Positions 1 through 64,000 of a stretch of DNA of 64,000 bases are shown piece by piece. The stretch spans positions 3,886,410 to 3,950,409 of the forward strand of contig NZ_KK853997.1 of the NCBI RefSeq assembly GCF_000696185.1, written 5' to 3'. The position numbers and the translations under genes are program-made. This DNA comes from Kitasatospora cheerisanensis KCTC 2395. Lineage in GTDB: Bacteria; Actinomycetota; Actinomycetes; Streptomycetales; Streptomycetaceae. The notes under the pieces were generated by a model. That model was not told the origin of the DNA, searched no databases, and was given only the letters and a program-made list of their open reading frames with translations. Positions within the stretch are counted from its first letter, which is position 1; every line of letters begins with the position of its first letter.

Positions 1-818
1 GTCATGGTGACCGTGGTCCAGGCGGCGTCGCCGGTCAGCGGGACGGCGGCGACCTCGCCGCGCCCCGCCGGACCGGTCGCCGCGAGCTCGGGCAGCAGGG
101 CGCAGCCCAGGCCGGCGGCGGCGCACTGGCACAGTGCCGCGATGCCGGCGAGCTCGGTGTCGATCACCGGCGCGTCCGGGCCGAGGCTGTCGATCAGGGC
201 GTCCAGCATCTCCCGGAAGCCGCAGCCGGGCGGGGTCGCCAGGAACGGCTCGCCGCGCAACTCCGGCCCGCCGAGCTGCGGGTACCCGGACAGGCGGTGC
301 CCGACCGGGGTGACCACCACCAGCCGCTCGCCGGCCAGCGTCTCGGACGCGACCGCCTCGTCGCGGGGGGCCGGCCCGAAGGTCAGCGCGACGTCGATCT
401 CGCCCCGCCGGACCCAGTCGTACAGCTCGCCGCGGCTTCCCTGACGGACCGTCACCTGCACCCGGGGGAACTCCCGCCGGTACGGGGCGAGTACCGCGGG
501 GAGGCGGTGGGAGCACAGCGTCTCCAGCCCGCCGACGACCAGCCGGCCGCCGGGCTGCCGGTCCTCCTCCTCGACCGCCAACCGGGCCTCCTCGGCGAGC
601 AGCAGCATCCGGTCCGCGTACTCGACCAGCCGCTCGCCGGCGGGGGTGAGGGTCAACCGGCGGCCGCCGCGGTCGAACAGCTTCGCGCCGAGCTCCGCCT
701 CCAGTGCCTGGACCTGCTCGGTGACGCTGGACTGCGCGTAGTTCAACTCGGCCGCCGCCCTGGTGAAGTTGAGCGTCCGGGCGACGGTGCGGAAGGTCCG
801 CAGGTGGCGCAGTTCCAC
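1..818 (-). CDS. LysR-family transcriptional regulator (3' end outside window)
   Basis: Read on the minus strand, the frame opens with GTG and a well-placed GAGGAG about 8 bases upstream. It encodes a typical LysR N-terminus: the first 60 residues form a winged HTH (ELRHLRTFRTVARTLNFTRA, then SSVTEQVQALE). The periplasmic-binding-like effector domain follows and is still open at the window edge, so the C-terminus is missing. LysR proteins bind DNA as tetramers and respond to small ligands, usually controlling a divergent target. Here the divergent neighbour is an MFS exporter across about 210 bp, which is the likely target (inference). Confidence 0.85.
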   Translation of the reverse strand, partial: MELRHLRTFRTVARTLNFTRAAAELNYAQSSVTEQVQALEAELGAKLFDRGGRRLTLTPAGERLVEYADRMLLLAEEARLAVEEEDRQPGGRLVVGGLETLCSHRLPAVLAPYRREFPRVQVTVRQGSRGELYDWVRRGEIDVALTFGPAPRDEAVASETLAGERLVVVTPVGHRLSGYPQLGGPELRGEPFLATPPGCGFREMLDALIDSLGPDAPVIDTELAGIAALCQCAAAGLGCALLPELAATGPAGRGEVAAVPLTGDAAWTTVTM

Positions 819-1032
819 GGCGTCCGCTCCTCGTCCTCGATGCTCGGCCCCGGCGGTGCCATCGGCTCCGGCGATGGGCGCCATCGGAAGCGCCCGCTTC
901 CTCAACCACCCCGGCGCGGCCAGAATTTCAGTGATCGCCCGCCGCTCACAACCGGCCCGGCGAACCGCGGCGCCGCCGTCGTCCGGCGCCCTTCCGCACC
1001 CGCAGCTCTTTCGCACCCTCGGGGGGACAGCC

Positions 1033-2748
1033 ATGCCCGCTCTGCAGACCGCGTCCCGGCGCGGCAACGGCCTCCTGCTGCTCGGCCTGTCGCTCGGCTA
1101 CTTCATGGTGATGCTGGACACCACGGTGGTGACCGTGGCGCTGCCCGCGATCGGCACGGACCTGTCGGGTTCGCTCAGCGGCCTGCAGTGGGTGTCGAAC
1201 GGCTACACCCTCACCTTCGCCGCGCTGCTGCTCACCGCCGGTGCGCTGGCGGACCGCTACGGCGGGCGCCGGGTGTTCCTGGCCGGGCTGTGGCTGTTCG
1301 CCGCCTGCTCCGCGGCGAGCGCGCCGGCCGGCTCGATCGGGGCGCTGATCGCGCTGCGGGCGCTGCTCGGCGTGGCGGGCGCGCTGCTGCTGCCGGCCTC
1401 GCTGGCGGTGATCGCGCACGCCTGGACCGAGCCGGCGGTCCGCGCCCGGGCGATGGGCGTGTGGGCGGCGATCAGCGGCAGCGCGCTGGCGGCCGGGCCG
1501 CTGGTGGGCGGGCTGCTCACCGACCGGTTCGGCTGGCGGGCGGTCTTCCTGGTCAACGTGCCGGTCGCGCTGGCCGCGGTGGTCCTGACGGTGCGTCACG
1601 CCCCGGTCGAACGGCCCGGGCCGGCCCGGGGCGTCGACCTGCCGGGCCAGGTGTGCGCGGTGCTGGCGCTGACCGGGCTGACCTGCGCGCTGATCGAGGG
1701 CGGGCCGGCGGGCTGGACCTCGCTGCCGGTGCTCGGCGGCTTCGCGGTGTTCGCGGCGGCGGGCGGCCTGTTCGTGCGGGTCGAGCGCCGCCGGGAGGCC
1801 GCCCGCCGCGCACCGATGCTGCCGCTCGGCCTGCTGCGGGACCGGACGCTGGCCACCGGCCTGTGCGCCGGGCTGCTGGTGAACTTCGGGCTGTCGGGCG
1901 TGCTGTTCGTGCTGTCCCTGCACTTCCAGCGGGCGGACGGCCTGAGCGCGCTCGGCGCGGGCCTCGCGTTCCTGCCGCTGATGCTGCCGACCGCGTTCAA
2001 CCCGGTCTTCACCGGGCGCCTGGTGGGGCGGATCGGCGCGCGCCGCCCGGCGGTCGGCGGGTTCCTGCTGATGGGCGCCGGGGTGCTGGTGGCCGCCGCG
2101 GCGACGGGCGGTTCGACGGCCGCGCGGGCGGCGATGGCGGGCGGCCTGCTGGTGCTGGGCTTCGGGCTGTCGTTCGCGATCCCGTCGCTGATGACGGCGG
2201 TGGTCGGCGCGGTCGCCAAGGAGCAGGCCGGGATCGCCTCGGGCGCGTTGAACTCGGCCCGGCAGACCGGCGCGGTGCTCGGCGTCGCCGTCCTCGGCAC
2301 GACGGCCGACGCGGCCCCGGACGGCGACGGCACCCGGCTCGCGCTGCTGGTGGCCGGCCTCGCGCTGCTGGCCGGCGCCGGCGCGGTCGCCGCCCGGCTG
2401 GGCCGTCCGGTCGGGCCCGGGCCTGACCGGACGGCGGACGGAAGCGCTCAACTCCGGCCGCCGGCACCGTCCTTGTCGTCGCCGCCGGCGCTGCTTCCGG
2501 CGGCGGCCCCGGCGTTCTCGCCGTCCGACGCGGGCTTGGCGAACAGGACGTCGCGGGCCTGGTCGGCCACCCGGACCAGGCTCTCGGAGACGAAGTCGAG
2601 GAACCGCGCGATGTTCTCCAGCCGGGTGGCGGCCGGGGTGCCGGGGCCGAGGACGGAGACGCCCTGGCGGGCGGTGGCGACCACGGCGGCGTTGGCGCGG
2701 GCGCTGGCGATGGTGGCCTGGTACCAGATGTCCTCGTCCAGCGCGTAG
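1033..2748 (+). CDS. MFS transporter, DHA2/drug:H+ antiporter-like
   Basis: Start ATG follows a GGGGGGA ribosome site. The protein has successive hydrophobic segments typical of 14-TM DHA2 efflux pumps; the first helix carries LDTTVVTVALPAI, the family motif D1-type signature, and RYGGRR marks the TM2-3 loop. The membrane body ends near residue 465 (about base 2430), the usual size. The frame then stays open for about 300 more bases antisense to the convergent regulator gene, giving a Ser/Arg/Ala-rich tail that looks like a shadow of the other strand. The true end is therefore uncertain: either a genuine convergent overlap, or a single-base error near 2400-2430, where another frame stops at 2426. 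Substrate unknown; probably controlled by the LysR gene. Confidence 0.8.
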   Translation: MPALQTASRRGNGLLLLGLSLGYFMVMLDTTVVTVALPAIGTDLSGSLSGLQWVSNGYTLTFAALLLTAGALADRYGGRRVFLAGLWLFAACSAASAPAGSIGALIALRALLGVAGALLLPASLAVIAHAWTEPAVRARAMGVWAAISGSALAAGPLVGGLLTDRFGWRAVFLVNVPVALAAVVLTVRHAPVERPGPARGVDLPGQVCAVLALTGLTCALIEGGPAGWTSLPVLGGFAVFAAAGGLFVRVERRREAARRAPMLPLGLLRDRTLATGLCAGLLVNFGLSGVLFVLSLHFQRADGLSALGAGLAFLPLMLPTAFNPVFTGRLVGRIGARRPAVGGFLLMGAGVLVAAAATGGSTAARAAMAGGLLVLGFGLSFAIPSLMTAVVGAVAKEQAGIASGALNSARQTGAVLGVAVLGTTADAAPDGDGTRLALLVAGLALLAGAGAVAARLGRPVGPGPDRTADGSAQLRPPAPSLSSPPALLPAAAPAFSPSDAGLANRTSRAWSATRTRLSETKSRNRAMFSSRVAAGVPGPRTETPWRAVATTAALARALAMVAWYQMSSSSA

Positions 2749-3236
2749 CGCTCGCGACGGCGCTCGTCCCGCTCGCGGCGGATCATGGTCTGCTCGTCCA
2801 GGTAGGTGACCGCCTTGGAGATGGACGCGGGGCTGACCTGGAGGCGCTGGGCGAGCTGGGCCGCGGTGAGGTGGCCGTCGTCGGTGAGCAGCAGGGCGGC
2901 CAGCACCCGGGACGGCATCCGGCTCATGCCGGACTGCATGAAGACGGTGGTGACGGCCTCTTCGTAGGCCTGCAGGGCGTCCGGGTCGCGCCCGTCGGCG
3001 GGCCGGTCCGCGTACGGGCCGCGGGGCAGCGACTGGCGGCGCTGGGCGCGCTGCTCGGTGGCGCGGTGGGCGAGGTCGGCGCGGTAGCCGTTCGGGCCGC
3101 CGTTGCGCATGACCTCGCGGGTGACGGTCGAGGTCGGGCGGTCGAGGCGGCGGGCGATCTCGGCGTAGGCGAGGTCATCGGCCAGTCCCAGCGCGATCTG
3201 CTGGCGTTCCTGCTGGGTGAGCCTGCCTCCCGGCAT
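2448..3236 (-). CDS. HTH / MarR-GbsR-like transcriptional regulator
   Basis: The N-terminal 60 residues hold an IS30-type helix-turn-helix (LTQQERQQIALGL, then YAEIARRLDRPTSTVTREV). A second winged HTH of MarR/GbsR type lies around residues 115-180 (LTAAQLAQRLQVSPASISKA). The C-terminus is a Gly/Ala-rich tail. Such two-HTH regulators are common in Streptomyces next to DUF4097 and DrrA/DrrB-type transporter genes, as here, and are likely repressors of the divergent cassette (inference). The ATG was chosen because GGGAG lies about 7 bases upstream; a GTG immediately before it is possible. Its own -35/-10 (TTGCAA, 18 bp, TATGCT) overlaps the TTGCAAC repeats in the divergent promoter region, suggesting autoregulation. 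Confidence 0.85.
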   Translation of the reverse strand: MPGGRLTQQERQQIALGLADDLAYAEIARRLDRPTSTVTREVMRNGGPNGYRADLAHRATEQRAQRRQSLPRGPYADRPADGRDPDALQAYEEAVTTVFMQSGMSRMPSRVLAALLLTDDGHLTAAQLAQRLQVSPASISKAVTYLDEQTMIRRERDERRRERYALDEDIWYQATIASARANAAVVATARQGVSVLGPGTPAATRLENIARFLDFVSESLVRVADQARDVLFAKPASDGENAGAAAGSSAGGDDKDGAGGRS

Positions 3237-3271
3237 CACGGTCTCCCTCGGTCGGTGTCCTGGACGGCACC

Positions 3272-3420
3272 AGCATAGCGTTCACCCTCAGTCTATTGCA
3301 ACGCACCCCTGTCTGATGTTGCGTTACCTCGCGTACTGTTGCAACGAAATATGCGGCTCTACCTGCGCTTTTGCAGTTCGATTGCAACAACAGCGTTGCC
3401 GGATCCTTGAACGCAACGTA
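3272..3420. promoter_or_regulatory. Divergent promoter region with TTGCAAC/GTTGC repeat cluster
   Basis: This AT-richer stretch lies between the regulator and DUF4097 genes. The element TTGCAACG or its complement recurs at 3296-3303, 3317-3326 (TGTTGCGTTA), 3337-3346 (TGTTGCAACG), 3382-3390 (TTGCAACAA), 3394-3399 (CGTTGC) and 3412-3418 (CGCAACG). A minus-strand promoter for the regulator is visible: TTGCAA at 3296-3301 and TATGCT (complement of 3272-3277), 18 bp apart. The repeat overlapping the -35 suggests operator function (inference). Confidence 0.55.
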
Positions 3421-3463
3421 GCGTTTCCAATGTCAGAAACGAAGCGCACAGGGGGACAACACC

Positions 3464-4129
3464 ATGCAGAAGTTCGACACCACCACCGCGATCACCGCCG
3501 TCGTCGAGATCCCGGCCGGCCGCCTCAACCTGATCGCCAGCGACCGCACCGACACCCTCGTCGAGGTGCGGCCGGCCAACCCGGAGAAGAACCGCGACGC
3601 GCAGGCCGCCGAGTCCACCGAGGTCACCCTCACCGACGGCGTGCTGCGGATCGCCACCGCCGCGAAGAACCGCCTGCTCGGCCCGAGCGGTGCGCTGGAG
3701 GTCACCGTCCAACTGCCCGCCGGCTCGCGGGTCGAGGCGAACACCGCCGACGTCGAACTGCGCGGCGTCGGACGCCTCGGCGAGGTCTCGTTCGAGAGCG
3801 CCCGCGGCGCGGTCAAGCTCGACGAGAGCGCCGGCGGCCGCCTGGTCCTGCAGGACGGCAGCATCGAGGTCGGCCGCCTCACCGGGTCCGCCCGGCTCGA
3901 CACCCAGCGCGGCGACCTCACCGTCACCGAGGCCACCCGCGGCGAACTGGAGCTCACCACCCAGTCCGGATCGATCACCGTCGGCGCCGCCCGCGGCATC
4001 TCCGCCTCGCTGGACGCCGGCACCGGCCACGGCCGCATCCACAACGCACTGCGCAACGCCGACGACGTGACCGCGCTGAACATCCGCGCCACCACCGCCA
4101 ACGGCGACATCACCGCCCACACCGTCTGA
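3464..4129 (+). CDS. DUF4097 family beta-strand repeat protein
   Basis: A 221-residue protein made almost entirely of short alternating beta-strand units (for example VEANTADVELRGVGRLGEV and GELELTTQSGSITVGAA). This is the pattern of the DUF4097 adhesin-like right-handed beta-helix family. There is no signal peptide or membrane segment, so it is probably cytoplasmic. The family often sits between a GbsR/MarR-like regulator and a DrrAB-type ABC exporter, exactly the order seen here. Its role in such cassettes is unknown. The start has a strong GGGGGA site. The 122-bp gap to the ATPase gene contains a 12-bp GC hairpin. Confidence 0.85.
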   Translation: MQKFDTTTAITAVVEIPAGRLNLIASDRTDTLVEVRPANPEKNRDAQAAESTEVTLTDGVLRIATAAKNRLLGPSGALEVTVQLPAGSRVEANTADVELRGVGRLGEVSFESARGAVKLDESAGGRLVLQDGSIEVGRLTGSARLDTQRGDLTVTEATRGELELTTQSGSITVGAARGISASLDAGTGHGRIHNALRNADDVTALNIRATTANGDITAHTV

Positions 4130-4143
4130 CCGCCGCCCCGCCC

Positions 4144-4171
4144 CCCGGCCGCCGCCCGCGCGGCGGCCGGG
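4144..4171 (+). terminator. GC hairpin between DUF4097 and ABC ATPase genes
   Basis: A perfect 12-bp stem (4144-4155 with 4160-4171) and a 4-base loop start 15 bp after the DUF4097 stop. It may be a terminator or attenuator that reduces read-through into the transporter genes; no U-tract follows. Confidence 0.45.
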
Positions 4172-4251
4172 CCCGGCAGCACCCCGGTCGCCGGCTCCGG
4201 CGACACCCCACCAGGCACCACCCCGCACCCCGCAGCAGAAGGAGCTCACCC

Positions 4252-5226
4252 ATGACCCGCCTGGCCATCGCCGCGCAGGGGCTGCGCAAGTCCTACGGCG
4301 ACAAGACCGTCCTCGACGGCGTCGACCTGTCCGTCCCGGAAGGGACCGTCTTCGCCCTGCTCGGCCCGAACGGGGCCGGCAAGACCACCGCCGTCAAGAT
4401 CCTCTCCACCCTGATCTCCGCCGGCCCCGGCAGCGGGCCGATCCGGATCGGCGGACACGACCTGGCCGCCGACCCGCAGGCGGTGCGCGCCGCGATCGGC
4501 GTCACCGGCCAGTTCTCCGCCGTCGACGGCCTGATCACCGGCGAGGAGAACATGCTGCTGATGGCCGACCTGCACCACCTCTCCAAGGCCGAGGGCCGCC
4601 GGGTCGCCGCCGACCTGCTGGCCCGCTTCGACCTCACCGAGGCCGCGCAGAAGCCCGCCTCCACCTACTCCGGCGGCATGAAGCGCCGCCTCGACATCGC
4701 GATGACCCTGGTCGGCGACCCGCGGATCATCTTCCTGGACGAGCCGACCACCGGGCTCGACCCCCGCAGCCGGCACGGCATGTGGCAGATCATCAGGGAA
4801 CTCGTCACCGGCGGCGTCACCGTCTTCCTCACCACCCAGTACCTGGAGGAGGCCGACGAACTCGCCGACCGCATCGCGGTGCTGAACAACGGCGTGATCG
4901 CCGCCGAGGGCACCGCCGAGGAGTTGAAGCGCCTCGTCCCGGGCGGCCACGTCCGGCTCCGCTTCACCGACCCGGCCGGCTACCGGTCCGCCGCCGACGC
5001 GCTCACCGAGAGCGCCCGCGACGACGACTCGCTGACCCTGCTCGTCCCGAGCGACGGCAGCCAGCGCGCGCTGCGCGCCGTCCTCGACCGGCTGGACGCC
5101 GTCGGCGTCGAGGCCGAGTCGCTGACCGTGCACACCCCCGACCTCGACGACGTGTTCTTCGCGCTGACCGGCGCGCCCGCCGTCCCCGCCCAGCCCGCCG
5201 CCCCGTCCGAGGAGACCGTCCGATGA
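4252..5226 (+). CDS. ABC transporter ATP-binding protein, daunorubicin-resistance (DrrA) type
   Basis: A 324-residue ATPase with Walker A GPNGAGKTT at 38-46, ABC signature YSGGMKRR near 139-146, Walker B IIFLDEP at 159-165, and TTQYLEEADELADRI as the H-loop region, which matches the DrrA/CcmA exporter subfamily. A C-terminal domain (DLDDVFFALTG) is typical of DrrA. It supplies energy for export of an unknown, probably hydrophobic or drug-like, substrate. GGAG precedes the ATG. The stop overlaps the permease start (ATGA), so the two are translationally coupled. Confidence 0.92.
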   Translation: MTRLAIAAQGLRKSYGDKTVLDGVDLSVPEGTVFALLGPNGAGKTTAVKILSTLISAGPGSGPIRIGGHDLAADPQAVRAAIGVTGQFSAVDGLITGEENMLLMADLHHLSKAEGRRVAADLLARFDLTEAAQKPASTYSGGMKRRLDIAMTLVGDPRIIFLDEPTTGLDPRSRHGMWQIIRELVTGGVTVFLTTQYLEEADELADRIAVLNNGVIAAEGTAEELKRLVPGGHVRLRFTDPAGYRSAADALTESARDDDSLTLLVPSDGSQRALRAVLDRLDAVGVEAESLTVHTPDLDDVFFALTGAPAVPAQPAAPSEETVR

Positions 5227-5999
5227 GCCCGTTCGCACTCGCCGTCCGCGACTCGTCCACCATGCTGCGGCGCAACCTGCTGCACGCCCGGCGCTACCCG
5301 TCGCTCACCCTGAACCTGCTGCTCACCCCGGTGATGCTGCTCCTGCTGTTCGTCTACATCTTCGGCGACGCGATGAGCGGCGGGGCAGGCCGCTCCGCGT
5401 ACGTGGCCTACCTGGTGCCGGGCATCCTGATGATGACCATCGGCTCCACCGTGATCGGCACCGCCGTCTCGATGGCCACCGACATGAACGAGGGCATCGT
5501 CGCCCGCTTCCGCACCATGGCGATCCACCGCGGCTCGGTGCTGTTCGGCCGGGTGATCGGCAGCGTGCTGCAGTCGGTGCTGAGCGTGGTCCTGGTCGGC
5601 GCGGTCGGCGTCGCCATCGGCTTCCGCTCGCACCACGCCACCGTGCTGGAGTGGCTGGCCGCGTTCGGCCTGCTGGTGCTGGTCGCGCTCGCCCTCACCT
5701 GGATCGCCGTCGGCATGGGCCTGGGCAGCCCCAACGCGGAGGCCGCCAGCAACAGCGCGCTCCCGCTGATCGTGCTGCCGCTGATCTCCAGCGCCTTCGT
5801 CCCGCTGCACTCGATGCCCGGCTGGTTCCAGCCGATCGCCCAGTACCAGCCCTTCACCCCCGCCATCGAGACCCTGCGCGGTCTGCTGCTCGGCACCCAC
5901 ATCGGCAACAACTGGTGGATCGCCCTGCTCTGGTGCGCCGCCCTGACCGTGCTCGGCTACGCCTGGTCCCGCGCCCAGTTCGACCGCGAGCCCAAGTAG
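5223..5999 (+). CDS. ABC-2 type permease, DrrB-like
   Basis: A 258-residue membrane protein with about six hydrophobic segments and the ABC-2 membrane signature (a long segment around LVPGILMMTIGSTVIGTAVS, and late FVPLHSMPGWFQPIAQYQP). It is the membrane partner of the DrrA-like ATPase with which it overlaps by 4 bp. Together they should form an exporter in the cytoplasmic membrane. A very strong hairpin right after the stop ends the operon. Confidence 0.9.
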   Translation: MSPFALAVRDSSTMLRRNLLHARRYPSLTLNLLLTPVMLLLLFVYIFGDAMSGGAGRSAYVAYLVPGILMMTIGSTVIGTAVSMATDMNEGIVARFRTMAIHRGSVLFGRVIGSVLQSVLSVVLVGAVGVAIGFRSHHATVLEWLAAFGLLVLVALALTWIAVGMGLGSPNAEAASNSALPLIVLPLISSAFVPLHSMPGWFQPIAQYQPFTPAIETLRGLLLGTHIGNNWWIALLWCAALTVLGYAWSRAQFDREPK

Positions 6000-6007
6000 C
6001 GGAAAGC

Positions 6008-6048
6008 AACGCCGATGGAGCTGACGCCAGGTCAGCTCCATCGGCGTT
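6008..6048. terminator. Bidirectional hairpin terminator
   Basis: A perfect 18-bp stem (6008-6025 with 6031-6048) with a 5-base loop GCCAG. It lies 8 bp after the permease stop and about 70 bp beyond the convergent gene's stop, so it can serve both strands. Confidence 0.85.
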
Positions 6049-6115
6049 CACCGGTGTCGGCGGCACCCCTGCCCCCACTGCACCGTCACCGCCGCGGTCC
6101 CGAGCCGCGGCGCGC

Positions 6116-7030
6116 TCAGTGCGGGAACTGGGTCTCCAGGCTGGAGACGACCTGCTTCCACACCGGGTCCAGCACCAGGGCCGTGAGCCGGTCGCCGTCG
6201 AGCAGCGGCAAGAGGACCGGGTTCTGCCCCATCATCGGGGAGTTGTCCTCGGTGGCGCTGACGATGCTGCCGTCGGTGCCGTACAGCGTGGCCTGCCACG
6301 TGTAGAGGTCGCCCGCCGCCGGCGGCAGCTTGACCATCAGCACACTGCCGTCGGGCCGGTGCGTGATTGTGCAGTTCGGCGTCCCCTCGCAGTCGGGGTT
6401 CGGCTGGTACGTCGTCCCGGGCGCCATCCCCTTCACGTGGGTGATCTCGATGCCGAGGTCACCGGTCCGCGGCGGGTGGTTCGGGTCCGGCCAGTCCCCC
6501 TCCTGGGCCAGGAACTCGGTCGTCGCCACCCGGTACCGCAGGCCCGAACCGGGCGTCGGATCCGGGTCGTTGTACCGGTTGACGATCCGGTACCCGGCCG
6601 GGTTCCGGGCCGCGAGCAGGTCCTCCACCGTCGGATTGAGGACGGGGCTGTTGCTGGTCTTGGTCGACGGCGTTCCCGACGGCTTCCCCGACGGGGTGCC
6701 GGACGGCTTGCCCGAGGGAGAGCCCGACGGCTTGCCCGACGGGGTACCGGACGGCTTCGCCGACCCCGTGGGCTTGTCGGACGGCAGGTCGGACGCGGCG
6801 GCGGCCGCCGGCCCGACGGCGGAGCTCGGCACCGGGCCACCGATGAAGAGCGTCCCCATCGTCATCCCGGCCACCGCGGCAGCCGTGCCCGTCATGGCGG
6901 CGGCACGCAGCCGCCTGCGGTTGCGGCCCCGGCGCAGCAGCTCCGCCGTCGGGGCAGACCCCGGCGGAAGCTGACGGTCCGCCAGCACCTCCAGCGCGTG
7001 CGACAGGTCCTCGTGGTCGTTGGTGCTCAC
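6116..7030 (-). CDS. Membrane-anchored extracytoplasmic protein partnered with SigE-type sigma factor
   Basis: The GTG start overlaps the sigma-factor stop (GTGA), giving 304 residues. The N-terminal 40 residues are cytoplasmic and charged (LLRRGRNRRRLR). One TM helix lies near 43-66. A linker at about 80-128 is built of four-residue PSGK/PSGT/PSGS repeats, and a globular outer domain without a family I recognise follows. The layout (short cytosolic segment, TM, outer domain, co-translated with a sigma factor) fits an anti-sigma-like or sigma-regulating membrane protein, but no zinc anti-sigma motif is visible, so this is inference. Streptomyces genomes commonly carry such CU044_5270-like proteins after SigE-type sigma genes. 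Confidence 0.7.
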   Translation of the reverse strand: MSTNDHEDLSHALEVLADRQLPPGSAPTAELLRRGRNRRRLRAAAMTGTAAAVAGMTMGTLFIGGPVPSSAVGPAAAAASDLPSDKPTGSAKPSGTPSGKPSGSPSGKPSGTPSGKPSGTPSTKTSNSPVLNPTVEDLLAARNPAGYRIVNRYNDPDPTPGSGLRYRVATTEFLAQEGDWPDPNHPPRTGDLGIEITHVKGMAPGTTYQPNPDCEGTPNCTITHRPDGSVLMVKLPPAAGDLYTWQATLYGTDGSIVSATEDNSPMMGQNPVLLPLLDGDRLTALVLDPVWKQVVSSLETQFPH

Positions 7031-7560
7031 GGGCTGACAGCCTCCTCGTTCTTCAACCGGTTCTTCGGAAGAGCCGAGCGCAGCCGGGCCAGCGCCCGCG
7101 AGTGCTGACTCTTGACGGTGCCGACCGAGCAGCCGAGGACGGTGGCGGTCTCCTTCTCGGACAGGTCCTCCAAGTGCCGCAGCACCACCACGGCCCGCTG
7201 CCTGGCGGGCAGCGAGAGCAGTGCGCGGTGGAGTTCGTCCGTCTCCCCGTACTCGACGCCGGTCGGCCCCGGGCGGTCCGGCAGGTCCGCGGTGGGTGTC
7301 TCCCGGCGTCGCCGGCGCCACCAGCTGACATGGCCGTTGACCAGCATCCGCCGCAGGTACGCGTTCGGATCGTCGGTGGCCACCCGGCGCCAGCGGACGT
7401 ACAGCTTGACCAGGCAGTCCTGGAGCAGCTCCTCGCCGCGGTGCCGGTCCCCCGCGATCAGGGTGGCCGTCCGCAGGTGGCGGGGCCAGGCAGCCGCGAC
7501 GAAGGCTGCGTAAGCGTCGTCCTCGGTTTCTCGACTCACACCGACCACACGCCCGAGCAC
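7027..7560 (-). CDS. SigE-family (SigE70-type) ECF RNA polymerase sigma factor
   Basis: A 177-residue ECF sigma factor. Region 2 spans about residues 20-80 (HRGEELLQDCLVKLYVRW) and region 4 about 110-165 (LPARQRAVVVLRHLEDLSEKE, then CSVGTVKSQHSRALARLR). It directs RNA polymerase to an unknown regulon. Several in-frame GTGs lie at the 5' end (7560, 7548, 7539) and no clear Shine-Dalgarno decides between them; family members usually begin close to SRETEDD. Translational coupling to the downstream membrane protein suggests the latter controls it. Confidence 0.88.
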   Translation of the reverse strand: MLGRVVGVSRETEDDAYAAFVAAAWPRHLRTATLIAGDRHRGEELLQDCLVKLYVRWRRVATDDPNAYLRRMLVNGHVSWWRRRRRETPTADLPDRPGPTGVEYGETDELHRALLSLPARQRAVVVLRHLEDLSEKETATVLGCSVGTVKSQHSRALARLRSALPKNRLKNEEAVSP

Positions 7561-7630
7561 GGTGAAAGGTTGTCAGGTTCTCCGACCGGTTTCCGAACGG
7601 GATTCCGGACCGGCCCCGCCCGACCGCCGG

Positions 7631-8623
7631 TCAGTCGGCGCGGGTGCGCAGCCGCCGGAACGCGAGCGCGGCGGTGACGGCCGTGAGCAGGGCGAACAGG
7701 GCGCTCTCCACGGCCTGGAAGGTCCAGTACCGGTCGGCGGGCTGCTGAGTGACGTCGACGTGGACGCCGTGCCCGGCCAGGCAGCGGGGCAGGTCGGCGG
7801 GCGAACTGTGGTCCATGCAGTCCTGGAACCAGTCGGTGCGCCCGACCGGCGCGCCGCCGCGGTCGAGGATCGGACTGGTGTCGATCACCCACGGCCCGCC
7901 CGGGACGCGCAGGCCGCCGATGTCCCCGTACGTACCGATCTTGGTGAGGTTGGCGACGATCGGCTCGGTCAACTGCACGCTGGTCCGCTCCGGTGCCCGG
8001 TAGTGCGGCCGGACCAGCGCCGGAACGGCCAACTGGACGACGGTGAAGACCGCCAGCGTCGCGGCCATCGCGGGAACGGCACGGCGCAGGTGCAGGCCGA
8101 GCGTCGCACCGAGCACGGCCGCGAAAGCGGCGTACACGGCGGGCGCGGGCCCGTGCGAGGCGAACGCGACGGGCTCGAAGCGCGCCCCCTGGACGGCCGC
8201 GACCGGCCCGGTGGCCCAGCCCAGCAGCAGCGCGGCCAGCAGCGTCGCCAGCGTGCAACTCCCGCCCACCACCGCCAGCTTCACCGCCAGCCAGCGACGA
8301 CGGGTGACGCTCTGGTTCCACACCAGCCGGTGCGTGCCGGCCTCGAACTCGCGGGCGAGCAGCGGCGCCCCGCAGAACACGCCCAGCACGGCGGGCAGCA
8401 CCAGCAGCAGGTAGCCGAGCAGGTCCGCGCGCAGCCGGTAGCGGTCGGCGAACGCCGCCAGCGCCCCGGAGCAGTCGGGCCGGGCCGCACAGTGCGCGAG
8501 GGTGTCCCGGTGCGCCTGGTGGACGTCGAGGCCGAGCAGCAGCAGGTAGCCGGCCAGCACGAGCAGGGCGGCCAGGCCGATCAGGGCCTGGGTGCGGAAC
8601 TGACGCCAGGTCAGCCAGATCAT
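7631..8623 (-). CDS. ABC transporter permease (ABC-2 type)
   Basis: A 330-residue membrane protein beginning with the frequent actinobacterial motif MIWLTWRQFRTQA. About six TM helices are visible: near 15-32, 68-88, 110-130, 150-170, 180-200 and a last one before the C-terminus. A long extracytoplasmic loop lies between the last two. It is the membrane component for the ATPase just upstream, whose stop overlaps its ATG (ATGA). Substrate unknown. Confidence 0.88.
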   Translation of the reverse strand: MIWLTWRQFRTQALIGLAALLVLAGYLLLLGLDVHQAHRDTLAHCAARPDCSGALAAFADRYRLRADLLGYLLLVLPAVLGVFCGAPLLAREFEAGTHRLVWNQSVTRRRWLAVKLAVVGGSCTLATLLAALLLGWATGPVAAVQGARFEPVAFASHGPAPAVYAAFAAVLGATLGLHLRRAVPAMAATLAVFTVVQLAVPALVRPHYRAPERTSVQLTEPIVANLTKIGTYGDIGGLRVPGGPWVIDTSPILDRGGAPVGRTDWFQDCMDHSSPADLPRCLAGHGVHVDVTQQPADRYWTFQAVESALFALLTAVTAALAFRRLRTRAD

Positions 8624-9528
8624 CGACGGGCCTCCGGTCGGGCGGACGATCGGCCCTTGCCGCCCGGGCGTTCGGCGCAGGCGAGATGGGCGAGGACGAG
8701 TTCTTCCAGGTCGGGCGCGGCGACGCTCCACGGCCCGTCGGCGGGCAGCGGCCGCACGGTGCGCACCAGCGCAGTGGCCCGGCCGTCGCCCTGCTCGGTG
8801 CGGGCGAGCACCACGGCCTCGGACGGCAGCGCGTCGAAGTCGGCGGGGCGGCCCGTCACGCGGACGTGCTGGGCGATCAACGGCTCGACGTCGCCGCACA
8901 GTTGGACCCGGCCCCGGGCGAGCACCACCAGGTGGTCGCAGACCCGGGCGACATCGGGCAGGGCGTGCGAGGAGAGCACGGCCGTCGCGCCGAGTTCGGT
9001 GACGGACTCCATCAGGTGGTCGAGGAACGCGTGCCGGGCGAGCGGGTCCAGCGCGGCGGCCGGCTCGTCGAGGATCAGCAGGTCCGGACGCTTGGCCGCC
9101 GCCACCGTCAGGGCGAGCTGGGCACGCTGCCCGCCCGACAGCCGGCCGGCCTTCTGCCGGGGATCCAACTCGGCACGTTCCAGCCGCCGGTCGGCGAGCG
9201 CCGCGTCCCAGCGCGGGTTGAGCCGGGCACCGAGCCGCAGGTGCTCGGCGACGGTCAGGTCCGGATAGACCGGGGTGTCCTGGGCGACGTACCCGACCCG
9301 GGCCAGCTGCTCCGGCCGGGTACCGGGCTCGGAGCCGTGCACCCGGATCCGCCCCTCGGTGGGCGCGACCAGCCCGCAGGCGAGCTGCATCAAGGTCGAC
9401 TTCCCGGCCCCGTTCGGCCCGACCAGCCCGACCACCCGACCCGCCGGAACGCTCAACTCCACACCGGACAGCGCCCATCGGCGACCGAACCGCTTGCCGA
9501 GACCCACGGCCTCCAGCACCGGCGTCAC
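8620..9528 (-). CDS. ABC transporter ATP-binding protein
   Basis: The GTG start overlaps the TGA of the small upstream gene (GTGA), giving 302 residues. Walker A is GPNGAGKST at about 37-45, the signature is LSGGQRAQLALT, and Walker B is DLLILDEPAAALDP. It is the nucleotide-binding subunit for the overlapping permease gene. The C-terminal 70 residues (after residue 230) form the extra domain often seen in bacitracin/antibiotic-type exporters. Upstream ORF extensions on this strand are not supported by the tight gene overlaps. Confidence 0.9.
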   Translation of the reverse strand: MTPVLEAVGLGKRFGRRWALSGVELSVPAGRVVGLVGPNGAGKSTLMQLACGLVAPTEGRIRVHGSEPGTRPEQLARVGYVAQDTPVYPDLTVAEHLRLGARLNPRWDAALADRRLERAELDPRQKAGRLSGGQRAQLALTVAAAKRPDLLILDEPAAALDPLARHAFLDHLMESVTELGATAVLSSHALPDVARVCDHLVVLARGRVQLCGDVEPLIAQHVRVTGRPADFDALPSEAVVLARTEQGDGRATALVRTVRPLPADGPWSVAAPDLEELVLAHLACAERPGGKGRSSARPEARR

Positions 9529-9713
9529 CACTGCCCGTCCTCCGCGTCCCGCTCCGCCCGCCGGGCCCGCCAACCCCGCACCAACCGGTACGCACCCCAT
9601 CCGAGAGCGACCAACATCCCCAACTGAACCGCCCACCACGCGTACAGCAGCGGACTGCGCTCGGTCCTCTCGGCCACCGCCGCCAGCACGGCACCCTTCA
9701 CATTCACATCCAT
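9525..9713 (-). CDS. Small single-TM membrane protein leading an ABC operon
   Basis: A 62-residue protein with one hydrophobic helix (AWWAVQLGMLVALGWGAYRL, about 25-44) and a highly charged Arg/Glu tail. It is the first gene of a three-gene operon with 4-bp overlaps to the ABC ATPase and then the permease. I do not recognise a family. It could be a small accessory or regulatory subunit of the transporter; this rests on context only. Confidence 0.65.
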   Translation of the reverse strand: MDVNVKGAVLAAVAERTERSPLLYAWWAVQLGMLVALGWGAYRLVRGWRARRAERDAEDGQW

Positions 9714-10244
9714 GCCCCCACGCTCCCGCCCACCCCGCCCCCGTCACAGCGGCCGAAGGTACGGTCCTCACGGTGCGGCGTCGTACTTTCGGCCGGTCAG
9801 CACCGGCGGCCCGGCAACGCAACGCCCGGCGCTACCAGCCGACTTCGCGCCGAAGGTGTCAACACCGATCCGCGCATCGACACCGCCTGAACGGCACGGC
9901 AGCGCGACGGCGCACCTTCGGCCGGCTCGTGGCCTCCGGCGCAACGCCCGGCGCTGCCAGGTCACTTCACGCCACACCGTCCGCCACCGGCTCCGTCCGC
10001 CGCGGCATCACCTTCCCGGCCGGCCCGCCGTCGGCTCGCCGTCGCGCTTCCCAGCATCGGGCCGGACACCGGCACGGCAGCTCGGGCACTCCCTGAGCTC
10101 CCCAAACCGCCGCGCAGCCAGCTCACTTCACGCCACGTCCGCCACAACGTTCCCCGCCTGCGGCAAGCCCCCCGTGGCCGGGGCGGCGTGGCGTCGTACT
10201 TTCGGCCGGTTCGCCGCGGGTGCGGATTCGCCTAGCGTGGCTGC
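9714..10244. repeat. 531-bp divergent intergenic region with degenerate repeats
   Basis: No credible gene is seen here. A 20-bp element GCGTCGTACTTTCGGCCGGT occurs exactly at 9778-9797 and 10191-10210. Related copies are CGGCCGAAGGTACG at 9750-9763 (inverted) and CACCTTCGGCCGG near 9909. A longer unit, the element followed by CAACGCCCGGCGCT, is repeated with a period of about 125 bp (9785 and 9910). ACTTCACGCCAC recurs near 9962 and 10124. The region separates the ABC operon from the two-component system, and the second exact copy lies 35-54 bp upstream of the kinase start, so the elements could be operators. Confidence 0.6.
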
Positions 10245-11372
10245 GTGAGACGGACGTGGGTGGTGGGGAACGCGGTGCTGGGGGCGGGGTTCGCGCTGGC
10301 GCTGCTGGTGATGGCGGCGCAGTACGCGGCGCAGGGCCGGGTGTGGGCGCTGGACGTGGCGACCGGCGCGGTGGTGTGCGCGCTGGCGGTGGGCCGGGCC
10401 CGCAGCCGGGGTGCGGCGGCAGCTCTCGGGCTGGCCGTGGCGGGCGTCGCCGCTCTCGTGGCCCGGGCCGCCGGACTGCCCGGAGAGCCGGGCGCGGCGG
10501 CCGTGTTGGGGCTGCTGGTGCTGGGCGGGTCCGCGGTGCGAGCGCTGCCGTGGCGGCGGGCGGCCGTGATCGCCGGGGCCGGGCTGGCCCTGATGGCGAC
10601 CGGCCTGCTGGCCGGGCCGGCCCCCTCCACCCCGTTCCGGGTCGGCATCGAGGTGTGGGCGCTCGCGCTCGCCGCCGGCCTCGGCCTGCGGCTGCTCGAC
10701 CACCGCCGCCGGTCCGCCGCCGAGGCCGCCCGCCGGGACGAACGGCTCGCGCTGGCACGGGAGTTGCACGACCTGGTGGCCCACCACATCACCGGCGTGG
10801 TGGTGCAGGCGCAGGCCGCCCGGATCGTCGCCCGCAAGCGCCCCGAGCAGCTCGACGACACCCTCGCCGGGATCGAGACGGCGGGCGCGGACGCGCTCTC
10901 CGCGATGCGCCGCGTGGTGGGCCTGCTGCGCGCCGCCGACGACACCCCCGGCACCGCGCCCGCCACCCCCGGGACGGCCGAACTCACCCAGCTGGTACGA
11001 CGGTTCGACGGCCACGGGCCGACCGTCCGGCTGCACCTGCCGGACCGGGACGCCGCGCCCTGGCCGCCCGAGATCGCCACCACCGTGCACCGGATCGTCC
11101 AGGAGTCGCTGACCAACATCGCCCGGCATGCCGCGCACGCCCGCACCGCCGAAGTCGCCGTCGCGCACCCGCCCGGCACCCTCACCGTCACCGTCACCGA
11201 TGACGCCCCACCGCCCGGCCACGCCCGCCACCTGCGCCCCGTCGGCTTCGGCCTGCTCGGCATGCGCGAACGCGTCGAAGCCCTCGGCGGCACCTTCTCC
11301 GCCGGCCCCGGCCCCGCCGGCGGCTGGACCGTCCACGCCGAACTGCCCGTCCCCGAAAGCGTCTCCCGATGA
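10245..11372 (+). CDS. Sensor histidine kinase, HisKA_3 (DesK/NarX-like)
   Basis: A 375-residue kinase with four or five N-terminal TM helices (residues 1-150) and no large sensor domain. The dimerisation/phosphoacceptor segment is RELHDLVAHH (His near 175). The HATPase has N-box QESLTNIARHA and G-box GFGLLGMRERV. It phosphorylates the NarL-type regulator encoded next, whose ATG overlaps this stop. Such kinases often sense membrane or drug stress and control adjacent ABC exporters. Here a divergent ABC operon shares the intergenic region (inference). Confidence 0.92.
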   Translation: MRRTWVVGNAVLGAGFALALLVMAAQYAAQGRVWALDVATGAVVCALAVGRARSRGAAAALGLAVAGVAALVARAAGLPGEPGAAAVLGLLVLGGSAVRALPWRRAAVIAGAGLALMATGLLAGPAPSTPFRVGIEVWALALAAGLGLRLLDHRRRSAAEAARRDERLALARELHDLVAHHITGVVVQAQAARIVARKRPEQLDDTLAGIETAGADALSAMRRVVGLLRAADDTPGTAPATPGTAELTQLVRRFDGHGPTVRLHLPDRDAAPWPPEIATTVHRIVQESLTNIARHAAHARTAEVAVAHPPGTLTVTVTDDAPPPGHARHLRPVGFGLLGMRERVEALGGTFSAGPGPAGGWTVHAELPVPESVSR

Positions 11373-12028
11373 CCATCCGTGTCCTGCTGGCCGACGACCA
11401 GGCGATGATCCGCGGCGGACTGCGACTGATCCTGGAGGACCAGGACGACATCACCGTGGTCGGCGAGGCCGCCGACGGACCCGCGGCCGTCGAACTCGCC
11501 CGCCGGCTCCGGCCGGACGTCTGCCTGGTCGACATCCGAATGCCCGGCCTGGACGGCATCGACGTCACCCGCGCGCTCGCCGGGCCCGGCGAGCCCGACC
11601 CGCTGCGGGTGGTCGTGGTGACCACCTTCGACCTCGACGAGTACGTCCACGGCGCGCTGCGGGCCGGCGCGGTCGGCTTCGTCCTCAAGGGGGCCGCGCC
11701 CGCCCTGCTGATCGAGGCCGTCCGGGCCGCGCACGCCGGCGACGCGCTGATCTCCCCGTCCCTGACCCTCCGGCTGCTGCGCGGCCTCACCCCCGTCGCA
11801 CCCGCCCGCACCCCGTCCGAACGCCCGCTCTCCGCCCACGAGTCCGAGGTCGTCCGCGCCATCGCCCGCGGCCGCACCAACCAGGAGATCGCCGCCGACC
11901 TCTTCATCACCCTCAGCACCGTGAAGAGCCACCTGACCGCCGTCCAGCAGAAGCTCGGCGCCCGCAACCGCGTGGAGATCGCCGCCTGGGCCTGGGAGAA
12001 CCACCTGATGACCCGCCCCCCGACCTGA
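11369..12028 (+). CDS. Response regulator, NarL/FixJ (LuxR-type HTH)
   Basis: 219 residues: a receiver domain (1-120) with acid pair DD at 9-10, phosphoacceptor Asp55 (CLVDIRMPG), T at TTFD and Lys at LKGAAP, then a GerE/LuxR HTH (LSAHESEVVRAIARGRTNQE, then STVKSHLTAVQQKL). It is coupled to the kinase by an ATGA overlap. Likely target genes are the divergent ABC operon and its own operon, given the shared repeated elements upstream (inference). Confidence 0.93.
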   Translation: MTIRVLLADDQAMIRGGLRLILEDQDDITVVGEAADGPAAVELARRLRPDVCLVDIRMPGLDGIDVTRALAGPGEPDPLRVVVVTTFDLDEYVHGALRAGAVGFVLKGAAPALLIEAVRAAHAGDALISPSLTLRLLRGLTPVAPARTPSERPLSAHESEVVRAIARGRTNQEIAADLFITLSTVKSHLTAVQQKLGARNRVEIAAWAWENHLMTRPPT

Positions 12029-12282
12029 GCTCGACCGGTACGCGAACCGCACCCCGCTCCGGTACCGTCGCCGTCCCGTCGATCCACGCCTTCGGCGCGA
12101 CCGACGCGGCGAGCGGTTCGAACTCCGTCTCGACGAGCGCCCGCTGCAGGCCCGCTCCCGCACCATCGCCCTGATCAGCCGCCAGAACCGTCTCCGGGCC
12201 TACCGGTTCGGCATGAAGTGGACCGCCGGGCAGAAGTAGCGGAGCGCCGTGCGGAACCGAACGACGGTGCCGGGGGCTCCTG

Positions 12283-12786
12283 TTGAGGAAGGTGCGGCAC
12301 CTCGTGCCCGCCCCGACTCCGTTGTTCCCCGTCGATCCGGAGGCCGCGCCCGTGCTGTTCCTCACCCTGGTCCTGGTCGTGCCGACCGTGCTGGCGATCG
12401 TCGTCGCGATGCTGTTCCAGGCCGTCCGGGCGGCGCTCCGGCGGGCCTGGCTGCGTGCGCTCGGGATGGTGAGCTGCGGCGCCACCGCCGTGGTGCTGGG
12501 CCTGGCGGCGCTGGCCCTGATGGGGGCCGTCTCGGCGGCGGAGCAGGGCGGCTCCGGCTCCTCGCCGTTGATTCCCTGCCGGATCCCGGGGCAGCCGGTC
12601 GAGCGGGTGGTCGACTACCGGATCAACCTGCTCCCGCTCGGATTCTCCTGCGTCCTGGCCGACGGCTCCTCGTACGGCACCGACGAAGTCCCCTGGTACC
12701 TCACCCCGTTGGCGGGCGGGCTCGCCCTGCTGGCCGCCGGCGCCCTGTACGCCGGGCGGAACTCGCCTCGCACCGCCGAAGGTTGA
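12283..12786 (+). CDS. Small integral membrane protein of unknown function
   Basis: About 160 residues with three hydrophobic helices (roughly 25-48, 58-82 and 140-158). The loop between the second and third contains two cysteines (IPCRIPG and FSCVLADG) and lies outside or inside depending on topology. No family is recognised. The exact start is uncertain: TTG at 12283, GTG at 12292 or GTG at 12304. GAGGAAGG best positions the last. It is convergent with GAPDH and shares a terminator with it. Confidence 0.6.
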   Translation: MRKVRHLVPAPTPLFPVDPEAAPVLFLTLVLVVPTVLAIVVAMLFQAVRAALRRAWLRALGMVSCGATAVVLGLAALALMGAVSAAEQGGSGSSPLIPCRIPGQPVERVVDYRINLLPLGFSCVLADGSSYGTDEVPWYLTPLAGGLALLAAGALYAGRNSPRTAEG

Positions 12787-12806
12787 GCACCGCACCCGGC
12801 GAAACA

Positions 12807-12845
12807 CGCCGGGGCCCGCACCGTCGGACGGTGCGGGCCCCGGCG
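12807..12845. terminator. Bidirectional hairpin terminator
   Basis: A GC-rich inverted repeat (CGCCGGGGCCCGCACC paired with its complement, 7-base apical GTCGGAC). It lies between the convergent membrane-protein and GAPDH genes, 21 bp after the former's stop. Confidence 0.8.
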
Positions 12846-12852
12846 GGTGGCG

Positions 12853-13851
12853 TCAGCTCGCGGCGAGCAACTCCAGGGTGTCGATGACCCGGTTGGAGAA
12901 GCCCCACTCGTTGTCGTACCAGGCGACCACCTTGATGTGGCGGCCGTCGACCCGGGTCAGCTCCGAGTCGAAGATCGAGGAGGCCGGGTTGCCGGTGATG
13001 TCCGAGGAGACCAGCGGGTCCTCGGAGTACTCCAGCACGCCCGCCAGCTTGCCGGCGGCAGCCTCGCGGTAGGCGGCCAGCACCTCCTCGCGGGTGACGT
13101 CCCGGGAGACCGTGGTGTTCAGCTCGACGATCGAGCCGACCGGGACGGGCACCCGGATCGAGTCGCCGGCCAGCTTGCCGTCCAGCTGCGGCAGCACCAG
13201 GCCGATCGCCTTCGCGGCGCCCGTGGTGGTCGGCACGATGTTGACGGCGGCGGCGCGGGCCCGGCGCGGGTCGCGGTGCGGGCCGTCCTGGAGGTTCTGC
13301 TCCTGGGTGTAGGCGTGCACGGTGGTCATGAACCCGTGCTCGATGCCGGCCAGGTCGTCCAGCACGGCGGCCAGCGGGGCCAGCGCGTTGGTGGTGCAGG
13401 ACGCGTTGGAGACGATGGTGTGCGCGGCCGGGTCGTACGCCTCGGTGTTGACGCCGTAGGCGAGGGTGACGTCGGCGCCGTCGGACGGCGCGGACACCAG
13501 GACCTTCTTCGCACCGGCCGCGAGGTGGGCGCGGGCCGCCTCCGCGGAGGTGAACCGGCCGGTGGCCTCCAGCACGATGTCGACGCCGAGTTCGGCCCAC
13601 GGCAGGTCGGCCGGGTTGCGCTCGGCGAGGACCTTGATCCGGCGGCCGTCGACCACCAGCGTGTCGCCCTCGACGGTCACCGGGCGGCCGAGCCGGCCCG
13701 AGGTGGTGTCGTACGCCAGCAGCCGGCCCAGCGCGGTGGGCTCGGTCAGGTCGTTGACGGCGACGACCTCCAGCTTGCTGTCGCGTTCCAGCAGGGCGCG
13801 CAGCACGTTGCGTCCGATGCGGCCGAATCCGTTGACGGCGATGCGGGTCAT
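12853..13851 (-). CDS. gap: Glyceraldehyde-3-phosphate dehydrogenase
   Basis: 332 residues, the normal length. NAD-binding GFGRIGRN is at the N-terminus, the catalytic Cys is in SNASCTTNAL (about 152), HAYTQEQNLQD follows, and WYDNEWG is near the C-terminus. It oxidises glyceraldehyde-3-phosphate to 1,3-bisphosphoglycerate with NAD+ and phosphate. The gene stands alone, without pgk/tpi, so it may be a secondary GAPDH. Its upstream region holds four GGAAAGCGCTT boxes resembling LacI/CcpA-family operators, implying carbon-source control (inference). Confidence 0.95.
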   Translation of the reverse strand: MTRIAVNGFGRIGRNVLRALLERDSKLEVVAVNDLTEPTALGRLLAYDTTSGRLGRPVTVEGDTLVVDGRRIKVLAERNPADLPWAELGVDIVLEATGRFTSAEAARAHLAAGAKKVLVSAPSDGADVTLAYGVNTEAYDPAAHTIVSNASCTTNALAPLAAVLDDLAGIEHGFMTTVHAYTQEQNLQDGPHRDPRRARAAAVNIVPTTTGAAKAIGLVLPQLDGKLAGDSIRVPVPVGSIVELNTTVSRDVTREEVLAAYREAAAGKLAGVLEYSEDPLVSSDITGNPASSIFDSELTRVDGRHIKVVAWYDNEWGFSNRVIDTLELLAAS

Positions 13852-13966
13852 GGGTGGTGCCCTTCTGTGCGGGGTGGACTCCTCCACTTTCGCTCGCAGG
13901 CGGGGCCGGTAGCAGTGGCGTCCGTGCCATGGTTCGCAAGGATCGTGCCAACCCCGGCGACCAGCC

Positions 13967-14074
13967 GGAAAGCGCTTACCAGGCGCTCCGAGGAGCGCCT
14001 GCGCGCCATCCCGGAAAGCGCTTGCCCGACACCCCTGGAAAGCGCTTACCCGCCGCGCCCGGAAAGCGCTTTCA
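13967..14074. promoter_or_regulatory. Four-copy LacI/cre-like operator array upstream of GAPDH
   Basis: GGAAAGCGCTTACC occurs at 13967-13980 and 14037-14050, GGAAAGCGCTTGCC at 14013-14026, and GGAAAGCGCTTTCA at 14061-14074. The last three are spaced exactly 24 bp apart. Each has the AAAGCGCTT core with a central CG typical of LacI-family (CcpA cre-like) operators. Between sites one and two lies a separate perfect palindrome, AGGCGCTC-4-GAGCGCCT (13981-14000). The last site overlaps the stop codon of the upstream gene. Confidence 0.7.
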
Positions 14075-15028
14075 CTCCCCCTTGGCGAAGGTCCGCCGGT
14101 AGTCGCTGGGCGTCGTCCCGAGGATCTGCTGGAAGTGCGTGCGCAGGTTCGCGCCGGTGCCGAGGCCGGTCTCGGCGGCGATCCGCTCGACGCTCCGCTC
14201 GGAGCGTTCCAGCAGTTCACGGGCCAGGTCGACGCGGGCCCGCAGCACCCACTGCATCGGCGTGTAGCCGGTGTCCTCGACGAACCGCCGGGAGAAGGTC
14301 CGCGGCGAGACCGCCGCATGCCGGGCCAGCGCCCGGACCGTCAGCGGCTCGTCCAGCCGGTGCAGCGCCCACTCCCGGGTCGCGGCGAACCGCTCGCCGA
14401 TCGGCTCCGGCACGCTGCGCGGCACGTACTGCGCCTGGCCGCCGCTCCGGTACGGCGCGGCCACCAGCCGCCGCGCGGTGTGGTTGGACGCCGCCACCCC
14501 GAGGTCGCGGCGCAGCACGTGCAGGCACAGGTCGATGCCGGACGCCGCGCCGGCGGAGGTGAGCACGCTGCCCTCGTCGACGAACAGCACGTTCTCGTCC
14601 ACCCGCACCCGCGGGTACTTGGCGGCCAGTGCCCGCGTGTAGTGCCAGTGCGTGGTGGCCCGGCGGCCGTCCAGCAGTCCGGTGGCGGCCAGCGCGAACG
14701 CCCCGGTGGAGATCGCCGCCAGCCGCGCCCCGCGCGCGTGCGCCGCGCGCAGCGCCTCCACCACGGCGGCCGGCGGGTCCTCCCGGTCGGGGTGCCGGTA
14801 GCCGGGCACGAACACCGACTCCGCCCACTCCAACGCCTCCAGCCCGTGCGCCACGTGGTACGACAGCCCGTCCCCGCCGGCGACCAGTCCGGGTGCGGCC
14901 CCGCACACCCGGACCTCGTACGGCATGCTCGCGCGGGTCGAGAACACCTGCGCCGGGATCCCGACGTCGAGCGGCTTGGCGCCGTCCAGGACCAGCACGG
15001 CCACCCGGCGCAGACGAGGAACAGACAT
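14072..15028 (-). CDS. GlxA-family transcriptional regulator (DJ-1/PfpI + AraC HTH)
   Basis: 318 residues. The N-terminal half is a DJ-1/PfpI-like domain (VAVLVLDGAKPLDVGIPAQV; nucleophile-elbow segment AAISTGAFALAATGLLDGR, where the catalytic Cys is replaced). The C-terminal half is an AraC double HTH (LTVRALARHAAVSPRTFSRR, then AAETGLGTGANLRTHFQQIL). Members act as regulators rather than amidases. Target unknown. The gene lies upstream of GAPDH on the same strand but is separated from it by an operator array. Confidence 0.92.
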   Translation of the reverse strand: MSVPRLRRVAVLVLDGAKPLDVGIPAQVFSTRASMPYEVRVCGAAPGLVAGGDGLSYHVAHGLEALEWAESVFVPGYRHPDREDPPAAVVEALRAAHARGARLAAISTGAFALAATGLLDGRRATTHWHYTRALAAKYPRVRVDENVLFVDEGSVLTSAGAASGIDLCLHVLRRDLGVAASNHTARRLVAAPYRSGGQAQYVPRSVPEPIGERFAATREWALHRLDEPLTVRALARHAAVSPRTFSRRFVEDTGYTPMQWVLRARVDLARELLERSERSVERIAAETGLGTGANLRTHFQQILGTTPSDYRRTFAKGE

Positions 15029-15173
15029 CCCCTCAGCCTAGGTGCCCCGTGCCGGACGCCCCCCGATCAGGAGCCACCGCACGCCGCCGGCCACCGGACG
15101 CAGGAACCAGAGTGCAGAACCCGGAAAGCAGGAGGCAGGAAGCGGGTCACCGGCACCCCGACCTGACGGATGC

Positions 15174-15845
15174 TCAGTCCGCGACGCCGAGGATCCGCCC
15201 CACCGTCTCCGGCTCCTTCAGGCTGCGCAGCATGCAGTGCGCGACATCGGCGCGGGAGACGGTGCCGCCGCCGCGCAGGTTCTGCCCGTAGGCGGTCCGG
15301 TAGTCGCGGGTGAGCGGCTTGTCGGTGAGACGGGGCGGGCGGACCACCGTCCAGTCCAGGCCGCTGCCCAGCACCACGTCCTCCATCCGGGCCAGGTCGG
15401 CGTAGTGCGCGCGCAGCACCCGCTTCACCACGGGGGTCAGCACGTACCGCATCACCGGCCCCTCGCCGGGGTCGTGGCGCGGCGGGTGCGGCCGGGCCGG
15501 GGACGGCACGGTGCCGATCGGTGCGGCGCTGACCACGACCAGCCGCCGCACGCCCGCCTGCCGCATCGCGTCGACGACGGCCCGGGTGCCGTGCTCGGCC
15601 ACCCCGATCCCGGCCTTGCCGACGGCGCCGAGCCCGGACAGCACCGCGTCGGCGCCCTCCACCGCGTCCCGCAGCTCCGCGGGCCCGGCGCTCGCCAGGT
15701 CCGCCCGGACCACCCGGGCCCAGTGCTGCTCGCTCAGCTTGGCGGGGTTGCGCACCACCGCCGTGACCTCGTGCCCGGCCTCCAGCGCCTGCTCCAGCAG
15801 GTGCCGGCCGATGCCGCCGGTGGCGGCCAGTACGGTCAGTTTCAT
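15174..15845 (-). CDS. NAD(P)H-binding SDR-family protein (atypical SDR)
   Basis: 223 residues beginning with the nucleotide-binding motif TVLAATGGIGRHLLEQAL. It matches the NAD(P)H-binding atypical SDR family (NmrA/BVR-B-like), with VVSAAPIG and WTVVRPPRLTD further on. It is a probable NAD(P)H-dependent oxidoreductase or epimerase. It lies 46 bp downstream of an ECF41 sigma gene on the same strand; ECF41 sigma factors are commonly linked to carboxymuconolactone decarboxylase, oxidoreductase or epimerase (COE) genes, so it is a likely ECF41 target. Confidence 0.88.
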   Translation of the reverse strand: MKLTVLAATGGIGRHLLEQALEAGHEVTAVVRNPAKLSEQHWARVVRADLASAGPAELRDAVEGADAVLSGLGAVGKAGIGVAEHGTRAVVDAMRQAGVRRLVVVSAAPIGTVPSPARPHPPRHDPGEGPVMRYVLTPVVKRVLRAHYADLARMEDVVLGSGLDWTVVRPPRLTDKPLTRDYRTAYGQNLRGGGTVSRADVAHCMLRSLKEPETVGRILGVAD

Positions 15846-15891
15846 CGCTCTCCCCTGATCTCGATTCCGTGCACGGCAATGGGAGTTGACC

Positions 15892-16806
15892 TCACGCCAC
15901 GGCTCCGGCCCGGGCGAGCTTGTCCGGGTTGGTGACGAAGTAGATGGCGGTGACCTGCTCGCCGTCCGGCGCCAGGTCGAGGACCAGCACGGCGAACGGC
16001 GCGCCGCCGACGAGCAGGACGGCCGACGGGTCGCCGTTGGCGGTGGCCCACCGCACCCGCAGGTCGTGCGGGGCGCGGGCGGCGTTGCCGACCAGCAGCC
16101 GGGCGACCTTGTCGCGCCCGTGCACGGTGCGGGAGCCCGCCGCGGCGGCCTTGCCGCCGCCGTCCGCCCACAGGGTGACCTCGGGGGCGAGCAGGTGCAG
16201 CAGCGCGTCGAGGTCGCCGCCGCCGACGGCGGTGGTGAAGCGCTCGGTGACCTGGCGGCGCACGGCCGGGTCGGCGCGGAAGCGCGGGCGGCGGGCCTGG
16301 ACGTGTTCGCGGGCGCGGTGGGCGAGTTGGCGGACGGCGGCGGGGCTGCGGCCGAGGATCCCGGCGGTCTCCGGGTGGCTGTAGCCGAACACCTCGTGCA
16401 GCACGAACACGGCCCGCTCCAGCGGGGTGAGGGTCTCCAGCACCACCAGCAGGGCGATCGACACCGCCTCGGCCCGTTCGCCGGTCTCCTCCAACTCGGC
16501 GGCGGCGACCAGTGGTTCGGGCAGCCAGGGTCCGAAGTAGCTCTCCCGCCGCCGGCTGATCTCCGCGCGCCGGGCGAGCGCGGTGTTGACGGCGGTGCGC
16601 ACCAGGTAGGCCCGCGGGTGGACGACCGGCCCGGCGTCGGTGGAGCGGTACCGGCCGGACCAGGCCAACCAGGTCTCCTGCAGCACGTCCTCGGTGTCGG
16701 CGACGGTGCCCAGCAGGTTGTAGACCATCGAGAACAGCAGCTCCCGGTGGCGGGTGAACACCTCCGTCGCCTTGTCCGGTGGTGCGGGGGGCGGGTGGTC
16801 GGTCAT
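15892..16806 (-). CDS. ECF41-group sigma factor (SigJ-like) with SnoaL-like C-terminal domain
   Basis: 304 residues. Sigma region 2 is at about 15-85 (HRELLFSMVYNLLGTVADTE), and region 4 at about 120-175 (LTPLERAVFVLHEVFGYSHP, then RSPAAVRQLAHRAREHV). A SnoaL-like C-terminal extension contains WADGGGK and ends with NPDKL. Both motifs are hallmarks of ECF41, in which the extension regulates the sigma factor in place of a separate anti-sigma. The downstream SDR gene is its expected partner. ATG start. Confidence 0.93.
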   Translation of the reverse strand: MTDHPPPAPPDKATEVFTRHRELLFSMVYNLLGTVADTEDVLQETWLAWSGRYRSTDAGPVVHPRAYLVRTAVNTALARRAEISRRRESYFGPWLPEPLVAAAELEETGERAEAVSIALLVVLETLTPLERAVFVLHEVFGYSHPETAGILGRSPAAVRQLAHRAREHVQARRPRFRADPAVRRQVTERFTTAVGGGDLDALLHLLAPEVTLWADGGGKAAAAGSRTVHGRDKVARLLVGNAARAPHDLRVRWATANGDPSAVLLVGGAPFAVLVLDLAPDGEQVTAIYFVTNPDKLARAGAVA

Positions 16807-16960
16807 CGCGTTCTCCTCTCACGGCTGCATCCCGAGAGTGGCAGCGCGCACCGGGTGTGACACGGTCGCCGGAAATTCTCCGCGAACGCCGCGGGCCCGC
16901 CCGCCCGCACGACCGCCCGCCCGCACGAACGACCGCGCGAACGCCGAGGGCCCGACAGCA

Positions 16961-17009
16961 CCGAGGGGCCCGCACGACCGACCGTCCGTCGGTCGTGCGG
17001 GCCCCTCGG
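16961..17009 (-). terminator. Strong hairpin terminator of DinB gene
   Basis: A perfect 22-bp stem (16961-16982 with 16988-17009) and a 5-base loop, 23 bp beyond the DinB stop on the minus strand and about 150 bp before the ECF41 start. Confidence 0.85.
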
Positions 17010-17032
17010 CGCCCCTCGGCGCTTGTCGGGCG

Positions 17033-17602
17033 TCAGCCCATGCTCTTCGCCCCGTCCAGGGACTCCCGGATGATGTCGGCGTGGCCGGCGTGCTGGTTGG
17101 TCTCGGCGACGATGTGGATCAGGGTGCGGCGGGCGGACCAGCTCTCGTTGCGGTTGAACCACGGGGCCGGCGGCAGCGGGTGGCTCGCGTTCAGGTCGGT
17201 GAGGCCGGCGATCAGCTCGTCGGTGGCGGTGGCCACCGCCTCGTACGCGGCGAGGACGCCGGCCAGGGTCTCGCCGGGGAGCAGCCGGAACTCGTCGGCG
17301 CGCTGCTGGTAGTCGGCCTCGGTGAAGCTGTTGAAGTCCGGCAGCGCGGCCGGGCCGAGTTCGATGAACGCGGCCCAGGTCCGCTCCACCGAGGTGACGT
17401 GCTTGATCAGGCCGCCGATGCACAGCTCGCTGACGGTGGTGCGGCGCCCGGCCTGCTCGTCGTCCAGGTCGCGGGCGGTCAGCCGCAGGAAGTGCCGGGC
17501 CGCGCGCAGCGTCGCCAGCAGGTCGGCCTGCTCGCCGCTGAGCCGGTCGTCCGTGAGGGAGCCGGGGTACTGGCCGACGGGGGTCTCGGTGGTCTCGGTC
17601 AT
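17033..17602 (-). CDS. DinB family protein
   Basis: 189 residues of a DinB/YfiT-like four-helix bundle. The presumed metal-binding histidines are in CIGGLIKHVTSVE and ETNQHAGHADIIRE. The family includes metal-dependent thiol-S-transferase-like enzymes (for example mycothiol or bacillithiol-linked), but the substrate is unknown. It is divergent from a YafY-type regulator, with an 11-bp inverted repeat between the genes, so it is a likely target of that regulator. A paralogue lies at 20838-21359. Confidence 0.9.
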   Translation of the reverse strand: MTETTETPVGQYPGSLTDDRLSGEQADLLATLRAARHFLRLTARDLDDEQAGRRTTVSELCIGGLIKHVTSVERTWAAFIELGPAALPDFNSFTEADYQQRADEFRLLPGETLAGVLAAYEAVATATDELIAGLTDLNASHPLPPAPWFNRNESWSARRTLIHIVAETNQHAGHADIIRESLDGAKSMG

Positions 17603-17699
17603 CGTCTCGCCTCTCCAGGGTGCGTCAACTGCGGTGCTTCGCAGAGGAGTTCTTCACCGCTTCGCGGTCGTCCTCCTCGCTCGTGTTCCACACTAGGGA

Positions 17700-17728
17700 C
17701 CATTGCGGCCAGTTTCCGGCCGCAATGG
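17700..17728. promoter_or_regulatory. Inverted-repeat operator between DinB and YafY genes
   Basis: A perfect 11-bp inverted repeat CCATTGCGGCC / GGCCGCAATGG separated by 7 bp (AGTTTCC), ending 16 bp before the YafY ATG. It partly overlaps that gene's ribosome site and lies 98 bp from the DinB start. It is likely the autoregulatory operator of the WYL regulator (inference). Confidence 0.65.
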
Positions 17729-17744
17729 GAGGAGGATCGGATTC

Positions 17745-18731
17745 ATGGCCGACACCAGTGCCCGCACCCTGCGGCTGCTCACCCTGCTCCAGTCCCACCG
17801 CTTCTGGCCCGGCGAGGAGCTCTCCGGGCGGCTCGGCGTCTCCGCCCGCACCCTGCGGCGCGACGTCGACCGGCTGCGCGAGCTCGGCTACCCGGTCGAG
17901 GCGCGGCGCGGCGTGGACGGCGGCTACCAGCTCGCCGCGGGCGCCGCGCTGCCCCCGCTGGTGATCGACGACGAGGAGGCGGTCGCCCTGGCCGTCGGCC
18001 TGCAGGCGGCGGCCGACGGTGCGGTGGAGGGCATCGCCGAGGCGTCGGTGCGGGCGCTGGCCAAGGTGGTGCAGGTGATGCCGGCCCGGCTGCGCCGCCG
18101 GGTGGACGCGCTGCGCACCGTGACCGTGCCCGCGAGCTGGCGGGCCGACTCCGGGCCCCGGATCGACCCGGACGTCCTCACCGCCGTCGCGCTGGCCTGC
18201 CGCGACACCGAGCGGCTGCGCTTCCAGTACGGCACCGCGGACGGCCGGGCCGGCGAGCGCCACACCGAGCCGCACCACCTGGTCCGGCTCGGCCGCCGCT
18301 GGTACCTGGTGGCGTACGACCTCACCCGGCAGGACTGGCGGACCTTCCGGCTGGACCGCCTCTCCTCCCCCGTGCCGACCGGTGCCCGCTTCCTGCCGCG
18401 CACCCTGCCGGCCGAGGACGCCGCCGAGTTCGTCCGGGCCGGACTGTCCGGCCCGTCCCGGCAGTACCGGGTCGAGGTGCTGGTCGACGCGCCCGCCGCG
18501 ACGGTCCGGCAGCGGATCGGCGCCTGGGCGGAGATCGAGGAGGTCGACGCGGACCGCACCCGGGTGCTGATGAACTCCGACTCGCTGGACTGGCCCGCGA
18601 TGGCCTTCGGTTCGCTGGAAGCCGACTTCCGGATCGTCTCCCCGCCCGAACTCGCCGCCCTGCTGGCCACCTGGGGTGAGCGGTTCAGCCGCTGCACCGC
18701 GCCCAACCAGCGGGCAGAATCGGCGTCGTGA
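17745..18731 (+). CDS. YafY-type HTH/WYL-domain transcriptional regulator
   Basis: 328 residues. An N-terminal HTH_11 is visible (ARTLRLLTLLQSHRFWPGEE, then VSARTLRRDVDRLRELGYPV), then a WYL domain around 140-215 (RFQYGTADGR, HHLVRLGRRWYLVAYD, WRTFRLDRLSS), and the WCX C-terminal extension. WYL domains sense small molecules or nucleic acids. GGGAGGAGG precedes the ATG. The stop overlaps the start of the MerR gene by 4 bp. The gene diverges from DinB, which it probably controls through the inverted repeat. Confidence 0.93.
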   Translation: MADTSARTLRLLTLLQSHRFWPGEELSGRLGVSARTLRRDVDRLRELGYPVEARRGVDGGYQLAAGAALPPLVIDDEEAVALAVGLQAAADGAVEGIAEASVRALAKVVQVMPARLRRRVDALRTVTVPASWRADSGPRIDPDVLTAVALACRDTERLRFQYGTADGRAGERHTEPHHLVRLGRRWYLVAYDLTRQDWRTFRLDRLSSPVPTGARFLPRTLPAEDAAEFVRAGLSGPSRQYRVEVLVDAPAATVRQRIGAWAEIEEVDADRTRVLMNSDSLDWPAMAFGSLEADFRIVSPPELAALLATWGERFSRCTAPNQRAESAS

Positions 18732-19108
18732 CGACTCAGCAGCTGCTCACCCCCGCCGAGGCCGCCGAACGTTCGGGCTTCACCCTGGACACCCTGCGCT
18801 ACTACGAGCGCATCGGCCTGCTCACCGCCATCACCCGCGCCACCAGCGGCCACCGCCGCTTCACCCCGGACGACCTGGTCTGGCTGGGCATCCTGCGCTG
18901 CCTGCGCGACACCGGCATGCCCATCGCCGACATGCGCCGCTACGCCGAACTCGCCCGCGCCGAGGGCCCGGAGAGCCTGCTCGACCGGATCGCCCTGCTG
19001 GAGAAGCACGACACCGCGGTCAACGACCGGATCGCCCTGCTGGAGCGCCAGCGCGCCCACCTGCGCGACAAGATCGACTACTACCGCAGCGTGCTGGCGG
19101 CCGACTGA
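18728..19108 (+). CDS. MerR-family transcriptional regulator
   Basis: 126 residues. The MerR HTH is at the N-terminus (LTPAEAAERSGFTLDTLRYY, ERIGLL, SGHRRFTPDDL), and a long dimerisation coiled coil follows (RIALLERQRAHLRDKIDYYR). There is no cysteine-rich metal site, so it belongs to the general stress/organic-ligand sensing subgroup. GTG start overlapping the YafY stop by 4 bp (GTGA). An alcohol dehydrogenase, a frequent partner of such MerR proteins, lies about 700 bp away behind a TetR gene. Confidence 0.92.
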   Translation: MTTQQLLTPAEAAERSGFTLDTLRYYERIGLLTAITRATSGHRRFTPDDLVWLGILRCLRDTGMPIADMRRYAELARAEGPESLLDRIALLEKHDTAVNDRIALLERQRAHLRDKIDYYRSVLAAD

Positions 19109-19135
19109 CGCCCCGACGTACAGCCTGATTCCCGG

Positions 19136-19729
19136 TCAGACCCGCAGTCCGTCCATCACCAGCCGGAACAGGTGCTCGCGCCGCCCGGCGAGCGAGGGCG
19201 CCTGGTCGGCGATCCAGCTGACGGCGTTCGCCAGCGCGAACAGGTCGGTGCCGGTGACGTCCGGCCGGATCCGTCCGGCCCGCTGCGCGGCGGCCAGCAG
19301 GCCGGCCCCGGCCTCCCGCATCGCCGTGCAGCTGGCGTGCAGCGGCGAGGCCGGGTCGCGCAGCGTGGCCATCAGCGTCTCGGGCAGGCCCTGGTAGGCG
19401 CCGGCGCCCTGGCAGAACTCCCGCAGCCACCCGGTCAGCGCCGCATCCGGATCGCCACCGCCCGCCAACTCTTGAGCGCGCTCGGCCAGTTGGCCGAAGC
19501 GTCGGCCGAGCAGGGCCTCCAGCAGCGCTTCCCGGTTCGGGAAGTGCCGGTAGAGCGTGCCGAGTCCGACCCCGGCCCGGCGGGCGACGTCGCGCAGCGA
19601 GGCCTGCGCGCCCTGTTCGGCGACCACCTCGGCGGCGGTCTCCAGCAGTCGGTCCCGGTTGCGCAGGGCGTCCGCGCGCGGCGCCCGCGCGGTCGGCTCA
19701 ACGGCCATGGCGATTCCCGTCGTTGACAT
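19136..19729 (-). CDS. TetR-family transcriptional regulator
   Basis: 197 residues with an N-terminal TetR HTH (RDRLLETAAEVVAEQGAQAS, then VGLGTLYRHFPNREALLEAL) and a C-terminal ligand domain of the SCO1712/TetR_C_33-like kind. It is divergent from an oxidoreductase gene. Two copies of a perfect palindromic element lie between them, one within a sigma-70 promoter spacer, so it probably represses the oxidoreductase and itself. The start could be ATG 19729 or the internal ATG at MAVEP. Confidence 0.92.
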   Translation of the reverse strand: MSTTGIAMAVEPTARAPRADALRNRDRLLETAAEVVAEQGAQASLRDVARRAGVGLGTLYRHFPNREALLEALLGRRFGQLAERAQELAGGGDPDAALTGWLREFCQGAGAYQGLPETLMATLRDPASPLHASCTAMREAGAGLLAAAQRAGRIRPDVTGTDLFALANAVSWIADQAPSLAGRREHLFRLVMDGLRV

Positions 19730-19770
19730 TCGGAGCAGCGCTCCGTTTAACTTTCCGGAGCAGCGCTCCG
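19723..19770. promoter_or_regulatory. Promoter with duplicated TetR-type operator
   Basis: CGGAGCAGCGCTCCG (6-bp arms CGGAGC/GCTCCG, 3-bp centre) occurs at 19731-19745 and again at 19756-19770, 25 bp apart. On the plus strand TTGACA at 19723-19728 is followed after 17 bp by TTTAAC (19746-19751). The first operator exactly fills the -35/-10 spacer of the oxidoreductase promoter, a classic repression geometry. Confidence 0.75.
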
Positions 19771-19812
19771 CATTCTACGGGAGCGCCGTCCGGCCTGTGG
19801 AGGGGAGACTCG

Positions 19813-20820
19813 GTGGACGACACGACGATGTGGGCGGTGCGCATGCACGCCTTCGGCGACCCGGAGGTGCTGGTCCGGGAACGGGTGCCGCGCCCGGTGC
19901 CCGGGCCCGGCGAGGTGCTGGTCCGGGTGCACGCGGCGGGCGTCAACCCGCCCGACTGGTACGCCCGGCGCAACTTCCCCACGATTCCGGCCGAGTTGCG
20001 GCCCCGGCTGACCCTCCCGCTGATCCCCGGCAGCGACATCTCCGGCACCGTCGCCGCCCTCGGCCCGTCCCCGGACGGCTCGCCCGAGGGCGCGACGGCG
20101 AGCCCCGCCAGGCCGGCCTGGCAGGTCGGCGACCGCGTCCACGGACTGGTCAACTTCCCCGGCCGGGCCTCGGGTTACGCCGAGTACGCGGTCGCCCCGG
20201 CCGGCCACCTGGCCCGGCTGCCCGACGCGCTCGACCACCTCGCCGGCGCGGCCCTGCCGATGGCCGGACTGACCGCCCACCAGTACCTCGCCCGCCTGCG
20301 CCCCGCCCCCGGCAGCACCGCACTGGTCGTCGGCGCGGCCGGCGGCGTCGGCCACCTGGCGGTGCAGCTGCTCCGGGCCGGCGGCGTCCGGGTGGTCGCG
20401 GTCGCCTCCGGCCGGCACGAGCCGTTCCTGCGCGGCCTCGGCGTCGACCGGTTCGTCGACTACACCGCCACCCGGGTCGAGGACGCCGTCCGGGACGTCG
20501 ACCTGCTGCTCGACACCGTCGGCGGCCCGGACGCCCACCGGCTGCTCCCCGCCCTGCGCCCCGGCGGCCGGGTCGCCCCGGTCTTCCTCGGCGACTACCG
20601 CCCGGAACGGGCCGCCGAACTCGGCCTGGCCGTCGAGGACCGCCCCTGGCAGGTCCGCTCCAGCGGGGCCGACCTGGCCGCGCTCGACACCCTGGCGGCC
20701 TCCGGCGCCGTCCGGGTCGCCGTCGCCGAGGTGTTCCCGCTCGCCGAGGCCGCCGCCGCCCACCGCCGCGCCGAACAGGGCCACCTGCAGGGCAAGTTGG
20801 TGCTCCGGATCGCCGGCTGA
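19813..20820 (+). CDS. Quinone oxidoreductase-like MDR family NADP-dependent dehydrogenase
   Basis: 335 residues. The GroES-like N-terminal domain contains VRVHAAGVNPPDWYARR, the Rossmann motif is VVGAAGGVGHLAVQLL, and LLLDTVGG follows, all typical of zinc-free medium-chain reductases (QOR-like). It likely reduces an enone or quinone with NADPH. The GTG start was chosen because GGGGAG sits 8 bases upstream and because it lies downstream of the promoter/operator; the frame is open further upstream. Probably de-repressed when the TetR ligand is present. Confidence 0.9.
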   Translation: MDDTTMWAVRMHAFGDPEVLVRERVPRPVPGPGEVLVRVHAAGVNPPDWYARRNFPTIPAELRPRLTLPLIPGSDISGTVAALGPSPDGSPEGATASPARPAWQVGDRVHGLVNFPGRASGYAEYAVAPAGHLARLPDALDHLAGAALPMAGLTAHQYLARLRPAPGSTALVVGAAGGVGHLAVQLLRAGGVRVVAVASGRHEPFLRGLGVDRFVDYTATRVEDAVRDVDLLLDTVGGPDAHRLLPALRPGGRVAPVFLGDYRPERAAELGLAVEDRPWQVRSSGADLAALDTLAASGAVRVAVAEVFPLAEAAAAHRRAEQGHLQGKLVLRIAG

Positions 20821-20837
20821 GCCCCGGCCGGACGGGC

Positions 20838-21359
20838 TCAGCCCATGGTGCGCTGGCCGTCCAGGGTCTCGCGGAGGATGTCGGCGTGCCCGGCGTGCTG
20901 CGAGGTCTCCGCGATGACGTGCAGCAGGACCCGGCGCACCGTCCAGCTCGCGCCGGGTTCGAACCAGGGCGCGGACGGCAGCGCGTGGGCGGCGTCCAGG
21001 TCGAGCGTGGCGACCAGGTTGTCGGTGTGCTCGGCGACCGCCCGGTAGCGCTCCAGCAGGACGTCCAGGGTCTCGCCGGGCAGCATCCGGAACTGGTTCG
21101 CCCAGGCCTCGGCGTCCTCGGGCGCGCCCTCGGCGCGCATCGCCTCCGCGCCGCCGACGGCGAACCGCATCCAGCGCTCCTCGACGCCGGCGACGTGCTT
21201 GATCAGCCCGCCGAGGGTGAGCGCGCTGACGGTGGGGTGCTCCGCGGCCTGATTGTCCGTCAGGCCGCGCACGGTGTAGCGCAGGAAGCCGCGGTGCTTG
21301 TCCAACGCGGCCAGCAGGTCGGCGCGTTCGCCGGTCAGCTCGGGGAGCGGGGTGACCAT
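20838..21359 (-). CDS. DinB family protein (paralogue)
   Basis: 173 residues of DinB fold with LTLGGLIKHVAGVEERWMRF and ETSQHAGHADILRE, the same metal-site pattern as the gene at 17033-17602 and clearly paralogous to it. Four bases separate it from the VOC-family gene upstream, so the two are one operon. Substrate unknown. Confidence 0.9.
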   Translation of the reverse strand: MVTPLPELTGERADLLAALDKHRGFLRYTVRGLTDNQAAEHPTVSALTLGGLIKHVAGVEERWMRFAVGGAEAMRAEGAPEDAEAWANQFRMLPGETLDVLLERYRAVAEHTDNLVATLDLDAAHALPSAPWFEPGASWTVRRVLLHVIAETSQHAGHADILRETLDGQRTMG

Positions 21360-21363
21360 CGGC

Positions 21364-22164
21364 TCAGGCCACCTCCACCGTGGCCGGCGGCTCGCCCTCC
21401 GCCGCGGCCGGGTCGATCAGCGAGAACGCCGCGCCCTGCGGGTCCACGAAGGACGCGAACCGCCCGAACGGGGTGGTGATCGGCCCGAACACCAGCTGCC
21501 CGCCGGCCTTGGCGACCCGCTCGGCCGCGGCGTCGCAGCCGTCCACCACGAAGTACACGCTGATGAACGACGACACCTCCGCGGGCACCTGGGGCGTCAT
21601 GCCCATCGAGCCGAGCACCGGTGTGTCCGCGAGGTGGAAGATGCTGTAGTCGACGTTGTCGTCCACCAGCTTCCGCACCTTGTACGGGAACACCTTCGGG
21701 AAGAAGGCGTTGGCGGCGGCGGTGTCCCGGGTGAACACCTCCGCCCAGCCGTAGCTGCCGGGCGCGTCGCGCAGTTCGAAGCCCGCGTGGTCGCCGCCCT
21801 GCCAGATGCCGAACACCACGCCGGCCGGGTCCTTGGCGATCGCCATCGAGCCGAACGTGCCGACCTGCATCGGCTCCAGCAGCAGCGCGCCGCCGGCCTC
21901 CCGGATCCGCGCCGCGGTGGCGTTGACGTCCACCGAGGCCAGGTAGAGCACCCAGGCGGACTGGCCCGGTCCCTGCCCGGGCATCGGCGGGACGATCGCC
22001 GCCACCGCCTTCCCGTCCCGGTAGGCCTGCGTGTAGTCGCCGTACTCGGTCGAGGATTCGCCGAACGTCCAGCCCAGCACCTCGCCGTAGAAGGACTTGG
22101 CGCCCTCCAGGTCGGTGAACATCGCGTCCGCCCAGACCGGGGTGCCTTCGGGTTGCGCAGCCAT
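21364..22164 (-). CDS. VOC family protein (two glyoxalase-like domains)
   Basis: 266 residues with two vicinal-oxygen-chelate domains. The first begins PVWADAMFTDLEGAKSFYGE and contains KDPAGVVFGIWQ. The second begins at GSYGWAEVFTRDTAAANAFF and ends VDPQGAAFSLIDP. The family includes dioxygenases, glyoxalases and antibiotic-binding proteins; members with this CFP32-like arrangement are common in Streptomyces. First gene of a two-gene operon with a DinB gene. Confidence 0.9.
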   Translation of the reverse strand: MAAQPEGTPVWADAMFTDLEGAKSFYGEVLGWTFGESSTEYGDYTQAYRDGKAVAAIVPPMPGQGPGQSAWVLYLASVDVNATAARIREAGGALLLEPMQVGTFGSMAIAKDPAGVVFGIWQGGDHAGFELRDAPGSYGWAEVFTRDTAAANAFFPKVFPYKVRKLVDDNVDYSIFHLADTPVLGSMGMTPQVPAEVSSFISVYFVVDGCDAAAERVAKAGGQLVFGPITTPFGRFASFVDPQGAAFSLIDPAAAEGEPPATVEVA

Positions 22165-22316
22165 GGTGCATCTCCGTCCGCTGTCGGGGGTCCGGGCCGG
22201 GCCCGGACAGAACCGCGTACGCCTGCCACGCTAACCACCGACCGTGACAGTTGCCCGGCGACGCGCGCGGCCACCGTCCGACGCACCGTCAGCAGCCGTG
22301 GAACAGCAGGTCGGAC

Positions 22317-22347
22317 GCCTGTTGCACGGCAGTGACAGTGCACGCAC
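22317..22347. repeat. Duplicated upstream element of lipoprotein genes, copy 1
   Basis: A 31-bp segment beginning GCCTGTTGCACGGC, 122 bp upstream of the first lipoprotein start. It recurs with 2 mismatches at 23658-23688, at a matching position before the second lipoprotein. The 304-bp gap containing it holds no gene; GTCATCGCCCG and CCACCGTTCCAGGGGG are also shared with the second promoter region. Confidence 0.75.
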
Positions 22348-22468
22348 GGATCGAGGTCATCCGGCTGCGAAGCTTTGGTCATCGCCCGAACGACAGCGCC
22401 CGAACGACAGCGCGGAGCACGAGCCGGGCCGAGACCACACCGACCACCGTTCCAGGGGGGAACCTTCC

Positions 22469-23557
22469 ATGTCCGTGCGCGCCCGCCTCCGCCGCTCCTC
22501 CGCCGTCGCCCTCGTCTCCGCGATCACCGCCGGCTCGGCCCTGCTGCTCACCGCCTGCGACCCGTCGGCCGAGGCGACCGCCGCGAAGCCCGCGAGCTCC
22601 GCGCCGACCGGCGCCGCCGGCACCCCGTCCGCCCCCGGCTCCGCCTCGCCCTCGGCGTCCGCGAGCACCGCCGCCACCCCGTCCGCGCCCGCGTCCTCCC
22701 CGGCCCGCCCGAGCGGCTCCGCCTCCGCGCCGGCCGCCCCGAGCAGGGCCGCGGTGAACCTCACCGCCGGCACCGGGCTGACCATCAGCAACGGCACCCA
22801 GTACGTGGTGATGGACGGCAAGGTGGTCGACTTCGGCACCGTGGTCCGCGACCTCGCCTGGTCCCCCGACGGCAAGCACGCCGCCTTCATCGACGGCGCC
22901 GGCAACCTGCAGACCTCCGACCCGGACGGCAGCCACAAGGTGCTGATCGCCAAGGCCCCCACCGGCGTCACCTGGTCCCACCCGACCTGGCAGGTCACCA
23001 CCCCCGACCAGTACGACAAGGGCCGCACCAACCTGATCTTCACCGCCGACGACCACGGCACGCTGCGCCTGCTCCGCCTCCCGGCCCGGGCCGGTGCCAC
23101 CCCGGACGTGCTCAGCCTGAACCCGTACAGCGACGACCACCCGAAGCTGCCGCCGACGACCGGCAACCTGTGGCCGAACTCGTCGGGCGCGCACGGCCGG
23201 ATCGTCTACGCCAACACGGACGACGGCCAGGTCTACCTGCGCGACGACTACCTGCGGCAGAACGGCGGCCCCGTCCTCAAGGGCTCGCAGCCGGCCGCCG
23301 CCGACGAGGGCGAGCTGGTGTTCGTCCGCTCCGTCGACGGGCACGACCACATCTTCGCCTCCCGGCTCAACCAGGTGGAGCCGGACGAGCAGGACCTGAC
23401 CCCCGGCTCCGTCCTGGACTTCACCGAGCCGGTCATCTCGCACGACGGCAGGACCGTCGCCTTCCGCGGCCCGGACGGCATCTACACCGCCCCGACCGAG
23501 GGCGGGAAGCCGCAGAAGGTCTCCGACACCGTCGGCCTGCCCGCCTTCCGCTCCTGA
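22469..23557 (+). CDS. TolB-like beta-propeller lipoprotein, paralogue 1
   Basis: 362 residues. A lipoprotein signal peptide with lipobox LLTAC (Cys30) is followed by a Ser/Ala/Pro-rich linker (about 31-95). A beta-propeller of TolB/WD40-like blades follows (VRDLAWSPDGKHAAFIDG, LQTSDPDGSHK, VISHDGRTVAFRGPDGIYT). It is predicted to be anchored on the outer face of the membrane. Function unknown. It is the first of three tandem copies; long stretches of DNA are nearly identical to copy 2, including synonymous positions. A strong GGGGGG site precedes the ATG. Confidence 0.88.
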   Translation: MSVRARLRRSSAVALVSAITAGSALLLTACDPSAEATAAKPASSAPTGAAGTPSAPGSASPSASASTAATPSAPASSPARPSGSASAPAAPSRAAVNLTAGTGLTISNGTQYVVMDGKVVDFGTVVRDLAWSPDGKHAAFIDGAGNLQTSDPDGSHKVLIAKAPTGVTWSHPTWQVTTPDQYDKGRTNLIFTADDHGTLRLLRLPARAGATPDVLSLNPYSDDHPKLPPTTGNLWPNSSGAHGRIVYANTDDGQVYLRDDYLRQNGGPVLKGSQPAAADEGELVFVRSVDGHDHIFASRLNQVEPDEQDLTPGSVLDFTEPVISHDGRTVAFRGPDGIYTAPTEGGKPQKVSDTVGLPAFRS

Positions 23558-23657
23558 CGCCCCTGCGCACCACCGGCCCCCGCAGCCCGTCCGGCACCCG
23601 CCGGGCGGGCCGCGCTGCTGTCGGGCCGTCAGTTCGCCCACGCAGCACGCCCGGGAG

Positions 23658-23688
23658 GCCTGTTGCACGGCGGTGACAGCGCACGCAC
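23658..23688. repeat. Duplicated upstream element, copy 2
   Basis: The second copy (2 mismatches in 31 bp) of the element at 22317-22347, 83 bp upstream of the second lipoprotein gene. The tandem duplication therefore included promoter DNA. Confidence 0.75.
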
Positions 23689-23771
23689 CCGGTACGGACG
23701 TGCGCCTGCCAGGCTGGAGTCATCGCCCGGGGGGCCGCCCGCCCCGTCCACCGTTCCAGGGGGAACCATTC

Positions 23772-24788
23772 ATGTCCGCGCGCGCCCGCCTCCGCCGTTC
23801 CGCCGCCACCGCCCTGGTCAGCGCCGTCACCGCCGGCTCCGCCCTGCTGCTGACCGCCTGCGACCCGGACGGCGCCGACAGCGCCGCCGGCGCCACCGGC
23901 TCCCCCGCCGCCACCGCGTCCGCCTCCTCCGGCAGCACCGCCAAGCCCTCCGAGGCCGCCTCCGCGCCCGGCAGGAGCGGCGGCGCCCTGAACAGGACCG
24001 GCGGCACCGGACTGACCGTCAGCACCGGTACCAGCACCGTCCTGATGGACGGCAGGTCCGTGGACTTCGGCACCGTCGTCCGCGACCTCGCCTGGTCCCC
24101 CGACGGCAAGCACGCCGCCTTCATCGACGGCGCCGGCAACCTGCAGACCTCCGACCCCGACGGCAGCCACAAGACCGTCATCGCCAAGGCCCCCACCGGC
24201 GTCACCTGGTCCCACCCGACCTGGCAGGTCACCACCCCCGACCAGTACGACAAGGGCCGCACCAACATCGTCTTCGCCGCCGACGACAAGGGCACGCTGC
24301 GCCTGCTGTCCGTCCCCGCGAAGGCCGGCGGCACCCCGGCCGTGCTCAGCCTGAACCCGTACAGCGACGACCACCCGAAGCTGCCGCCGCAGACCGGCAA
24401 CCAGTGGCCCGGCTCGACCGGCGCGCACGGCTCGATCGTCTACGCGAACAAGGACGACGGCCAGGTGTACCACCGGGACGACTACCTGCGGCAGCAGGGC
24501 GGCGTCACCACGAAGGGCTCGCAGCCGGCCGCGGACGACGAGGGCGACCTGGTGTTCGTCCGCTCGGTCGGCGGGCACGACCACATCTTCGAGCGCACCA
24601 ACGACGACAGCCACCAGGAGCGCGACCTCACCCCGGACGCCTCGGTCGACTACACCGAGCCGGTGATCTCGCACGACGGCAGGACCGTCGCCTTCCGCGG
24701 CCCGGACGGCATCTACACCGTCCCCTCCAAGGGCGGGAAGCCGGAGCGGATCACCGACACGGTCGGCCTGCCCGCCTTCCGCTCCTGA
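23772..24788 (+). CDS. TolB-like beta-propeller lipoprotein, paralogue 2
   Basis: 338 residues with the same plan as its neighbours: lipobox LLTAC (Cys30), a shorter Ser/Ala/Gly-rich linker (about 31-75), and the beta-propeller with WSPDGKHAAFIDGAGN and SDPDGSHKTVIAKAPTG. Its middle section matches copy 1 (TTPDQYDKGRTN, YSDDHPKLPP) and its early blades match copy 3. This mosaic suggests gene conversion among the copies. Own promoter region duplicated from copy 1. Function unknown; cell-surface location predicted. Confidence 0.88.
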   Translation: MSARARLRRSAATALVSAVTAGSALLLTACDPDGADSAAGATGSPAATASASSGSTAKPSEAASAPGRSGGALNRTGGTGLTVSTGTSTVLMDGRSVDFGTVVRDLAWSPDGKHAAFIDGAGNLQTSDPDGSHKTVIAKAPTGVTWSHPTWQVTTPDQYDKGRTNIVFAADDKGTLRLLSVPAKAGGTPAVLSLNPYSDDHPKLPPQTGNQWPGSTGAHGSIVYANKDDGQVYHRDDYLRQQGGVTTKGSQPAADDEGDLVFVRSVGGHDHIFERTNDDSHQERDLTPDASVDYTEPVISHDGRTVAFRGPDGIYTVPSKGGKPERITDTVGLPAFRS

Positions 24789-24981
24789 CGCCCGCACCGC
24801 GCCGGTCCGCGCATTCGGCCGCCGTGGACCGGACCTGACGCACCGCCGGCTCGAACGGCCCCCGCCGTCCGGGCTGTTGGCGGTTGCTGACAAAATCTTG
24901 ACGAGGCATCTGCCTGGCACCGCCGACCCGGCACCGCCCGGGTCGCGGCCGCACAGTGATCCGTTCATGGGGGAATGTTTG

Positions 24982-25980
24982 ATGAGCGAACGCATCCGTC
25001 TGCGCCGGTCCGCCGCCGCCCTGCTGGTGGCCCTGGTCACCACCGGGTCCGCCCTGCTGCTGACCGCCTGCGACCCGGAGGGCGACACCGGGACCGCCGC
25101 GCCGAGCAAGGCCGCCGACAGCCCGGCCGCCGACAAGCCGAGCAGCCCGGCCGGGCAGTCCTCGCCCGCCAAGGGCGGCGGCACGCTGAACAAGACCGCG
25201 GGCACCAAGCTGACCGTCAGCACCGGCACCAACACCGTCCTGATGGACGGCAAGTCCGTGGACTTCGGCACCGTCGTCCGCGACCTCGCCTGGTCCCCCG
25301 ACGGCAAGCACGCCGCCTTCATCGACGGCAGCGGCAACCTGCAGACCTCCGACCCCGACGGCAGCCACAAGACCGTCATCGCCAAGGCCCCCACCGGCAC
25401 CACCTGGTCCCACCCGACCTGGCAGGTCTACGGCCCGGACGAGCCGCACGGCGCCGGCACCTACCTGCTGTTCACCGCCGACGACAAGAAGGCGCTGAAG
25501 CTGCTGTCGGTCGAGGCGAAGGCCAACGCCAAGCCCGAACCGCTGCACGTCGGCGACTCCGAGGCCGAGAAGCCGCTGCCGGACACCGGCAACCAGTGGC
25601 CGAACTCGGCCGGCCCGGCGGGCATGACGGTGTACGCCAACAAGAACGACGGACAGGTCTACTTCCACGACGTGATCAGCCGGACCAACGGCGGCGTGAT
25701 CACCAAGGGTTCGCAGCCGGCGATCTCCGACGACGGCGAGGTGGTGTTCGTCCGCTCGGTCAGCGGCCACGCCCACATCTTCGCCAAGGCGTCCGAGCAG
25801 GGCAGCAAGGAGACCGACCTGACGCCGGACGCCTCGGTCGACTACACCGAGCCGGTGATCTCGCACGACGGCAAGACCGTCGCGTTCCGCGGCCCGGACG
25901 GCATCTACATCGTCCCCGCCAAGGGCGGAAAGCCCGACAAGATCACCGACACCGTCGGGCTGCCCGCCTACCGCTCCTGA
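24982..25980 (+). CDS. TolB-like beta-propeller lipoprotein, paralogue 3
   Basis: 332 residues with lipobox LLTAC (Cys30), a Ser/Pro/Lys linker (about 31-70) and the same propeller core. The central part (YGPDEPHGAGTYLLFTADDK, then LHVGDSEAEKPLPDTGNQ) has diverged from copies 1 and 2, and its upstream region no longer matches theirs. The ATG after GGGGGAATG was chosen, rather than upstream in-frame starts, because it gives the signal peptide at the right place. Its last 13 bp overlap the convergent gene. Confidence 0.87.
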   Translation: MSERIRLRRSAAALLVALVTTGSALLLTACDPEGDTGTAAPSKAADSPAADKPSSPAGQSSPAKGGGTLNKTAGTKLTVSTGTNTVLMDGKSVDFGTVVRDLAWSPDGKHAAFIDGSGNLQTSDPDGSHKTVIAKAPTGTTWSHPTWQVYGPDEPHGAGTYLLFTADDKKALKLLSVEAKANAKPEPLHVGDSEAEKPLPDTGNQWPNSAGPAGMTVYANKNDGQVYFHDVISRTNGGVITKGSQPAISDDGEVVFVRSVSGHAHIFAKASEQGSKETDLTPDASVDYTEPVISHDGKTVAFRGPDGIYIVPAKGGKPDKITDTVGLPAYRS

Positions 25981-26567
25981 GCCAGCCGGGCCAACTCCTC
26001 CTGGAGATTCGGGAGTTGCTGGTCCGCCAGGTCGTGCGGCAGCCACTCCATCGGCTCGATGAAGCGGAACAGCACCCGGCTGGGAGTGATCGCGAACTCG
26101 TAGTCGACGAAGCCCACCACGGCGCCCAGCTCGCCCCGGGCGGCCCCGCGCACCACGTGCGCGGTCAGGTCGTCCGGGGCGCCCTCCTGATCGGCCGTCA
26201 GGTGCCGCCGGGCGTTCGGGCGGCCCAGGTACGGGCAGACCATCGTCGCGTACAGCATGCACGCCCGGTGGCCCGGAGCCTCCATGGTCGGCGCCATGTT
26301 CCGGTACGGCCGGCCGGCCGCCAGCGCCTCGCCGATCGCGGCCGCCTCCTCCCCGCCGACCACCCGCCACACCGGCCCGCGCGGCATCAGCGTGTTGCAC
26401 ACCGAGCACAGCCGCTCGCGCGCACAGGCCGCGGACCGCTCGTAGTCGGTCAGGCCGAACTGCGGGTGCCCGTCCTCCCACGGCGTGATCGCGGGCACCG
26501 GATAGCCGCGCTCGTCACGCGGACGGACGGCCACGGCGGGCGGCTTGGGCACGGAGTCGAAACGCAT
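25968..26567 (-). CDS. Conserved hypothetical protein with Cys pairs
   Basis: 199 residues. Two cysteine pairs, LCSVCNTLMPRG and CMLYATMVCPYL, about 50 residues apart, could form a zinc site. No transmembrane segment. I do not recognise a named family, though similar proteins occur widely in Streptomyces. Its stop lies inside the 3' end of the convergent lipoprotein gene (13-bp overlap). Confidence 0.7.
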   Translation of the reverse strand: MRFDSVPKPPAVAVRPRDERGYPVPAITPWEDGHPQFGLTDYERSAACARERLCSVCNTLMPRGPVWRVVGGEEAAAIGEALAAGRPYRNMAPTMEAPGHRACMLYATMVCPYLGRPNARRHLTADQEGAPDDLTAHVVRGAARGELGAVVGFVDYEFAITPSRVLFRFIEPMEWLPHDLADQQLPNLQEELARLAQER

Positions 26568-26593
26568 GCCCCATGCCTATCACGCCCCGCGGC

Positions 26594-27103
26594 TCAGCCG
26601 CGCGGCACCGCATAGTCGGTCAACTCGGCACAACGCGGAACGAGTTGGCTCCACTCGCCGGGCACGTCCAGCACCGCGATCCCGGCGGTGGCGAACTTCT
26701 CCCGCAGCCGCTCCAAGGGCTCGCTCTCCCGGCCCCCGGCCAGTGCCAGCACCAGCTCCTGCACCTCCGGCCGGTGCCCGACCAGCATCGCGGTGTGCAC
26801 CATCGGCGGCAACTCCCGCAACAGGCCCACCAGTTCGTCCGGCCCGGCGCGGTACGCCCGGGGCTCCAGGACGAGATCGGGCGCACCGCCGAGCTCCTGC
26901 TCCGCCAACTCCCAGGTCTGCCGGGTGCGCACCGCCGTCGAGCACAGCACCCGGTCCGGCACCAGCCCGTGCGCGGCCAGCCACCGCCCCGCCGCCGCCG
27001 CGTCGGCCCGGCCGCGCTCGGCCAGCGGGCGCAGCTCGTCCGGAACGTCCGGCCAGTCCGCCTTGGCGTGCCGCAGCACGATCAACCGCCGCTGTTGGGT
27101 CAT
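26594..27103 (-). CDS. SixA-like histidine phosphatase (phosphoglycerate mutase superfamily)
   Basis: 169 residues. The phosphohistidine motif LIVLRHAKADWPD is at the N-terminus and the second catalytic His is in MLVGHRPEVQELV, as in the short SixA subgroup of the histidine phosphatase superfamily. It is a probable protein phosphohistidine or small phosphoester phosphatase; the target is unknown. The ATG directly before TQQRRLIVLRHA is the natural start. Confidence 0.9.
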   Translation of the reverse strand: MTQQRRLIVLRHAKADWPDVPDELRPLAERGRADAAAAGRWLAAHGLVPDRVLCSTAVRTRQTWELAEQELGGAPDLVLEPRAYRAGPDELVGLLRELPPMVHTAMLVGHRPEVQELVLALAGGRESEPLERLREKFATAGIAVLDVPGEWSQLVPRCAELTDYAVPRG

Positions 27104-27198
27104 TGCTCCAGTGTGGCCCGCCCGACCAATAGTGTGTTGCGGGACGCGCCGCCGAACCGCGGCTGCCAGGATGGGCATCCCGACCTCTGGAGGCCGCC

Positions 27199-27780
27199 AT
27201 GGCTGTCACCGTCCACCTCGCCCAGCAGGACGACGCCGACGCACTGCTCGGCCGCAGCCCGCTGGCCGCGCTCACCGGCATGCTGCTGGACCAGCAGGTG
27301 CCGATGGAGAAGGCGTTCAGCGGCCCGCTGGTCATCGCGCAGCGCATGGGCGCCGACGACCTGGACGCGCACGCCATCGCCGCCGCCGACCCGGAGGCCT
27401 TCGCCGCGCTGTTCGCCGAGAAGCCCGCCGTGCACCGCTTCCCCGGCTCGATGGCCAAGCGCGTCCAGCAGTTGTGCGCCTACCTGGTCGAGCACTACGA
27501 CGGCGACGCCGAGGCGGTCTGGCGCGACGCCCCCTCCGGCAAGGACCTGCTGGCCCGGCTGAAGGCGCTGCCCGGTTTCGGCGTGCAGAAGGCGCAGATC
27601 TTCCTCGCCCTGCTCGGCAAGCAGTACGGCGTCCGCCCGACCGGCTGGCGGGAGGCGGCCGGCGCGTACGGCGAGGAGGGCTGCCACCGCTCGGTCGCCG
27701 ACATCACCGGCCCGGAGTCGCTGCTGAAGGTCCGCGCCACCAAGCAGGAGGCCAAGCGCGCCGCCAAGGCCAAGGGCTGA
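27199..27780 (+). CDS. HhH-GPD-type base excision DNA repair protein
   Basis: 193 residues with the helix-hairpin-helix LPGFGVQKAQIFLALLGKQY around 128-147 and the start ALTGMLLDQQVPMEKAF typical of the endonuclease III/AlkA superfamily. There is no Fe-S cluster cysteine set. The C-terminus is Lys-rich. This short actinobacterial subgroup is annotated as a base excision repair glycosylase; substrate not established. Good GGAGG-like site (TCTGGAGG) before the ATG. Confidence 0.88.
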   Translation: MAVTVHLAQQDDADALLGRSPLAALTGMLLDQQVPMEKAFSGPLVIAQRMGADDLDAHAIAAADPEAFAALFAEKPAVHRFPGSMAKRVQQLCAYLVEHYDGDAEAVWRDAPSGKDLLARLKALPGFGVQKAQIFLALLGKQYGVRPTGWREAAGAYGEEGCHRSVADITGPESLLKVRATKQEAKRAAKAKG

Positions 27781-27834
27781 CATCGCCGGAAAAATCGGAC
27801 GACACCCGTCCGCCGCCCCGCTAGCGTCGAAGGC

Positions 27835-28329
27835 ATGCGTGCCCTGACCGAGCCCGAGATCCGCGCGTCCTTCGTCAACTGCTCGAAGGGCGAGGCCAAA
27901 CGGCTTCCCGTCCCGCGCGAACTCGCCGAACAGCGCTGGGACGACCTGGACTTCCTCGGCTGGCGCGACCTCGGCGCCCCCGACCGGGCGTACCTGGTCG
28001 CCGAGCTCGACGACGCCCTGGTCGGGGTGGTGCTCCGGTCGCCGAACGTCCGGCGCAGCCTGACCCGCACCAACGTCTGCTCGGTGTGCATCACCGCCCA
28101 CCAGGGCAGCGGCGTCTCGCTGCTCACCGCTCCCCGGGCCGGCGCCCGCGGCCGGGAGGGCAACTCGGTCGGCACCTACCTCTGCGCCGACCTGGCCTGC
28201 TCGCTGTACGTGCGCGGCATCCGCCGCCCGGCCACGGTCAGCCGCCCGAACGAGTCCCTCCCGCTGGAGGACCAGATCGCCCGGACGGTCGCCAACCTGG
28301 AGTCCTTCCTCCGCCAGGTCCTGGCCTGA
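27835..28329 (+). CDS. FBP domain protein (EF-G-binding C-terminal treble-clef zinc finger)
   Basis: 164 residues with the FBP_C pattern: N-terminal FVNCSKGEAKRLPVP, then NVCSVCITAHQG and YLCADLACSLYVRG, four cysteines forming a treble-clef zinc finger. Relatives bind elongation factor G and help rescue fusidic-acid-stalled ribosomes, but single-domain actinobacterial proteins of this kind have no proven function. It ends 7 bp from the convergent YbhB gene. Confidence 0.88.
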   Translation: MRALTEPEIRASFVNCSKGEAKRLPVPRELAEQRWDDLDFLGWRDLGAPDRAYLVAELDDALVGVVLRSPNVRRSLTRTNVCSVCITAHQGSGVSLLTAPRAGARGREGNSVGTYLCADLACSLYVRGIRRPATVSRPNESLPLEDQIARTVANLESFLRQVLA

Positions 28330-28336
28330 CGTCCCG

Positions 28337-28858
28337 TCACGGAGCGGACTGGTACTCCACGGTGAGCAGCGCCCGGCCCAGCGCGTGCGCGGTCAGGTGG
28401 AAGCCGACCTGCGCGGCGGGGGTGTCGCGGTCGACGCCGAGGTGCTCCACGTCCAGCGCGTGCACCACGAACACGTACCGGTGGGCCGGCCCGGGCGGCG
28501 GGGCCGCGCCGTCGTACCGGTGGCCGGGGAAGTCGGTGCGGACGTGGAACGCCCCGCCGGGCAGCCCGCCGTCGTCCGACCCGGCGCCGCGCGGCAGTTC
28601 GGTGGTGGTGGCCGGCAGGTCGACGGCCAGCCAGTGCCACCAGCCGGCCGCGGTCGGCGCGTCGGGGTCGTAGCAGGTCACCGCGAACGACCGGGTGCCC
28701 GCCGGGAACCCGGACCAGGACAGCTGCGGCGACTCGTTCCCCGCCGCGTGCACGTGCGCGTCCGGCATGGTCGCGCCGTCCACCAGGTCGTCGCTGCGCA
28801 GCTGGAACCTCGCCACCGGCGGCAGGAAGTCGTACGGGAGCGGGATGCGACCGGTCAT
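28337..28858 (-). CDS. YbhB/YbcL family Raf-kinase-inhibitor-like protein
   Basis: 173 residues of PEBP fold: NESPQLSWSGFPAGTRSFAV, then CYDPDAPTAAGWWHWLAVD and HRYVFVVHALD. Bacterial members are small ligand-binding proteins of unclear role. The GTCATCGG start context places the ATG before TGRIPLPYDFLPP. Confidence 0.92.
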   Translation of the reverse strand: MTGRIPLPYDFLPPVARFQLRSDDLVDGATMPDAHVHAAGNESPQLSWSGFPAGTRSFAVTCYDPDAPTAAGWWHWLAVDLPATTTELPRGAGSDDGGLPGGAFHVRTDFPGHRYDGAAPPPGPAHRYVFVVHALDVEHLGVDRDTPAAQVGFHLTAHALGRALLTVEYQSAP

Positions 28859-28908
28859 CGGTGTCCTCTCACAGGGCGGATGGGGTACGCCGGGCAGTCT
28901 ACGGAGCG

Positions 28909-29745
28909 TCAGCCGCGGCCCAGCGCCTCGACGGCCGCGCCGAGCACCGTGTCGGTCCGGCCCAGGTCGAAGACCAGGTCGAAGTGGTTGCGGCCGCCGA
29001 TCAGCAGTTCCCGCACCGCCACCCCGGCGTCCCGGGCCGCGTGCGCGAACTCCGCCTGCTGGCGGGCGAACTCGTCGGTCTCGTACTCGCCCAGTGCCAT
29101 CACCAGCGGCGGCAGCCCCGCAAGGTCGGCGAACAGCGGGCTGAGCCGGCGGGCCCGCTCCTCGTCCAGCCCGAGCGGCTGGTTGACGTAGCTCAGCGCC
29201 ACCGGCTCCAGGTCGTACACCCCGCTGAGCAGCGCCGCCCCGGCGATCCGCCCCTTCAGCCGCCCGTCCAGCAGCGCGGTGGCGGCCAGGTGCGCGCCCG
29301 CCGAGCTGCCGCTCAGCACGATCCGCTCGGGGTCCACGCCCAGCTCGGCGGCGTGCTCGACCAGCCACACCACCGCCTCGGTGACCTGCCCGGCGATCTG
29401 CTCCACCGTCCACCCGGGCGCCAGCCCGTAGCCCACGGCGGCGTACGCGGTGCCCCGGGCCACGAAGTCCAGCGCGGGGAAGACCGAGTCCTCCTTGCCG
29501 AGCTCCTGCCAGAAGCCGCCGTGCACGAAGACGTGCAGCGGCGCGCCCGGCCCGGCCGGGAAGAAGTCGATCAGTTCCGGCCCGTGCGCCCCGTACCGCA
29601 GCTCCCGCTGCCCGGGCAGCTCCCGGTAGGCCCGCCCGCTCTCCCGGGCGTACGCGGCGAGCTCCGCGTCGAAATCCTCCACCCGGCTGCTCGGCGAGTA
29701 CTCCCGATCGAGTTCCCGCTGGTCGAAGCCCCGGTAGACCGCCAT
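28909..29745 (-). CDS. Alpha/beta hydrolase, kynurenine formamidase/esterase-like
   Basis: 278 residues from the ATG (GGGAG 7 bases upstream; a GTG directly before is possible). Oxyanion motif HVFVHGGFWQE, nucleophile elbow VLSGSSAGAHLAA, and late acid/base residues (ALGEYETDEF, GGRNHFDLV) fit the arylformamidase/BD-FAE-like esterase group. It would hydrolyse an ester or N-formyl amide; the substrate cannot be read from the sequence. No tryptophan catabolism genes are nearby. Confidence 0.87.
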   Translation of the reverse strand: MAVYRGFDQRELDREYSPSSRVEDFDAELAAYARESGRAYRELPGQRELRYGAHGPELIDFFPAGPGAPLHVFVHGGFWQELGKEDSVFPALDFVARGTAYAAVGYGLAPGWTVEQIAGQVTEAVVWLVEHAAELGVDPERIVLSGSSAGAHLAATALLDGRLKGRIAGAALLSGVYDLEPVALSYVNQPLGLDEERARRLSPLFADLAGLPPLVMALGEYETDEFARQQAEFAHAARDAGVAVRELLIGGRNHFDLVFDLGRTDTVLGAAVEALGRG

Positions 29746-29838
29746 CACGCCGCTCCCTCACCCAACCAGGTATAGACCAATACGGGAAGCCGCGGTTAGC
29801 GTGGTCACTCCCCGTACTTCCTTCTCCGGAGTTGCCCC

Positions 29839-31002
29839 GTGGAGACGTCCGTCCTCGCCTTCGCCACCGACCTGCTCGACGAAGGGGCCGACACCTTCTT
29901 CGGCAACCTTACCGACCGGGCCGGAGTCGGCGGTGTCACGCTCGCCTCCGTCTACCACGAGGCCCGCGACGTCTTCCCGCACAACCCGCACCGCGTGCTG
30001 CGCTACCTCGAACCCGGCGCCGCCTACTTCCGTCCCGACCCCGCCCGCTGGTCCGGCCGCCGCCTCACCCCGCTCCCCTCCACCGCCATCGGCACCCGCG
30101 ACCCGTTCGCCGAGGCCGCCGAGGAGACCCGCCGCCGCGGCCTCAAGCTCCACGCCTGGACGGTCTTCTGCCACAACGACCGGCTCGGCTTCGTCCACCC
30201 CGACTGCGCCCCCGCGAACGCCTTCGGCGACCGCCACCTCACCGAGCTCTGCCCCGCCAACCCCGAGGTCCGCGAGTACTGCCACACCCTGGTCGAGGAA
30301 CTCGCCCGCTACGGCGTCGACGCGATCCGCGCCGAGTCCCTGCACTTCCACGGCCTGGCCCACGGCTACCACCACGAGCGCTACTTCGAACAGCTCGGCC
30401 CCGTCACCGAGGCGCTGCTCTCCGTCTGCTTCTGCCCGTACTGCCTGGCCGCCGCCACCGCCGCGGGCGTCCCCGCCGAACACGTCCGCGACACCGTCCG
30501 CGCCGAACTGCGCGCCCGCCTCGCCGACGAGACCCGCGCCCTCGCCCCCGCCCCCCTCGACCAGCTCGCCGGCGGCGCCCTCGCCGCCTACCTCGACGCC
30601 GCCGCCCGCACCGTCACCACCCTCACCGCCGAACTCGCCGCCACCGCCGCCGCCCACGGCATGCGCCTCACCTTCATGGACGGCGGCGGCCCCGGCACCG
30701 GCTGGCTCTCCGGCATCGACCTCCCCGCCCTCGCCACCGCCGCCCACCGGATCGAGACCCTCGGCTACGCGAAGACCCCCGAGGAGGTCCGCGAGAAGGT
30801 CGCCGCCTTCGCCCTGCACGGCGTCCGCCCCGAGAACATGGCCGTCATCCTGCGCCCCATGTCCTCCGACTGCGACGGCCCCGCCAACCTCGCCGCCAAG
30901 ATCACCACCCTCCGCGAACTCGGCGTCCCCGAGGTCGAGTTCTACAACTACGGCCTCATGCGGCTCAGCTCCCTCGACCGCATCGGCGCTGCGCTGCGCT
31001 GA
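29839..31002 (+). CDS. TIM-barrel, glycoside-hydrolase-like protein of unknown function
   Basis: 387 residues, GTG start. Alternating strand/helix pattern of a TIM barrel, with LKLHAWTVFCHNDRLGFVHP, YGVDAIRAESLHFHG and LTFMDGGGPGTG resembling family-10-type or alpha-galactosidase-like barrels. Unusual cysteines, LSVCFCPYCLAAA and FGDRHLTELCPANPEV, suggest a metal or disulfide site. No signal peptide, so cytoplasmic. I cannot assign a substrate. It ends 10 bp from the convergent HerA-like gene. Confidence 0.75.
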   Translation: METSVLAFATDLLDEGADTFFGNLTDRAGVGGVTLASVYHEARDVFPHNPHRVLRYLEPGAAYFRPDPARWSGRRLTPLPSTAIGTRDPFAEAAEETRRRGLKLHAWTVFCHNDRLGFVHPDCAPANAFGDRHLTELCPANPEVREYCHTLVEELARYGVDAIRAESLHFHGLAHGYHHERYFEQLGPVTEALLSVCFCPYCLAAATAAGVPAEHVRDTVRAELRARLADETRALAPAPLDQLAGGALAAYLDAAARTVTTLTAELAATAAAHGMRLTFMDGGGPGTGWLSGIDLPALATAAHRIETLGYAKTPEEVREKVAAFALHGVRPENMAVILRPMSSDCDGPANLAAKITTLRELGVPEVEFYNYGLMRLSSLDRIGAALR

Positions 31003-31012
31003 CCGGACGAGC

Positions 31013-32578
31013 TCAACGCCGCCGCTTCGCCGTCCCGAACAGGCTCCGGCTGATCTCCCGCCCCAACTGCGTCCCCGCCGACCGCGCGAACGACTTCAAC
31101 GCCGCGCTGTTCAGCAACGACCCCAGCATCCCGTCCTCCTCCTTCTCCCTCCGCTGCGGCTTCTCCGGCTCGGGCGCGGGAGCCGGAGCGGGAGCGGGGG
31201 CGGGCGGCTCCGGCCGTGCGGCCGCGAGCTTCTCGTAGGCGGACTCCCGGTCGACCGCGTCCCGGTACTTCGCGTTCAGCCCCGAAGCCCCCACCGCCGC
31301 CGCCAGTTCCCCCTCCGGCAGCGGCCCCATCAACGACCGCGGTGCCCGCAGCCGGGTCGCCGCGACCGGCGTCGGCGCGCCCTTCTCCGAGAGCACCGTC
31401 ACCACCGCCTCCCCGGTGCCCAGCCCGGTGAGCACGGCCGCCAGGTCGTACTCGGAGCGGGGGAAGGTCGACACCGTCGCCTTCAGCGCCTTCGCGTCGT
31501 CCGGCGTGTACGCCCGCAGCGCGTGCTGGACCCGGTTGCCGAGCTGCGCCAGCACGTCCGCGGGGACGTCCTTCGGGGTCTGGGTGACGAAGAAGATGCC
31601 GACGCCCTTGGAGCGGATCAGCCGGACGGTCTGGGTGATCGCCTCCTGGAAGGCCTTCGAGGCGCCCTTGAACAGCAGGTGCGCCTCGTCGAAGAAGAAC
31701 ACCAGCTTCGGCCGGTCGAGGTCGCCGACCTCCGGCAGGTGCTGGTACAGGTCGGCGAGCAGCCACATCAGGAAGGTGGAGAACAGTCGCGGCCGGTCCT
31801 GCACCGCCGGGAGTTCGAGCACCGACACCAGGCCGCGCCCGTCGTCCGCGGTGCGCAGCAGGTCGGAGGTGTCGAACTCGGGCTCGCCGAAGAACGCCGC
31901 GGCGCCCTGGTTCTCCAGCAGGGTCAGCGAGCGCAGGATCACCCCGGCGGTGGCGGCGGACAGCCCGCCGATGCCCTTCAGCTCCTCCTTGCCCTCCGGC
32001 GAGGTGAGGAAGGAGATGACGGCGCTCAGGTCCTTCAGGTCGTACAGCTCCAGGCCGTGCCGGTCCGCGTAGGAGAACACCAGCGAGAGCGAGGCCTCCT
32101 GGGTCTCGTTCAGCTCCAGCACCTTGGCCAGCAGCAGCGGCCCGAAGCTGGTGACGGTGGCCCGCACGGGGGTGCCGGCGCCCTGGCCGCCGAGCGAGAG
32201 GAACTCGGCCGGGCAGCCGGCCGCCGTCCAGTCCTGCCCGACCTCGGCGGCCCGCGCGGTGAGCTTCTCGCCGCCCCGGCCGGGCGCGGCGATCCCGGAC
32301 ACGTCGCCCTTGATGTCGGCGAGGAAGACCGGCACCCCGGCGGCGGAGAGCTGTTCGGCGATCAGCTGGAGGGTCTTGGTCTTCCCGGTGCCGGTCGCCC
32401 CGGCGACCAGCCCGTGCCGGTTCAGCACGCCCAGCGGGATGCGCACCTGCGCGGCGGGGTAGGCGGTGCCGTCCTGGAGGACCGCGCCGAGGTCGAGGGC
32501 CGGTCCGGTGAAGGCGTATCCGGCGGCGATCCGGGCGACCGGTTCGGGCAGGGCGGCGGGTTCGGTGTCAGCGGTCAT
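31013..32578 (-). CDS. HerA-like ATPase/helicase, DUF853 family
   Basis: 521 residues. Walker A GATGTGKT at 60-67, Walker B KLVFFFDEAHLLFKGA, then FFVTQTPKDVPADVLAQLGN, as in the YjgR/DUF853 (HerA-like bipolar helicase) family. The C-terminus has a Pro/Ala linker (PAPAPAPAPEPEKP) and a basic tail. It probably forms a DNA- or protein-translocating hexamer; the cellular role in actinobacteria is not settled. The ATG was chosen at MTADTEPAALPEP; upstream ORF sequence looks non-coding. Confidence 0.9.
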   Translation of the reverse strand: MTADTEPAALPEPVARIAAGYAFTGPALDLGAVLQDGTAYPAAQVRIPLGVLNRHGLVAGATGTGKTKTLQLIAEQLSAAGVPVFLADIKGDVSGIAAPGRGGEKLTARAAEVGQDWTAAGCPAEFLSLGGQGAGTPVRATVTSFGPLLLAKVLELNETQEASLSLVFSYADRHGLELYDLKDLSAVISFLTSPEGKEELKGIGGLSAATAGVILRSLTLLENQGAAAFFGEPEFDTSDLLRTADDGRGLVSVLELPAVQDRPRLFSTFLMWLLADLYQHLPEVGDLDRPKLVFFFDEAHLLFKGASKAFQEAITQTVRLIRSKGVGIFFVTQTPKDVPADVLAQLGNRVQHALRAYTPDDAKALKATVSTFPRSEYDLAAVLTGLGTGEAVVTVLSEKGAPTPVAATRLRAPRSLMGPLPEGELAAAVGASGLNAKYRDAVDRESAYEKLAAARPEPPAPAPAPAPAPEPEKPQRREKEEDGMLGSLLNSAALKSFARSAGTQLGREISRSLFGTAKRRR

Positions 32579-32712
32579 GTCTCGGATCTCCCCGACTGAA
32601 CGGTGAAATGACAACATTTCCCATGAAATAGCCCGCATTGCCCCGCGCCCGGTCAACGCACCGTTGGTCCCGCTTGCTGCGCCCGCCATGCCCCAAACGG
32701 TAGGCTTTCCGT

Positions 32713-33009
32713 GTGATCTTCAAGCGCATCGGTAACGGGCGGCCGTACCCGGATCACGGCCGGACCAGCACCCGCCAGTGGGCGGACGTCGCGCCGCGTC
32801 CGGTGCGGCTCGACCAGTTGGTGACCACCAAGGGCCAGTTGGACCTGGAGACCCTCCTCGCGGAGGACTCCACCTTCTACGGGGACCTCTTCGCCCACGT
32901 GGTGAAGTGGCGCGGAGACCTGTACCTGGAGGACGGGCTGCACCGCGCCGTGCGGGCCGCCCTCCAGCAGCGGCAGGTCCTGCACGCCCGCGTGCTGGAG
33001 ATGGACTGA
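32713..33009 (+). CDS. Small conserved protein, ParB/Srx-like or VapB-labelled
   Basis: 98 residues. The core RLDQLVTTKGQLDLETLLAE followed by WRGDLYLEDGLHRAVRA resembles the ParB/sulfiredoxin fold's DGxHR motif. From memory, actinobacterial orthologues are often labelled VapB-family antitoxin, but no PIN-domain toxin gene lies beside it, so a toxin-antitoxin role is doubtful. It precedes the LytR_C gene, as I recall it doing in S. coelicolor. Confidence 0.75.
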   Translation: MIFKRIGNGRPYPDHGRTSTRQWADVAPRPVRLDQLVTTKGQLDLETLLAEDSTFYGDLFAHVVKWRGDLYLEDGLHRAVRAALQQRQVLHARVLEMD

Positions 33010-33214
33010 CGGATCGTCATCCGCCGTCGGCTGCAACCGATGGTCGGTGTCGGTACGTCCTTTCGAGTGCCGTCGTCCCCCGGATGATGATCATCCAGTA
33101 CCTGTGTCGCTGTTGTCGGATTAGTCTGCTGACTACCGCGGTGCACGCGGCCCTCTTCCACGGCCGCGCTGCGGTCACCGGCACCCCACCCTGGCACCTA
33201 TGGGGAGACAGATC

Positions 33215-33904
33215 ATGAGCATGTTGACTCCCCGGGGGTTGAAGGGGAAGCAGTACCGGATCACCGGCAACAGCTACCCCCGCCTCGGGCGCCCGTCGCG
33301 CCGCGGCCGCAAGGTCGCCGTCGCCGTCGGCGGCGTCCTCGCCCTCGGCCTGGTCTCGGTCGGCGGGGTCCAGCTCTACGGGGTGTTCACCGGCAAGGAC
33401 AACCACGCCGCCGCGCAGGCCTGTGCCACCCCGTCCGGCAAGCCGCTGGCCGCGCCGGAGGGCTCCGCGTCCCCCGCGGCCGCCGGCTCCCCCGCCGCGG
33501 GCGGGCCCGCGGCGGCCGCGCGCAACACGGCCGTGCCGCAGCCGGCCGCCGTGACGGTGAACGTGCTCAACGCCACCGGCAAGAGCGGCCTGGCCGCCCA
33601 CACCGCCGACGAGCTGCGCAAGCGCGGCTTCCAGGTGGGCACGGTCGGCAACGCGCCGTCCGCGCTGGACAAGAAGGTCCCGGGCACCGCGCAGGTGCTG
33701 AGCGGTCCGGGCGGGCTGGGCGCGGCCACCCTGCTGGTCTCCCAGGTGGCGTCCGCCACCAGCTCCGAGGACGCCCGCACCGACGGCTCCGTGGACTTCG
33801 TCATCGGCGACGCCTTCACCGCGCTGGCCGACCCGACCCAGGCCGCCGCCGCGCTGGCCGAGCTCACCAAGCCGTCGCCCAGCCCGGAGCCCGGCCACTG
33901 CTGA
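33215..33904 (+). CDS. LytR C-terminal domain membrane protein
   Basis: 229 residues. A basic N-terminus (RRGRK) precedes one TM helix (about 33-54), then an Ala/Ser/Pro linker, and a LytR_C domain from about 108 (VTVNVLNATGKSGLAAHTAD, ELRKRGFQVGTVGNA). LytR_C domains occur in cell-wall glycopolymer transfer proteins; stand-alone copies are anchored outside the membrane with unknown role. GGGGAGA precedes the ATG. Confidence 0.9.
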   Translation: MSMLTPRGLKGKQYRITGNSYPRLGRPSRRGRKVAVAVGGVLALGLVSVGGVQLYGVFTGKDNHAAAQACATPSGKPLAAPEGSASPAAAGSPAAGGPAAAARNTAVPQPAAVTVNVLNATGKSGLAAHTADELRKRGFQVGTVGNAPSALDKKVPGTAQVLSGPGGLGAATLLVSQVASATSSEDARTDGSVDFVIGDAFTALADPTQAAAALAELTKPSPSPEPGHC

Positions 33905-33930
33905 GCGGCCCGCCCGCACGAACGACGGAA

Positions 33931-33975
33931 AGAGATCCGGCCGGAGACGGGGCTTCCGTTTCCGGCCGGATCTCT
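33931..33975. terminator. Bidirectional hairpin terminator
   Basis: A 15-bp perfect stem (33931-33945 with 33961-33975), extended inward by five more pairs including one G-U, with loop GGCTT. It lies between the convergent LytR_C and upp genes. Confidence 0.85.
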
Positions 33976-34000
33976 ACGTTTGGAACCGTGCGGAGGGCGC

Positions 34001-34636
34001 TCAGCCGGCGGTGCCGTACAGGCGGTCGCCCGCGTCGCCGAGGCCCGGGACGATGTAGCCGTGCTCGTTGAGGCGCTCGTCCACGGCGGCGGTCACCACG
34101 GTGACGGGCTGGCCGGCGAGCTCGCGCTCCATCACGGCGACGCCCTCCGGCGAGGCGAGCAGCACCACGGCGGTGACGTCGGTGGCGCCCCGGTCGATCA
34201 GCATCCGGATCGCCGCGACCAGGGTGCCGCCGGTGGCGAGCATCGGGTCGAGGACGTAGACCTGCCGGCCGGAGAGGTCGTCCGGCATCCGGGTCGCGTA
34301 GGTGGAGGCCTCCAGGGTCTCCTCGTTGCGGACCATGCCGAGGAAGCCGACCTCGGCGGTGGGCAGCAGCCGGGTCATGCCGTCGAGCATGCCGAGGCCG
34401 GCCCGCAGGATCGGGACCACCAGCGGACGCGGGTAGGACAGCCGGGTGCCCCGGGTGACGGCGACCGGGGTGGTGATCTCGACCGTTTCGGTGCGGACGT
34501 CCCTGGTCGCCTCGTACGCGAGCAGGGTCACCAGCTCGTCGGTGAGCCGCCGGAAGGTCGGCGAGTCCGTGCGCTCGTCGCGCAGGGTGGACAGCTTGTG
34601 GGCGACCAGCGGGTGGTCGACGACGTGGAGACGCAT
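34001..34636 (-). CDS. upp: Uracil phosphoribosyltransferase
   Basis: 211 residues, the standard length. N-terminal [20 protein letters not shown] and the PRPP-binding loop [18 protein letters not shown] are diagnostic, with [17 protein letters not shown] at the C-terminus. It converts uracil and PRPP to UMP in pyrimidine salvage. Its neighbourhood (LytR_C, small basic protein, TadA partner, tadA) is a conserved Streptomyces arrangement. Confidence 0.97.
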
Positions 34637-34784
34637 GACAACGACGATAACGGCCATCGGCACATGTGTACGACTTCGCACGGTTCGCGGGGACCCGCCG
34701 TGACCAGGCCGGAGTCCTGTGGAATCAGGGATTCCCGGCCGCTGCTGTGGTATCGGAGGGTGACATCTGGGAAAGTCGGAACCT

Positions 34785-35042
34785 ATGAAGAGCAACCCGA
34801 CGCGGGCATCGACCGCCGGCGCGGGCGGGTCCGGCTCGACAGACGAGGCCCGTCCGGAGTCAGCGGCCGCCGAGGAGACGGCGGCCACGACCGAGGAGAC
34901 GGACGCGGAGCGGCGCAAGCGCCGGGCCGTGTTCCTCCGTGAGCTGGCCGAGGCCCGCGAACTGCGCGCCCGGGTGCAGCCGAGACGCACCAAGGAACGG
35001 CGCATGCGCGAGGCGTTGCGGATGCGAACCTTCCGGATCTGA
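34785..35042 (+). CDS. Small charged conserved protein
   Basis: 85 residues: a low-complexity Ser/Ala/Glu/Thr N-terminus, then a strongly basic helix ([20 protein letters not shown]) ending in MRTFRI. No family name is known to me, but the basic C-terminal half resembles a protein found between upp and tadA in other Streptomyces. Possibly nucleic-acid binding (inference from charge only). Confidence 0.7.
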
Positions 35043-35327
35043 GCCGCCCGGGGCCGCGCCCCGCACCGGAGTTGCGCCCCGTGAGCCCCCGTCCGCCCCC
35101 CGCCCGGGGGCGTTCGAGGGGCAAGATCCACGCCCCGACCGGCCGGAAGCCGGCCATTCCGACACGACCTGCGAAGACGCGCTGCCGAACACCCCCCGCA
35201 GCGGCGGGCTTTCTGTCACGATGCGGTGGGACGGTCCGAACAGCGGGCCGCCTTCTGGCGCGGGGGCGGCCGGACCGCACCCGCCCGAGATCGCCGACAG
35301 CCGAGACCAATCTTGGGAGTGTCCCTG

Positions 35328-35894
35328 GTGGCGTACTTCGCTGCAGTGCTTGCTCGCACCGGTGCCGGGTGGGATGTGAGCGAGACCGAACTCGACGACG
35401 TAGAGACCCTGGCCGACCTGACCGACCTGGCCCGCGAAACGGCCGAGGACGACGACACCGTGCTGGTCTTCATCGAGCAGGAGGACGCCTGGTTCGCCGT
35501 CCTGCGCATCGACGGTGAGGACGACCCGCGGATCTTCGTCTCGGACGCGGCCGCCGCGGCGCGCAGTTCGTACGGCTCGGTCCTCACCGACGAGCTGATC
35601 GAACAGGACGGGGAGGCCGACTTCGACGACCTCGACGGCCTGGTGGCCGAACTCGACGAGGACGCCGAGGCGAGCGCCGAGGCCGACGACGCGGACGAGG
35701 ACGACGACGAGCCGGCCGGCGGGCGGGGCGCGACCCCGATCGGGCCGATCGGGGACTCCGAGCTGCTGAGCGAGTTCGGCATGGGCGCGAGCGCCCTGCT
35801 CGAACTGGCCGGCGAGGGCGCGGCCCCCGGCGACGCGCTCGGCGAGATCGCCGAGGCGCTCGGCTGCGGCGAGGTCCTGGAGGCCGTTCGGTAG
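35328..35894 (+). CDS. tRNA adenosine deaminase-associated protein
   Basis: 188 residues from a GTG with GGGAG 8 bases upstream. It starts VAYFAAVLARTGAGWDVSET and has a very acidic middle (EDAEASAEADDADEDDDEP). This matches the actinobacterial protein encoded immediately before tadA. Its function is not established; partnership with TadA is suggested by constant adjacency (30 bp here). Confidence 0.88.
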   Translation: MAYFAAVLARTGAGWDVSETELDDVETLADLTDLARETAEDDDTVLVFIEQEDAWFAVLRIDGEDDPRIFVSDAAAAARSSYGSVLTDELIEQDGEADFDDLDGLVAELDEDAEASAEADDADEDDDEPAGGRGATPIGPIGDSELLSEFGMGASALLELAGEGAAPGDALGEIAEALGCGEVLEAVR

Positions 35895-35924
35895 CGGCGG
35901 TCCCGGTGCCCGACACTGGGAACC

Positions 35925-36464
35925 ATGCAGCCCGTCCCCTCCCCCATCAGCACCCTGGGCGAACGGCCGCGGATCGCCCCGCTGCCCGCCCCCGAGCGCC
36001 CCGACCCGGTCCGCGACCGGTGGCGGGACCGGATGCGCCTCGCCATCGACGAGGCGGCTCTGGCCACCGCGACCGGTGACGTCCCGGTCGGGGCGTTCGT
36101 CCTCGGTCCGGACGGGACGGTGCTCGGGCGCGGCCACAACGTGCGCGAGGCGGTCGGCGACCCGACCGGGCACGCCGAGGTGGTGGCGATCCGTCAGGCG
36201 GCGAGCGCCGTCGGAGAGTGGCGGCTCAGCGGCTGCACGCTGGTCGTGACCCTGGAGCCGTGCACCATGTGCGCGGGCGCGATCGTGCTGTCCCGGCTGG
36301 ACCGGGTGGTCTACGGCGCCCTCGACCCGAAGGCCGGCGCGGCCGGCTCGCTCTTCGACGTGCTGCGCGACAACCGCCTCAACCACCGCCCCGAGGTGAT
36401 CTCCGGCGTCCTCGCCGAGGAGTGCACCGCCCAGCTCCGGGCCTTCTTCGACACCCAGCGCTGA
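35925..36464 (+). CDS. tadA: tRNA-specific adenosine deaminase
   Basis: 179 residues with the zinc cytidine-deaminase fold: HAE at 83-85 and PCTMC (Cys113, Cys116). It deaminates A34 to inosine in tRNA-Arg(ACG), the very tRNA encoded twice at 54.3 kb. Standard TadA begins near MRLAIDEAALA (residue 37), so the first 36 residues (Pro-rich) may be a real extension or the start may be the internal ATG at 36033. Confidence 0.95.
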   Translation: MQPVPSPISTLGERPRIAPLPAPERPDPVRDRWRDRMRLAIDEAALATATGDVPVGAFVLGPDGTVLGRGHNVREAVGDPTGHAEVVAIRQAASAVGEWRLSGCTLVVTLEPCTMCAGAIVLSRLDRVVYGALDPKAGAAGSLFDVLRDNRLNHRPEVISGVLAEECTAQLRAFFDTQR

Positions 36465-36519
36465 ACGGCCCGCGGATACGGATTTCGTCCGCTCCCGCCG
36501 ATCCGGTAGAGTTCCCCTC

Positions 36520-36606
36520 GGTAGCGTGTCCGAGCGGCCAAAGGAGCACGCCTCGAAAGCGTGTGTGGGGGCAACTCCACCGTGGGTTCGAATCCCACCG
36601 CTACCG
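36520..36606 (+). tRNA. tRNA-Ser (anticodon CGA)
   Basis: 87 nt with acceptor GGTAGCG/CGCTACC, anticodon stem CACGC/GCGTG and loop CTCGAAA (anticodon CGA, reads UCG), the long variable arm typical of serine tRNA, and T-loop TTCGAAT. No CCA is encoded. A 15-bp hairpin follows directly. Confidence 0.97.
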
Positions 36607-36612
36607 CTCTTC

Positions 36613-36646
36613 CGAAGGGCCCCGACCGTCAGGTCGGGGCCCTTCG
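36613..36646 (+). terminator. Hairpin terminator after tRNA-Ser
   Basis: A perfect 15-bp stem (36613-36627 with 36632-36646), loop GTCA, seven bases after the tRNA. Confidence 0.85.
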
Positions 36647-36675
36647 CGTTGTGCTGCCGCGGTCCTGGGGGGCGG

Positions 36676-38710
36676 TCAGCTGCGGCGGCGTGCCCAGCGG
36701 ATGGTGAACAGGCCGGCCACGCCGAGTCCGGCCGAGATCAGCAGCGGCAGCACCGGGGAGCCGTCACCGCCGGTCTTGGGCAGCTCGCCCGGGTGGGTCG
36801 GCCGCTCCGACGGGTGCTCGGACGGGCGCTCCGAGGGGTGCTTGGAGTGCGAGGGGCACGGCGACGGCGTCGGCGAGGGGGACGGCGACGGGGTCGGGCA
36901 CGGCGAGGGGCTGGGGCTCGGCTCCTCGGCCCGGACGGCGATCTCCTCCTGGGCGGGCGGCGAGGTGACGGTCCGTTCGGGCGCGGTGCCGGTGGCGTGC
37001 GCGGTGTTGCGGACCGTGCCGGCCTCCGCGTCCGCCTCGGTGACGGTGTACGAGCCGGTGCAGGTGGTGACCGACCCGGGGGCGTTGCGCGGGGCGAGCG
37101 CGGTGGACTCGCACTGCACCCCGGTCAGCCGGTCGTCGAGCACGGCGAGGTCGGTGACGGTCAGGTCCGTGGTGTTGGTGACGGTGTACGTGTAGGTCGC
37201 GGTCTCACCGGCCAGGTACACCCGCGGCTCGTCGACGTGCTTCTCCAGCAGCAGGCCGTAGTTGTCGTTCAGCGGCAGGGTGTGGTCGGCCTCCGGGGAG
37301 GTGACCGGGCCGCTGTCGGAGTCGCCGTTGGCGACGGCCAGGTTGGTGATGAAGCCGCGCTGCACGTCCGCCGCAGTCACCGTGTACGTGCCGGTGCAGG
37401 TGGTGGTCTCGCCGACGGCGAGGTCGGTGGTCGGACAGGTGATCGCGCCGACCAGCGGGTCGGTCACCACCAGGTCGCGGATCGCGGCGCCGCCCGCGTT
37501 GGTGACCACGAACTGGTAGGGCACCACGGTGCCGGCGGTGACCGGGTCGGGCAGCGGCGTGGTGCGGTCGATCTGCTTGACCAGGTTCAGCTCCGGCAGC
37601 GGGTTGACGCTCCGGGCGACCACGTTGCGCAGCAGGTGCACGTCGGTGAAGTCGCCGGTGGAGGAGGCGAAGCCGAACTTGTAGGTGGCGGGCACCGGTT
37701 GCGGCGCGGCCTGGCTGAGCACCCGGACCGGGCCGGCCCCGAAGTCGACGTCCACCTCGACCTGCGGGTCCGGGGTGGGCGTCACGGTGACCGTGACGGT
37801 CCGCCGGCTGGGGACGAGCGCGGCCTCGGCCTGCTCCGGGGTGATGCCGGGCGGCAGGTCGGCGGCGGTGGCCGGGCCCTGCAGTTGGCCGGGCAACGTG
37901 GAGGGCCACGGTCCGGTGGTGGTGAGGTTGCTGGTGGTCGCGCCGAGGAAGCAGTAGCCGTCGGTGCCGTTGCCGGGCCCGCGCAGCGTGACCATGTTGG
38001 GTCCGGGCGCGGGCACGTGGAAGCCGGTGCCGGCCGGGGAGCGGGTGGCGCAGCCGTTGCCGCGGCGCTCCCAGTCGCCGAAGTAGTTGCCGAGCACGTC
38101 GAGTCCGACGCCGAGGTAGCCGTCCTCGACGCCCGGCAGGAACGGGTTGGCCGGGTTGTCGTCGGGCAGCTTCTGCGCGTACCCGAGGCTGCCGCCGTAC
38201 GCGCCGGGCCGGCTCAGCGGGGCGGCGCCGTCGACCAGGAAGAACGCGATGCCGTCGGCGGGCGACGGCAGCGCGGGGTCGCCGCCGTACTGCCACTGCT
38301 CGAACGACACCTGGATGCCCTCGTTGGCGGGCAGCGGCCGCTCGTACAGCACCGCGGCGGTGCGGTCGTGGCCCGCGTCGGTCATCCGCAGGTAGCCGTG
38401 CGGGGCGGCGCTGTTCGGCGGGACGGGGCCGACCGGGTCGGCCGGGCAGCCGGTCAGCGGGTGCGGCTGGCCGACCGGCGGCGGGGCCGGGCGGCGCCGG
38501 TCAGGCAGGCGCCCTCGGTCGCGACGAACGCCGGGTCGGCGGTCGCTCCGGTGAAGCTCTCGGACACCAGCAGGGAGCCGGCGCCGGCCCGGGGCACGGT
38601 CGGGCGGCCGCGGCCTGCGGCAGCGCGGCCGGGCCCAGGACGGCCAGGGCGCAGACCGCCCCCGCCAGTAGCCTGCGGCCGGCCCGGGAGGTCCGGTGGG
38701 TGGTCAGCAC
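36676..38710 (-). CDS. LPXTG-anchored lectin-like surface protein, split over three frames
   Basis: The main frame (36676-38385) encodes a lectin-like domain (WQYGGDPALPSPADGIAFFL, GGSLGYAQKL, YLGVGLDVLGNYFGDWERRG). Two DUF11/DUF7507-type repeats follow (near LNLVKQIDRTTPLPDPVTAG and YGLLLEKHVDEPRVYLAGET), then a Ser/Pro/Glu-His linker, LPKTGG, a TM helix and RRRS, a sortase signal. Its N-terminus is missing in this frame. A signal peptide (GTG at 38710, RRLLAGAVCALAVLGPAALP) lies in a second frame, and GSLLVSESFTGATADPAFVA in a third. Two single-base deletions, near 38595-38605 and 38478-38500, would restore one 678-residue protein. It is either a pseudogene or sequence error. Confidence 0.75.
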
Positions 38711-38973
38711 TTCGGGTTCCGCCTTCCTGCGGCGCTCCGCCGGGCCACTGCCCCGTCGCGTTCGCCCGCGGTCTGCTCTCGACGTCTCGCAGTCGACCCC
38801 GGGCGAACGGGGAATCGAGGACCGGACACGCATACGACCGGCGGTAAGCACCCGGCCGGTCCAGTCGCCGGGAGCCTTCGGAGTGGAAAGCCGACCGGCG
38901 GGTTTCCCGGACGGCGCCGCACTGACGGCCCATTTCCGGTTGCCGGAGCCGAAGTTGAGGGGATGATGCCCGC

Positions 38974-39399
38974 ATGGGCAGCACGCGGTGGCGCTGGTTG
39001 GTGTGGGTCGGGGCCGGGATATCGGTGGTGGGGCTGGCGTTGTTCCTGTGGGGGGAGGGACTGGACCGGGCGAACCAATGGGCGGGCGTGCTGGGCCTGT
39101 TCGTCGGCCTCGTGGGCCTGCTGGCCTCCGTGACGGGCGGCGTGCGCGGCCGCGGCGGCGGCCAGTCCGCGGACGGCGCGGCGGCCGGCGGCTCGGTCCG
39201 GATGGTGCGCGGGGTCAAGGGCGACGTGGTGATCGGCCGCACCTCCGCGGCGCCCGGCCCCGTCCCGGACCAGGCCTCGACTCCCGTGACCGACACGGCA
39301 GGTGACGGGCAGTCGGCCCGGGGCGTGCGGGCCGGCGGGGACGTGGAGCTGGTCGACGGCGTGGACGGCTCGGTGCGTTTCGGCGAGCAGCAGCCGTGA
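38974..39399 (+). CDS. Two-TM protein with two GQSA...GG motifs; candidate NLR-linked effector
   Basis: 141 residues with helices near 8-27 and 36-55. The soluble tail carries the motif GGQSADGAAAGGSVRMVRG (62-80, continuing KGDVVIG) and again DGQSARGVRAGGDVELVDG (111-129, continuing DGSVRFG). The same motif opens the NACHT protein encoded next, whose GTG overlaps this stop by 4 bp. A membrane N-terminus joined to a motif shared with an adjacent NLR is the layout expected for an effector recruited by motif-motif assembly (BASS-type signalling). This is inference; no known effector domain is recognised. Confidence 0.75.
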   Translation: MGSTRWRWLVWVGAGISVVGLALFLWGEGLDRANQWAGVLGLFVGLVGLLASVTGGVRGRGGGQSADGAAAGGSVRMVRGVKGDVVIGRTSAAPGPVPDQASTPVTDTAGDGQSARGVRAGGDVELVDGVDGSVRFGEQQP

Positions 39400-42300
39400 G
39401 CGGATTCTGGCGCCGGCTGTTCGGCGCGGAGGACGGCGCCGGCGGCGGCCAGTCCGCGGAACGGGCCGAGGTCGGCGGCGACCTGACGATGATCCAGCAC
39501 GCGCAGACCGTGCGGATCACCATCGGCGCGGAGCCGCCCCCGCCCGGCGACCTGGACGAGGCCCGCCGCCGCCACGCGGTGCGGCTGCGCGAGCGCTACC
39601 ACCGCCTCGACCTGGAGGTGCTGACCCCGCTCTCCGAACAGGACGAGCACCCGGCGGTCCACCTGCGGGAGGTGTTCGTCCCGCAGCTGGTGCGCGCCGA
39701 CCCGCCGCCCGTGGAACTGCCCCGCGAGCTGCTGAAACGGCTCACCGAGACCGGCGAGCTCGACCCGGGCCGGCTCCCGCCGGGCATCGAGCGGGAGACC
39801 GTGCGCCGGGTCCGGGAGGCCTACCGCCGCCGCCCCGCCGTCCCGGTGCTGCCGCTGCTCGCCGGGCCGGACGGGCACCGGGCCGTGCTGCTCGGCGACC
39901 CCGGGTCGGGGAAGTCCACGCTGGCCCGGTTCCTCGGCCTGGCGCTGACCGAACCGCTGGTGCACCCCGGCGCGCCCCTCCCGGAGGAGGTCGCGGCGCT
40001 GGCCGGCCGGCTGCCGCTGATCGTCGAACTGCGCCGCTACGCCGACCCGGAGTGGCGGGAGCGGACCTTCGAGGACTTCCTCGCCCACCTGCACGGCACC
40101 GAGGGCCTGGGCCTGCCCGCCCCACTGCTGGAACGCCAGCTGACCGAGCACCCGGCGGCCACCCTGGTGGTGTTCGACGGCCTCGACGAGCTGTTCGACC
40201 CGCAGGTGCGGGAGACCGCGAGCCGGCGGATCGCCGCGTTCGCGGCCCGCTACCCGCAGGTGCGGGTGGTGGTGACGTCCCGGGTGATCGGCTACCGGCG
40301 GGAGCCGCTGGACGCCGCCGGCTTCGGGCACTACATGCTGCAGGACCTGGACGACCGGCAGATCGACACCTTCGCGGCCCGCTGGTACGCCACCGCCTGC
40401 CCGGGCGACCCGGTCGAGGCGCAGCGGCTGCACCGCCGGGTGACGGCCGCCGTGGCGTCCTCCGTGCCGGTGCGGGACCTGGCCGGCAACCCGCTGATCC
40501 TGACCATCCTGGCGATCATCGGCCGCCGCCGGGAGCTGCCCCGGGACCGCCGCACCGTGTACGAGCACGCCGTCGCGGTGCTGGTCGAGCACTGGGACCC
40601 CAGCAAGTACCTGCAGGACCGGCGGGTGGACGGCGGCATGCCCTACCTGGCGTCCGAGGACCGGCTGGAGCTGCTGCGGCTGGTCGCCCGGCGGATGCAG
40701 GAGGGCGGCGACGGCATCGCCGGCAACCACATACCGGGGCGGGTCCTGCTGGCGTCCTTCGAGGGCTACCTGCGGGAGCGCTACGAACTGCCCGCCGACC
40801 GGGCGGCGCCGGTGGCCCGGGCGATGCTCCAGCAGTTCCGGGAGCGGAACTTCATCCTGAGCCGGTTCGGCGGCGAGGTGTACGGCTTCGTGCACCGGGC
40901 GTTCCTCGAGTACCTGGCGGCCTCCGACATCGCCTACCGCTTCAACCGGGAGCGCTCGCTGACCGAGGACCAGCTGCTGGACGGGGTGTTCGCGGCCCGC
41001 TGGCGCGACCCGGCCTGGCGCGAGGTGCTGCTCCTGCTGGCCGGCGAACTGGACGAGCGCTTCGTCGGCGAGGCGGTCTCCCGGCTGCTGGCCGCGGCAC
41101 CCGCCCTGCCCGGCGCCGCCGACCCGGTGCCGGAGTGGCTGGTGCTGGCGGTGCGCTGCCTCGGCGAGGTCCGCAAGCTCGGCCTGGTGACCGCGCAGAG
41201 CGAGGCCGTCGTGGACGCCCTGGTGGCGCTGTTCGAGGCGTACGCGGCCGAGGGCTCCACCGTCCTGCCCGGCGACACCGTGGAGGCCCTGGACGGCCTG
41301 CGGGCCGTCCTGACCGGTCTCGGCCCGCACTGGGTCGGCCGGGAGCGGTTCCTGCGCTGGTACCTGGTGTACGGGCACCACGCCCAGCGGGAGTCGCCGC
41401 TGCCCGCCGAGGTGGGCGCGGTGACCGCGCGACTGGCGTGCGCGCTCCTGCTGAACGACCCGCGCGGCCCCGCGCTGCTGCGCGCCTGGGCCGAGCACGG
41501 CTGGTCGCCGGCCCAGCGGGCGGCGGCGTTCGGCGCGCTCGCCGAGGGCTGGGCCGGCGACCGGCGGGTGGGCGCGTTCGTCCGCCGCCGGGTCGAGGAG
41601 GACGCCGACCCGCTGACCCGGGAGGCCGCGGTGGCGGCGCTCGCCGACGGCTGGGCGGGCGAGGCCGCCAGCGGCGCGTTCCTGCGCGCCCGGGTGGCGG
41701 GCGCCCGCGGCGAGAACCGGCTGAACGAGATGCTCGCGCTCGGCAAGGGCTGGTCCGGCGACGAGCCGGCGCAACTGCTGCTGCGGGAGATCGCGGCCGC
41801 CGACGGGCAGCCCGAGCTGCGCGGGCTGGCGGTGTTCGCGCTGACCGTCAACGAGCGGGTCGGCGGCCCGCTCGCCGAATTCCTGCGCGAGCGGGTGCGC
41901 CTCGACCGCGACCCGGGAGTGCGCGGCATGGCCCTGCAGGCGATCTGCCTGCAGCCGGCCGAGGACCCGCGCAACGCCCCGTTCCTGCGGCTGCTGGCCG
42001 GCGCCGACAAGGACCCGCGGGTGCGGGTGGCGGCGCTCGCCGGCCTGGCCCGCGGCTGGGCCGGCGACCCGGAGGTGGCGGACTTCCTGCGGCAGCGGGT
42101 CGCCCAGGACCCGGACCCGATGGTGCGCCGCCGGACCCTCGCCGTGCTCGCCCACCGCTGGGCGGGCGACCGGCGGGTGGCCGCCCAGCTGCGCGGCTTC
42201 GTGGCCGGCGACGGCCTGCCCGAGGTCCGGGCTTTCGCGCTGACCCTGCTCGGTCAGGGCTGGGCGGGCGACCCGGAGGTCGCCGAGTTCCTGTTCGAAC

Positions 42301-43106
42301 GGGCCCGCGCGGCGGACGGCCACGGCCGGGCCCAGGCGACCGGCGAACTGGCCGCGCACTTCGCGGACGACCCGGCGCTGGACGCGTTCGTCCGCGAGGA
42401 GGCCGTGCACTCGCCCGACCCGCTGGTGCGCGGCGCCGTGCTGACCGCGCTCGCGGACCGCCGCTCGCCGAGCGCGCAGGCCCGCGCGCTGTTCCTGGAG
42501 CGGGCGGTCGCCGACCCCGACCCGCGCACCCGGGACCTGGCGCTGGAGGCCGTGGTGCGCTGCTTCGACGGCGAGGAGCGGGCCGGGGTGCTGCTGCTGG
42601 CCCGGGCCGCGCACTTGCGCGACGCGGCGGTGCGGCTGTCGGTGCTGCGGGCCCTGCTGGCGCACCGGCCGGACGACCCGGCGGTGCGGGCGCTGCTGCG
42701 GGAGCGGGCGGTCGCCGACTCCTCGGCGCCGATCCGGGCGATCGCCCTGCACGCGCTGTCCCGCGACCGGGCCCGCCGGCCGGTGGAGCTGCTGCGCGAA
42801 CGGGCGGTGGCGGACGCCGACCCGCTGCCGCGCCGGGTGGCGCTGCGGGCCCTGGTCGCCGACCCGGCGGCGGCGGACTTCCTGCGGCTGCGGGCGGTGG
42901 CGGACTGCGACGACGAGGCGCGGATCGCGGCGCTGCGGGCGCTGGCGTTCGCCTTCCCCGGCCCGGAGACGGTGGAGCTGCTGGCCGGCCGGGCCCGCTC
43001 CGAGCGGACGCCGGCGGTGGCGGTGGAGGCGGCCCGGCTGGGCGAGGCGCTGCGTGCGGCCGACACCCCGTGGACGGCGAACGGCCCCGCACTCCCGGGC
43101 GGTTGA
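39396..43106 (+). CDS. NACHT-domain NLR-like ATPase with C-terminal HEAT repeats
   Basis: 1236 residues. The N-terminal motif [18 protein letters not shown] (17-34) is shared with the upstream membrane protein, followed by a Pro-rich linker. The NACHT domain has Walker [10 protein letters not shown] at 167-175, Walker [10 protein letters not shown] at 257-265, sensor-like [10 protein letters not shown], and a winged-helix region to about 560 ([14 protein letters not shown]). From about 700 to the end, helical repeats of about 35-40 residues follow, several carrying GWAGD ([48 protein letters not shown]). Bacterial NACHT proteins include antiphage defence NLRs, with the repeats as sensor. GTG start, 4-bp overlap upstream. 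Not every bacterial NACHT protein is defensive, so the role is inferred. Confidence 0.92.
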
Positions 43107-43158
43107 CCACCATGCCTCGGGGAGTGCGGAGCCGGGACGAACCTCTCGGTCCGCGGTG

Positions 43159-43193
43159 GGGGCAGCAGCTCCGGGGGGACGAGCTGCTGCCCC
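43159..43193 (+). terminator. Hairpin after the NACHT gene
   Basis: A perfect 13-bp stem (43159-43171 with 43181-43193) and 9-base loop, 52 bp after the NACHT stop. It is the only clear structure in the 380-bp gap 43107-43486, which otherwise holds no gene that I can see. Confidence 0.7.
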
Positions 43194-43486
43194 GGGCGGA
43201 GGTCCCACAACCGGGGCCGCGTCGGGGGGAAAGCCGCGGCACCCGGTCCCACAGCGGGGACCTCCGGATCGCCGTACCGGGGATTCCTGCCAGATCCTCG
43301 GTACATCAACCATCCTGCCGCGCCCCCGGGGCGGGCACATCCGGAGAAAGCCCTGTCCGGACAGGACCTTCGTCCTGCCGGGTGAACAAGGCCCTCACCC
43401 CTTGCGCCGTCCGGTGGATAAGCTGCGGGTGGCAGGGCCGTTCGGGGAGAGGACGGCGGCCCGACTCAGGGAGGCAGGCCCGTTCG

Positions 43487-43651
43487 ATGGCTCAGGCGAA
43501 GAAGGTGGCCATGTGGATCGTGGTCATCTTCGTCATCTACACGATCATCACCTCGCCGGTGCGCGCCGCCGAGCTGGTGCAGTCCGGCTTCGTCGGCATC
43601 TCGGACGCGGCGAAGGCGGTCGGCGCTTTCATGACCGGACTGGTCCGCTAG
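43487..43651 (+). CDS. Small single-TM conserved protein (54 aa)
   Basis: A 54-residue protein starting [20 protein letters not shown], a single N-terminal TM helix, then [20 protein letters not shown]. Ribosome site GGGAGG lies upstream. It resembles a short protein I recall as conserved next to the sigF region in Streptomyces. Function unknown. Its TAG stop falls inside the left terminal repeat of the MITE-like element. Confidence 0.75.
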
Positions 43652-43814
43652 GGCCCGTCTTCAAACCCCCGCCTGCCCCACGACGCCCGGCACGCACTCT
43701 CGCCGCACCGGGCGAAAGACCAAGTACATCCAGTACGAGGCCTTCCACCCGGCACGCCGAGAGCACGCACCGGACGCCGCGGGCCTGCGACGCGGGTTTG
43801 AAGACGGGCCCTAG
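43648..43814. mobile_element. MITE-like element with 21-bp perfect terminal inverted repeats
   Basis: A 167-bp segment whose ends are perfect inverted copies: 43648-43668 (CTAGGGCCCGTC...) and 43794-43814 (...GACGGGCCCTAG). The outermost CTAG at each end could be a target-site duplication of the kind made by some IS5-family elements. The interior (AAGTACATCCAGTACGAGG) has no ORF. It is probably a non-autonomous element mobilised by a transposase elsewhere; alternatively it is a long hairpin acting as a terminator. Confidence 0.7.
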
Positions 43815-43891
43815 TACCGTTTGCGGGGTTCGTCCTTCGGGGGCGCTCCCCCGCCGGGGCGTGCCCTCCCTGATCCGCGAGGAGCGGCATC

Positions 43892-44185
43892 GTGATCCGG
43901 CACCTGGTCCTGTTCAAGCTCAACGAGGGCGTCACCAAGGACGACCCGCGGGCCCTGGCGGGCGCCAAGGCGTTCGAGGAGCTCGGCGCGCTGATCCCGG
44001 AGCTGCGCGAGTGGGAGTGCGGCTGGAACATCACCGACCGGGACATCGCCCACGACTTCGCGATCAACAGCCTGGTCGAGGACCGCGAGGCGCTGGCCTC
44101 CTACCTCGGCCACCCGGCCCATCAGGCGGCCGCCGGACAGTGGCGGGCCTTCGCCACCTGGGTGATCGCCGACCTGGAGGTCTGA
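43892..44185 (+). CDS. Dabb family (stress-responsive A/B barrel) protein
   Basis: 97 residues starting [20 protein letters not shown] and containing [20 protein letters not shown], the Dabb ferredoxin-like dimeric barrel. GTG start with GAGGAG upstream. Function in actinobacteria is unknown; it sits beside a stress/sporulation sigma factor. A hairpin follows. Confidence 0.92.
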
Positions 44186-44209
44186 CCCCCCGTCGCACAC
44201 GCACGACCA

Positions 44210-44248
44210 CCGCGACCCCCGGCCCGCTCGGCGGACCGGGGGTCGCGG
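44210..44248 (+). terminator. Hairpin terminator after Dabb gene
   Basis: A perfect 13-bp stem, CCGCGACCCCCGG with its complement, loop of 13 bases, 25 bp after the stop. Confidence 0.8.
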
Positions 44249-44379
44249 CGCGCTCCGCCGAATGCTGGACAGTCCGTCAACACGCCTCTGTCGGGTGCTT
44301 GCCCGGCCGCAGAGCGACTTGTGATGCTATGACCGGTTTTGCCGGAAATTGGCGAGGTGGTTCACAAGGGAGGGGTGAC

Positions 44380-45237
44380 GTGTCCGTGCGGACGCAGGGC
44401 AACAGCGCGCCGGAGGACCGGATCGACGACCTGCCGGACCCGGTCGAGCTGGCCGCCCGCCGCTCCGGGGGGCGCGGCGCGGTCGACGTCCGCACCCTCA
44501 CCCGGGTGCTGTTCGAGCGGCTCGCCGAACTCCCGCCCGGCGCCCCCGAGCGCACCCGGGTCCGGGCCGCCCTGATCGAGATCAACATCCCTCTGGTCCG
44601 CTACGCCGCCACCCGCTTCCGCAGCCGCAGCGAGCCGATGGAGGACATCGTCCAGGTCGGCACCATCGGCCTGATCAACGCCATCGACCGCTTCGACCCC
44701 ACCCGCGGCGTCCAGTTCCCCACCTACGCCCTGCCCACCATCCTCGGCGAGATCAAGCGCTACTTCCGCGACAACGTCCGCACCATGCACGTGCCGCGCC
44801 GGCTCCAGGAGCTGTGGGTCCAGGTCAGCGGCGCCATGGAGGAGCTGACGGTCACTCACGGCCGGGCCCCCAAGGTCCCCGAGATCGCCGCCAACCTGCG
44901 CATCCCCGAGGAGGACGTGCGCGCCTGCCTGGACGCCGGCCGCGCCTACAACGCCGCCTCCCTGGAAGCCGCCCAGGAACACGAGGGCGGACTCGCCCTG
45001 CTGGACCGCCTCGGCTACGAGGACTCCGCCCTCACCGACGTCGAACACCGCGACATGGTCCGCCACCTGCTGGTCCAACTCCCCGAACGGGAACGGCGGA
45101 TCATCATGCTGCGGTTCTTCGCCAACCTCACCCAGTCGCAGATCTCCACCGAACTCGGCATGTCCCAGATGCACGTCTCCCGGCTGCTCTCCCGCATCCT
45201 CACCCGGCTGCGCACCGGCAACTCCTGGGAGGAGTGA
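44380..45237 (+). CDS. sigF: SigB/SigF-subfamily sigma factor (SigF-like)
   Basis: 285 residues. Region 2 is [20 protein letters not shown], region 3 [20 protein letters not shown] and region 4 [20 protein letters not shown] followed by [14 protein letters not shown]. This is the SigB/SigF/SigG class used in stress response and spore maturation. The GTG start was chosen because GGGAGGGG lies 5-7 bases upstream; an in-frame ATG lies 51 bases earlier. It is the first of two tandem paralogues. The symbol rests on my memory of the S. coelicolor sigF-sigN order next to the upp/tadA block. Confidence 0.9.
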
Positions 45238-45395
45238 ACCGCCCGCGCCGGGCCCCGCTCCGGACCCCGCGCGACGACTCGCCGCGATCGGGTTTGCCGG
45301 GCCCGGTGATCCGGTATTGAGCAGAAGGACACGTCAGTCGGGAACCGCCGTACGGGTGGAACCCGTTCGACAGGCAGTCGCAAAGGGGTGGGCGC

Positions 45396-46244
45396 GTGTT
45401 CACAGAACAGGGCAGTGCGGTCATCGAATCCGTCGCGGTACCGATCCCGGCCCAGGCCGGGCCCGCCGAGGCCCCCGACCGGGCCCTCGACACCCGCACG
45501 CTGTCCCGCTCGCTGTTCCACAGACTCGCCGCGCTGGAACCCGGCAGCGCCGAGCACGGCTACGTCCGCGACACCCTGATCGAGCTCAACCTGCCGCTGG
45601 TCCGGTACGCGTCCGCGCGCTTCCGCAGCCGCAACGAGCCGATGGAGGACATCGTCCAGGTCGGCACCATCGGCCTGATCAAGGCCATCGACCGCTTCGA
45701 TCCCGAACGCGGCGTCGAGTTCCCGACCTTCGCCATGCCCACCGTGGTCGGCGAGATCAAGCGCTTCTTCCGCGACACCAGCTGGTCGGTGCGCGTCCCG
45801 CGCCGCCTCCAGGAGCTGCGCCTCGCCCTCACCAAGGCCGGCGACGAGCTCTCCCAGCGGCTCGACCGCTCCCCCACCGTCCCCGAACTCGCCGCCTACC
45901 TCGGCGTCTCCGAGGACGACGTGGTCGAGGGCCTCGCCGTCGGCAACGCGTACACCGCGAGCTCCCTCGACTCCACCCCCGCGGAGGACGACGGCGGCGA
46001 CGGCCCGCTCGCCGACCGCCTGGGCTACGAGGACCTCGCCCTCGAAGGCGTCGAGTACCGCGAGTCGCTGAAGCCGCTGCTGGCCAAGCTCCCGCCGCGC
46101 GAGCGCCGCATCATCATGCTGCGGTTCTTCGGCAACCTGACGCAGTCCCAGATCGGCGACGAGATCGGCATCTCCCAGATGCACGTCTCCCGGCTCCTCA
46201 CCAAGACCCTCGCGCACCTCCGCGAAGGCCTGACGGCCGAGTAG
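45396..46244 (+). CDS. sigN: SigB/SigF-subfamily sigma factor (SigN-like)
   Basis: 282 residues, paralogous to the preceding gene over the whole core ([60 protein letters not shown]). GTG start with AAAGGGGTG upstream. The 158-bp gap between the two genes suggests its own promoter. In S. coelicolor the gene after sigF is sigN; I assign the name on order and class, so the symbol is less certain than the family. Confidence 0.88.
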
Positions 46245-46273
46245 GGCTCCGGCGGGCGGGTCAGGGACGGACC

Positions 46274-47122
46274 CTAGGCGGTGCAGGCTGCTCGGAGCGC
46301 GGCGAGGTGGTCGTCCGACAGGCCGAGGCCGTCGTGCCAGAAGTCCTCGAAGGTGGGCCAGCCGAGGGCGAGTTCCTCGAAGGCCGCGTCGAGGTACACC
46401 GTTTCGGCGCGGGCCAGCGGGCGCATCAGCGGGTCCACCTTGGCGATCCGGGCGGCGGCGCGCTCGTTGGTGAGCAGGTAGTCGGCGAGGACGGCCTCGC
46501 GGGGGACGCCGAGGGCGGTGAGGAGGAGGGCGGCCGTCCAGCCGGTGCGGTCCTTGCCGGCGGTGCAGTGGAACAGCACCGGGGCGCCGTCCGCCTCGGC
46601 GATCAGCCGCAGGACGGTGGCGAAGCGCGAGCGGGCCAGCGGGTCGGTGACGAACCAGCGGTACATCGAGGTCATCATCGCGGTGCCCCGCCCGTCGCCG
46701 AGGACGGCGTGCATCGCGTCCGGCTCCCCGCTGCCGAGGGCGCGGCGCAGGTCGACGTAGAGGTCGAAGTCGGCGGAGAACACCGGCAGGTGGTGCAGCG
46801 CCGGGCCGAGCCCGTCCGGGGAGGGCACGCTCAGCGTCGCGGCGGCGTCCACCGGCAGCACGGCCGCCGGCAGGCCCGGGACCAGGTCGGCGCCCAGGTG
46901 GCGGACCTCGTCCAGGCTGCGCAGGTCGACGACGTGCCGCAGGGCGAGCGCGCCGAGCAGTTCGCGGTCGCGTTCGCCGAGCCGGCTCAGCGCCTCGGTG
47001 CGCAGCAGCAGGCCGGGGCGGACCCGCCGCCCGTCCGCGGTGCCGTATCCGCCCAGGTCGCGGGCGTTGACGGCGGAGGCCAGGCCGAGGCTGCGGGCGG
47101 TCTCGGTGGACGGCGCGGACAC
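46274..47122 (-). CDS. Tyrosine-protein phosphatase (PtpB/Siw14-like)
   Basis: 282 residues with the dual-specificity P-loop HCTAGKDRTG (Cys186) and N-terminal NARDLGGYGTADGRRVRPGL, as in the triple-specificity PtpB family. It dephosphorylates phosphotyrosine or phosphoinositides in related proteins. Convergent with the SigN-like gene. Confidence 0.93.
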   Translation of the reverse strand: MSAPSTETARSLGLASAVNARDLGGYGTADGRRVRPGLLLRTEALSRLGERDRELLGALALRHVVDLRSLDEVRHLGADLVPGLPAAVLPVDAAATLSVPSPDGLGPALHHLPVFSADFDLYVDLRRALGSGEPDAMHAVLGDGRGTAMMTSMYRWFVTDPLARSRFATVLRLIAEADGAPVLFHCTAGKDRTGWTAALLLTALGVPREAVLADYLLTNERAAARIAKVDPLMRPLARAETVYLDAAFEELALGWPTFEDFWHDGLGLSDDHLAALRAACTA

Positions 47123-47225
47123 GGGGCCTCCTGGCGGGCTGCGGCGGTTGCGGCCAGTGTAGGCACGCCGACCCGCGGGGCCGCCCGGGGTGTCCGGTCG
47201 GCCCCGGGCGGGCCCGCCGCGTCCG

Positions 47226-47426
47226 CTACTTGACGGCCAGCCAGATCACGCCGACCACGACCGCCAGGGCCACCACGGCCCCGACGACGATCAGCGGGGT
47301 GCGGCTCGACGAGGAGCTGCTGCCGTAGGTGGTGACGGTGCCCGGGGCCTGCGCGGCCGGGGCCTCGTCGACGAACGCCCGGAACATCTGGGTGGAGCCG
47401 GCGGGGTCGTAGTCGTTGTCAGCCAT
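47226..47426 (-). CDS. Small membrane protein (66 aa)
   Basis: 66 residues: a hydrophilic N-terminus (ADNDYDPAGSTQMFRAFVDE), a serine run, and one TM helix (TPLIVVGAVVALAVVVGVIW). No family recognised. The ATG before ADNDYD is chosen because upstream in-frame sequence is non-coding in character. Divergent from the aldo/keto reductase. Confidence 0.7.
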   Translation of the reverse strand: MADNDYDPAGSTQMFRAFVDEAPAAQAPGTVTTYGSSSSSSRTPLIVVGAVVALAVVVGVIWLAVK

Positions 47427-47577
47427 GGAACGGGACTCTAGCCAACCCCGACGGCCCGCCGACACCCCGGACCCCACTGCGGGCCCACTCTGCACGGAGC
47501 CCTCACCTCGGCGGACGCCCGGGTGAACATCCGGTCGCACCGGAATCAAGCAGGACCCGAACGGGTTGTCCCCGTGC

Positions 47578-48534
47578 ATGACGACCAGTGACGCCCCGCG
47601 GGTGACCCTCGGCCCCTCCGACCTCTCCGTCTCCCCGCTGTCCCTCGGCGGCAACGTGTTCGGCTGGACGGCCGACGAGGCGCAGTCCTTCGCCGTGCTC
47701 GACGCGTACGCCGCAACCGGCGGCAACTTCGTCGACACCGCCGACGTCTACTCCGCGTGGGCGCCGGGCAACTCCGGCGGCGAGTCCGAGACGGTGATCG
47801 GCAACTGGCTGCGAAGCCGCGGCAACCGCGAGCAGATCGTGATCGCCACCAAGGCCGGCATGGCCCCCGGCCTGGACAACCTCCGGCGCGACACCGTGCG
47901 CCGCGCCGTCGACGGCTCGCTGCGCCGGCTCGGCGTCGAACGGATCGACCTGTTCTACACCCACCGGGACGACCCGGACACCCCGGTCGAGGAGATCGTC
48001 ACGACGCTGGACGAGCTGGTCCGCGAGGGCAAGGTGCGGGAGGTCGCCGCGTCCAACATCGGCGCGGAGCGGCTGGCCGCCTCGCTGGAGTTCGCCGCCC
48101 GCGAGGGCCTGGCCCGGTACGTGGCCGTGCAGCCGCACTACAACCTGGTCTCCCGCGACACCTACGAGGGCCCGCTGGCCGAGACCGCCGCCGCGCACGG
48201 CCTGTCCGCGGTGCCGTACTACGCGCTCGCCTCCGGCTTCCTGACCGGCAAGTACCGCCCCGGCGCGCAGGTCGACAGCGCCCGCGCCCAGGGCGCCGGG
48301 CGGTACCTCGACGAGCCCCGCGGCCTGCGGGTGCTGGCCGCGCTGGACGAGGTCGCCGCCGCGCACGGCGTCGAGGTCGCCACCGCCGCGCTGGCCTGGC
48401 TGGCCTCCCGGCCCACCGTCGCCGCGCCGCTGGCCAGCGCCCGCACCGTCGAGCAGCTGCCGCCGCTGCTGGCCGCCCTGACGCTGCGACTGACCGAGGC
48501 CGAGCTGAAGCTGCTCGACGGCGCCTCCGACTGA
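47578..48534 (+). CDS. Aldo/keto reductase
   Basis: 318 residues of AKR TIM barrel with catalytic tetrad positions visible: D in FVDTADVYS, Y in DVYSAW, K in IATKAG, H in FYTHRDD. NADPH-binding region LASARTVEQLPPLLAAL. It reduces aldehydes or ketones; substrate unknown. Group resembles the YajO/Tas-type AKRs. Confidence 0.93.
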   Translation: MTTSDAPRVTLGPSDLSVSPLSLGGNVFGWTADEAQSFAVLDAYAATGGNFVDTADVYSAWAPGNSGGESETVIGNWLRSRGNREQIVIATKAGMAPGLDNLRRDTVRRAVDGSLRRLGVERIDLFYTHRDDPDTPVEEIVTTLDELVREGKVREVAASNIGAERLAASLEFAAREGLARYVAVQPHYNLVSRDTYEGPLAETAAAHGLSAVPYYALASGFLTGKYRPGAQVDSARAQGAGRYLDEPRGLRVLAALDEVAAAHGVEVATAALAWLASRPTVAAPLASARTVEQLPPLLAALTLRLTEAELKLLDGASD

Positions 48535-48548
48535 CGCCGCGTCACCGT

Positions 48549-48590
48549 GCGACGGCGCCCCTCCCGCGGCTGCGGGAGGGGCGCCGTCGC
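48549..48590. terminator. Bidirectional hairpin terminator
   Basis: A perfect 19-bp stem (48549-48567 with 48572-48590), loop GGCT, 14 bp from each of the convergent stops. Confidence 0.88.
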
Positions 48591-48604
48591 CGTTGCCGGG
48601 CCGG

Positions 48605-49555
48605 TCAGGGGCGGCCGAAGAAGTCCGGGTAGTACCCGCTGTTCAGATGGGAGACCCGGACGTTCTTGCCGGGCCGCGGCGCCTCCACGTACGTCCCGTC
48701 CCCGAGGTAGATCGCGACGTGGTGGATGCCGGAGACCCGGCCGTTGCTCGACCAGAAGACCAGGTCGCCGCGCTGGAGCTGCTTCGACGTGATCGGGGTG
48801 GCCGCCCGGTACTGGTCGTCGGCGACCCGCGGGGTGGAGACCCCGGCCCGGCGGAACGCCTGCTGGACCAGCCCCGAGCAGTCGAAGCCGTTCGGCCCGT
48901 TGCCGCCCCACACGTACGGCTTGCCGACTTGCGCCAGCGCGTACGACACCGCCGCCTCGACGCCGCTCGCCGCGGGCGCGGCCGGCTTCGACTGCTGGGC
49001 GGTGGAGCCGCCCCCGCCGGTGCGCGAGACGTACACGTCGTAGTGGCTGGTGTACCGCCACTCGCCGGCCGCGTTCCTGAACCAGTAGACGCGGCCGTCC
49101 CAGCCCTGCCGGATCCCGCCGCCCGAGGGCTGCGCGGAGCCGGAACCCTGCTGCTGCGACTGGCCCTTGGAGCCGCCGGTGCGCTCCAGGTAGACGCTCT
49201 GCCACTTGGTGTAGCGCCACTCGCCGGCCGCGTTCTTGAACCAGTAGACGTGACCGTCCCAGCCGGGGCCGGACGGTGCGGGCATGGCGTGCGCGGTGGT
49301 CGCGCCCAGGCCCAGACCGACCGCACCCGCGCCGGCCAGCACGGTGGTGGCCAGACAGGTCGAACGCACCGCGCGATGGATGCGCCCCGCGCGCTCGGCA
49401 GCTCCGGACCCGGCGGTGCGGACCGCCGGCCGGGCGCACTCCGGGCACCGGCAGGCTGACGCACCGTCGGATTCGGCGAAGCCCAGCAGCGGGCCGTCCG
49501 ACCGGTCGGGCAGATCTGTGGGGTCGGTGGATATCGAGGCGAGCGCTGGCTTCAC
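48605..49555 (-). CDS. NlpC/P60 family cell-wall peptidase
   Basis: 316 residues. The N-terminal 60 residues contain CRCPEC and precede a hydrophobic segment ending AHA (66-90), an unusually late signal/anchor. Two copies of a 30-residue unit follow (GWDGHVYWFKNAAGEWRYT at 98-116 and GWDGRVYWFRNAAGEWRYT at 151-169). The NlpC/P60 domain has Cys226 (NGFDCSGLV) and His278/279 (GIHHVAIYLG). It likely cleaves peptidoglycan stem peptides outside the cell. GTG start overlaps the SPFH stop by 4 bp. Confidence 0.92.
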   Translation of the reverse strand: MKPALASISTDPTDLPDRSDGPLLGFAESDGASACRCPECARPAVRTAGSGAAERAGRIHRAVRSTCLATTVLAGAGAVGLGLGATTAHAMPAPSGPGWDGHVYWFKNAAGEWRYTKWQSVYLERTGGSKGQSQQQGSGSAQPSGGGIRQGWDGRVYWFRNAAGEWRYTSHYDVYVSRTGGGGSTAQQSKPAAPAASGVEAAVSYALAQVGKPYVWGGNGPNGFDCSGLVQQAFRRAGVSTPRVADDQYRAATPITSKQLQRGDLVFWSSNGRVSGIHHVAIYLGDGTYVEAPRPGKNVRVSHLNSGYYPDFFGRP

Positions 49556-50886
49556 GCGGGTTTCCCTTCCTTGCGGTTCGGCCGGGCGGCCGGGGCGGGC
49601 ACCGAGGCGGTGACCCCCGCCGGGGCGACGAACGCGACCAGCAGCTGCTCCATCAGGGCGCTGCGCGCGGCGTCGTCCAACTCGTGGGCGGTGGCGCGCT
49701 CCAGGCGGCGCACCGCGAGCGCGGCGGCCTCCACCGCGTCGTCCACCAGGACGGTCCGCAGCCCCGCGTCCAGGTCGGCCAGCCGGCGGCGGCGCATCGA
49801 CTCGGCGACCTCCGGCGCGTACTCCAGGGCCAGCGGCTGCACCGAGTACACCTCGATGCCAGCCGGGGCGGTCTCCGCCGCCAGCGACCGGGTCAACTCG
49901 TCGGCGAACCAGTGGCCGTCGCGCAGCGCCGGCCCGGGGGCGGAGTTGGAGTCGCACGGCAGCGTCGAGGCGATCCGAGTGAGGACGGCCTGCACCTGCT
50001 CCCGCAGATACGTCTCGTGCTCGGCGATGCCCAGCGTGACGCGGGCGGTGTCCTTGACCCGCCACACGATCAACACCCGCACCAGCAGCGGGGTCCCGGT
50101 CCGGTCGGTGACCTGCACCGGCTCGCTGCGCCAGTGCCGCAGCCGGACGTCCACCCGGCGGCGGCGCACCAGCGGGTTGACCCACAGCAGGCCGGTGCGG
50201 CGCACCGTGCCCCGGTAGCGGCCCCAGCGGGTCAGCACCCGGGTCTCACCGCCCGGGTTGGACAGCAGCCCGGCCAGCGCGACCAGCATCGCCAGCCCGA
50301 TCGCGCTGACCGAGACGACGGTGCGGTCGCCGACCTGCGCCCCGTCGGCCTTCGCGGCCGCGTCCCGCAGGTCCGGCAGGCCGGACAGGTGCGGGATCAC
50401 GCCGACCCGGGCCAGCACCAGCACCACCCCGGCCGCGCCGAGCAGCAGCACCAGCAGCGGCACCCAGCCCGGCAGCGCGAACGCCCGGCGCTCGCGCAGC
50501 GACTGGTCGGCGCGCGGCGGCCGCCGGTGCGCGGAGCCGTCCGCCACCGTCGGGTGCGCGCCGGTCTCGGAGCGGTCCGGGCCCTTGCCGAGCGGGCGCA
50601 GTCCGCCGCCGGCGAAGGGTTCGGGCGTGGCCCGCGGGCCGGGCGGGATCGCGGCCGGTTCGTCCGCGCCGACCGGCACCAACGCCGGTTCGACGGCCGG
50701 GAGCTGCGCGGTCGGCTCGCCCCGGTCGGGGTGTTCCCCGTCCGGTGCCGCGGTCCTGATCAGCGGGTTGCCCGCCGCTCGGGCGACGGCCTTGGTCAGT
50801 TGGGTCGCGCCGACGGGGTCGGCAGGAGGCTCGGTGGCCGAGGGCCAGGAGTTGGGTCGCGGCGACGAGTCGCGGGTGACGTCCAT
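49552..50886 (-). CDS. SPFH (band 7/stomatin-like) membrane protein
   Basis: 444 residues. A long Pro/Ala-rich cytosolic N-terminus (to about 135) precedes two TM helices near 138-162 and 188-208. An SPFH domain follows (RTGLLWVNPLVRRRRVDVRL, then GIEVYSVQPLALEYAPEVAE) and a helical tail. SPFH proteins organise membrane microdomains. Translational coupling to an NlpC/P60 peptidase suggests localised control of cell-wall hydrolysis (inference). Confidence 0.9.
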   Translation of the reverse strand: MDVTRDSSPRPNSWPSATEPPADPVGATQLTKAVARAAGNPLIRTAAPDGEHPDRGEPTAQLPAVEPALVPVGADEPAAIPPGPRATPEPFAGGGLRPLGKGPDRSETGAHPTVADGSAHRRPPRADQSLRERRAFALPGWVPLLVLLLGAAGVVLVLARVGVIPHLSGLPDLRDAAAKADGAQVGDRTVVSVSAIGLAMLVALAGLLSNPGGETRVLTRWGRYRGTVRRTGLLWVNPLVRRRRVDVRLRHWRSEPVQVTDRTGTPLLVRVLIVWRVKDTARVTLGIAEHETYLREQVQAVLTRIASTLPCDSNSAPGPALRDGHWFADELTRSLAAETAPAGIEVYSVQPLALEYAPEVAESMRRRRLADLDAGLRTVLVDDAVEAAALAVRRLERATAHELDDAARSALMEQLLVAFVAPAGVTASVPAPAARPNRKEGKPA

Positions 50887-51096
50887 GCACGTGTCCTAAG
50901 GGTCAGAGTGTCGCGCAACGGGCGGCCCGGATCTGACGGGCAGTGCCAGACTCAGGCTAGGCTGATTAGTCATCAAATGCGACATTTACCAAGCGGTGTG
51001 TCGTTATCTCGGCAAACTCGCAGGAACCGGGCAATGCCGCCGCGACCTGCACGAACGGGCCGCTCGATCGCCCAACGCGCCTGCCGCGGAAGGCAG

Positions 51097-53829
51097 TCAG
51101 CGGTGGCGAGAACCGAACACCCGGCGCGCCAGCAGCCCCAGGCCCGCCGCGATCAGCAGCGCCCCGCAGGCCAAGCCGCGCCACCCGGTGGCCGCCGCCC
51201 GGTGCTCGGCCGCCATCGCGTCCGGCGGCGGAGCGGCCAGCGCCCGCACCGGCCCGGGGCCGTCCTGCTCGCCGACGGAGAACGGTTCGTCCGGCGCCTC
51301 GGCCGCTGCTGACGGCACGTCATCAGCCCTTGCCGGTGCGGACTCGGTCGGCAGCGACGTCGGCGTCCCCACCGGTGGTGTGCCCACCGGCGGCGTCCCC
51401 ACCGGTGGTGTGCCCGCCGGTGGCGTGGTCGCAGGTGAGGTGCCCGGTGGCGGCGTGGTCGCGGGCGGGGTCGGCCGGGGCGGGGTGGTGGCCGTCGCGG
51501 CGGGGAGCTGGCGCTCCGGGGACGCGGACGGGGGCCGGCTGCCGAGCGGTGACGACTGCGCCGCGGTGGCCGGGCGGGTCGCAACCGGGGCGGACGGCGT
51601 GGCACTTGAGGGTGCGGGCCCGGCCGACGCGCGGGCCGACGCGGGGGCCGGCGCCGGGGCGGCGGGTGCCCGGACCGTCACCGCCTCGCCCGGAGTGCCG
51701 TTGCCCGCCGGGTCGGTGGCGGTGGGGACCAGCGTGAGGTCACCGGCCGCCAGGTCGCGGGCGGCGGTGCAGGACCAGGCCCCGTCGGCGGCGGCCACGG
51801 CGCTGCACACCGTGACGCGTTCGCCCTCGCCGTGGCGGGCCGTGACCGTGACGGTGCTGCCCGGTTCAGCGCGCCCGGCGAGTTCGGGCCGGGCGGAGTG
51901 CAGGAGGGCACCGGCCGACGGCGAGGCGAGCTGCGGCCGGTCGGGCGCGGCGGTGTCCACGGTGAGCGCGACGGGCTTGCCGTCGGCGTGGTTGCCGGCC
52001 GCGTCGAGGGCGTGCGGGGTGAGCAGGTGGCGGCCGTCGGCGAGGTTCTCCACCGGCAGGCAGGACCAACTCCCGTCCGCGGCGACGCCGATGGAGCACA
52101 GGTCGGCGCCGTCCGGGCCCTCGTCCGCGCCCACGGTGACGGTCGAGCCGGGCTCGCCGAGGCCGGTGACCAGCAGCCCCGGATCGTTGCTGAAGGCCGG
52201 CAGGGTGAGCACCGGGGCGGTCGGCGGCGTGGTCTTGACGGTCAGTCGGAACGGGTCGCCGCGCAGCGCCGTGCCGCCGTAGCCGGTCGTCGCCACCGTC
52301 AGGGTGTGCGCGCCCTCGGCGAGCGCGCTCTCGGGGCGGCAGCTCCAACTGCCGTCGCCGCCGGGCCGGGCGGCGCACAGCGTGCTGCCGCCCTCCTCGA
52401 CGGCGATGCCCGCCCCCGGGGGTGCGCCGTCGCCGCGGAACTCGGGGCGGACCTCGGCCGTGACGGAGCCGGGGACGGGCAGCCCGATCTCCGGCCGGCC
52501 GGCGCCGAGCGCCAGCGCGATCTGCTGGTCGACGACCTGCCCGGAGTCGGCGAAGCCGTCGGGGGTGACGAGCTGGGCGCCGTTGTGGGCCAGCCGCAGC
52601 CGCACCCAGGTGTCGCCGCCGGCGGCGCCGGCCGGGACCTGCCACTCCAGCGTGGCGCTGCCCGCCCCGGCGGGGACGTCGGCCTGCACCCGCTCCCGCT
52701 GGTCGAAGCGCCCGTTGTGGTCGAAGTCGATCCAGCCGGCCAGCACGGCCGGCCCTGCCCCGGAACTGACCGGGACGTCCAGCCGGTAGGCCCGGCCGGG
52801 GGCGGCCTCGGCCGGGAAGGCGAGGGACGGGTCGGCCCCCCGGTACTCGGCCCGGCCGGGCCGGAGCCGGTCCGCCGGCGGATTGGCCCACGGGCTGCGG
52901 CGGCCCTCCCCGTCGTCCGCCCGCACCTCGGGCGCGAGCCGGCCGGCCGTACGGACGGGCGGCGGCGCGCCCGCCGTCGGGCCGGGCAGCAGCGGCTTCT
53001 CGACGGACTGGGCCACGGCGGGCCGGACCCGGGCGGCGTCCTGCCCGAGGAACAGGTCGGAGACCAGATGGGAGGCCGTGCCGTAGTCCGGCGGGGCGCT
53101 GCCCAGGTCCTCGTCCAGGGTGACCGTCCAGGCCTGACGGGGCGTCACCGCCGTGGTGGTGGAGCCGGCCCGGGCGGTGGAGCGCCGGTCCACCCGCAGT
53201 TCGACGGTGCTGACGGTGCCGGAGAGTTCGAGGGTGCCCGCGTCGTCGGCGGCGCCGTCCCGCGCAGTCGGGGCGAGCGAGTCGGCGCCGACCGTCCAGC
53301 CGCTCCAGCCGGTGCGGCCGACCAGCGCGGGGGCGGCGGGGGCGCCGCCGATGACGGTCAGCCGGGTGCCGGTGGCCGGCCCGGTCAGGCCGCTGACGTG
53401 CAGGCGGGGATCGCGCACGGGGCGGGAGAAGGACAGCCGCAGGGTGCCCAGGGTGTGCCACGTGCCGTCCGCACGGGGCCGCCGCTCGGCGGCCCGGAAC
53501 GTTTCGGCGGGATCGCCGGGGCGGATCCCGTCGGCGTAGACGCTGCCGCCGCCCGGGCGTTCGGCCAGCTTCCCGGGCGCGGCCTCGACCGTCACCTCGG
53601 GGGCGGCCGCGAAGTCGAGGCGGACGGCGAGCCCCGAGGGGAGCTGCGCGCGGCCCTCGGCGGTCCAGCCGTCGGGTGCCTGCTGGGCGGCGGCCGGTGC
53701 GGCGACGCCGGTGAGCAGTCCGGTGGCGATCAGGACGGCGGTGCCCCGCCCGATCCGGGGCCCGGGCCGGTCACGGTCGGCCGGGCGGGCGGCGGGGGCC
53801 GGAGCCCGGTGGAGGAACTGTCGGCACAT
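51097..53829 (-). CDS. Large secreted surface protein with GEVED and Ig-like repeats
   Basis: 910 residues. Signal peptide (TAVLIATGLLTGVAAPAAAQ, about 31-50), a collagen-binding-like N-terminal half, and a GEVED-type domain (GWIDFDHNGRFDQRERV, then WVRLRLAHNGAQLVTPDGFA). Three bacterial Ig-like repeats follow, each with a GSWSC or GAWSC strand end. A long Pro/Thr/Ala linker includes repeated GTPPV units, then a C-terminal TM helix (ACGALLIAAGLGLLA) and basic tail. No LPXTG is seen, so it is anchored by the helix. Probable adhesin or wall-spanning protein. A GTPPVGTPPV DNA tandem repeat lies at about 51361-51440. Confidence 0.85.
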   Translation of the reverse strand: MCRQFLHRAPAPAARPADRDRPGPRIGRGTAVLIATGLLTGVAAPAAAQQAPDGWTAEGRAQLPSGLAVRLDFAAAPEVTVEAAPGKLAERPGGGSVYADGIRPGDPAETFRAAERRPRADGTWHTLGTLRLSFSRPVRDPRLHVSGLTGPATGTRLTVIGGAPAAPALVGRTGWSGWTVGADSLAPTARDGAADDAGTLELSGTVSTVELRVDRRSTARAGSTTTAVTPRQAWTVTLDEDLGSAPPDYGTASHLVSDLFLGQDAARVRPAVAQSVEKPLLPGPTAGAPPPVRTAGRLAPEVRADDGEGRRSPWANPPADRLRPGRAEYRGADPSLAFPAEAAPGRAYRLDVPVSSGAGPAVLAGWIDFDHNGRFDQRERVQADVPAGAGSATLEWQVPAGAAGGDTWVRLRLAHNGAQLVTPDGFADSGQVVDQQIALALGAGRPEIGLPVPGSVTAEVRPEFRGDGAPPGAGIAVEEGGSTLCAARPGGDGSWSCRPESALAEGAHTLTVATTGYGGTALRGDPFRLTVKTTPPTAPVLTLPAFSNDPGLLVTGLGEPGSTVTVGADEGPDGADLCSIGVAADGSWSCLPVENLADGRHLLTPHALDAAGNHADGKPVALTVDTAAPDRPQLASPSAGALLHSARPELAGRAEPGSTVTVTARHGEGERVTVCSAVAAADGAWSCTAARDLAAGDLTLVPTATDPAGNGTPGEAVTVRAPAAPAPAPASARASAGPAPSSATPSAPVATRPATAAQSSPLGSRPPSASPERQLPAATATTPPRPTPPATTPPPGTSPATTPPAGTPPVGTPPVGTPPVGTPTSLPTESAPARADDVPSAAAEAPDEPFSVGEQDGPGPVRALAAPPPDAMAAEHRAAATGWRGLACGALLIAAGLGLLARRVFGSRHR

Positions 53830-54232
53830 CCGGCTCTCCTCTCGGTGTCGTCGTCCGCCGAAATCGCGGCCCGACGCCATGCCCGAATGGTCGTGACGAT
53901 CGGACAAAAGGGAATCACGATCTGGTTTCGGTCATACCGCGACACCTGGGACTTCGGCTGACACCACCCGATCGGCGGCCACTCGTCGGCAGCAGGGGGA
54001 TACCCGCCGGGACCCCTGTCAACCCGCCCAAGCAGGCATCAATCGGACGCTAAGGTCACATAGTTGACCGATCGTCAGGCTTGCCCCCGTGCGCGAACCG
54101 ATGCGCTCCTCCACCGGGTCGGCGGGGCCGCCCGGGCGCACGCCCCGCTCCCGGCGCCCACGCCCGGCGCATCCGGTGCGCGGGCTGCTCCCGATCGGCG
54201 GCGCGGCCCGACCGGCCCGCGCCCGGGAACGA
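53830..54232. other. Gene-free stretch between surface protein and tRNA genes
   Basis: About 400 bp with no convincing gene on either strand. It is locally AT-richer near 53890-53940 and 54030-54075, as expected for the promoter of the minus-strand surface-protein gene. TTGACC at about 54063 could be a plus-strand -35 but no gene follows it. Confidence 0.5.
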
Positions 54233-54264
54233 CGAAGGCCCCGGGTGGAAACCCGGGGCCTTCG
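54233..54264 (-). terminator. Hairpin terminator after tRNA-Arg pair
   Basis: A perfect 14-bp stem (54233-54246 with 54251-54264) with GGAA tetraloop, 2 bp beyond the encoded CCA of the downstream tRNA-Arg on the minus strand. Confidence 0.85.
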
Positions 54265-54266
54265 GC

Positions 54267-54342
54267 TGGTGCGCTCAGCAGGATTCGAACCTGCAACCTC
54301 TTGATCCGTAGTCAAGTGCTCTATCCGTTGAGCTATGAGCGC
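54267..54342 (-). tRNA. tRNA-Arg (anticodon ACG), copy 2
   Basis: Minus-strand cloverleaf with acceptor GCGCTCA/TGAGCGC, anticodon loop CTACGGA (anticodon ACG, deaminated to ICG by TadA) and T-loop TTCGAAT, with CCA encoded at 54267-54269. Identical in sequence to the copy 111 bp upstream. Confidence 0.97.
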
Positions 54343-54377
54343 TCGGACGGCCCCTTGCGGAACCGCGAGCGGAGATT

Positions 54378-54453
54378 TGGTGCGCTCAGCAGGATTCGAA
54401 CCTGCAACCTCTTGATCCGTAGTCAAGTGCTCTATCCGTTGAGCTATGAGCGC
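54378..54453 (-). tRNA. tRNA-Arg (anticodon ACG), copy 1
   Basis: Same 76-nt sequence as the other copy, including encoded CCA (54378-54380). The two are 111 bp apart and lie on the same strand, probably one transcript ended by the downstream hairpin. Confidence 0.97.
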
Positions 54454-54591
54454 TCGCCCCGTCGGCCTTGGCCTCTTGGGCGGTGCGGGGACAACATTAC
54501 ATGACCGGCGACCTGGGACGAAATCGATTGCCGGCGGCCCCGTCAAGGCCGCCGCGACGGCCATCGGGCGAACAGTGCCCGACAACGCAGA

Positions 54592-54620
54592 AGCCCCGTC
54601 GGTCAGTGACCGACGGGGCT
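54592..54620 (-). terminator. Hairpin terminator after tRNA-Ser(GCT)
   Basis: A perfect 13-bp stem AGCCCCGTCGGTC with its complement, 3-base loop, 11 bases beyond the tRNA on the minus strand. Confidence 0.8.
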
Positions 54621-54630
54621 CCCGGCAGAG

Positions 54631-54721
54631 CGGAGGCGGAGGGATTTGAACCCTCGATGGACGATAAAGCCCAAACCGCATTAGCAGTGCGGCGCCATAG
54701 ACCGGACTAGGCGACGCCTCC
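54631..54721 (-). tRNA. tRNA-Ser (anticodon GCT)
   Basis: 91 nt, acceptor GGAGGCG/CGCCTCC, anticodon loop CTGCTAA (anticodon GCT, reads AGC/AGU), long variable arm, T-loop TTCAAAT. No CCA is encoded. Confidence 0.97.
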
Positions 54722-54922
54722 AACACCCGGACCGCGACCGGGACTCCGGCGCAATCCGTGCGACTGCGATGATGCCACAGCCGAAGGCTCCGGCACCAAC
54801 CACCACAACGATACTGGCCGGGTCGTCCACGGCGCAAAGAAGAATGAGATACTCCAGTCTCCGAGGAGAGCCAGAGCCGCCCGTCGAAGCGGCGGCCCGA
54901 AGGCGTGAGGAGACCTGTCGAC

Positions 54923-57900
54923 GTGAGCAGCAGGCCGACCCGAGGCGCTGCTCGCCTCGCCGCGATACTCGACGCACTGCCCGACCCACTGCTGCTGGTG
55001 AACTCCAACGGCACCGTGGTCGACGCCAACAAGGCGGCCGTGGAGAGCCTGCAGGCGCCCGGCACCTCGCTGGTCGGACGGGGAGTGCTGGACCTGCTGC
55101 CGGAGTTCGACCCCAGCCGAATCCCCGGTTCGATGCGGCCCCCGGCGAGCGAGACCGAAAGCCTGGAACTACCACCGGTCCGGATGACCGCCCGGCGCAC
55201 CGACGGCACCACCTTCGCCGTCGAGGTGTCCGGGAACGACTTCAAGGACGAGGGCGGCGGGGAGGCGCACGGCTTCCTGTCCTTCGCCACCACCGACCAG
55301 GACCTGCTGCTGCTCCTGGTCCGCGACCTGTCGACGCGCCTCGGCGTGGAGTCCGAACTGCGGCGCCAGCACAAGCAGACCGAGATGATCCTGCGGGCCG
55401 CCGCCGAAGGTGTCCTCGGCGTCGACCTGGAGGGCCGCGTGGTGCTGGTCAACCCGGCCGCCGCGCACATCCTCGACTTCCGGGCCAGCGAGCTCGGCGG
55501 CCGCGAACTGCACCCGCTGATCCAGCACTCCCAGCCCGACGGCAGCCCGCTGGCCGCCGAGAGCTCGGCGCTGATGGACACCCTGCACTCCGGCCGCAAG
55601 CACCGGATCCGCAACACCGTGCTGTGGCGCAAGGACGGCAGCCCCGTCACCGTCGACCTGACCACCGCCCCGGTCCGGGACGGCGAACAACTCGTCGGCG
55701 CGGTCATGACGTTCACCGACCGCACCCACGAACTCGCCCTCACCGCACGCAACGAGCACCTCACCGCCGTCCTGGAGTCCGAACTCGGCGGCGCGCTCGG
55801 CGCGCTGCACCGCCGGATCGACCAGCTCGCCGCCGACCCCGCCGGACAGCTCTGGCCCGAGGCCAACTGGACGCTGCGCCGGCTCGCCGACGAGTGCCGC
55901 CGCTTCGGCCGGCTCATCGAGGGCGTGCTCGAACACCAGCGCTTCGAGGCCGCCGCCGACCGCGGCAAGGCCGCGCTGGACCGCGAACGGATCGGCCTGG
56001 ACGAGGTCGTGCAACTGGCCGTCGAGCGGGCCGGCGACCTGGTCGGCCCCGGCCGGGTCCGCTACTCGGTGCACGCCGCCGCCGTGAAGGTGCTCGCCGA
56101 CCGCGAACGCCTCGCCCAGGCGCTCGGCCACTTGGTCGCCGACGTCAGCGGCGTCACCCCCGTGCCCGAACCCGCCCACGCCGAGGGCGAACCCGCCCCC
56201 GTCGGCGGGGCGTTCGGCGAGCCCGCGCCCGACGGCGCGCAGCCGCCGATGGTGGTGCTGGCCGCCGCCCAGCGCGGCCAGGTCGCCCGGATCGAGGTGC
56301 GCGGCCCCGCCCGCAGCTCCAGCGCCGTCCACCTGCCGATCGCCCGCGCCGCCGTCCAGCGGCACGGCGGCGTCCTGCAGCGGCACGACCTGCCCGGCGG
56401 CGCCGGCGCCACCTACGTGGTGGAACTGCCGATCGACCCCGACGGCGGCGACGGCGGCACCCCCGACAAGCAGCAGCACGTCCCCAAGGACTCCGACACC
56501 GCGATGCTGCCCGACCTCCCCGGGCAGCCCGCCGCGGCCGCATCGCGGCCGGACGCCGACACGGCGTCAGAGCCCGAGCCCGTCAAGGAGGCCGGCCCCG
56601 CCACCGCGCGGGCCGACGACACCCAGGGCTCCGGCCGCCGCCGGGCCCGCCCCGCCCGCGAGGACGACACCGCGGGCGGCCGGCCCGCCCCCGGCACGCC
56701 GATCGCACTCGGACCCGGGCCGTCCGCCGGCGAGACCGCCGACGGCGACAGCGAACGCCGGACCGCCGAGCCGCCCGCCCCCACCGGCCGGCGCGCCCGC
56801 CGGGCCGCCGCGCAGCAGGACAGCTCGCCGGCCCTGCACCTGCCGGGCGTCCCGGACGCGGGCACGCCCGTCTACCCCGGCCTGGAGAACGCGCTCCCCG
56901 CCACCCCGCCCGAACCCGTCGCCCCCGCCGCGCAGCCCACCGGGCGGCGCCGCCGGCTGGCCCTGCCCGCCGACACCGCGGAGAGCGCGGAAGAGGTGAC
57001 GACGGTGCTGCCGCCCGTCCCCGCCGCCGAGCCCGAACCGTCCACCGCGCTGGCCGTCGCCCGGCCCGCCGCGCCCGCCGTCCCCCCGATGCCGCCCGCG
57101 CCGCCGGCCGGGCCCGACGGGGGCCAGCCGCAGCCGGTCGGCAGTGGACTTGGCGAACTCGTCCCGCCGCGCCCGATGGGCGGCTTCCAGGCCGCCTTCC
57201 CGGGCGCGTTCCCGCCGCCCGGAACGCCGCAGCAGGCCGAACTGCCCGCCGCCCAGAGCCCGGCCGCCAACGGGCAGCCCGTGCCCGCCGGTTCGGGCGA
57301 GAACGGCGGCGCCCCGGCGCTGCCCGCCGGGGCCGGCGCCGTCGAGGGCCGCACACCGCCCCGGCCGATCGCCGAACTCGCCCCCGCCCCGGCCAGGGAG
57401 TTCGACGGCCCCCGGCCGCTGCTGGTGTGGCCCGAACCCGACCCGTCCACCCGCGGCGCGCTGGAGAACCGGGGCTTCCGCCCGGTCGTCGTGGCCTCCC
57501 GCGAGGAGGTCGACGCGCAGGTGCCGCAGACGCCCGCCGCGCTGTTCGTCGACCCGCTGACCGGACCGATCACCCGCACCGCCCTGCAGTCGCTGCGCAC
57601 CGCCGCGCTGGCCGGACGGATCCCCGTCCTGCTGGCCGCCGGACTCGGCCAGGCCACCCGGGACGCCGCCTACGGGGCCGACCCCGCCGTCCTGCTGCGC
57701 GCCCTGGCCCCCCGCGACGGCGAGAACCACGCCGCCCGGGTGCTGCTGGTGGAGTCCGACCCGGAGGTGGCCGCCGCCCTGGTCGCCAGCCTGGAACGGC
57801 GCGGCATGCAGGTCGAGCACGCCGCCGACGAGAACGAGGCGGTGGCCCGGGCCAGCAGCATCCAGCCGAACCTGGTGGTGCTGGACCTCCAGCGGATCGA

Positions 57901-58138
57901 ACAGCGCAACCACGGCCTGCTGGACTGGCTGCGCGCCAACGACCGCCTGCACCGCACCCCGCTGGTGGTGTACACCTCCGCCGACCTGGACCCGCAGGCC
58001 CGCGCCGGACTCCGCACCGGCGCGAACGTGCTGTTCCTCGCCGAGCGCTCCACCACCGACGACGTCCAGGGCCGGATCGTCGAACTGCTGGCCCGGGTCG
58101 GCTCGTTGGGGCAGGTCGCCACGGCCGCCTCGTTCTGA
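54923..58138 (+). CDS. PAS-PAS hybrid kinase-like protein with degenerate kinase core and receiver
   Basis: 1071 residues. PAS-type domain 1 is at about 10-115 (ILDALPDPLLLVNSNGTVVD), PAS 2 at about 155-275 (ILRAAAEGVLGVDLEGRVVL). A kinase-like segment is at about 280-480, but I see no H-box His-Glu and no Asn in the N-box position (ERLAQALGHLVADV). A 400-residue Pro/Ala-rich linker follows, then a receiver-like domain (ARVLLVESDPEVAAALVASL, LVVLDLQ with the Asp, but the usual Lys replaced in LFLAERS). It is probably a catalytically inactive signalling scaffold. Start: GTG with GAGGAG 11 bases upstream. Confidence 0.8.
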   Translation: MSSRPTRGAARLAAILDALPDPLLLVNSNGTVVDANKAAVESLQAPGTSLVGRGVLDLLPEFDPSRIPGSMRPPASETESLELPPVRMTARRTDGTTFAVEVSGNDFKDEGGGEAHGFLSFATTDQDLLLLLVRDLSTRLGVESELRRQHKQTEMILRAAAEGVLGVDLEGRVVLVNPAAAHILDFRASELGGRELHPLIQHSQPDGSPLAAESSALMDTLHSGRKHRIRNTVLWRKDGSPVTVDLTTAPVRDGEQLVGAVMTFTDRTHELALTARNEHLTAVLESELGGALGALHRRIDQLAADPAGQLWPEANWTLRRLADECRRFGRLIEGVLEHQRFEAAADRGKAALDRERIGLDEVVQLAVERAGDLVGPGRVRYSVHAAAVKVLADRERLAQALGHLVADVSGVTPVPEPAHAEGEPAPVGGAFGEPAPDGAQPPMVVLAAAQRGQVARIEVRGPARSSSAVHLPIARAAVQRHGGVLQRHDLPGGAGATYVVELPIDPDGGDGGTPDKQQHVPKDSDTAMLPDLPGQPAAAASRPDADTASEPEPVKEAGPATARADDTQGSGRRRARPAREDDTAGGRPAPGTPIALGPGPSAGETADGDSERRTAEPPAPTGRRARRAAAQQDSSPALHLPGVPDAGTPVYPGLENALPATPPEPVAPAAQPTGRRRRLALPADTAESAEEVTTVLPPVPAAEPEPSTALAVARPAAPAVPPMPPAPPAGPDGGQPQPVGSGLGELVPPRPMGGFQAAFPGAFPPPGTPQQAELPAAQSPAANGQPVPAGSGENGGAPALPAGAGAVEGRTPPRPIAELAPAPAREFDGPRPLLVWPEPDPSTRGALENRGFRPVVVASREEVDAQVPQTPAALFVDPLTGPITRTALQSLRTAALAGRIPVLLAAGLGQATRDAAYGADPAVLLRALAPRDGENHAARVLLVESDPEVAAALVASLERRGMQVEHAADENEAVARASSIQPNLVVLDLQRIEQRNHGLLDWLRANDRLHRTPLVVYTSADLDPQARAGLRTGANVLFLAERSTTDDVQGRIVELLARVGSLGQVATAASF

Positions 58139-58145
58139 CCTCCCG

Positions 58146-59726
58146 TCAGGCTCCGGCGCCCTCCGCCTGACCGGCCCGCGGCAAGCGGGCCACCAGGCGG
58201 GCGCCGACCGGGGACGGCTCGACGGTCAGGGTGCCGCCGTGGTGCCCGGCGAGGTCCCGGGCTATCGCCAACCCGAGCCCGGCGCCGCCGAGTTCGCGGC
58301 TGCGCGCATCGTCGAGCCGGGTGAACCGCTCGAACACCCGCTCCCGGTCGCCCGCCGGGATGCCCGGCCCGTCGTCGCGCACCTCCAGCACCACCAGGCC
58401 GCCGCGGACGGCCAGTTCGACCTCCACCCGGCCCGCCGCGAAGCGCTGGGCGTTGTCGACCAGGTTGGTGAGCAGCCGGGTCAGCCAGGTGCGATTGCCC
58501 GACACCGTCACCCCGGCGGCGAGTCGGGCCGCGACCGGCACCCGGTCGGCGGTCCGGGCGGCCAGGGCGGCGGCGAACAGGGCCTCCAGGTCGAGGAGTT
58601 CGACCGCGACCGGATCCGCGGCGTCCAGCCGGGCGAGCAGCAGCAGATCCGCCGCCAGGTCCTGCAGCCGGACGGTGTCCTCCAGCGCGTCGGCGAGCAG
58701 TTCGGGCCACAGCTCCGGATCGGGATGCGCCAGCGCCACCTCCAGCTGGGTGCGCAACACCGCGATGGGGCTGCGCAGTTCGTGCGAGGCGTCGGCGATG
58801 AAACGGCGCTGCCGCAGGCCCGCGTCCTCCAGCCGGTCCAGGGTGGCGTTCACGGTGACGGCCAGCCGCGCCACCTCGTCCCCCGTGCGCGGGACGGGCA
58901 CCCGGCGGTGCAGGTCGTGCCCGGTGATCTCGGCGACCTCGGCGCGGATCGCCTCCACCGGACGCAGCGCCCGGCCGGTGACCCGGCAGGTGACGGCCGC
59001 GACCAGCACCACCAGCCCCGGAACGCCGACCGCCAGCGCGGCGGCGGTGGTGTCCCGGGCCGCGTCCACGTCGCGCAGCGAGGCACTGGCGTGGACGGTG
59101 AGCGGCCCGTCCGGACCGGTCACGCTCATGGTGATCATTCGCTCCTCGTGCCCCTGGCCCCGCACGCCGGCCACCAACGACCGGTCGCCGGGCGCACGTT
59201 GGAACGGATGCCGCTCGGCCCCCGGAACGGTCGGAGCCGGGACGTCCGGCGCGGGGACGTCCGGGCCGGGGACGTCCGGGCCGGGGACGGCGGGGCCCGG
59301 GAGGTGCGGAACGGGCGGCTCGGCCGGGCGCGGCAACAGGTCCGGGGTGGCGGCGACCAGGTGCCCGTGCGCGTCCACCACCCAGACGGACGTCCCGCCG
59401 TGCGGCGCGAGGACCGGCGGCAGGTGCTCGACGGCCGCCGACTCGACGACCTTGCTCGCCTGCTCGACCGCGGCCTGCTGCGCGGTGCGGAGCAGGTTGG
59501 CGTGCAGCACCGCGAGCAGCGCGACCGAACTGCCGCCCAGCGCCAGCGTCACCACGGCGGTGGCGGCGAAGGTGGCGCGGGCCCGGACCGAACGCGGCAC
59601 CAGCCGCCGGGGCTCCTTCGGCAGCAGGCGGTGCAGGCGGCCGGGCCCGGGCGGGGGCAGGCGGCGCAGGTGGCGCACCTTGCGCAGGTGGTGCAGGTGG
59701 CGCAGGTGGCGGCGCAGGTCAGCCAC
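58146..59726 (-). CDS. Sensor histidine kinase (HAMP, HisKA, HATPase)
   Basis: 526 residues. TM1 (ATFAATAVVTLALGGSSVAL, about 52-72), an extracytoplasmic domain with a PGPDVPGPDVPAPDVPAP repeat, TM2 (about 240-260), HAMP, H-box ASHELRSPIAVLRTQ, N-box TNLVDNAQRF, and G boxes DDGPGIPAG and GAGLGLAI. It overlaps the response regulator stop by 8 bp if the first GTG is used. The N-terminal 45 residues are His/Arg/Leu repeats from a DNA microrepeat, so the true start may be later. Partner of the OmpR-type regulator. Confidence 0.9.
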   Translation of the reverse strand: MADLRRHLRHLHHLRKVRHLRRLPPPGPGRLHRLLPKEPRRLVPRSVRARATFAATAVVTLALGGSSVALLAVLHANLLRTAQQAAVEQASKVVESAAVEHLPPVLAPHGGTSVWVVDAHGHLVAATPDLLPRPAEPPVPHLPGPAVPGPDVPGPDVPAPDVPAPTVPGAERHPFQRAPGDRSLVAGVRGQGHEERMITMSVTGPDGPLTVHASASLRDVDAARDTTAAALAVGVPGLVVLVAAVTCRVTGRALRPVEAIRAEVAEITGHDLHRRVPVPRTGDEVARLAVTVNATLDRLEDAGLRQRRFIADASHELRSPIAVLRTQLEVALAHPDPELWPELLADALEDTVRLQDLAADLLLLARLDAADPVAVELLDLEALFAAALAARTADRVPVAARLAAGVTVSGNRTWLTRLLTNLVDNAQRFAAGRVEVELAVRGGLVVLEVRDDGPGIPAGDRERVFERFTRLDDARSRELGGAGLGLAIARDLAGHHGGTLTVEPSPVGARLVARLPRAGQAEGAGA

Positions 59727-60396
59727 CGTCCACCGCCAGCCGGTAGCCCGCGCCGCGGACGGTGCCGACGGCGGCGCGGCCGAACGGGGCGTCGATCTTG
59801 CGGCGCAGCGCGCTGATGTGGACCTCGACGATGTTCGGGTCTCCGTCGTACGCCGAGTCCCAGACCCGCTCCAGGATCTCCCGCTTGGAGACCACCCCGC
59901 CGGACGCCCGGGCCAGGCACTCCAGCACGGCGAACTCCCGGGTGGTCAGCCGCACTTCGGCACCCGCGCGGGTGCAGGTGCGGCGGGCCGGGTCGATCGC
60001 CAGGTCGCCGAACTCCAGGGTCTGAGGCAGCCGCCGGCCGGTCCGGCGGACCAGGGCGCGCAGCCTGGCCACCAGCACCACGTACGAGAACGGCTTGGAC
60101 AGGAAGTCGTCCGCGCCGGTGTCCAGCGCCTCGGCCTCGTCGAGCTCGCCGTCCTTCGCGGTGAGCATCAGGATCGGGGTGTCGTCGCCCGCGGCCCGCA
60201 GCCGGGCGCAGACCCGGTAGCCGTTCAGGAGCGGCAGCATGATGTCGAGCACGATCACGTCGTAGTCGTGCTCGGTGGCCAGCCAGAGGCCTTCCTCGCC
60301 GTCGTGGGCCAGGTCGACCGCGAACCCCTCGGCCCGCAGCCCGCGTTGCAGGGCGGCGGCGAGCCGCCGTTCGTCCTCGACCACCAGTACGCGCAT
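59719..60396 (-). CDS. OmpR/PhoB-family response regulator
   Basis: 225 residues. The receiver has Asp51 (VLDIMLPLLNG) and Lys101 (LSKPF). The winged-helix DNA-binding domain contains RLTTREFAVLECLARASGG, WDSAYDGDPNIVEVHISALR and GTVRGAGYRL. It is the first gene of the operon. An 11-bp direct repeat lies 39 bp upstream in the divergent region shared with a PepSY gene, its likely target. Confidence 0.95.
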   Translation of the reverse strand: MRVLVVEDERRLAAALQRGLRAEGFAVDLAHDGEEGLWLATEHDYDVIVLDIMLPLLNGYRVCARLRAAGDDTPILMLTAKDGELDEAEALDTGADDFLSKPFSYVVLVARLRALVRRTGRRLPQTLEFGDLAIDPARRTCTRAGAEVRLTTREFAVLECLARASGGVVSKREILERVWDSAYDGDPNIVEVHISALRRKIDAPFGRAAVGTVRGAGYRLAVDGG

Positions 60397-60434
60397 GGGA
60401 CCAGCGTGGCAGGCGTCGCGCCCGGCGGCGGGGC

Positions 60435-60456
60435 GGCTTCAGCCTGGCTTCAGGCG
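60435..60456. promoter_or_regulatory. 11-bp direct repeat, candidate OmpR-type operator
   Basis: GGCTTCAGCCT followed directly by GGCTTCAGGCG. Two half-sites one helical turn apart are the arrangement bound by OmpR/PhoB-family dimers. It lies in the 128-bp divergent region between the response regulator and the PepSY gene. Confidence 0.6.
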
Positions 60457-60524
60457 GGGCGCGGCAAGCTGGGCGCCCGGCCGGCGGGAGGATCCCGGCC
60501 GGGCCGTCGAGGGGAGTTGTGCAG

Positions 60525-61176
60525 ATGTCCGAACCGCAGTCGCCGGAGCCGTCCGAGCCTGGGGCGTCCTCGCCCGGGGCGTCCGAGCCCGCGGCCTTCA
60601 AGCGCGAGCCGTTCGAGCCCGGGGCCGAGAAGGTGACCGCCCCGACGTTCCGTCAGCGCTACGTCCGGCTGCCTGAGCGGTCGGGCCGCCGGTGGTTGCT
60701 GGGCGCCGCCGCCGTCCTGGTGGTGGGAGTCGCCGCCGGTGCCGGTGCGGTGGCCGCGCACCACCCGGACCGGGAGCGGCCGCCGTTCGCCCGGACGTTC
60801 GCCGGGCGCGCCCCGGACGCGCCCTGGGCGCCCGGCGTACCCGGTGCGCCCGACGGCCGGAAGGACCGCCACGGGGACGGCGGGCAGCGGGCCGGCGGGA
60901 AGGCCGGGCACCGCGGGCCGAGGGCGGCACGGACGCGCTGCCCGGCAGCGGGGCACTCGCGCCGGCCCGGTGCCCTCCGTCCCGGCCGACCAGGCGCTGG
61001 CCAAGGCCGTGGGCGCGGTGCCCGGCGGCAAGGTCGACGCCCTCTCGGTGGTCGGCCGGCAGGGCGGCGGCAGCTCCTGGGCCGTCGAGGTGCTCGGCGC
61101 CGACGGGGTGCGCCACCTGGTGACGGTGGACGGCACCGACGGCTCGATCACCGGCAACACCACGAACGGCCGCTGA
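60525..61176 (+). CDS. PepSY-domain membrane-anchored protein, split over three frames
   Basis: Start ATG follows GGGGAG by 8 bases. Frame 1 gives an acidic/Pro N-terminus, one TM helix (GRRWLLGAAAVLVVGVAAGA, about 54-73) and a linker. Frame 2 continues EGRAPRAEGGTDALPGSGAL. Frame 3 supplies the PepSY domain (VPADQALAKAVGAVPGGKVD, then WAVEVLGADGVRHLVTVDGT). One-base deletions near 60893-60915 and 60953-60970 would restore a single 217-residue protein. PepSY proteins beside OmpR-type two-component genes are common and are often their targets. Pseudogene or sequence error. Confidence 0.75.
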
Positions 61177-61188
61177 CCGTCCGGCACC

Positions 61189-61226
61189 GGAAGGGCCCCG
61201 CCGCGCAGTCGCGGCGGGGCCCTTCC
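61189..61226. terminator. Bidirectional hairpin terminator
   Basis: A perfect 17-bp stem (61189-61205 with 61210-61226), loop CAGT, between convergent genes. Confidence 0.88.
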
Positions 61227-61256
61227 AGTGTCTCGTTGCTCCGGTACGGATCCGGG

Positions 61257-61943
61257 TCAGTGGTAGGCGTGCACGACGGCGTGGCCGAGGCCGCGGCCGA
61301 TCAGCCAGCGGTTGACCGGCACGGTCACGACGAACGCCAGCACCAGCGAGGCCGCCAGCGACACCCAGAACAGCAACTGGCCCAGCCCGGCGTTCATCGC
61401 GCCCGGGACGGCGACCATCACGCCGTTGTCGATCAGCTCCATCACCAGGATCGACACGGTGTCGGCGGCCAGCGCGACCTTCAGCGCGGCGCCGACGCTC
61501 AGGCCCGCCTTCAGCACGCCGCGCGCGGTCAGCGCGTAGCCGAAGACGAACGCCAGGGCGATCGACAGTGCCACGGTCGCGCCGTTGTGCAGGCCGAAGC
61601 CGACGCCGATGACCTGGCCGAGCACCTCGCCGATGGCACAGCCGGTGAGGCAGTGCAGGGTCGCCTGGGCGGCGGTGCGCCAACTGCTGCCGCCACCGTG
61701 GCTGTGGTGGCCGTGGTGTGCGCCGTGCTGGTGCCCGGCGTGCTGCTCGTGGTGCCCGGTGTGCTGTGCGTGCTCGTCGTGCGACGCGTGCTCGTCGTGC
61801 GACGCGTGCTGGTCGTGCGAGCCGTGCTGCTCGTGGGCCGTGCGGTGGGCGGTGTGGTCGTGGTGTCCGTGGTGCTGGTGGCTCTCGTGACCCTCGTGAC
61901 CCTGGTGTCCCTCGTGGCCGGAGTGCTCGGTGTGCGGCTCCAT
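61257..61943 (-). CDS. His-rich DUF4396 membrane protein
   Basis: 228 residues. The first 85 are a His/Glu/Gly-rich tract (EGHQGHEGHESHQHHGHHDH and similar) suited to metal binding. Four TM helices of the DUF4396 domain follow (ATLHCLTGCAIGEVLGQVIG, ALSIALAFVFGYAL, and two more). A strong GGGAGGGG site precedes the ATG. A CsoR-type operator lies 46 bp upstream, so it is probably induced by copper or another metal and handles metal at the membrane (inference). Confidence 0.9.
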   Translation of the reverse strand: MEPHTEHSGHEGHQGHEGHESHQHHGHHDHTAHRTAHEQHGSHDQHASHDEHASHDEHAQHTGHHEQHAGHQHGAHHGHHSHGGGSSWRTAAQATLHCLTGCAIGEVLGQVIGVGFGLHNGATVALSIALAFVFGYALTARGVLKAGLSVGAALKVALAADTVSILVMELIDNGVMVAVPGAMNAGLGQLLFWVSLAASLVLAFVVTVPVNRWLIGRGLGHAVVHAYH

Positions 61944-61988
61944 GGTGGCCCCTCCCTGGTCCGGTGCGTTCCGGCAAGCCTGAACGCT

Positions 61989-62005
61989 ATACCCCCTATG
62001 GGTAT
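61989..62005. promoter_or_regulatory. CsoR/RcnR-like operator
   Basis: ATACCC-CCTAT-GGGTAT, a perfect 6-bp inverted repeat with 5-bp centre. It matches the form I recall for Streptomyces CsoR copper-sensing operators. It sits 46 bp upstream of the His-rich DUF4396 start. Confidence 0.7.
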
Positions 62006-62054
62006 TCCCCCAGGCTTTTCGGACCTTCACTCCGGAGCGGAGGGGCCGCCGCGG

Positions 62055-63716
62055 TCACCCCTTGCCGAGCACCGTCACATCCAGCCGCTCGGCGGCGTAG
62101 TCGGCCCGGATCACCTTCTTGTCGAACTTGCCCACCGAGGTCTTCGGCACCGACTCGATCAGCGCCCAGCGCTCCGGCAGCTGCCAGGAGGCGACCCGCT
62201 CGGCCAGGAAGGCCCGCAGCTCGGGCAGGCCGGCGGTGGCGCCGGGCCGCAGCACCACGGTGGCCAGCGGGCGCTCGCCCCACTTCTCGTCCGGGACGGC
62301 GACCACGGCGGCCTCGGCCACCTCGGGGTGGGCCATCAGGATGTTCTCCAGGGCCACCGAACTGATCCACTCCCCACCGGACTTGATGACGTCCTTGGCC
62401 CGGTCGGTGAGGGTCAGGTAGCCGTCGGCGGTGATGGTGCCGACGTCGCCGGTGCGCAGCCAGCCGTCGGGGCTGAACTTGTCCTCGGGGCGCTCCGCCT
62501 CGGCGTTCGCGCCGCCGAAGTAGGCCGCGGCGATCCACGGGCCGCGCACCTCCAGCTCGCCCTCGGCGACGCCGTCGTGCGGCATCGCCTCGCCGCCGGG
62601 GCCGATCAGCCGGGCCTGCACGGAGGCGGGGAAGACGCCCTGGGTGACGCGGTAGACCCACTCGTCCTCGCCGGTGACGCCGGCCGGCGGGTGGGCGACG
62701 GTGCCGAGCGGGGAGGTCTCGGTCATGCCCCAGGCGTGGATGACCCGGATGCCGTGCCGCTCCTCGAAGGCCTTCATCAGCGAGGGCGGGCAGGCCGAGC
62801 CGCCGATCACCACGGTCTCCAGCGTGGAGGTGTCGTAGTCGCCGGCGTCCAGCTCGTCCAGCAGGCCGGTCCAGATGGTCGGGACGGCGGCGCCGAAGGT
62901 CGGCTTGATCCGGTCGATCATCGTGGCCAGCGGCTTGGGCTGGAGGAAGCGGTCCGGCATCAGCAGGCTCGCGCCGGTCATGAACGCCGCGTGCGGGATG
63001 CCCCAGGCGTTCACGTGGAACATCGGGACGACCGGCAGCACGGTGTCACGGGCGGTGAGGCCGAAGCTGGAGGCGGCGATGATCTGCATCGAGTGCAGGT
63101 AGATCGACCGGTGGCTGTACACCACGCCCTTGGGGTCGCCGGTGGTGCCGGAGGTGTAGCAGAGCGCGGCGGCCTGCTTCTCGTCGATGTCGGTCTGCCA
63201 CGGGTAGTCGGTCGGGCGGCCCGCGATCAGCGTCTCGTAGTCGTGCACCGTCCCGCCGAAACCGGCCAGCGCGGCCGGGTCGTACGGGCCGGCCACCACG
63301 ATGTGCCGGACGGTGTCGGCCAGCTGCGGCAGGACGGCGGCGAGCAGCGGCAGCACCGAGCCGTTGACGATCACCACGCGGTCGGCGGCGTGCTTCACGA
63401 TGTAGGCCAGCTGGTGGGCGGGCAGCCGCAGGTTCAGCGTGTGCAGCACCGCACCCATGGACGGTATCGCCAGGTACGCCTCCTGGTGCTCCGTGTTGTT
63501 CCACATCAGGGTGCCGACGGCCTCGCCCTGGGCGACGCCGAACTCCTCGCGCAGCGCGTGCGCGAGCTGCGCGGCGCGGGCGCCGATCTCGGCGAAGGTC
63601 CGGACGACCGGGCCGTCCTCGGTCCAGGTGGTGACGGTCGACCGCCCGTGAATGGTGGACCCGTGCTGCAGAATCCGGGCGACGGTGAGCGGAACGTCCT
63701 GCATCGTGCTGTACAC
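62055..63716 (-). CDS. Long-chain fatty acid-CoA ligase (AMP-binding)
   Basis: 553 residues. AMP-binding P-loop YTSGTTGDPKG (187-197), then HAWGMTETSPLGTV, GWLRTGDVG, and the C-terminal lysine motif TSVGKFDKKVIR. It activates a fatty acid to acyl-CoA through an acyl-adenylate. The GTG start has AAGGAGGA 6-7 bases upstream. The gene appears single in the window. Confidence 0.95.
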   Translation of the reverse strand: MYSTMQDVPLTVARILQHGSTIHGRSTVTTWTEDGPVVRTFAEIGARAAQLAHALREEFGVAQGEAVGTLMWNNTEHQEAYLAIPSMGAVLHTLNLRLPAHQLAYIVKHAADRVVIVNGSVLPLLAAVLPQLADTVRHIVVAGPYDPAALAGFGGTVHDYETLIAGRPTDYPWQTDIDEKQAAALCYTSGTTGDPKGVVYSHRSIYLHSMQIIAASSFGLTARDTVLPVVPMFHVNAWGIPHAAFMTGASLLMPDRFLQPKPLATMIDRIKPTFGAAVPTIWTGLLDELDAGDYDTSTLETVVIGGSACPPSLMKAFEERHGIRVIHAWGMTETSPLGTVAHPPAGVTGEDEWVYRVTQGVFPASVQARLIGPGGEAMPHDGVAEGELEVRGPWIAAAYFGGANAEAERPEDKFSPDGWLRTGDVGTITADGYLTLTDRAKDVIKSGGEWISSVALENILMAHPEVAEAAVVAVPDEKWGERPLATVVLRPGATAGLPELRAFLAERVASWQLPERWALIESVPKTSVGKFDKKVIRADYAAERLDVTVLGKG

Positions 63717-63906
63717 CAGGGGTCCTCCTTGACCGACCGGCGGATTGTTACCCGCAGGTAGTAGGCGATGTCCTCGATTGTTTCCCCGGTGCCCCCGCGC
63801 TGTCAGTAGCCGCAACCGAGATGAGACCGAGGCGATCCGCCGCGTGTCCGTCCATGTTCGGCGGGTGGCCGAAAACCGCGACCCGGGGCCGCCGACGAGG
63901 GCCCGC

Positions 63907-63920
63907 GGAAAGCGCTTGCC
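63907..63920. promoter_or_regulatory. Fifth copy of the GGAAAGCGCTT operator
   Basis: GGAAAGCGCTTGCC, identical to the site at 14013-14026. It lies in the 284-bp gene-free end of the window, upstream of the acyl-CoA ligase (190 bp) or of a gene beyond the edge. Confidence 0.55.
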
Positions 63921-64000
63921 CTCGGCCGCCGGACGGTCGGCGGTCCCGCGCCGCGTCCACGCCCGGGCGGTAACCGTCTTTGACCAACCACACTCCTTAC

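Follow-up and report, generated by a model that had tools for sequence, protein, structure and literature searches.

The window analysed in this study is a stretch of 64,000 nucleotides from the genome of Kitasatospora cheerisanensis KCTC 2395, in which a 14-bp palindromic box with the consensus GGnAAGCGCTTnCC occurs four times between a gene for a type I glyceraldehyde-3-phosphate dehydrogenase (GAPDH) and the AraC-family regulator gene upstream of it, and once more 5' of an acyl-CoA ligase gene (Table 1). A preliminary description of this DNA had placed all five boxes correctly, and the 24-bp spacing that it claimed for three of them holds for boxes 2, 3 and 4, the gaps between successive boxes of the array being 46, 24 and 24 bp. 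The fifth box, which had been called identical, is identical to box 2, whereas boxes 1 and 3 and box 4 are written differently. When one mismatch was allowed, 10 strand matches were present in the window, compared with a mean of 0.41 in shuffled sequences. Box 4 extends over the AraC/FtrA-like stop codon (14072-14074). Boxes 1 and 2 are 46 bp apart, and between them, within the inserted stretch, lies a perfect 10-bp inverted repeat (CAGGCGCTCC-GA-GGAGCGCCTG, 13980..14001), at which a T run is absent.

Table 1. Positions of the genes, boxes and aligned segments in the window
Feature	Position	Strand	Sequence or basis
Type I GAPDH gene	12853..13851	-	TIGR01534 above cut-off
Block conserved in 12/12 species, between insertion and GAPDH start	13909..13951	-	alignment
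Inserted box array	13952..14074	.	alignment of 12 species
Box 1	13967..13980	+	GGAAAGCGCTTACC
Box 2	14013..14026	+	GGAAAGCGCTTGCC; 46 bp from box 1
Box 3	14037..14050	+	GGAAAGCGCTTACC; 24 bp from box 2
Box 4	14061..14074	+	GGAAAGCGCTTTCA, last base deviates; 24 bp from box 3
AraC-family regulator gene with DJ-1/PfpI domain (FtrA-like), upstream of GAPDH	14072..15028	-	
Lone box	63907..63920	+	GGAAAGCGCTTGCC; 5' of acyl-CoA ligase gene

In the alignment, a block upstream of GAPDH is common to all 12 species, and the array is additional DNA that separates this block from the AraC/FtrA-like stop codon. Boxes 1-4 lie 116-226 bp upstream of the GAPDH start, beyond the conserved block. The array is absent from nine Kitasatospora relatives whose GAPDH is 97-99% identical, and K. 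griseola and CB01950 carry a shorter insertion with two to three degenerate boxes, one of which, like box 4, shares bases with the stop codon. The conserved block likely holds the GAPDH promoter or the site of another regulator, and no sigma-70-type consensus was found in it. This non-coding block (TTGGCACGATCCTTGCGAACCNTGGCAC...) adjoins the AraC/FtrA-like gene, and it is possibly the binding site of the regulator encoded there. Moreover, the GAPDH gene is not the lone gene that it had been taken for; the genome contains three GAPDH-family genes, and the one in the window is not the closest of them to the Gp_dh_C profile.

Spread and phasing of the boxes

The genome-wide scan for the box that the preliminary description had proposed was carried out, the genome statistics being based on pattern searches. 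In the 8.17-Mb genome, GGAAAGCGCTT gave 57 + 41 = 98 strand matches and the reversed control gave none; about 80 near-identical 14-bp boxes are present. With no more than one mismatch in the 12 fixed positions, 162 sites were found in this genome, compared with 26 for the control. The corresponding numbers were 111 in K. griseola, 119 in CB01950 and 63 in G041, and other Kitasatospora genomes were control-like except G054. Four Kitasatospora genomes are array-rich and belong to one clade, namely this genome, K. griseola JCM 3339, CB01950 and, in part, G041. Box pairs occurred in 6 of 395 genomes of the family. The four genomes of the box-rich clade have 26, 11, 7 and 4 pairs, and G022 and G042 have a single pair, which lies at the promoter of the LacI-family gene itself. 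In a tree of cobN the box-rich genomes cluster together, and G054 joins G041 weakly on a long branch. In G054, 96 sites matched with at most one mismatch (16 for the control), and neither arrays nor the LacI orthologue described below are present. The motif RQALSS/N, in repeated polyketide ketosynthase domains, accounts for five of the 18 perfect sites inspected there and not for the others. Because of this motif and the lack of arrays, G054 was set aside.

The arrays reach nine boxes, and adjacent spacings within them are quantised at approximately 24, 34, 45, 57 and 67 bp (24-25, 32-36, 43-48, 53-59 and 64-68 bp), with few in between. The best period was 10.8 bp (R = 0.78), which was matched by none of 20,000 uniform simulations; with the 24-bp class removed, still none of 20,000 simulations reached the observed phasing value. 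In this test, a CB01950 array of six identical 24-bp units was entered once. Such phasing is what a protein bound side by side to duplex DNA would select. The spacers are mostly unrelated, and flanks and spacers carry little information beyond the 14-bp box; conservation beyond the box, as looked for in a mobile or tandem repeat, was seen only in the one CB01950 array with identical spacers. In that array (G036:C1:457566-457699), six boxes are repeated in tandem at exactly 24 bp; it lies 9 bp after a stop codon and is a case of recent growth by duplication. As a general origin of the arrays, tandem duplication was rejected, since it holds for this array only. Orthologous places carry arrays with differing numbers of boxes (for example 9/1/2 and 5/2/2/2), and thus the places are kept while the copy number turns over. 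The array after an aldo/keto reductase gene is likewise an insertion; this locus has no box in eight relatives, two in each of K. griseola, CB01950 and G041, and five in this genome.

Placement between and inside genes

Genes were called with a simple codon-usage script in about 0.99 Mb around the boxes of this genome, K. griseola, CB01950 and G041, and counts of divergent gaps are therefore uncertain. A random spread across coding DNA had been named beforehand as an outcome that would speak against a regulatory role; the placement was strongly non-random, and some boxes do lie in coding DNA. The central 2-6 Mb of the chromosome holds only 7 of 48 clusters, compared with 24 expected (P = 3e-7), and the clusters are mostly on the arms. 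Among gaps of this genome with at least two boxes, convergent gaps hold 7 of 15 arrays, compared with 20% of array-free gaps (P = 0.02); the excess was not significant in K. griseola and CB01950. A box in a convergent gap cannot serve as a promoter operator for either adjacent gene. Between tandem genes, 9 of the 10 arrays lie closer to the stop codon on the upstream side than to the start codon on the downstream side (P = 0.02). Like box 4, the box at 938233 overlaps a stop codon. These positions would suit a roadblock at gene ends, in which a protein bound past stop codons halts read-through and convergent transcription and so insulates neighbouring genes. However, we consider such a role unlikely, as boxes inside genes that are conserved across species do not fit it, the placement bias is weaker in K. 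griseola and CB01950, and a position after the stop may only mirror the tolerance of insertions away from promoters.

The neighbouring genes include cobN and those for a corrin methylase, KDPG aldolase, a SulP permease, an NHEJ-type DNA ligase, xylose isomerase, a flavohemoprotein and glycosyltransferases; a pathway shared among these neighbours was sought and not found. At a locus (G000:C1:901536-901619) with orthologues in G041, K. griseola and CB01950, a TTGACG hexamer upstream of a gene for a hyaluronate-lyase-like polysaccharide lyase is bordered by boxes; the arrangement recurs in G041, and the K. griseola locus carries the reverse complement of the hexamer. This site resembles a classical LacI-type operator, and together with the xylose isomerase site it may show an ancestral regulon. 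In K. griseola, box clusters adjoin a repeated tRNA-like stretch (G013:C8:39400-39800).

Sixteen perfect boxes lie within called genes of this genome. The box in cobN reads GGCAAGCGCTTTCC in three species, compared with GCCAGGCGCTGGCC-like sequences in ten others; according to codons read off the alignment, it needs several changes, including rare A/T-ending codons and one amino-acid change. In the SulP permease gene, the 12 fixed bases are kept in four species, whereas the two free positions and the flanks vary, and the encoded residue is Lys in two species and Glu in two (codons again read off the alignment). In both genes, several substitutions built the boxes. Among orthologous pairs inside genes, a perfect box was kept in 47 of 55, compared with 14 expected from flank identity by codon position, a count that is inflated because the loci were fetched for having boxes. 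A conservative count, in which every unknown was scored as a loss, gave 10 of the 16 boxes of this genome kept in CB01950, compared with about four expected (P = 0.001). It could be argued that the boxes are decoys or tolerated sites that spread without a local role, mainly titrating the repressor or being nearly neutral; the genes beside them share no function, and many intragenic factor sites in E. coli, as described for PhoB, are transcriptionally inert and not conserved (PMC10294691). Nevertheless, the strict helical phasing, and a core that is kept in genes while the flanks diverge, indicate selection, which renders this explanation improbable.

A candidate binding protein and a proposed origin of the arrays

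The consensus palindrome has a central CG, as do operators of the LacI family. In this genome, a LacI-family gene (G000:C1:7259340-7260377) is divergent from a Gfo/Idh oxidoreductase gene followed by a DUF993 gene, and four boxes lie between them. Its product matches both PF00356 (LacI) and PF13377 (Peripla_BP_3) above the cut-offs, and the second-best match in this genome has 35% identity. Orthologues with 65-100% identity were found in 12 of 70 Kitasatospora genomes, with their first approximately 30 residues nearly identical, and a perfect box was present in the fetched flank of 11 of the 12, mostly directly upstream. Furthermore, box pairs with 38-46 bp spacing occur beside LacI homologues with 45-50% identity in Mycolicibacterium, Streptosporangium and other Actinobacteria. 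The reading of the boxes as LacI-family operators, made in the preliminary description, is supported by these associations. Every genome of the family with a box pair has the LacI orthologue, and most genomes with an orthologue show no spread; G042 and G022 have orthologues with the near-identical start and no spread of boxes. Overall, this LacI protein probably binds the arrays. A T precedes GG in 61% of the half-sites of boxes at LacI promoters and in 12% of those in other boxes, which leaves room for a related protein as the binder of the arrays.

The array might be thought to let a LacI/CcpA-type repressor control GAPDH transcription directly through the four boxes, which is how the preliminary description had read it. 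A LacI-type palindrome does lie 5' of the gene, and K. griseola and CB01950 have degenerate boxes there too; some other boxes are near likely promoters (xylose isomerase, the hyaluronate-lyase-like gene and the LacI gene); and global LacI regulators of central carbon metabolism, such as CcpA, FruR and GapR, are known (PMC4052901). However, neither of two properties looked for in a GAPDH operator was found. The site is not conserved with the gene, since the array is a clade-specific insertion that abuts the AraC stop codon upstream of the conserved block and is missing in nine relatives; and the boxes are not confined to promoters, equivalent arrays lying between convergent genes and after stop codons and many boxes lying inside coding sequence. 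Direct control of GAPDH is thus very doubtful, and from the sequence comparisons the GAPDH array would best be read as one of many platforms and not as a GAPDH-specific operator.

It is highly improbable that the palindromes are not protein-binding sites and represent 3' hairpins, terminators or a REP-like mobile repeat. In favour of this reading, the boxes can pair mutually, folding of the array transcript is slightly more stable than that of shuffled sequences (z = -2.2), and identical spacers mark one CB01950 array as a tandem duplication. However, the spacers are mostly unrelated, the spacing tracks the DNA helix and single boxes inside genes were built by point substitutions. A role as a terminator or RNA hairpin was likewise not favoured, and no terminator-like site was found.

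We propose instead that a local LacI-type operator may well have proliferated throughout the genome in one Kitasatospora clade, under a single sequence-specific binder. In the ancestral state, one to a few GGAAAGCGCTTTCC operators would let a local repressor control its own gene as well as the sugar-type Gfo/Idh-DUF993 cluster divergent from it. In the clade, the operator count would have risen to roughly 30-80 perfect copies, the intergenic ones arising from insertion and array growth, chiefly beside stop codons, and those in genes from point substitution. Neighbouring sites stand at 24 + n x 10.8 bp, so that adjacent dimers would hold a fixed rotational setting, and LacI dimers would fill the phased arrays, probably cooperatively. 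More tentatively, the main effect might be architectural, through bridging or clustering of distant sites by analogy with the GalR mega-loops of E. coli, rather than local repression. That a sugar repressor turned into a chromosome-organising protein, with arrays and coding sites mostly on the arms as a natural counterpart of laboratory lacO arrays, is conceivable but somewhat unlikely.

Relation to known systems

Nothing relevant was found in the literature on the exact box or on Kitasatospora LacI operators, and the palindrome and the candidate protein are in themselves ordinary for the LacI family. The nearest model is GalR of E. coli, whose scattered operators are joined over long distance, most of them without regulating a nearby gene, and these contacts have been proposed to restructure the chromosome (PMC5110547). 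Shared with GalR are a sugar-type LacI-family repressor, a similar hyphenated palindrome and operators dispersed over the chromosome far from the repressor's own sugar genes. However, the GalR sites listed in PMC5110547 are single or paired, whereas helically phased arrays of up to nine are present here, and no account of in-gene conservation or of array insertions limited to one clade was found for GalR. LacI-family regulons are local in about 90% of cases, and FruR and GluR likely became global through gradual expansion (PMC4052901). The boxes described here share with CcpA, FruR, PurR, GapR and PckR (PMC4052901) the LacI family, the expansion of a regulon from a local ancestor and, in some cases, a link to central carbon metabolism. 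The predicted regulons of those regulators are functionally related, whereas here the neighbours share no pathway and nearly half of the arrays lack an adjacent promoter. Moreover, most intragenic PhoB sites of E. coli are not conserved (PMC10294691), in contrast to the in-gene boxes. Orthologues in other Kitasatospora fit local, autoregulated actinobacterial LacI sugar repressors exactly, with one or two perfect boxes at their own promoter, and differ from the present clade, in which the box recurs dozens of times elsewhere. In the Noc/NBS and MatP/matS systems, tens of short palindromes are dispersed or regionally confined on the chromosome and conserved across genera; these proteins belong to other families, whereas the boxes here are limited to one clade and phased in arrays.

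If the proposed proliferation is true, it would show the operator of a local repressor multiplying to dozens of sites inside a single genus. Because living species would then represent the ancestral, the intermediate (G041) and the expanded state, one could test directly how a global or architectural DNA-binding protein originates, and the phased natural arrays would report on the side-by-side packing of LacI-family dimers on DNA. In addition, the in-gene boxes would represent a rare case in which the site of a regulator seems to override codon choice and even an amino acid.
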